NCBI GenBank assembly: GCA_026981635.1 | Contig: JALSIF010000235.1 | Location: forward strand, 1 to 13,195 | Origin: a bacterium | GTDB taxonomy: Bacteria; 4484-113; JALSIF01 | Direction of reading: 5' to 3' | DNA length: 13,195 bases | Shown here: positions 1-13,195 of the stretch, piece by piece | How positions within the stretch are numbered: position 1 is the stretch's first letter | Layout of the letters: each line of letters starts with the position of its first letter | Notes under the pieces: generated by a model | Database searches by the model: none | What the model was told of the DNA's origin: nothing | What the model saw: only the letters and a program-made list of their open reading frames with translations | Made by a program: the position numbers and the translations under genes

Positions 1-2
1 TC

Positions 3-269
3 CTGGCGGCGGCGGTATTTCTGCGGGCGGTGATCATGCTTAGGAACGGTCAGCGGCTGCTGGACTGGCCGGGGATTCTGCTTTCTGACCTTCCCCACCC
101 AGCAGGAGAAGGGGGGAGAGAGGCACTGGTTCCCGCTCTGGTGGAGGGTAGCGGCACCCTCTCCCTCATCTATCCCCTGCCTGAGCGGAACTTCTGGGCT
201 GAGGACCACCGGGTGGAGGGGGTGGTGCTGTTCAGGGAACAGAGCAGCCCTCTCTACATTGAGCTTTAG
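3..269 (+). CDS. Unidentified protein, C-terminal 88 residues (gene open at left edge)
   Basis: An open frame runs in from the left edge without a stop and ends at a TAG at 267-269. The visible residues begin with a hydrophobic stretch (LAAAVFLRAVIML), followed by a Gly/Pro/Glu-containing middle and a tail rich in aromatic and acidic residues (LPERNFWAEDHRVEGVVLF). A GTG at 30 could serve as a start, but it has no convincing ribosome-binding site and the frame stays open upstream, so this is most likely the end of a longer gene. I do not recognise the family. It lies on the same strand as the polysaccharide operon but is separated from it by 135 bases with a candidate promoter, so membership in that operon is uncertain. 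Confidence 0.5.
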   Translation: MAAAVFLRAVIMLRNGQRLLDWPGILLSDLPHPAGEGGREALVPALVEGSGTLSLIYPLPERNFWAEDHRVEGVVLFREQSSPLYIEL

Positions 270-318
270 GACTAAACCCCCTCTTTCCGGGGTAGAGTTA
301 TGTCCACAGCGAAAAGAA

Positions 319-345
319 GGTTCTTCGGCTCTGACTTTGTAGAAT
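319..345 (+). promoter_or_regulatory. Candidate promoter of the polysaccharide operon
   Basis: The element reads GGTTCTTCGG, 8 bases, then TTGTAGAAT; TAGAAT at 340-345 resembles a -10 box. No TTGACA-like -35 box lies 16-18 bases upstream. The same arrangement with identical spacing (GGTTCTnCGG, 8 bases, TTGTAGAAT) occurs at 6254-6280 before the M42 peptidase gene, which supports a shared regulatory element. Position suits the five-gene operon: the predicted leader would be about 50 bases. Inference only; no transcript start is known. Confidence 0.35.
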
Positions 346-353
346 TGAGTCAG
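331..353. promoter_or_regulatory. Inverted repeat enclosing the -10-like box (possible operator)
   Basis: CTGACT (331-336) and AGTCAG (348-353) are perfect 6-base inverted repeats separated by 11 bases that contain the TAGAAT box. A repressor bound here would cover the RNA polymerase site of the operon. The arms are short and could be chance, and no adjacent regulator gene with a DNA-binding domain is visible to act on it. Confidence 0.25.
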
Positions 354-404
354 CCTGAAGTCTGCCTGGAGGCGTAAAAAGCCGAGCTGGGGAGAGAGAA
401 AGTG

Positions 405-1553
405 ATGGGACTTCCGACCTACGAGGACGAAAAGGCGGTTGAGCTGATTGACGCCCGGGTAATTGAGCTGCTTAAGAAGATGCTTGAGGGGGAGGTCGGG
501 CGCCTTGACCCCTACTTTGATCCCAACGCCAAGTATGGCTATTCTTACCCGGACGCCAACGTCGTCCTCAAGCGCCTGCACGGCGAGGAGGTGGAGGTGC
601 TGGAGCTTCTTCATAAGCTTGGCTATCTGGTGGGCACCTTCCACGACAAGGTCTATCTCTGTCCCTTCTGCCAGAGTCACCATCTCCACCTGAGGCTCTC
701 CTGTCCCGAGTGCAACTCCACCGACATCCGTCAGGCCTCCATGCTCCACCACTTCAGCTGTGGGCACGTGGACCTGGAGGAGCGTTTCCTGCAGCGGGGA
801 AGGCTCATCTGCCCCAAGTGCTCGCAGGTGCTCAGGCACATCGGGGTGGACTACGAGCGCCCCAGCCGGGTCTGGCACTGCAACCAGTGTGGCTACATCT
901 TCCAGCACCCGGTGGAGAGCTTCCACTGCCACCGCTGCGGGCGTCAGTCCAGTAAGGAGCAGGTGGTGGAGAAGCGGATAATGAGTTTTACCGTCAGCCC
1001 CGAGGCGGCGGTGGCCATAGAGGATGGCAAGCTCTATGACTTCAAGTACTACCAGGTGGTGAGCGACGGGCTCACCCAGCTGGTCAACATGAGCTATTTC
1101 CGCGAGCAGGGGCTCAAGGAGGTGGCCCGCTCGGTCCGCTATGGAAACCAGGTTACCTTCGTGCTTATCCGCATCGTCAACTTCCCCGAGCTGGTCTCCG
1201 CCTACGGCCAGACGGAGGCGGAGCGGCTGTTTCGGGACTTTGCCCAGATCACCAACAACACCCTAAGAAGCTGCGACCTGGTGGCCCGCTATGACGATGT
1301 GAGCCTGATCATCCAGCTTCCCGAGACCGGGCCGGACAGCGCCATCTTTGCCATTAACCGGATCAGCTACAACCTGACCCGCTCGGACATCTGGCTGGAG
1401 TTCACCGACCCGCGGCCGGTTATCAAGGTGAGCATGGTGAGCATTCCAGAGGACGCCAAGGACTATGACGAGCTACTTAAGCTTCTGGAGGAACGCATTG
1501 AGACCAGTGGGCTAGTGGTGGGGATGACCGAACAGTCTGGTGCAGGCAGGTGA
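405..1553 (+). CDS. Regulator with TackOD1-like zinc-ribbon region and degenerate GGDEF domain
   Basis: This 382-residue soluble protein has three parts. Residues 1-80 are charged and look helical. Residues 86-178 hold eleven cysteines, mostly in CxxC pairs (C86/C89, C100/C103, C136/C139, C159/C162, C175/C178), plus a HHFSCGH segment. The LRHIGVDYERP stretch and this cysteine layout match my memory of TackOD1, a zinc-ribbon output domain described in thaumarchaeal signalling proteins. Residues about 245-370 follow the GGDEF fold, but the metal-binding DxD is replaced (LIRIVNF) and the signature is YDDVS, so cyclase activity is not expected. An RSCD motif at 288-291 sits in the I-site register, suggesting c-di-GMP binding. 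ATG at 405 follows GGGGAG (389-394); GTG at 402 is an alternative. The stop overlaps the glycosyltransferase start by four bases (GTGA), implying translational coupling. Likely role: control of the synthase. Confidence 0.75.
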   Translation: MGLPTYEDEKAVELIDARVIELLKKMLEGEVGRLDPYFDPNAKYGYSYPDANVVLKRLHGEEVEVLELLHKLGYLVGTFHDKVYLCPFCQSHHLHLRLSCPECNSTDIRQASMLHHFSCGHVDLEERFLQRGRLICPKCSQVLRHIGVDYERPSRVWHCNQCGYIFQHPVESFHCHRCGRQSSKEQVVEKRIMSFTVSPEAAVAIEDGKLYDFKYYQVVSDGLTQLVNMSYFREQGLKEVARSVRYGNQVTFVLIRIVNFPELVSAYGQTEAERLFRDFAQITNNTLRSCDLVARYDDVSLIIQLPETGPDSAIFAINRISYNLTRSDIWLEFTDPRPVIKVSMVSIPEDAKDYDELLKLLEERIETSGLVVGMTEQSGAGR

Positions 1554-2869
1554 TTGATCTATTTATAGATTTTGTCAAGTCAGTAGTTGACTTTCTGGTC
1601 CTGGGGGTGGAGCAGTTTTACGCCCTGGACTGGCAAACCCTGCTGGTCCTATTTTGGTTCACCTTTATCTTTGACCTGCCACGCTATCTCATCCCCGACC
1701 TACTGGCCTGGATGTGGGACATACTCTGGGGGGTGGAGAATCGGCTGAGACCGCCCAGGGAGAGAGACCCGGTTCTGGAGCGGAAACCACTAGTGTCGGT
1801 GATTGTGCCGGCGCTGAATGCAGAAGCTACCATCGCCTCCACCATAGAGACCATTCTGGAAACGGACTGGCCCAACAAGGAGGTCATCGTGGTGGACGAT
1901 GGATCGGACGACCGTACCTTCGCCATCGCAAGCGACTATGCCCGCCGAGACCGGAGGGTGAAGGTGTTTCGCAAGAAGTACCGCGGGGGTAAGGCCAGCG
2001 CCCTGAACCTTGGCTTTCAGGCCTCCCGCGGCGAGTTCATCATCGCGGTGGACAGCGACACTTCCTTTGAGCGCGAATCCATAACCAACCTGATTCGCCG
2101 CTTTGAGGATCCCCGAGTGGGGGCGGTAAGCGGAAATCTTAGGGTCAAAAACCAGGACAAATCCCTCTGCACCCGTCTGCAGGCCTGCGAGTATTTACAG
2201 ACGATTTCCATCGCACGAATTGTTCTTTCCTCCTTAAATCTGCTGATGGTGGTATGCGGTGCTTTTGGGGCCTTTCGGCGGGATGTTCTAGTGCAGACTG
2301 GGGGCTGGGACCCGGGGATCGGCGATGACTCAAACATGACGGTAAAGGCGAGGAAGCTCCGTCCACGGGTGGCCTTTGCCCCCGATGCGCGGGCCTATAC
2401 CTCGGTGCCGGAGACCTGGACCAAGCTCTGGGTGCAGCGCAAGCGGTGGGACAAAAACTTCGTCAGAAACCGCCTCAAGAAGCACGCCAACATCCTTAAC
2501 CCAACCCGCTTCCATCCCTCTAATCTTGGATCGGTATCCATTGAGTTTTTTTATCGGGTTCTCTTGCTCGTAGCCTTCTACGCCTACTTGGTCTATCTAT
2601 TCCTGTTCTTCCCCCACATGCTTCCCCTAGTGGTCGTAGCCACTTTTGTCATCTATGGACTAGCTAACTATGTGAGCCTGTTTGCGGCGGTGATGGTGAG
2701 CAAGCAGTACGACCAGCTTGAGCTGGTGCTTTATGCGCCCCTCATGCTCTACTACCGTCTCTTCCTCAGGGCGGTGAGAACGGTGGCCTACATTGAGGAG
2801 TTCCTGCGGCTAAACTACCGCGATCCCTTCTATCCCACCGAGGTCTGGGAGAACATCCCCCAGTGGTAG
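1550..2869 (+). CDS. Processive family 2 glycosyltransferase (polysaccharide synthase), membrane-bound
   Basis: This 439-residue protein is predicted to polymerise a sugar nucleotide into an extracellular chain and move it across the inner membrane, as BcsA-, PgaC- and hyaluronan synthase-type enzymes do. Residues 1-62 carry one or two membrane segments. The GT-A catalytic domain (about 80-310) shows VSVIVPALN, DDGSDD (116-121), the metal-binding DSD (168-170), a GDD (258-260) where the catalytic-base ED/TED motif normally sits, and QRKRW (296-300), the Q-x-x-R-W signature of processive enzymes. Residues about 329-410 contain further hydrophobic segments that could form the channel. There is no PilZ domain, so any c-di-GMP control must come from another protein, plausibly the gene just upstream. 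GTG start at 1550 overlaps that gene's stop. The polymer cannot be predicted; PgaC-like and cellulose-like readings are both open. Confidence 0.9.
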   Translation: MIDLFIDFVKSVVDFLVLGVEQFYALDWQTLLVLFWFTFIFDLPRYLIPDLLAWMWDILWGVENRLRPPRERDPVLERKPLVSVIVPALNAEATIASTIETILETDWPNKEVIVVDDGSDDRTFAIASDYARRDRRVKVFRKKYRGGKASALNLGFQASRGEFIIAVDSDTSFERESITNLIRRFEDPRVGAVSGNLRVKNQDKSLCTRLQACEYLQTISIARIVLSSLNLLMVVCGAFGAFRRDVLVQTGGWDPGIGDDSNMTVKARKLRPRVAFAPDARAYTSVPETWTKLWVQRKRWDKNFVRNRLKKHANILNPTRFHPSNLGSVSIEFFYRVLLLVAFYAYLVYLFLFFPHMLPLVVVATFVIYGLANYVSLFAAVMVSKQYDQLELVLYAPLMLYYRLFLRAVRTVAYIEEFLRLNYRDPFYPTEVWENIPQW

Positions 2870-2889
2870 TGTGGGGTAGTCCGCCCAGG

Positions 2890-3783
2890 ATGATCCCGCG
2901 GATAAGCCGGCAGTGGGCAACAGCAATCCTGGTGCTCTTTTTCTGGGGGAGCCTTTCCTCTCCTTCCCTCGCCCAACCGGAAGAGGTGGAGGTGGCCGCC
3001 TGGGCCTGGCTAAGCTCAAGGAACGGGGAGAGGAGCCGAGCGCTCAAAGAGGATGACCTTAGGGTGGCAAGTGTGCTCGGGGTGAGGAGAGTGTGGCTTT
3101 CGGTGGGGGCAGGCTTTGCCGGCCAGGAATCACCTGATCCCCGCTTTGGGCGCCTCTTTCGTCGCGCCCTGGAGATCTTTCCCCGGGTGGGGATGCTGAT
3201 GGGGGAGGCGGGCTGGATCGGCCGGCCCCAGCTGGGGCGGGAGAGGGTGAGGCGGGCGGTGGTCTGGTTCTGGGCGAACTTTCCCAGCCACCGCCTGGAA
3301 ATAAACCTTGATGTTGAGCCCCAGCAGCTTGGGGAGTGGCAGCAGGAGAGGGGTAGGGAGGAGCTGGTGGGGGGGATGGTGGAGGCGGTCTGCGGGGTGG
3401 CCAGGGAGCTCAAGCTGCTTGAGCCCGATGCCACCCTCATCGTCTCCCTAAACCTATCCCTGATGGAGCGCTACCGGCCCGGCCTGGGAGAAGAGCTTGC
3501 CCACTGCGGGGTGGACGGGATCGCTCTGATGGACTACCGGCGGGAGCTGGGGGAGATGCTTAAGGTGGTGGATAAGGCTGACTGTGCTAAGTTTTTACCC
3601 TACTGGTTGGGGGTAAACTTGAGGCCAGAGGCTCCAGCCAGGTTTGGGGGGAGAGTAGGGAAGCGGGCGCTGGTTGAGCTCTCCGCTTTGCTGGCGAAGG
3701 GGGCCGGCAGCTGCTTTCGGGGGGTTGCTATCCACAGCCTAAACTATCTTTCCCCCGAGCAGGGGGAGAGGGGCGGCAAGTAG
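2890..3783 (+). CDS. Secreted glycosidase-like protein, probable TIM barrel (GH18-like by motif)
   Basis: From ATG 2890 the protein has 297 residues and starts with a clean signal peptide: basic n-region (MIPRISRQW), hydrophobic core, and likely cleavage after SLA (26-28). Earlier in-frame GTGs at 2863 and 2869 would overlap the synthase stop but only add a poor n-terminal extension; no start has a strong Shine-Dalgarno. The mature part alternates short beta-like and helical segments. LEINLDVEP (D141, E143) recalls the DxxDxDxE strand of GH18-like barrels, and IALMDYR (D215, Y216) recalls the MxYD strand; IHSLNYL (H282) may close the pocket. Family assignment is inference from these motifs. 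In an exopolysaccharide operon it would be a periplasmic or exported enzyme that trims, releases or binds the polymer, comparable in position to PslG or BcsZ. It could also be a catalytically inactive binding protein. Confidence 0.7.
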   Translation: MIPRISRQWATAILVLFFWGSLSSPSLAQPEEVEVAAWAWLSSRNGERSRALKEDDLRVASVLGVRRVWLSVGAGFAGQESPDPRFGRLFRRALEIFPRVGMLMGEAGWIGRPQLGRERVRRAVVWFWANFPSHRLEINLDVEPQQLGEWQQERGREELVGGMVEAVCGVARELKLLEPDATLIVSLNLSLMERYRPGLGEELAHCGVDGIALMDYRRELGEMLKVVDKADCAKFLPYWLGVNLRPEAPARFGGRVGKRALVELSALLAKGAGSCFRGVAIHSLNYLSPEQGERGGK

Positions 3784-3803
3784 GGAGGAGGAAAAGTTAG
3801 CCG

Positions 3804-5177
3804 ATGATGGGTAATCTGCCGTGGGCGGCACCCGCGATGCGTATCGCACTTGGCCTGGTGGTGGCTGGGCTGATCGTCTCTGGCGGGGGGAGGGCCTGGG
3901 CAGACAGCCCAGTCAAGGTCACCCTTCCCGAGCTGATTGAGCTTGCCATGGGCAGCTCATCCCGCATAAAGACCGACTACTACAACCAGCTGGTCTCCTA
4001 CTACGATCAGCTTGATCCGCGTTTCTCGCCGGAGCTGGATCTTTTGATCACCCAGAGCTTCCGCTCCCGTGCCCGGCGGCTTGATGTGGTCAACTCACCA
4101 CCCGGTTTTCCCAACCAGTTCATCATCGGGCGCAAGTCAAACCTTTCGGTGGCCTTTGAGGCGGAGGTTCCACTAGCCCTCTCGGGGATTGAGCGGCTCA
4201 GTAAGCGGGCGGCCCGCTGGGAGTATGCCCAGGTCCATTTCCTCTATCTTCGCAACCGGGAAGAGGTGGCGGCTGAGGTCACCGATCTCTTCTGGCGGGT
4301 GGTAATCGCCAAGCACCGGGACGGCCTCTATGCCGAGCTGATTGATCTTTATGAGCAGACCCTGAACAGATACCGGCAGCGCTACGAGGGGGGGGAGGAG
4401 TTTGGCTACAAGGTGAGGGAGGCAGAATTTTTGCTGGCTGAGGCCCGCCACCAGCGGAGGGTAAACCAGCTTGAGATGGAGCGGGATGTCTTTGCCCTGA
4501 GCCAGCTTACCGGGACTAGCCTGAGGGCGGAGTGGTTTCCCTATGAGCTTCCCCCCCTGCCGGAGAGGGTTGAGGAGGTGGACTTCTCCACCCTTAAGCG
4601 ACGGGTGCTTGAGAAACTATCCCGCATCGCCCCCCGGCTGGAGGAGGAGCTTACCAGCGAGGAGCTGGGTGGGGGCCTGCGCCTCTCCTGGCTCACCCCT
4701 TCCCTCACCCTGACTGGCCGGCTGCAGAACCGGGGAGACTTTGCCCGCCAGGAAAAGGGGAAGGTGATCGGGCAAATAAACCTCACCGTCCACTTCAACC
4801 TGAGGGAAAAGCGGGACAAGAGTGCCGATCGGCAGCGGGCCCGCATCAAGCAGCGGCAGGCCAACCTGATCCGCAACCGACAGCTTTTGATAGGTGACCT
4901 GGCCGATGCCTGGGTGCAGCTTGCTGAGGACATGGACTGGCTAAGGCGGGTCTATCGGGCCCAGAAGGCCTGGCTGGAGGAGGAGCTCCGGGTGGCCCGG
5001 CTCCGCTACGAGGGTGGACTGGGCACCTTTGAGAACTACAAACTGAAACAGGAGCAGCTCATCGCCCTGGAGCTTGAGCGGCTGGACCGGATCAGCCGCG
5101 TGCAGGTGAGCAGGGTGGGGCTGGAGTACTGGCTGGAGATGCAGTTCTCCAGCGGGGAGGTGAAGGAAAGTGGTTGA
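3804..5177 (+). CDS. TolC-like outer-membrane efflux/export protein (OEP family)
   Basis: This 457-residue protein, within the usual TolC-family size range, begins with a signal peptide ending AWA-DS (cleavage after residue 33). It is followed by VTLPELIELAMG, the typical first helix of outer-membrane efflux proteins. The rest is two repeats of long charged helices interrupted by beta-like strands (LSVAFEAEVPL and INLTVHFNLRE). Two helices show the characteristic family pattern, RYRQRYEGGEEFGYKVREAE and ARLRYEGGLGTFENYKLKQ. The family forms trimeric channels across the outer membrane and periplasm that dock with an HlyD-type adaptor, here encoded by the next gene. AGGAGG (3786-3791) lies 12 bases before ATG 3804; a second ATG follows directly. 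The gap from the preceding gene is 20 bases, and the stop overlaps the next start by 8 bases. No inner-membrane pump is encoded nearby, so the likely cargo is the polymer from the upstream synthase. Confidence 0.88.
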   Translation: MMGNLPWAAPAMRIALGLVVAGLIVSGGGRAWADSPVKVTLPELIELAMGSSSRIKTDYYNQLVSYYDQLDPRFSPELDLLITQSFRSRARRLDVVNSPPGFPNQFIIGRKSNLSVAFEAEVPLALSGIERLSKRAARWEYAQVHFLYLRNREEVAAEVTDLFWRVVIAKHRDGLYAELIDLYEQTLNRYRQRYEGGEEFGYKVREAEFLLAEARHQRRVNQLEMERDVFALSQLTGTSLRAEWFPYELPPLPERVEEVDFSTLKRRVLEKLSRIAPRLEEELTSEELGGGLRLSWLTPSLTLTGRLQNRGDFARQEKGKVIGQINLTVHFNLREKRDKSADRQRARIKQRQANLIRNRQLLIGDLADAWVQLAEDMDWLRRVYRAQKAWLEEELRVARLRYEGGLGTFENYKLKQEQLIALELERLDRISRVQVSRVGLEYWLEMQFSSGEVKESG

Positions 5178-6243
5178 GCGCTATCCACGGCCCAGGCCGA
5201 GCCTCTGGGAGAGGCTCTGGCGAGTGGCGCAGCTTATCTTCCTGCTGGCCATGCTTGCCCTCATCGTCACCCTATTAATTAGCGGATTTGTCATCCGCGA
5301 CTTTGAGAAGAAGGCCTTTGAGACGGTGGAGCCCCGCTACTACTACGGCCTGCTGGAGCAGATTGACTATGAGATCACTGCACCGGTCTCGGGCACCGTT
5401 GAGGAGGTTGGAGTGGAGGAGGGGGAGAAAGTGCTAGCCGGCATGGAGCTAATCCGGCTGGTCCCCCCACGCCGGGAGGAGACGGTGCGGCGGGGCGGGG
5501 GGGCCGGCGGCGCTGGAGGCGGGGCGGCCGCTCCCCCCAAGACCGGGCCTGGCGGCTCCAGCGCAGGAGGAGGGAGCAGATCCCTTGCCGGGCGCTACTC
5601 GGTGGAGGAGCTCAGGGAGCTTATTGTTGACACCAAGCTGAAGCTCAGGGAGGAGGAGCTTCAGGCGGAGCGCTACCGCCAGCGGGTGGAGGAGCAGAAG
5701 CGGAAGCTGGATAAACTCACCCGCCTGCTCAAGGAGGGGGCCGCCACCCAGGCAGAGGTAGAAAAGGCGCGCCAGGCGCTGGAGGAAGCTGAGTTTGACC
5801 TAAGACTTTCCGAGCTTCGCATCGCCCGGCGGGAGGTGGAGCTGGAGCGCTATGAGCGGCTGCTGAGGATAAAGCTGGGTCTATCCAGTCGGGCGGGCAG
5901 ACAGCTGCCCGATGGAAGTTACGCCATTTTCTCCCCCGTCCCCGGGCGGGTGGTCTCGGTGGAGGTGCAGCCAGGGGAGTATGTGATCCGGGGAAAGAGG
6001 CTGATTGAGCTGGTACGCTCCGACCTTTACCGCCTCTCCTTCCCGGTGAGCCAACGGATGGCCCTGTTTATCAACCCTGCCTCCAGCGTCAAGGTTGAGG
6101 TGGTCAAGGGCGAGAAGGTGGTAAGGAGCCTAACCCTGAAGATAGATCGCATGGACCGAAGCTGGATCAGCTTTCTGGTGGAGGCGGAACAAGTTGAGCC
6201 TGAGCCGGGGCTGGTCTTTCGCATGGACCTCGCCCAGTTTTAG
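5170..6243 (+). CDS. HlyD-like periplasmic adaptor (membrane-fusion protein)
   Basis: The 357-residue protein has one N-terminal membrane anchor (about 20-42) and then the adaptor layout in order. The first lipoyl half-motif is at 69-97 (APVSGTVEEVGVEEGEKV); a Gly/Ala/Pro-rich linker spans about 108-138. A long charged coiled-coil hairpin covers about 144-235 (turn near KEGAATQAEVEKA). The second lipoyl half-motif is at 254-283 (FSPVPGRVVSVEVQPGEYV), and a beta-barrel region reaches the C-terminus. Such proteins bridge the inner membrane to a TolC-like channel. GTG 5170 lies 9 bases after GGAGG (5156-5160) inside the end of the previous gene, an 8-base overlap indicating coupled translation. 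The glycine-rich linker before the coiled coil is unusual for the family. The partner is presumably the family 2 synthase, because no ABC or RND pump is present. Confidence 0.9.
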   Translation: MVERYPRPRPSLWERLWRVAQLIFLLAMLALIVTLLISGFVIRDFEKKAFETVEPRYYYGLLEQIDYEITAPVSGTVEEVGVEEGEKVLAGMELIRLVPPRREETVRRGGGAGGAGGGAAAPPKTGPGGSSAGGGSRSLAGRYSVEELRELIVDTKLKLREEELQAERYRQRVEEQKRKLDKLTRLLKEGAATQAEVEKARQALEEAEFDLRLSELRIARREVELERYERLLRIKLGLSSRAGRQLPDGSYAIFSPVPGRVVSVEVQPGEYVIRGKRLIELVRSDLYRLSFPVSQRMALFINPASSVKVEVVKGEKVVRSLTLKIDRMDRSWISFLVEAEQVEPEPGLVFRMDLAQF

Positions 6244-6253
6244 TCCCGGGGTG

Positions 6254-6280
6254 GGTTCTACGGACTCCGGCTTGTAGAAT
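6254..6280 (+). promoter_or_regulatory. Candidate promoter with inverted repeat before the M42 peptidase gene
   Basis: GGTTCTACGG, 8 bases, TTGTAGAAT repeats the layout found at 319-345. TAGAAT (6275-6280) is the -10-like box, and no good -35 box is seen. In this copy TTCTAC (6256-6261) and GTAGAA (6274-6279) also form a perfect 6-base inverted repeat with a 12-base spacer, so it may be an operator or a small hairpin. It lies in the 81-base gap between the adaptor gene and the peptidase gene. Confidence 0.33.
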
Positions 6281-6282
6281 CA

Positions 6283-6297
6283 GCCCTCTTTCAGGGC
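6283..6297 (+). other. Small hairpin in the leader of the peptidase gene
   Basis: GCCCT and AGGGC form a perfect 5-base stem around a 5-base loop, just downstream of the -10-like box. No run of T follows, so it is unlikely to be an intrinsic terminator for the polysaccharide operon; it may only be a leader structure. Confidence 0.25.
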
Positions 6298-6311
6298 AAA
6301 CCCAAACGCGA

Positions 6312-6319
6312 AGAGGTGA
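6312..6319 (+). promoter_or_regulatory. Ribosome-binding site deciding the peptidase start
   Basis: AGAGGTGA lies 5 bases before GTG 6325, a good Shine-Dalgarno distance. The longer reading from GTG 6316 would place its start codon inside this site, so the shorter start is preferred. Confidence 0.45.
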
Positions 6320-6324
6320 TCAAG

Positions 6325-7344
6325 GTGGAGTTGCTTCGGGAGCTAAGTGAGCTGCACGGTGTGCCCGGTCGGGAGGAGGAGGTAAGGGAGTTTATCCGCT
6401 CCAAGGTGGAGGGCCTGGTGGATGAGATTGAGGTGGACCCGCTGGGCAACCTCATCTGCCGCAAGCACCCATCGGGAGGAAGCGATGAGCGGGTGATGGT
6501 GGCTTGCCACATGGATGAGATCGGCTTCTATGTGCGGGCGATTGACAAGCGGGGGTTTCTTCGCCTCCATCCGGTGGGTGGGTTTGACCCCAGAAACCTT
6601 TTTGCCCGCCGGGTGGTGGTAAAGACCAGGAGTGGCAAGCTGGTGGGGACGCTAAACCCCCAGGTCCCGCCGGTTCACCTCTCCACCGAGGGCGAGCGGC
6701 GCAAGGTCCCCCAGCTCAAAGACTTTTACGTTGACCTGGGCATGAGCGCCGAGCAGGTGAGGGCGCTGGTGCAGGTGGGCGACCCGGTCACCCTGGCGCA
6801 GAGCTTTGCCCAAGTGGGGGAGCTCTGGTCGGGCAAGGCGATGGACAACCGGGCCGCTTGCTGGGTGGGCATCCGTCTGCTGGAGTCCCTTGAAGGGCTC
6901 ACCCGGGAGCTGGCGGTGGTCTTTACCACCCAAGAGGAGGTGGGCCTGAGGGGGGCGATGACCTCGGCCTTTCGGGTGGGGCCGGACATCGCCATTGCGG
7001 TGGATGTGACCCTGGCCTACGATACCCCGGGGGTGGACGAGGACGACCGCATCGCCTCCCTGGGCAAGGGGGTGTGCATCAAGATCGCCGACAGTGCCTC
7101 CATCTCCGACCGGGAGCTGGTTGACCACTTCATCCAGCTTGCCGAGCGAAACGAGATTGACTATCAGGTTGAGGTGCTGCCCCGCGGAGGGACGGATGCG
7201 GGGGCCATGCAGCGCATCCGGGGAGGTGCCAAGACCATCACCCTCTCCATCCCCACCCGCTACATCCACACGGTAGTGGAGTGCATCCACCCGGATGACC
7301 TGCGCGGCTGCCTGGCCCTGCTTAAAGCCTATTTGGAGAGTTAG
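6325..7344 (+). CDS. M42-family metallo-aminopeptidase
   Basis: With the GTG start at 6325 the protein has 339 residues, in line with the usual 330-360 for the family. It is a cytoplasmic dinuclear metal (Zn or Co) aminopeptidase, often a large tetrahedral oligomer, that removes residues from short peptides. Visible residues: ACHMDEIGF (H62 metal ligand, D64), AMDNRAACW (D174 bridging ligand), TQEEVGLRGA (E204 general base, E205 ligand), IAVDV (D227 ligand) and RYIHTVVE (H315 ligand). All five ligands and the base are present, so it should be active. The N-terminus LLRELSELHGVPGREEEVR is typical. GTG 6316 is an alternative start adding three residues. Members are often misnamed endoglucanase or cellulase; nothing here supports glycosidase activity. 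It sits alone between two operons and ends at a strong terminator, so a link to polysaccharide export is not implied. Confidence 0.93.
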   Translation: MELLRELSELHGVPGREEEVREFIRSKVEGLVDEIEVDPLGNLICRKHPSGGSDERVMVACHMDEIGFYVRAIDKRGFLRLHPVGGFDPRNLFARRVVVKTRSGKLVGTLNPQVPPVHLSTEGERRKVPQLKDFYVDLGMSAEQVRALVQVGDPVTLAQSFAQVGELWSGKAMDNRAACWVGIRLLESLEGLTRELAVVFTTQEEVGLRGAMTSAFRVGPDIAIAVDVTLAYDTPGVDEDDRIASLGKGVCIKIADSASISDRELVDHFIQLAERNEIDYQVEVLPRGGTDAGAMQRIRGGAKTITLSIPTRYIHTVVECIHPDDLRGCLALLKAYLES

Positions 7345-7372
7345 ACGGCTTCAATCACTTCAAAAATGGGAA

Positions 7373-7400
7373 GGGGGCCTGCCTAAATCAGCAGGCCCCC
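7373..7400. terminator. Bidirectional intrinsic terminator between converging genes
   Basis: GGGGGCCTGC (7373-7382) and GCAGGCCCCC (7391-7400) form a perfect 10-base stem with an 8-base loop. On the + strand it is followed by GCTTATTTTC; on the - strand by TTCCCATTTTTG. It can therefore end both the peptidase transcript (stop at 7344) and the lipoprotein transcript (stop at 7437) coming from the other side. The stem is one of the clearest non-coding signals in the window. Confidence 0.88.
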
Positions 7401-7436
7401 GCTTATTTTCTACTAAGGATCGGGCTGGGTTTGGGA

Positions 7437-8882
7437 TCAGCTGGGCGGGCCGGTCTCCGTCTGGAACCAGAGCTCGTTGGAGATGCTTACGAAGCCCTGG
7501 GGGTTGCACTGATCGTCAAAGGAGAAGTTGGCCGGGTCGCCCTGGTAGGCAACCACCTTGAAGGAGGCGATGGAGGGGTCGGAGACGCCGTTCAGTTGGC
7601 CCGGGGTGGTGTCGTCAAAGCCGTTTCCGGTGCCCAGCTTGAAGAAGGTGGGACAGAGGTCAAAGTTGACCTCGCTGGTCACCTCGGTGCCCGGCTGCTT
7701 GTCGGAGGTGGTCCAGACGGAGAACTGGAAGGGGAAGTCGGAACCGTCGGCGGCAAAGACGTAGGCGTTGTCAAAGCTGCCCGCGGTCTCGGGGCTGCCC
7801 GGGTCCTGGGGGGAGAGGCTGGGGGATTCCAGGAAGAGGAAGAGGCTTACCGGAGCACCCAGAAGGTCCAGCACCGGACTGGCATGGCTGGGGTCGGGAG
7901 TGCCCGCTGCCATGGGTACAACCTGAATGTAGCGGTTGGCCGGGTCAAGGGCACCCATGGGAGGTGGGAAGGAGTAGGCGGCAAAACCCAGCGCATCGGC
8001 AAAGGAGTCAACCGGCAGGCTGAGGGTGTCGGTGGTGGTGGAGCTGTTTAGTGCAGGAATGGAAAAGCTGTCTACCACCGTGGTAGGTGGATCAGTGTCT
8101 CCCTGAAGGATCTGGTAGGCGTCCACAAACTGGCCGAAGTTGCTCACTACGATGGTGGCGTCATTGAAGCCGATGTCGCCACTGTTGTCGTAGTCCACAG
8201 GCGGGGGAGCCTGACCGGCTCCCAGACCGGCGGGCAGGCCGAAGTTGGAGACCAGCAGGGTCATGTCGTTGAAGCCCACGTCGTGGCTCTGGTCTCCGTC
8301 GCCCTTGAGCCGCTCAGAGAACTTCACCCTCCCTGCGCCGCTGTCAAAGACCAGGCCGTCAAACTCGCCACTATACTCCACGTTGGGAGCACCCAAGGCG
8401 CTGAAGCTCTTTACAGCACGGCGGGGCTCAAAGCGGATCCGCACCTCCACCCCGGCAGGCAGAGGATCCAGCCGGGGGCGAGCGATGCCCACCGCCGCCA
8501 CCCCGGGGACCGGTTCGGTGGCCAGCACCACCATACCCTCGGTACCACTGAGGTCAAAGACCGGCTCCATCTCGGGCACCGGCTGCTTGACTACCGCGTA
8601 GAGGTGGGTAGTGGGCTGGCGGGTGCGAAGGAGAACTTCTCCTCCCTCTTCACTTAGCTCAATCTCTGGAGGAAGACTGGAGAGGGGGTTGCCCTCCAGG
8701 TCAAAGGCCACCACCTCAAGTCCCTCTGGGGGGGCAAAAAGGATGTCCTGCAGGGTAAGACCCGAGGGGGTGGCTCCACCATTCTCACCGACCTTTCCCT
8801 CCCGGGCCGATCCGCCACAGGAGGAGACCAACAGGGCGAAACCGAAAAGAATCGCCCCCACCAAGAAAGCTCTCGTTCTCAT
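7437..8882 (-). CDS. Secreted lipoprotein with two dockerin-like EF-hand loops, function unknown
   Basis: This 481-residue protein has a lipoprotein signal peptide: MRTR, a hydrophobic core and lipobox LVSSC with Cys22 as the lipid-bearing residue. A low-complexity Gly/Glu stretch follows. Residues about 45-190 look beta-rich. Two calcium-loop motifs come next, DGDQSHDVGFND (195-206) and DYDNSGDIGFND (230-241), each followed by a helix TLLVSNFG or TIVVSNFG. They are 35 residues apart, the layout of dockerin type I or related EF-hand repeats; acidic positions 1, 3, 7 and 12 are kept. The C-terminal 220 residues have no motif I recognise; C410 and C459 could form a disulfide. The likely location is a membrane anchor facing the periplasm or outside. 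It follows the dehydrogenase operon by 72 bases but has its own TATAAT box, so a functional link to that complex is doubtful. Confidence 0.8.
   Translation of the reverse strand: MRTRAFLVGAILFGFALLVSSCGGSAREGKVGENGGATPSGLTLQDILFAPPEGLEVVAFDLEGNPLSSLPPEIELSEEGGEVLLRTRQPTTHLYAVVKQPVPEMEPVFDLSGTEGMVVLATEPVPGVAAVGIARPRLDPLPAGVEVRIRFEPRRAVKSFSALGAPNVEYSGEFDGLVFDSGAGRVKFSERLKGDGDQSHDVGFNDMTLLVSNFGLPAGLGAGQAPPPVDYDNSGDIGFNDATIVVSNFGQFVDAYQILQGDTDPPTTVVDSFSIPALNSSTTTDTLSLPVDSFADALGFAAYSFPPPMGALDPANRYIQVVPMAAGTPDPSHASPVLDLLGAPVSLFLFLESPSLSPQDPGSPETAGSFDNAYVFAADGSDFPFQFSVWTTSDKQPGTEVTSEVNFDLCPTFFKLGTGNGFDDTTPGQLNGVSDPSIASFKVVAYQGDPANFSFDDQCNPQGFVSISNELWFQTETGPPS
8133..8300 (-). repeat. Tandem dockerin-like EF-hand repeat within the lipoprotein
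   Basis: Two copies of a D-x-D-x-S-x-D-[VI]-GFND loop plus [TA]-x-[LV]-VSNFG helix are encoded at 8238-8300 and 8133-8195. Their near-identical core GFND-x-T-x-x-VSNFG points to internal duplication. Calcium binding is predicted from the loop residues. The pair marks the boundary between the beta-rich N-terminal and the uncharacterised C-terminal part. Confidence 0.7.
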
Positions 8883-8929
8883 GGTCCCTACCTACCTTCC
8901 CTTGGTCTATTTCCGATTGTAGAGGGCCT

Positions 8930-8935
8930 ATTATA
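8930..8935 (-). promoter_or_regulatory. Consensus -10 box (TATAAT) for the lipoprotein gene
   Basis: Read on the - strand this is a perfect TATAAT, 47 bases upstream of the ATG at 8882 in the 72-base gap after the E3 gene. A TTGACA-like -35 box is not seen at 16-18 bases upstream; the TG at one base off the extended -10 position may help. It suggests independent expression of the lipoprotein. Confidence 0.5.
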
Positions 8936-8954
8936 CCCACGATGGGATTTATAC

Positions 8955-10367
8955 CTATCTGTTTATTGCGTGGATCATCTTGCCATCCACCCCCAGGGCG
9001 GCCTCGTGGACCGCTTCGCCCAGGGTGGGGTGGATGCGCACTGCCGCCTGGAAGTCCTCACAGGAGGCGCCAAACAGCAGGGCCATGGTGGCCTCGTTGA
9101 TCAGGTCGGAGGCGTGGGGGCCGATGATGTGGACCCCCAGAAGCTCGTCGGTCTTGGCGTCGCCGATCACCTTTACGAAGCCGTCTGCCTCGCCCAGGGA
9201 GAGGGCGCGGCCGTTGGCGCCGAAGGAGAACTTGCCGGTCTTTATCTCATGGCCCTTCTCCTTGGCCTCCTCCTCGGTCATTCCCACGTAGGCGATCTCG
9301 GGGAAGGTGAAGACGGCGGCAGGGACGGTGAAGTCAAAGTGGGCCCAGTTGCCGGCAAGCTTCTCGGCTAGCTGATATCCCTCGTGGCTGGCCTTGTGGG
9401 CCAGCATGGCCCCGCCGATCACATCACCGATGGCGTAGATGTGGGGCTGGGAGGTGGTGAGGTGTTCGTCCACCACCACAAAACCCTTCTCGTCCACCTT
9501 GACCCCGGCCCGGTCTAGGGCCAGGTCCTCGGTGTTTGGCACCCGGCCCACCGCCACCAGCACCTTGTCAAAGCTTTCGCTGCCGGCAAAGCCGCCCTCG
9601 GCGGCCGGCTCCATGGTCACTTTGACACCTTTGCTGGTGGTCTTTACCTGGGTAACCTTGGTGTTGGTGCGGATCTCAATCCCTTGGCGCTTGAAGAGCT
9701 TGGCCGCCTCCTTGCGGATGTCCTGGTCAAGGGTGGCAAGGATCTCAGGGAGGAACTCCACCACCACCACCTCGGCGCCCAGGGCGTTATAGACCGAGCC
9801 CAGCTCCATGCCGATGTAGCCGCCTCCGATCACCAGCAGGCGCTGAGGAAAGTCGGTGGGGTCGATCCCCTCGTCGCTGGAGATCACCCGCTTGCCGTCA
9901 ATACCTAATCCGGGCAGGGTGCGGTAGGTGGAGCCGGTGGCAACGACGAACTTCTCCGCAGTGATCCGCTGGCTCTTCCCCTCCGGGGTGGTTATCTCCA
10001 GGGTGTGGGGGTCAACAAAGCTTGCCGCGCCAAAGATGAGGTCGGCCCCGTTCTTCTCCAGGAGAAGCTTCACCCCGCCGGTGAGGCGCTTTACGATGTT
10101 TAGCTTGTGCTGGTTTAGCTTCTTAAGGTCAACCTTGACCTCTCCCACCACGATCCCCTGCTCGGGGGCCACCTCCTTTATGTGGTGGTAGAGGTGGCTT
10201 GCGTCAAGCAGCACCTTGGAGGGGATGCAGCCCACATTGAGGCAGGTTCCGCCCCAGTACTGCTTTTCCACCACGGCGCACTTTAGGCCCAGCTGGGCGA
10301 GGCGGATGCCGCAGACATATCCTCCGGGACCGGCGCCAATCACCACCACCTGATAGTCAAATGCCAT
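8955..10367 (-). CDS. lpdA: Dihydrolipoyl dehydrogenase (E3 component of 2-oxoacid dehydrogenase)
   Basis: The 470-residue flavoprotein reoxidises the dihydrolipoyl groups on E2 and passes electrons to NAD+ (EC 1.8.1.4). Features in order: FAD-binding GAGPGG (11-16), redox disulfide in TCLNVGC (C42 and C47), NAD-binding GGGYIG (181-186), second FAD motif YAIGD (D315), and the C-terminal catalytic HPTLGE (H446, E451). Length and all key residues are standard for the family, so it should be active. ATG 10367 follows GAGGTG by 7 bases. It is the last gene of the complex operon, 65 bases after the E2 stop, and lacks a fused lipoyl domain. The same E3 may serve more than one complex or the glycine cleavage system if no other copy exists. 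Confidence 0.96.
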   Translation of the reverse strand: MAFDYQVVVIGAGPGGYVCGIRLAQLGLKCAVVEKQYWGGTCLNVGCIPSKVLLDASHLYHHIKEVAPEQGIVVGEVKVDLKKLNQHKLNIVKRLTGGVKLLLEKNGADLIFGAASFVDPHTLEITTPEGKSQRITAEKFVVATGSTYRTLPGLGIDGKRVISSDEGIDPTDFPQRLLVIGGGYIGMELGSVYNALGAEVVVVEFLPEILATLDQDIRKEAAKLFKRQGIEIRTNTKVTQVKTTSKGVKVTMEPAAEGGFAGSESFDKVLVAVGRVPNTEDLALDRAGVKVDEKGFVVVDEHLTTSQPHIYAIGDVIGGAMLAHKASHEGYQLAEKLAGNWAHFDFTVPAAVFTFPEIAYVGMTEEEAKEKGHEIKTGKFSFGANGRALSLGEADGFVKVIGDAKTDELLGVHIIGPHASDLINEATMALLFGASCEDFQAAVRIHPTLGEAVHEAALGVDGKMIHAINR

Positions 10368-10432
10368 CGGAGTTCACCTCGGTCAGATCAAGAATTCCCA
10401 CTTCCTCCGACCCTCGGTAGCCCGGTGGGCGG

Positions 10433-11914
10433 CTAGATCTGAAGCAGCATCCACTCGGGGTTCTCCAGCTGCTCCACGATGTAGGCGTTGAACTCCACCG
10501 CATAGACCCCATCAATCAGGCGGTGGTCAAAGGCCACCGTGAGGTAGACCATGTCGCGCACCACGATCTGGCCGCTCTCGTCCACCACCGGGCGCTTCTT
10601 GATGTTGTGGACGCCGAGTATTCCCACCTCGGGGTAGTTGATGACCGGGCAGCTGATCAGGGTGCCGAAGCCGCCGGCGTTGGTGATGGTGAAGGTGCCC
10701 CCTTGCAGGTCGTCCAGGGTGAGCTCGCGGTTTCTGGCCCGTTCGGCAAGCTCGGCCACCTCCTGGCTTAGCTCCACGATGGACTTGCGGTCGGCGTCCT
10801 TGATGTTGGGCACCACCAGGCCGTCGTCGGTGTTTACCGCGATGCCGATGTTGTAGTACTTCTTAAGAATTGCCTCGGAGTGGTCGTCGGTGATGGAGGC
10901 GTTGAAGTAGGGGAACTTCTTGAGGGCGGCCACCACCGCCTTGATGAAGAAGGCCATGTAGGTGAGCTTGACCCCGTAGCGGGCCTGGAACTCCTCCTTG
11001 TACTTCTCCCTAAGTGCCACCAGCTTGGTGAGGTCGGCCTCCTGGATGTCGTAGGTGTGGGCGGCGGTGTTCTTGGACTGCTGCATGCGGTCGGCGATGG
11101 TCTTTCTGATGCGGGGGAGCTTCACCCGCTCCTCAGGGCCATACTCGCCGGTGACCAGCACGCCCAGCCGCTCGGGCACCACCTGCTCCTTGGCGGGGGC
11201 GGCGGGAGCGGCGGCGGGGGTGGGGGCGCCCACCTGATACTTCTCAACCTCGCCCGCCTCAATGATGCGCTCAATGTCCACCTTACGAATGCGGCCGCCC
11301 CGGCCGGTCCCCTGGATCTTGGCCGGGTCCAGGTTGTACTGCTCAATCAGCCGGCGCACCGCGGGGCTTAGGAAGGTGGCCTTGGCCCCGTCGCCCGCAG
11401 CGGGGGCGGCCGGAGGCGGCGGAGGCGGTGGGGCCTCCTCCTTCTTCTCCTCCTCGGCAAACTTGGAGAAGTCCACCTCAATTACCTCGCCGACGGTGGT
11501 TGCGGCATACCCTCCCAGGTCCTCGTCCACCTCGCGGGGGATGCCGCCGGCGGGGGCCTCCTGCTTGGCCTCCTGATCGCCGGCGCCCGCCTCCATGTAG
11601 GAGGTGTCAATGGGAGCCGAGCTCGCCTCCGCCCCCATCTCGCCGGGCTTGATGGAGCCAGGCTCGTACTCCTCGCCCTCGCGGGCTATCACCCCGATGA
11701 TCTGCTTTACGTTGACCACCTCGCCTTCCTTGGCGAACTTCTCCACCAACACTCCTGAGGCGGGCGAGGGGACCTCCATCTCAATTTTGTCGGTCTCAAT
11801 GGTGACGATGGGCTCGTCCATCTCCACCTTGTCGCCCACCTCTTTGAACCACTTGCCGATCTCGCCCTCAACTACCGACTCGCCAAGTTCGGGCACGATG
11901 ACCTTTACAGGCAT
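10433..11914 (-). CDS. Dihydrolipoamide acyltransferase (E2 component of 2-oxoacid dehydrogenase)
   Basis: The 493-residue core subunit carries acyl groups on lipoyl-lysine and transfers them to CoA. Domains: one lipoyl domain (1-80) with the modified lysine K43 in ETDKIEME; an acidic linker (about 85-160); a Pro/Ala linker (161-178); a peripheral subunit-binding domain (181-219, with LSPAVRRLIEQYNLDPAKI and GTGRGGRI); a second Ala/Pro linker; and the catalytic domain (about 262-493) ending with DHRLIDG, where H464 and D468 are the active-site pair. SCPVINYPEVGILGVHNI is closest to branched-chain-type E2 in my reading, but pyruvate-type is not excluded. The start ATG 11914 has AAGGAG 9 bases upstream. 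The acidic, non-Pro/Ala stretch between lipoyl and binding domains is longer than usual. Confidence 0.95.
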   Translation of the reverse strand: MPVKVIVPELGESVVEGEIGKWFKEVGDKVEMDEPIVTIETDKIEMEVPSPASGVLVEKFAKEGEVVNVKQIIGVIAREGEEYEPGSIKPGEMGAEASSAPIDTSYMEAGAGDQEAKQEAPAGGIPREVDEDLGGYAATTVGEVIEVDFSKFAEEEKKEEAPPPPPPPAAPAAGDGAKATFLSPAVRRLIEQYNLDPAKIQGTGRGGRIRKVDIERIIEAGEVEKYQVGAPTPAAAPAAPAKEQVVPERLGVLVTGEYGPEERVKLPRIRKTIADRMQQSKNTAAHTYDIQEADLTKLVALREKYKEEFQARYGVKLTYMAFFIKAVVAALKKFPYFNASITDDHSEAILKKYYNIGIAVNTDDGLVVPNIKDADRKSIVELSQEVAELAERARNRELTLDDLQGGTFTITNAGGFGTLISCPVINYPEVGILGVHNIKKRPVVDESGQIVVRDMVYLTVAFDHRLIDGVYAVEFNAYIVEQLENPEWMLLQI

Positions 11915-11955
11915 GGCTCCTCACTCCTTATTTTTCAAGTCCTCGCCCCACCGCT

Positions 11956-11965
11956 CCGCCGGCGG
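11956..11965. other. GC-rich palindrome between E1-beta and E2 genes
   Basis: CCGCCGGCGG is a perfect 10-base palindrome flanked by C-rich and G-rich arms in the 78-base gap between the two genes. It could fold in the message and affect relative E1/E2 yield, but there is no T-run, so it is not an intrinsic terminator. Low support beyond the symmetry itself. Confidence 0.25.
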
Positions 11966-11992
11966 GGGGCCGTGAGCTGGCCGGTTCCTGAA

Positions 11993-12979
11993 TCAATACT
12001 CAAAGAGCTGCTTGGCCTCCTGGTAGATCCGCTCCACGCTGGGCAGGTAGAGCTGTTCCATCTTGGGGTGGAAGGGGACCGGGGTGTCGGGGGCGGCCAC
12101 CCTCACCACCGGGCCGTCCAGGTAGTCCCAGCACTCCTCCACGATGGCGGAGGCGATCTCGCCGCCGATGCCGCCGTACTTGGGCGCCTCGTGGACTACC
12201 ATAGCCTTGCCGGTCTTCTTTACCGACTCCACGATGGTCTCCATGTCCAGGGGCAGCAGGGTGCGAAGGTCCACCACCTCAACGTCGATCCCCTCCTCCC
12301 TTAGCTTCATTGCCGCCTGCATGGAGCGGTGGAACATGAGCCCAAAGGAGAAGATGGAGAGGTGCCTTCCGGGCTTCTTCACGTCGGCCTTGCCGATGGG
12401 GACCACGAAGTCATCGTCGGGCACCGGCTCCTTGATGGTCCGGTAGAGCTTCTTGTGCTCAAAGTAGAGGACAGGGTTATTGTCGCGGATGGCCGCCTTG
12501 AGCAGGCCCTTGGCGTCGTAGGGGGTGGAGGGGACCACCACCTTGAGGCCGGCCACGTGGCAGTACCAGGCCTCGTTGGACTGGGAGTGGTACATGCCGC
12601 CTCCCACGTCGCCGCCGTAGGGGCAGCGGATGGTGATGGGGACCGGCCAGGTGCCGCCGGTGCGGTAGTAGATCTTGGCCGCCTGCTGGCAGATCTGGTC
12701 GTGGGCCCCGCCGATGAAGTCGGCAAACTGGATCTCGGCGATGGGCCGCATCCCCATCAGCGCCGCCCCGGTGGCGATGCCCACGATGGCGCTCTCCGAG
12801 ATGGGGGTGTCCAGGCAGCGGTAGAAGCCGAACTCGTCCATCAGGCCCTTGGTGGCCTTGAAGACGCCGCCGTAGAGCCCCACGTCCTCGCCCAGCACGA
12901 AGACGTTCTCGTCGCGCTGCATCTCCTCGCGCTGGGCCTCAATGATGGCGTCGATGTAGGTGATCTTTCTCATCCCCAT
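11993..12979 (-). CDS. 2-oxoacid dehydrogenase E1 beta subunit (branched-chain or pyruvate type)
   Basis: The 328-residue protein pairs with E1-alpha to form the thiamine-diphosphate-dependent decarboxylase of the complex. Visible signatures: ITYIDAIIEAQREEM near the N-terminus, LGEDVGLYGGVF (29-40), TPISESAIVG with E62 that activates the cofactor, ADFIGGAHDQI (86-96), GGGMYHSQSNEAW (H131, active-site channel), PVLYFEHKKLYR (169-180), and DLRTLLPLD (237-245). The YHSQS and FEHKKLYR segments favour a branched-chain 2-oxoacid enzyme, but the group overlaps with pyruvate and acetoin dehydrogenases. ATG 12979 has AAGGAG 10 bases upstream; ATG 12973 is an alternative that drops two residues. It lies 63 bases after the E1-alpha stop. 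Confidence 0.95.
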   Translation of the reverse strand: MGMRKITYIDAIIEAQREEMQRDENVFVLGEDVGLYGGVFKATKGLMDEFGFYRCLDTPISESAIVGIATGAALMGMRPIAEIQFADFIGGAHDQICQQAAKIYYRTGGTWPVPITIRCPYGGDVGGGMYHSQSNEAWYCHVAGLKVVVPSTPYDAKGLLKAAIRDNNPVLYFEHKKLYRTIKEPVPDDDFVVPIGKADVKKPGRHLSIFSFGLMFHRSMQAAMKLREEGIDVEVVDLRTLLPLDMETIVESVKKTGKAMVVHEAPKYGGIGGEIASAIVEECWDYLDGPVVRVAAPDTPVPFHPKMEQLYLPSVERIYQEAKQLFEY

Positions 12980-13042
12980 GGCCTTTTTGCTCCTTATCCC
13001 TTCGGTGTCTAGTCCGCCTTGTCCTCGCTTGGGTTTTTTCCC

Positions 13043-13195
13043 CTAGTCGGCGTAGACCGACTGCTTGAGGTACTCCTCCGGGTCGGCGTCGGGCTGGGAG
13101 AGGGCCCACTCCGCCGCCTTGAGCACGTCCTTTTTGATCTTTTCGGTGAGCTCCTCAATCTCCTTCTGGCTCATGATCTTCTGCTTAACCAAGTA
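13043..13195 (-). CDS. 2-oxoacid dehydrogenase E1 alpha subunit, C-terminal 50 residues (cut by window edge)
   Basis: The frame is open to the right edge and ends at TAG (13043-13045 on the complementary strand). The visible residues (YLVKQKIMSQKEIEELTEKI and on to EEYLKQSVYAD) match the usual E1-alpha tail: a helix with alternating acidic and basic residues, then a segment like EWALSQPDADPEEYL that resembles the ASPxPDPxELY ending of the family. No thiamine-binding motif is visible because it would lie outside the window. Its place directly upstream of E1-beta supports the assignment. Confidence 0.85.
   Translation of the reverse strand, partial: YLVKQKIMSQKEIEELTEKIKKDVLKAAEWALSQPDADPEEYLKQSVYAD

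What the first reader, a model, noticed from the sequence alone, without database searches (positions are those of the whole stretch)
1266..1304. Degenerate GGDEF that keeps the I-site RxxD: a candidate c-di-GMP receptor analogous to PelD
Seen: the domain reads RSCD-LVARY-DDVS, in the same register as RxxD-xxxRY-GGDEF of active cyclases such as PleD. The metal-binding DxD and the GGDEF signature are both lost. Known: PelD is a catalytically dead GGDEF protein that binds c-di-GMP through RxxD to activate Pel synthesis. Inference: this protein senses c-di-GMP and controls the adjacent PilZ-less synthase, with a zinc-ribbon module replacing PelD's GAF domain.
Basis: partly seen in the sequence, partly recalled or inferred. 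Interest (0 to 1): 0.78.

Follow-up and report, generated by a model that had tools for sequence, protein, structure and literature searches.

The report
Probable c-di-GMP switch for sugar-polymer export
The gene encodes a dead signal-making domain that has kept only the pocket for binding the bacterial messenger c-di-GMP, joined to a little-understood zinc-binding domain and encoded directly beside a sugar-polymer synthase that it probably switches on; this combination recurs in several bacterial groups and gives the zinc domain a testable role.

Summary
ORF 402-1553 is TackOD1 (PF18551, an 11-Cys zinc domain) plus a degenerate GGDEF domain, with RSCD-LVARY-DDVS exactly at 1266-1304. Homologues strengthen the inference. 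In 58 nonredundant homologues the catalytic residues are gone (GG in 0/58), yet RxxD survives in 49/58. All four equivalents of the PleD/WspR inhibitory site (R246, R289, D292, R320) fall among the nine most conserved of 148 columns. In 60 of 72 loci with room downstream a PgaC-like GT2 synthase gene follows directly; HlyD and often a TolC-like gene are nearby. Best reading: a cytoplasmic, catalytically dead c-di-GMP receptor that gates this exopolysaccharide synthase. It works like PelD but is not PelD (no GAF, no membrane helices, GT2 rather than GT4). RxxD has been lost several times, mainly in alphaproteobacteria, where some proteins carry a receiver domain instead. Binding and synthase control remain inferences.

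The parts
402..1553 (+). Receptor gene: TackOD1 + degenerate GGDEF, 383 aa (GTG 402; 382 aa from ATG 405), no transmembrane helix predicted
459..995 (+). TackOD1 zinc domain (residues 20-198): 11 Cys in five CxxC and one HxxC
   Evidence: PF18551 E 9.5e-53; cysteine positions
1062..1496 (+). Degenerate GGDEF domain (residues 221-365)
   Evidence: PF00990 E 2e-17; model matches GGDEF structures
1137..1139 (+). R246, in register with WspR R198 (secondary I-site)
   Evidence: alignment to WspR; 50/58 R, rank 3 of 148; WspR numbering from own knowledge
1266..1277 (+). RxxD primary I-site, R289-S-C-D292
1290..1304 (+). Lost active-site signature: Y-D-D-V-S where Y-G-G-[DE]-E stands in active cyclases
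1359..1361 (+). R320, in register with PleD R390 (third primary I-site residue; spacing +31)
   Evidence: 40/58 R and 7 K, rank 9 of 148; PleD numbering from own knowledge
1550..2869 (+). GT2 processive synthase, PgaC/IcaA-like, motifs DDG, DSD, GDD, QRKRW, no PilZ domain; start overlaps the receptor's stop
2863..3783 (+). Unidentified secreted-looking ORF (306 aa), in the operon by overlap with GT2; possible glycoside hydrolase (guess from LDVEP and LMDYR motifs)
   Evidence: no Pfam, NCBIfam or PDB match
3804..5177 (+). TolC-like outer membrane efflux protein
   Evidence: PF02321 E 2e-15
5170..6243 (+). HlyD-type membrane fusion protein
   Evidence: PF13437 E 2e-13

Best explanation
A cytoplasmic c-di-GMP receptor for a GT2-dependent exopolysaccharide system. 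Shown: the GGDEF domain keeps its fold but not its active site; the residues of the c-di-GMP inhibitory site (R289, D292, R320, and R246 as the secondary-site arginine) are selectively conserved; the gene usually abuts or overlaps a PilZ-less GT2 synthase gene, with HlyD and often TolC-like genes. Inferred: c-di-GMP, probably as the intercalated dimer, binds R289/D292/R320 of one subunit and is clamped by R246 of another, changing the oligomer or the position of TackOD1; TackOD1 then touches the synthase and licenses polymer synthesis and export through the HlyD/TolC pair.
For: RxxD in 49/58 nonredundant homologues, at a median pairwise C-terminal identity of about 22% in the first 35-sequence set; R and D of RxxD are the only invariant columns in a 23-sequence alignment. 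All four I-site equivalents rank within the top 9 of 148 columns, chance about 7e-6 if columns were equal, while the catalytic columns rank 90-144. GT2 directly downstream in 60 of 72 loci, HlyD within 6 kb in 61; TolC-like genes in related operons. GGDEF fold by structure. The same genome has a cyclase with intact GGEEF, so c-di-GMP is plausible. Precedents: PelD uses R367/D370/R402, and in B. cereus PelD R363A, D366A and R395A lose binding (PMC8461298, PMC7112168); MxdA binds c-di-GMP (PMC7666153, PMC11395469).
Against: No binding, dimerisation or synthase control is measured. Nine of 58 homologues lack RxxD, seven of them still next to GT2. The window's nearest relatives L070 and L116 are orphan genes without a GT2 neighbour. 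The Asp of RxxD and the R246 position are often conserved in GGDEF domains at large (own knowledge). Intact PleD-type GGDEF proteins usually carry RxxD too (22/25 in a biased control).
Confidence: 0.74

Rival explanations
1. The I-site residues are kept for structure or dimer contacts, not for ligand binding: the domain is a passive dimerisation scaffold for TackOD1.
For: Other fold residues (F233, G269, P307, T309) are about equally conserved; the Asp of RxxD is frequent in GGDEF domains with or without I-site function (own knowledge).
Against: R289, R320 and R246 correspond to surface arginines with a ligand role in known GGDEF structures (own knowledge); the full set R289, D292, R246 and R/K320 is kept together in 44 of 58.
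Confidence: 0.14
2. It is a general adaptor that docks active diguanylate cyclases (or other partners such as CheY-like proteins) at the synthase; binding of c-di-GMP is secondary.
For: MxdA interacts with the cyclase PdgA and with CheY3 (PMC7666153, PMC11395469); some homologues carry their own receiver domain and have lost RxxD (L061, L129).
Against: Does not explain why the I-site is among the best conserved features of the domain.
Confidence: 0.08
3. It is a weak or atypical diguanylate cyclase under I-site feedback.
For: Annotated as 'diguanylate cyclase' in public records of homologues; one AGDEF protein is known to be active (PMC3974145, abstract).
Against: GG absent in 58/58, first metal-binding Asp absent in 56/58, no conserved substitute; MxdA is reported to act on c-di-GMP levels only indirectly (PMC3691769).
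Confidence: 0.03

Closest known systems
MxdA of Shewanella oneidensis (SO4180; mxdABCD operon)
   Same: Degenerate GGDEF (PMC3409153), reported c-di-GMP-binding effector, first gene before a type II glycosyltransferase (MxdB) and an efflux-type protein (MxdC) (PMC3691769, PMC7666153); same gene order as the gammaproteobacterial loci here.
PelD (Pseudomonas aeruginosa, Bacillus cereus)
   Same: Catalytically dead GGDEF binding c-di-GMP through RxxD plus a downstream Arg (R402/R395; here R320), serving a polymer system without PilZ.
   Different: PelD has four membrane helices, a GAF domain and serves a GT4 enzyme (PelF) with PelE/PelG; here TackOD1, no membrane helix, GT2. No PelD chain was matched by sequence.
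BcsE (DUF2819 domain)
   Same: Degenerate GGDEF-like fold with an I-site binding c-di-GMP in a cellulose system (PMC8461298).
   Different: Different accessory domains; accessory to the PilZ-bearing synthase BcsA (own knowledge).
TackOD1 (PF18551)
   Same: The N-terminal domain is a member; described as an archaeal response-regulator output domain also found in some bacteria (PMC5847659).
   Different: Its function was called obscure; here it is tied to GT2/HlyD operons and degenerate GGDEF domains.
PgaC/IcaA PNAG synthase
   Same: The GT2 neighbour is of this type (TIGR03937, 181 bits).
   Different: Far below the equivalog cut-off (422 bits); PNAG synthesis uses PgaC/PgaD for c-di-GMP (PMC8461298), not a GGDEF receptor.

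Membership tests
TackOD1 (PF18551) | Match over the Pfam gathering score | tested here: met
   179 bits against 32
TackOD1 (PF18551) | 11 Cys in five CxxC plus one HxxC (PMC5847659) | tested here: met
   C87, 90, 101, 104, 120, 137, 140, 160, 163, 176, 179; HFSC at 117
GGDEF domain superfamily | Sequence and fold | tested here: met
   PF00990 E 2e-17; Z 17-18.6 to GGDEF structures
Active diguanylate cyclase | GG[DE]EF and metal-binding Asp | tested here: not met
   YDDVS and RxV; GG in 0/58 homologues
PelD | RxxD plus downstream Arg in a degenerate GGDEF | tested here: met
   R289/D292/R320
PelD | Four N-terminal membrane helices and GAF domain | tested here: not met
   no hydrophobic helix; TackOD1 and no GAF match
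PelD | pel operon with GT4 PelF | tested here: not met
   neighbour is GT2 with HlyD and TolC-like genes
MxdA | Degenerate GGDEF gene directly before GT2, with efflux/HlyD gene near | tested here: met
   MxdA description from PMC3691769 and PMC3409153
MxdA | Sequence homology to SO4180, including TackOD1 | not testable with these tools
   no Shewanella chromosome could be identified; published mxd promoter primers did not match the fetched loci
c-di-GMP receptor of I-site type | Measured binding, lost on RxxD mutation | not testable with these tools
   needs ITC or DRaCALA

The most novel reading that the evidence does not exclude
TackOD1 is the general activating partner of a widespread GT2/HlyD polymer export machine: a zinc domain that docks on the synthase and accepts interchangeable inputs, c-di-GMP through a dead GGDEF in most bacteria, phosphorylation through a receiver domain where RxxD is lost (L061, L129), or none (L071, a TackOD1-only protein abutting a GT2 gene).
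Probability: 0.35. Interest if true: 0.7.

Novelty: new variant of a known kind. Interest (0 to 1): 0.52.

Why it matters
It would add a broad class of I-site c-di-GMP receptors, found in several bacterial groups, to the few known controllers of exopolysaccharide synthases, and give a first testable function to TackOD1, a zinc domain whose role has been called obscure. If MxdA proves to belong here, one studied Shewanella gene explains a large set of genes now annotated as hypothetical proteins or, wrongly, as diguanylate cyclases.

Tried and rejected
The MxdA membership test failed for lack of sequence: papers not held, a decaheme-cytochrome search led to a family without TackOD1, and order-level loci carried no match to the published mxd promoter primers. 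PelD as the family was rejected on GAF, membrane helices and glycosyltransferase type. An active cyclase was rejected on lost catalytic residues. The full-length model was too poor to use (pLDDT 52); only the GGDEF model was searched. PelD was not among the fold rows shown, which says nothing either way. The RxxD control set is biased towards PleD-like domains and gives no fair background rate. A literature search joining degenerate GGDEF, RxxD, exopolysaccharide, glycosyltransferase and HlyD found nothing.

Full report
What is there. The ORF at 402-1553 encodes 383 residues (382 from the ATG at 405). Residues 20-198 match TackOD1, Pfam PF18551, at E 9.5e-53, and residues 221-365 match GGDEF at E 2e-17. 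The eleven cysteines and the HxxC that define TackOD1 are all present; the paper that described the domain called its function obscure (PMC5847659). A model of the domain built from two sequences (pLDDT 69) matches PleD, WspR, DosC and SadC domains at Z about 17-18.6.

Is it more than chance. Homologues were gathered from genome samples, plasmids and one named genome contig and aligned. Among 58 proteins under 60% identity in the C-terminal part, RxxD is present in 49. Ranking 148 aligned columns by entropy, R246 is 3rd, D292 4th, R289 5th and R320 9th; the catalytic positions (DxD, Asn, Asp and the four GG[DE]E positions) rank 90th to 144th, and no sequence has GG at the signature. In a 23-sequence alignment the only invariant columns are R and D of RxxD. 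R320 lies 31 residues after the RxxD arginine, as R390 does after R359 in PleD, and R246 falls on WspR R198, the secondary-site arginine; these numberings are from my own knowledge, the register. So the whole two-part inhibitory site, not only RxxD, outlived the active site. The chance figure of 7e-6 treats columns as equal and ignores kinship, so it is a guide only.

A caution. In a small control of GGDEF proteins that resemble the window's domain, 22 of 25 with an intact signature also have RxxD. The motif is therefore probably ancestral and common in this branch; the argument rests on its retention after everything catalytic was lost.

Context. The receptor's stop overlaps the start of a GT2 gene (1550-2869) that has the processive-synthase motifs DDG, DSD, GDD and QRKRW and no PilZ domain. 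An unidentified secreted-looking ORF, a TolC-like gene and a HlyD-type gene follow on the same strand, the neighbours overlapping or 20 bases apart. In 72 distinct loci with room downstream, a GT2 gene follows directly in 60, and HlyD lies within 6 kb in 61; named examples are Plesiomonas, Aminobacter, Phyllobacterium, Roseibium and a Rhodobacteraceae bacterium. Several loci have a 700-800 residue TolC-like gene between GT2 and HlyD, or before HlyD.

Where it fails. Nine of 58 lack RxxD; a tree of TackOD1 needs about five changes. Most losses are alphaproteobacterial proteins still beside GT2; two of these are annotated as response regulators, and a receiver domain was confirmed by Pfam in L061. 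L071 is TackOD1 alone, abutting GT2. This parallels streptococcal PelD, which lost its GGDEF domain (PMC7112168). The window's nearest relatives L070 and L116 have no GT2 neighbour, so the receptor can also be encoded elsewhere.

How it most likely works. Inferred: c-di-GMP binds R289/D292/R320 and bridges to R246 of a second subunit; this moves or dimerises TackOD1, which engages the synthase. PelD gives the binding precedent (R363, D366 and R395 of B. cereus PelD are each needed; PMC7112168) and BcsE another (PMC8461298). The host can probably make the messenger: its contig C45 encodes a GGDEF protein with an intact GGEEF.

Comparison with the known. It works like PelD but is not PelD. The nearest system is probably Mxd of Shewanella: MxdA has a degenerated GGDEF (PMC3409153), binds c-di-GMP and is thought to trigger the Mxd machinery (PMC7666153, PMC11395469), with MxdB a type II glycosyltransferase and MxdC efflux-like (PMC3691769). 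Whether MxdA has TackOD1 could not be tested. If it has, the window protein is a new member of the MxdA family, and what is new here is the breadth of the family, the complete I-site and the link to TackOD1.

Noticed in passing
2863-3783: Secreted-looking 306-aa ORF between GT2 and TolC-like genes, no match in Pfam, NCBIfam or PDB; LDVEP and LMDYR motifs hint at a glycoside-hydrolase-like barrel. Not seen in the other fetched loci.
   Followed up: partly
7437-8882 (- strand): 481-aa lipoprotein-like ORF with two dockerin-like repeats (GDIGFNDATIVVSNFG and HDVGFNDMTLLVSNFG); no Pfam match.
   Followed up: partly
8955-12979 (- strand): Pyruvate/2-oxoacid dehydrogenase genes: E3, lipoyl E2 and E1-beta, as read from their translations.
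   Followed up: no
6316-7344: M42 aminopeptidase gene just after the operon.
   Followed up: partly
L061, L129: Alphaproteobacterial homologues annotated as response regulators, near Hpt and kinase genes, without RxxD: possible switch of input from c-di-GMP to phosphorylation.
   Followed up: partly
window 375-404: Most homologues carry about 110 extra N-terminal residues; the window gene and its nearest relatives lack them, and an in-frame stop lies at 375 just before the start.
   Followed up: partly
L132: Haloarchaeal (Natronococcus) TackOD1 protein without RxxD, on a plasmid near a nitrous-oxide reductase gene.
   Followed up: no
L113, L130, L171, L177: Homologues whose reading frame ends or shifts within or soon after TackOD1; sequencing error or decay.
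   Followed up: no
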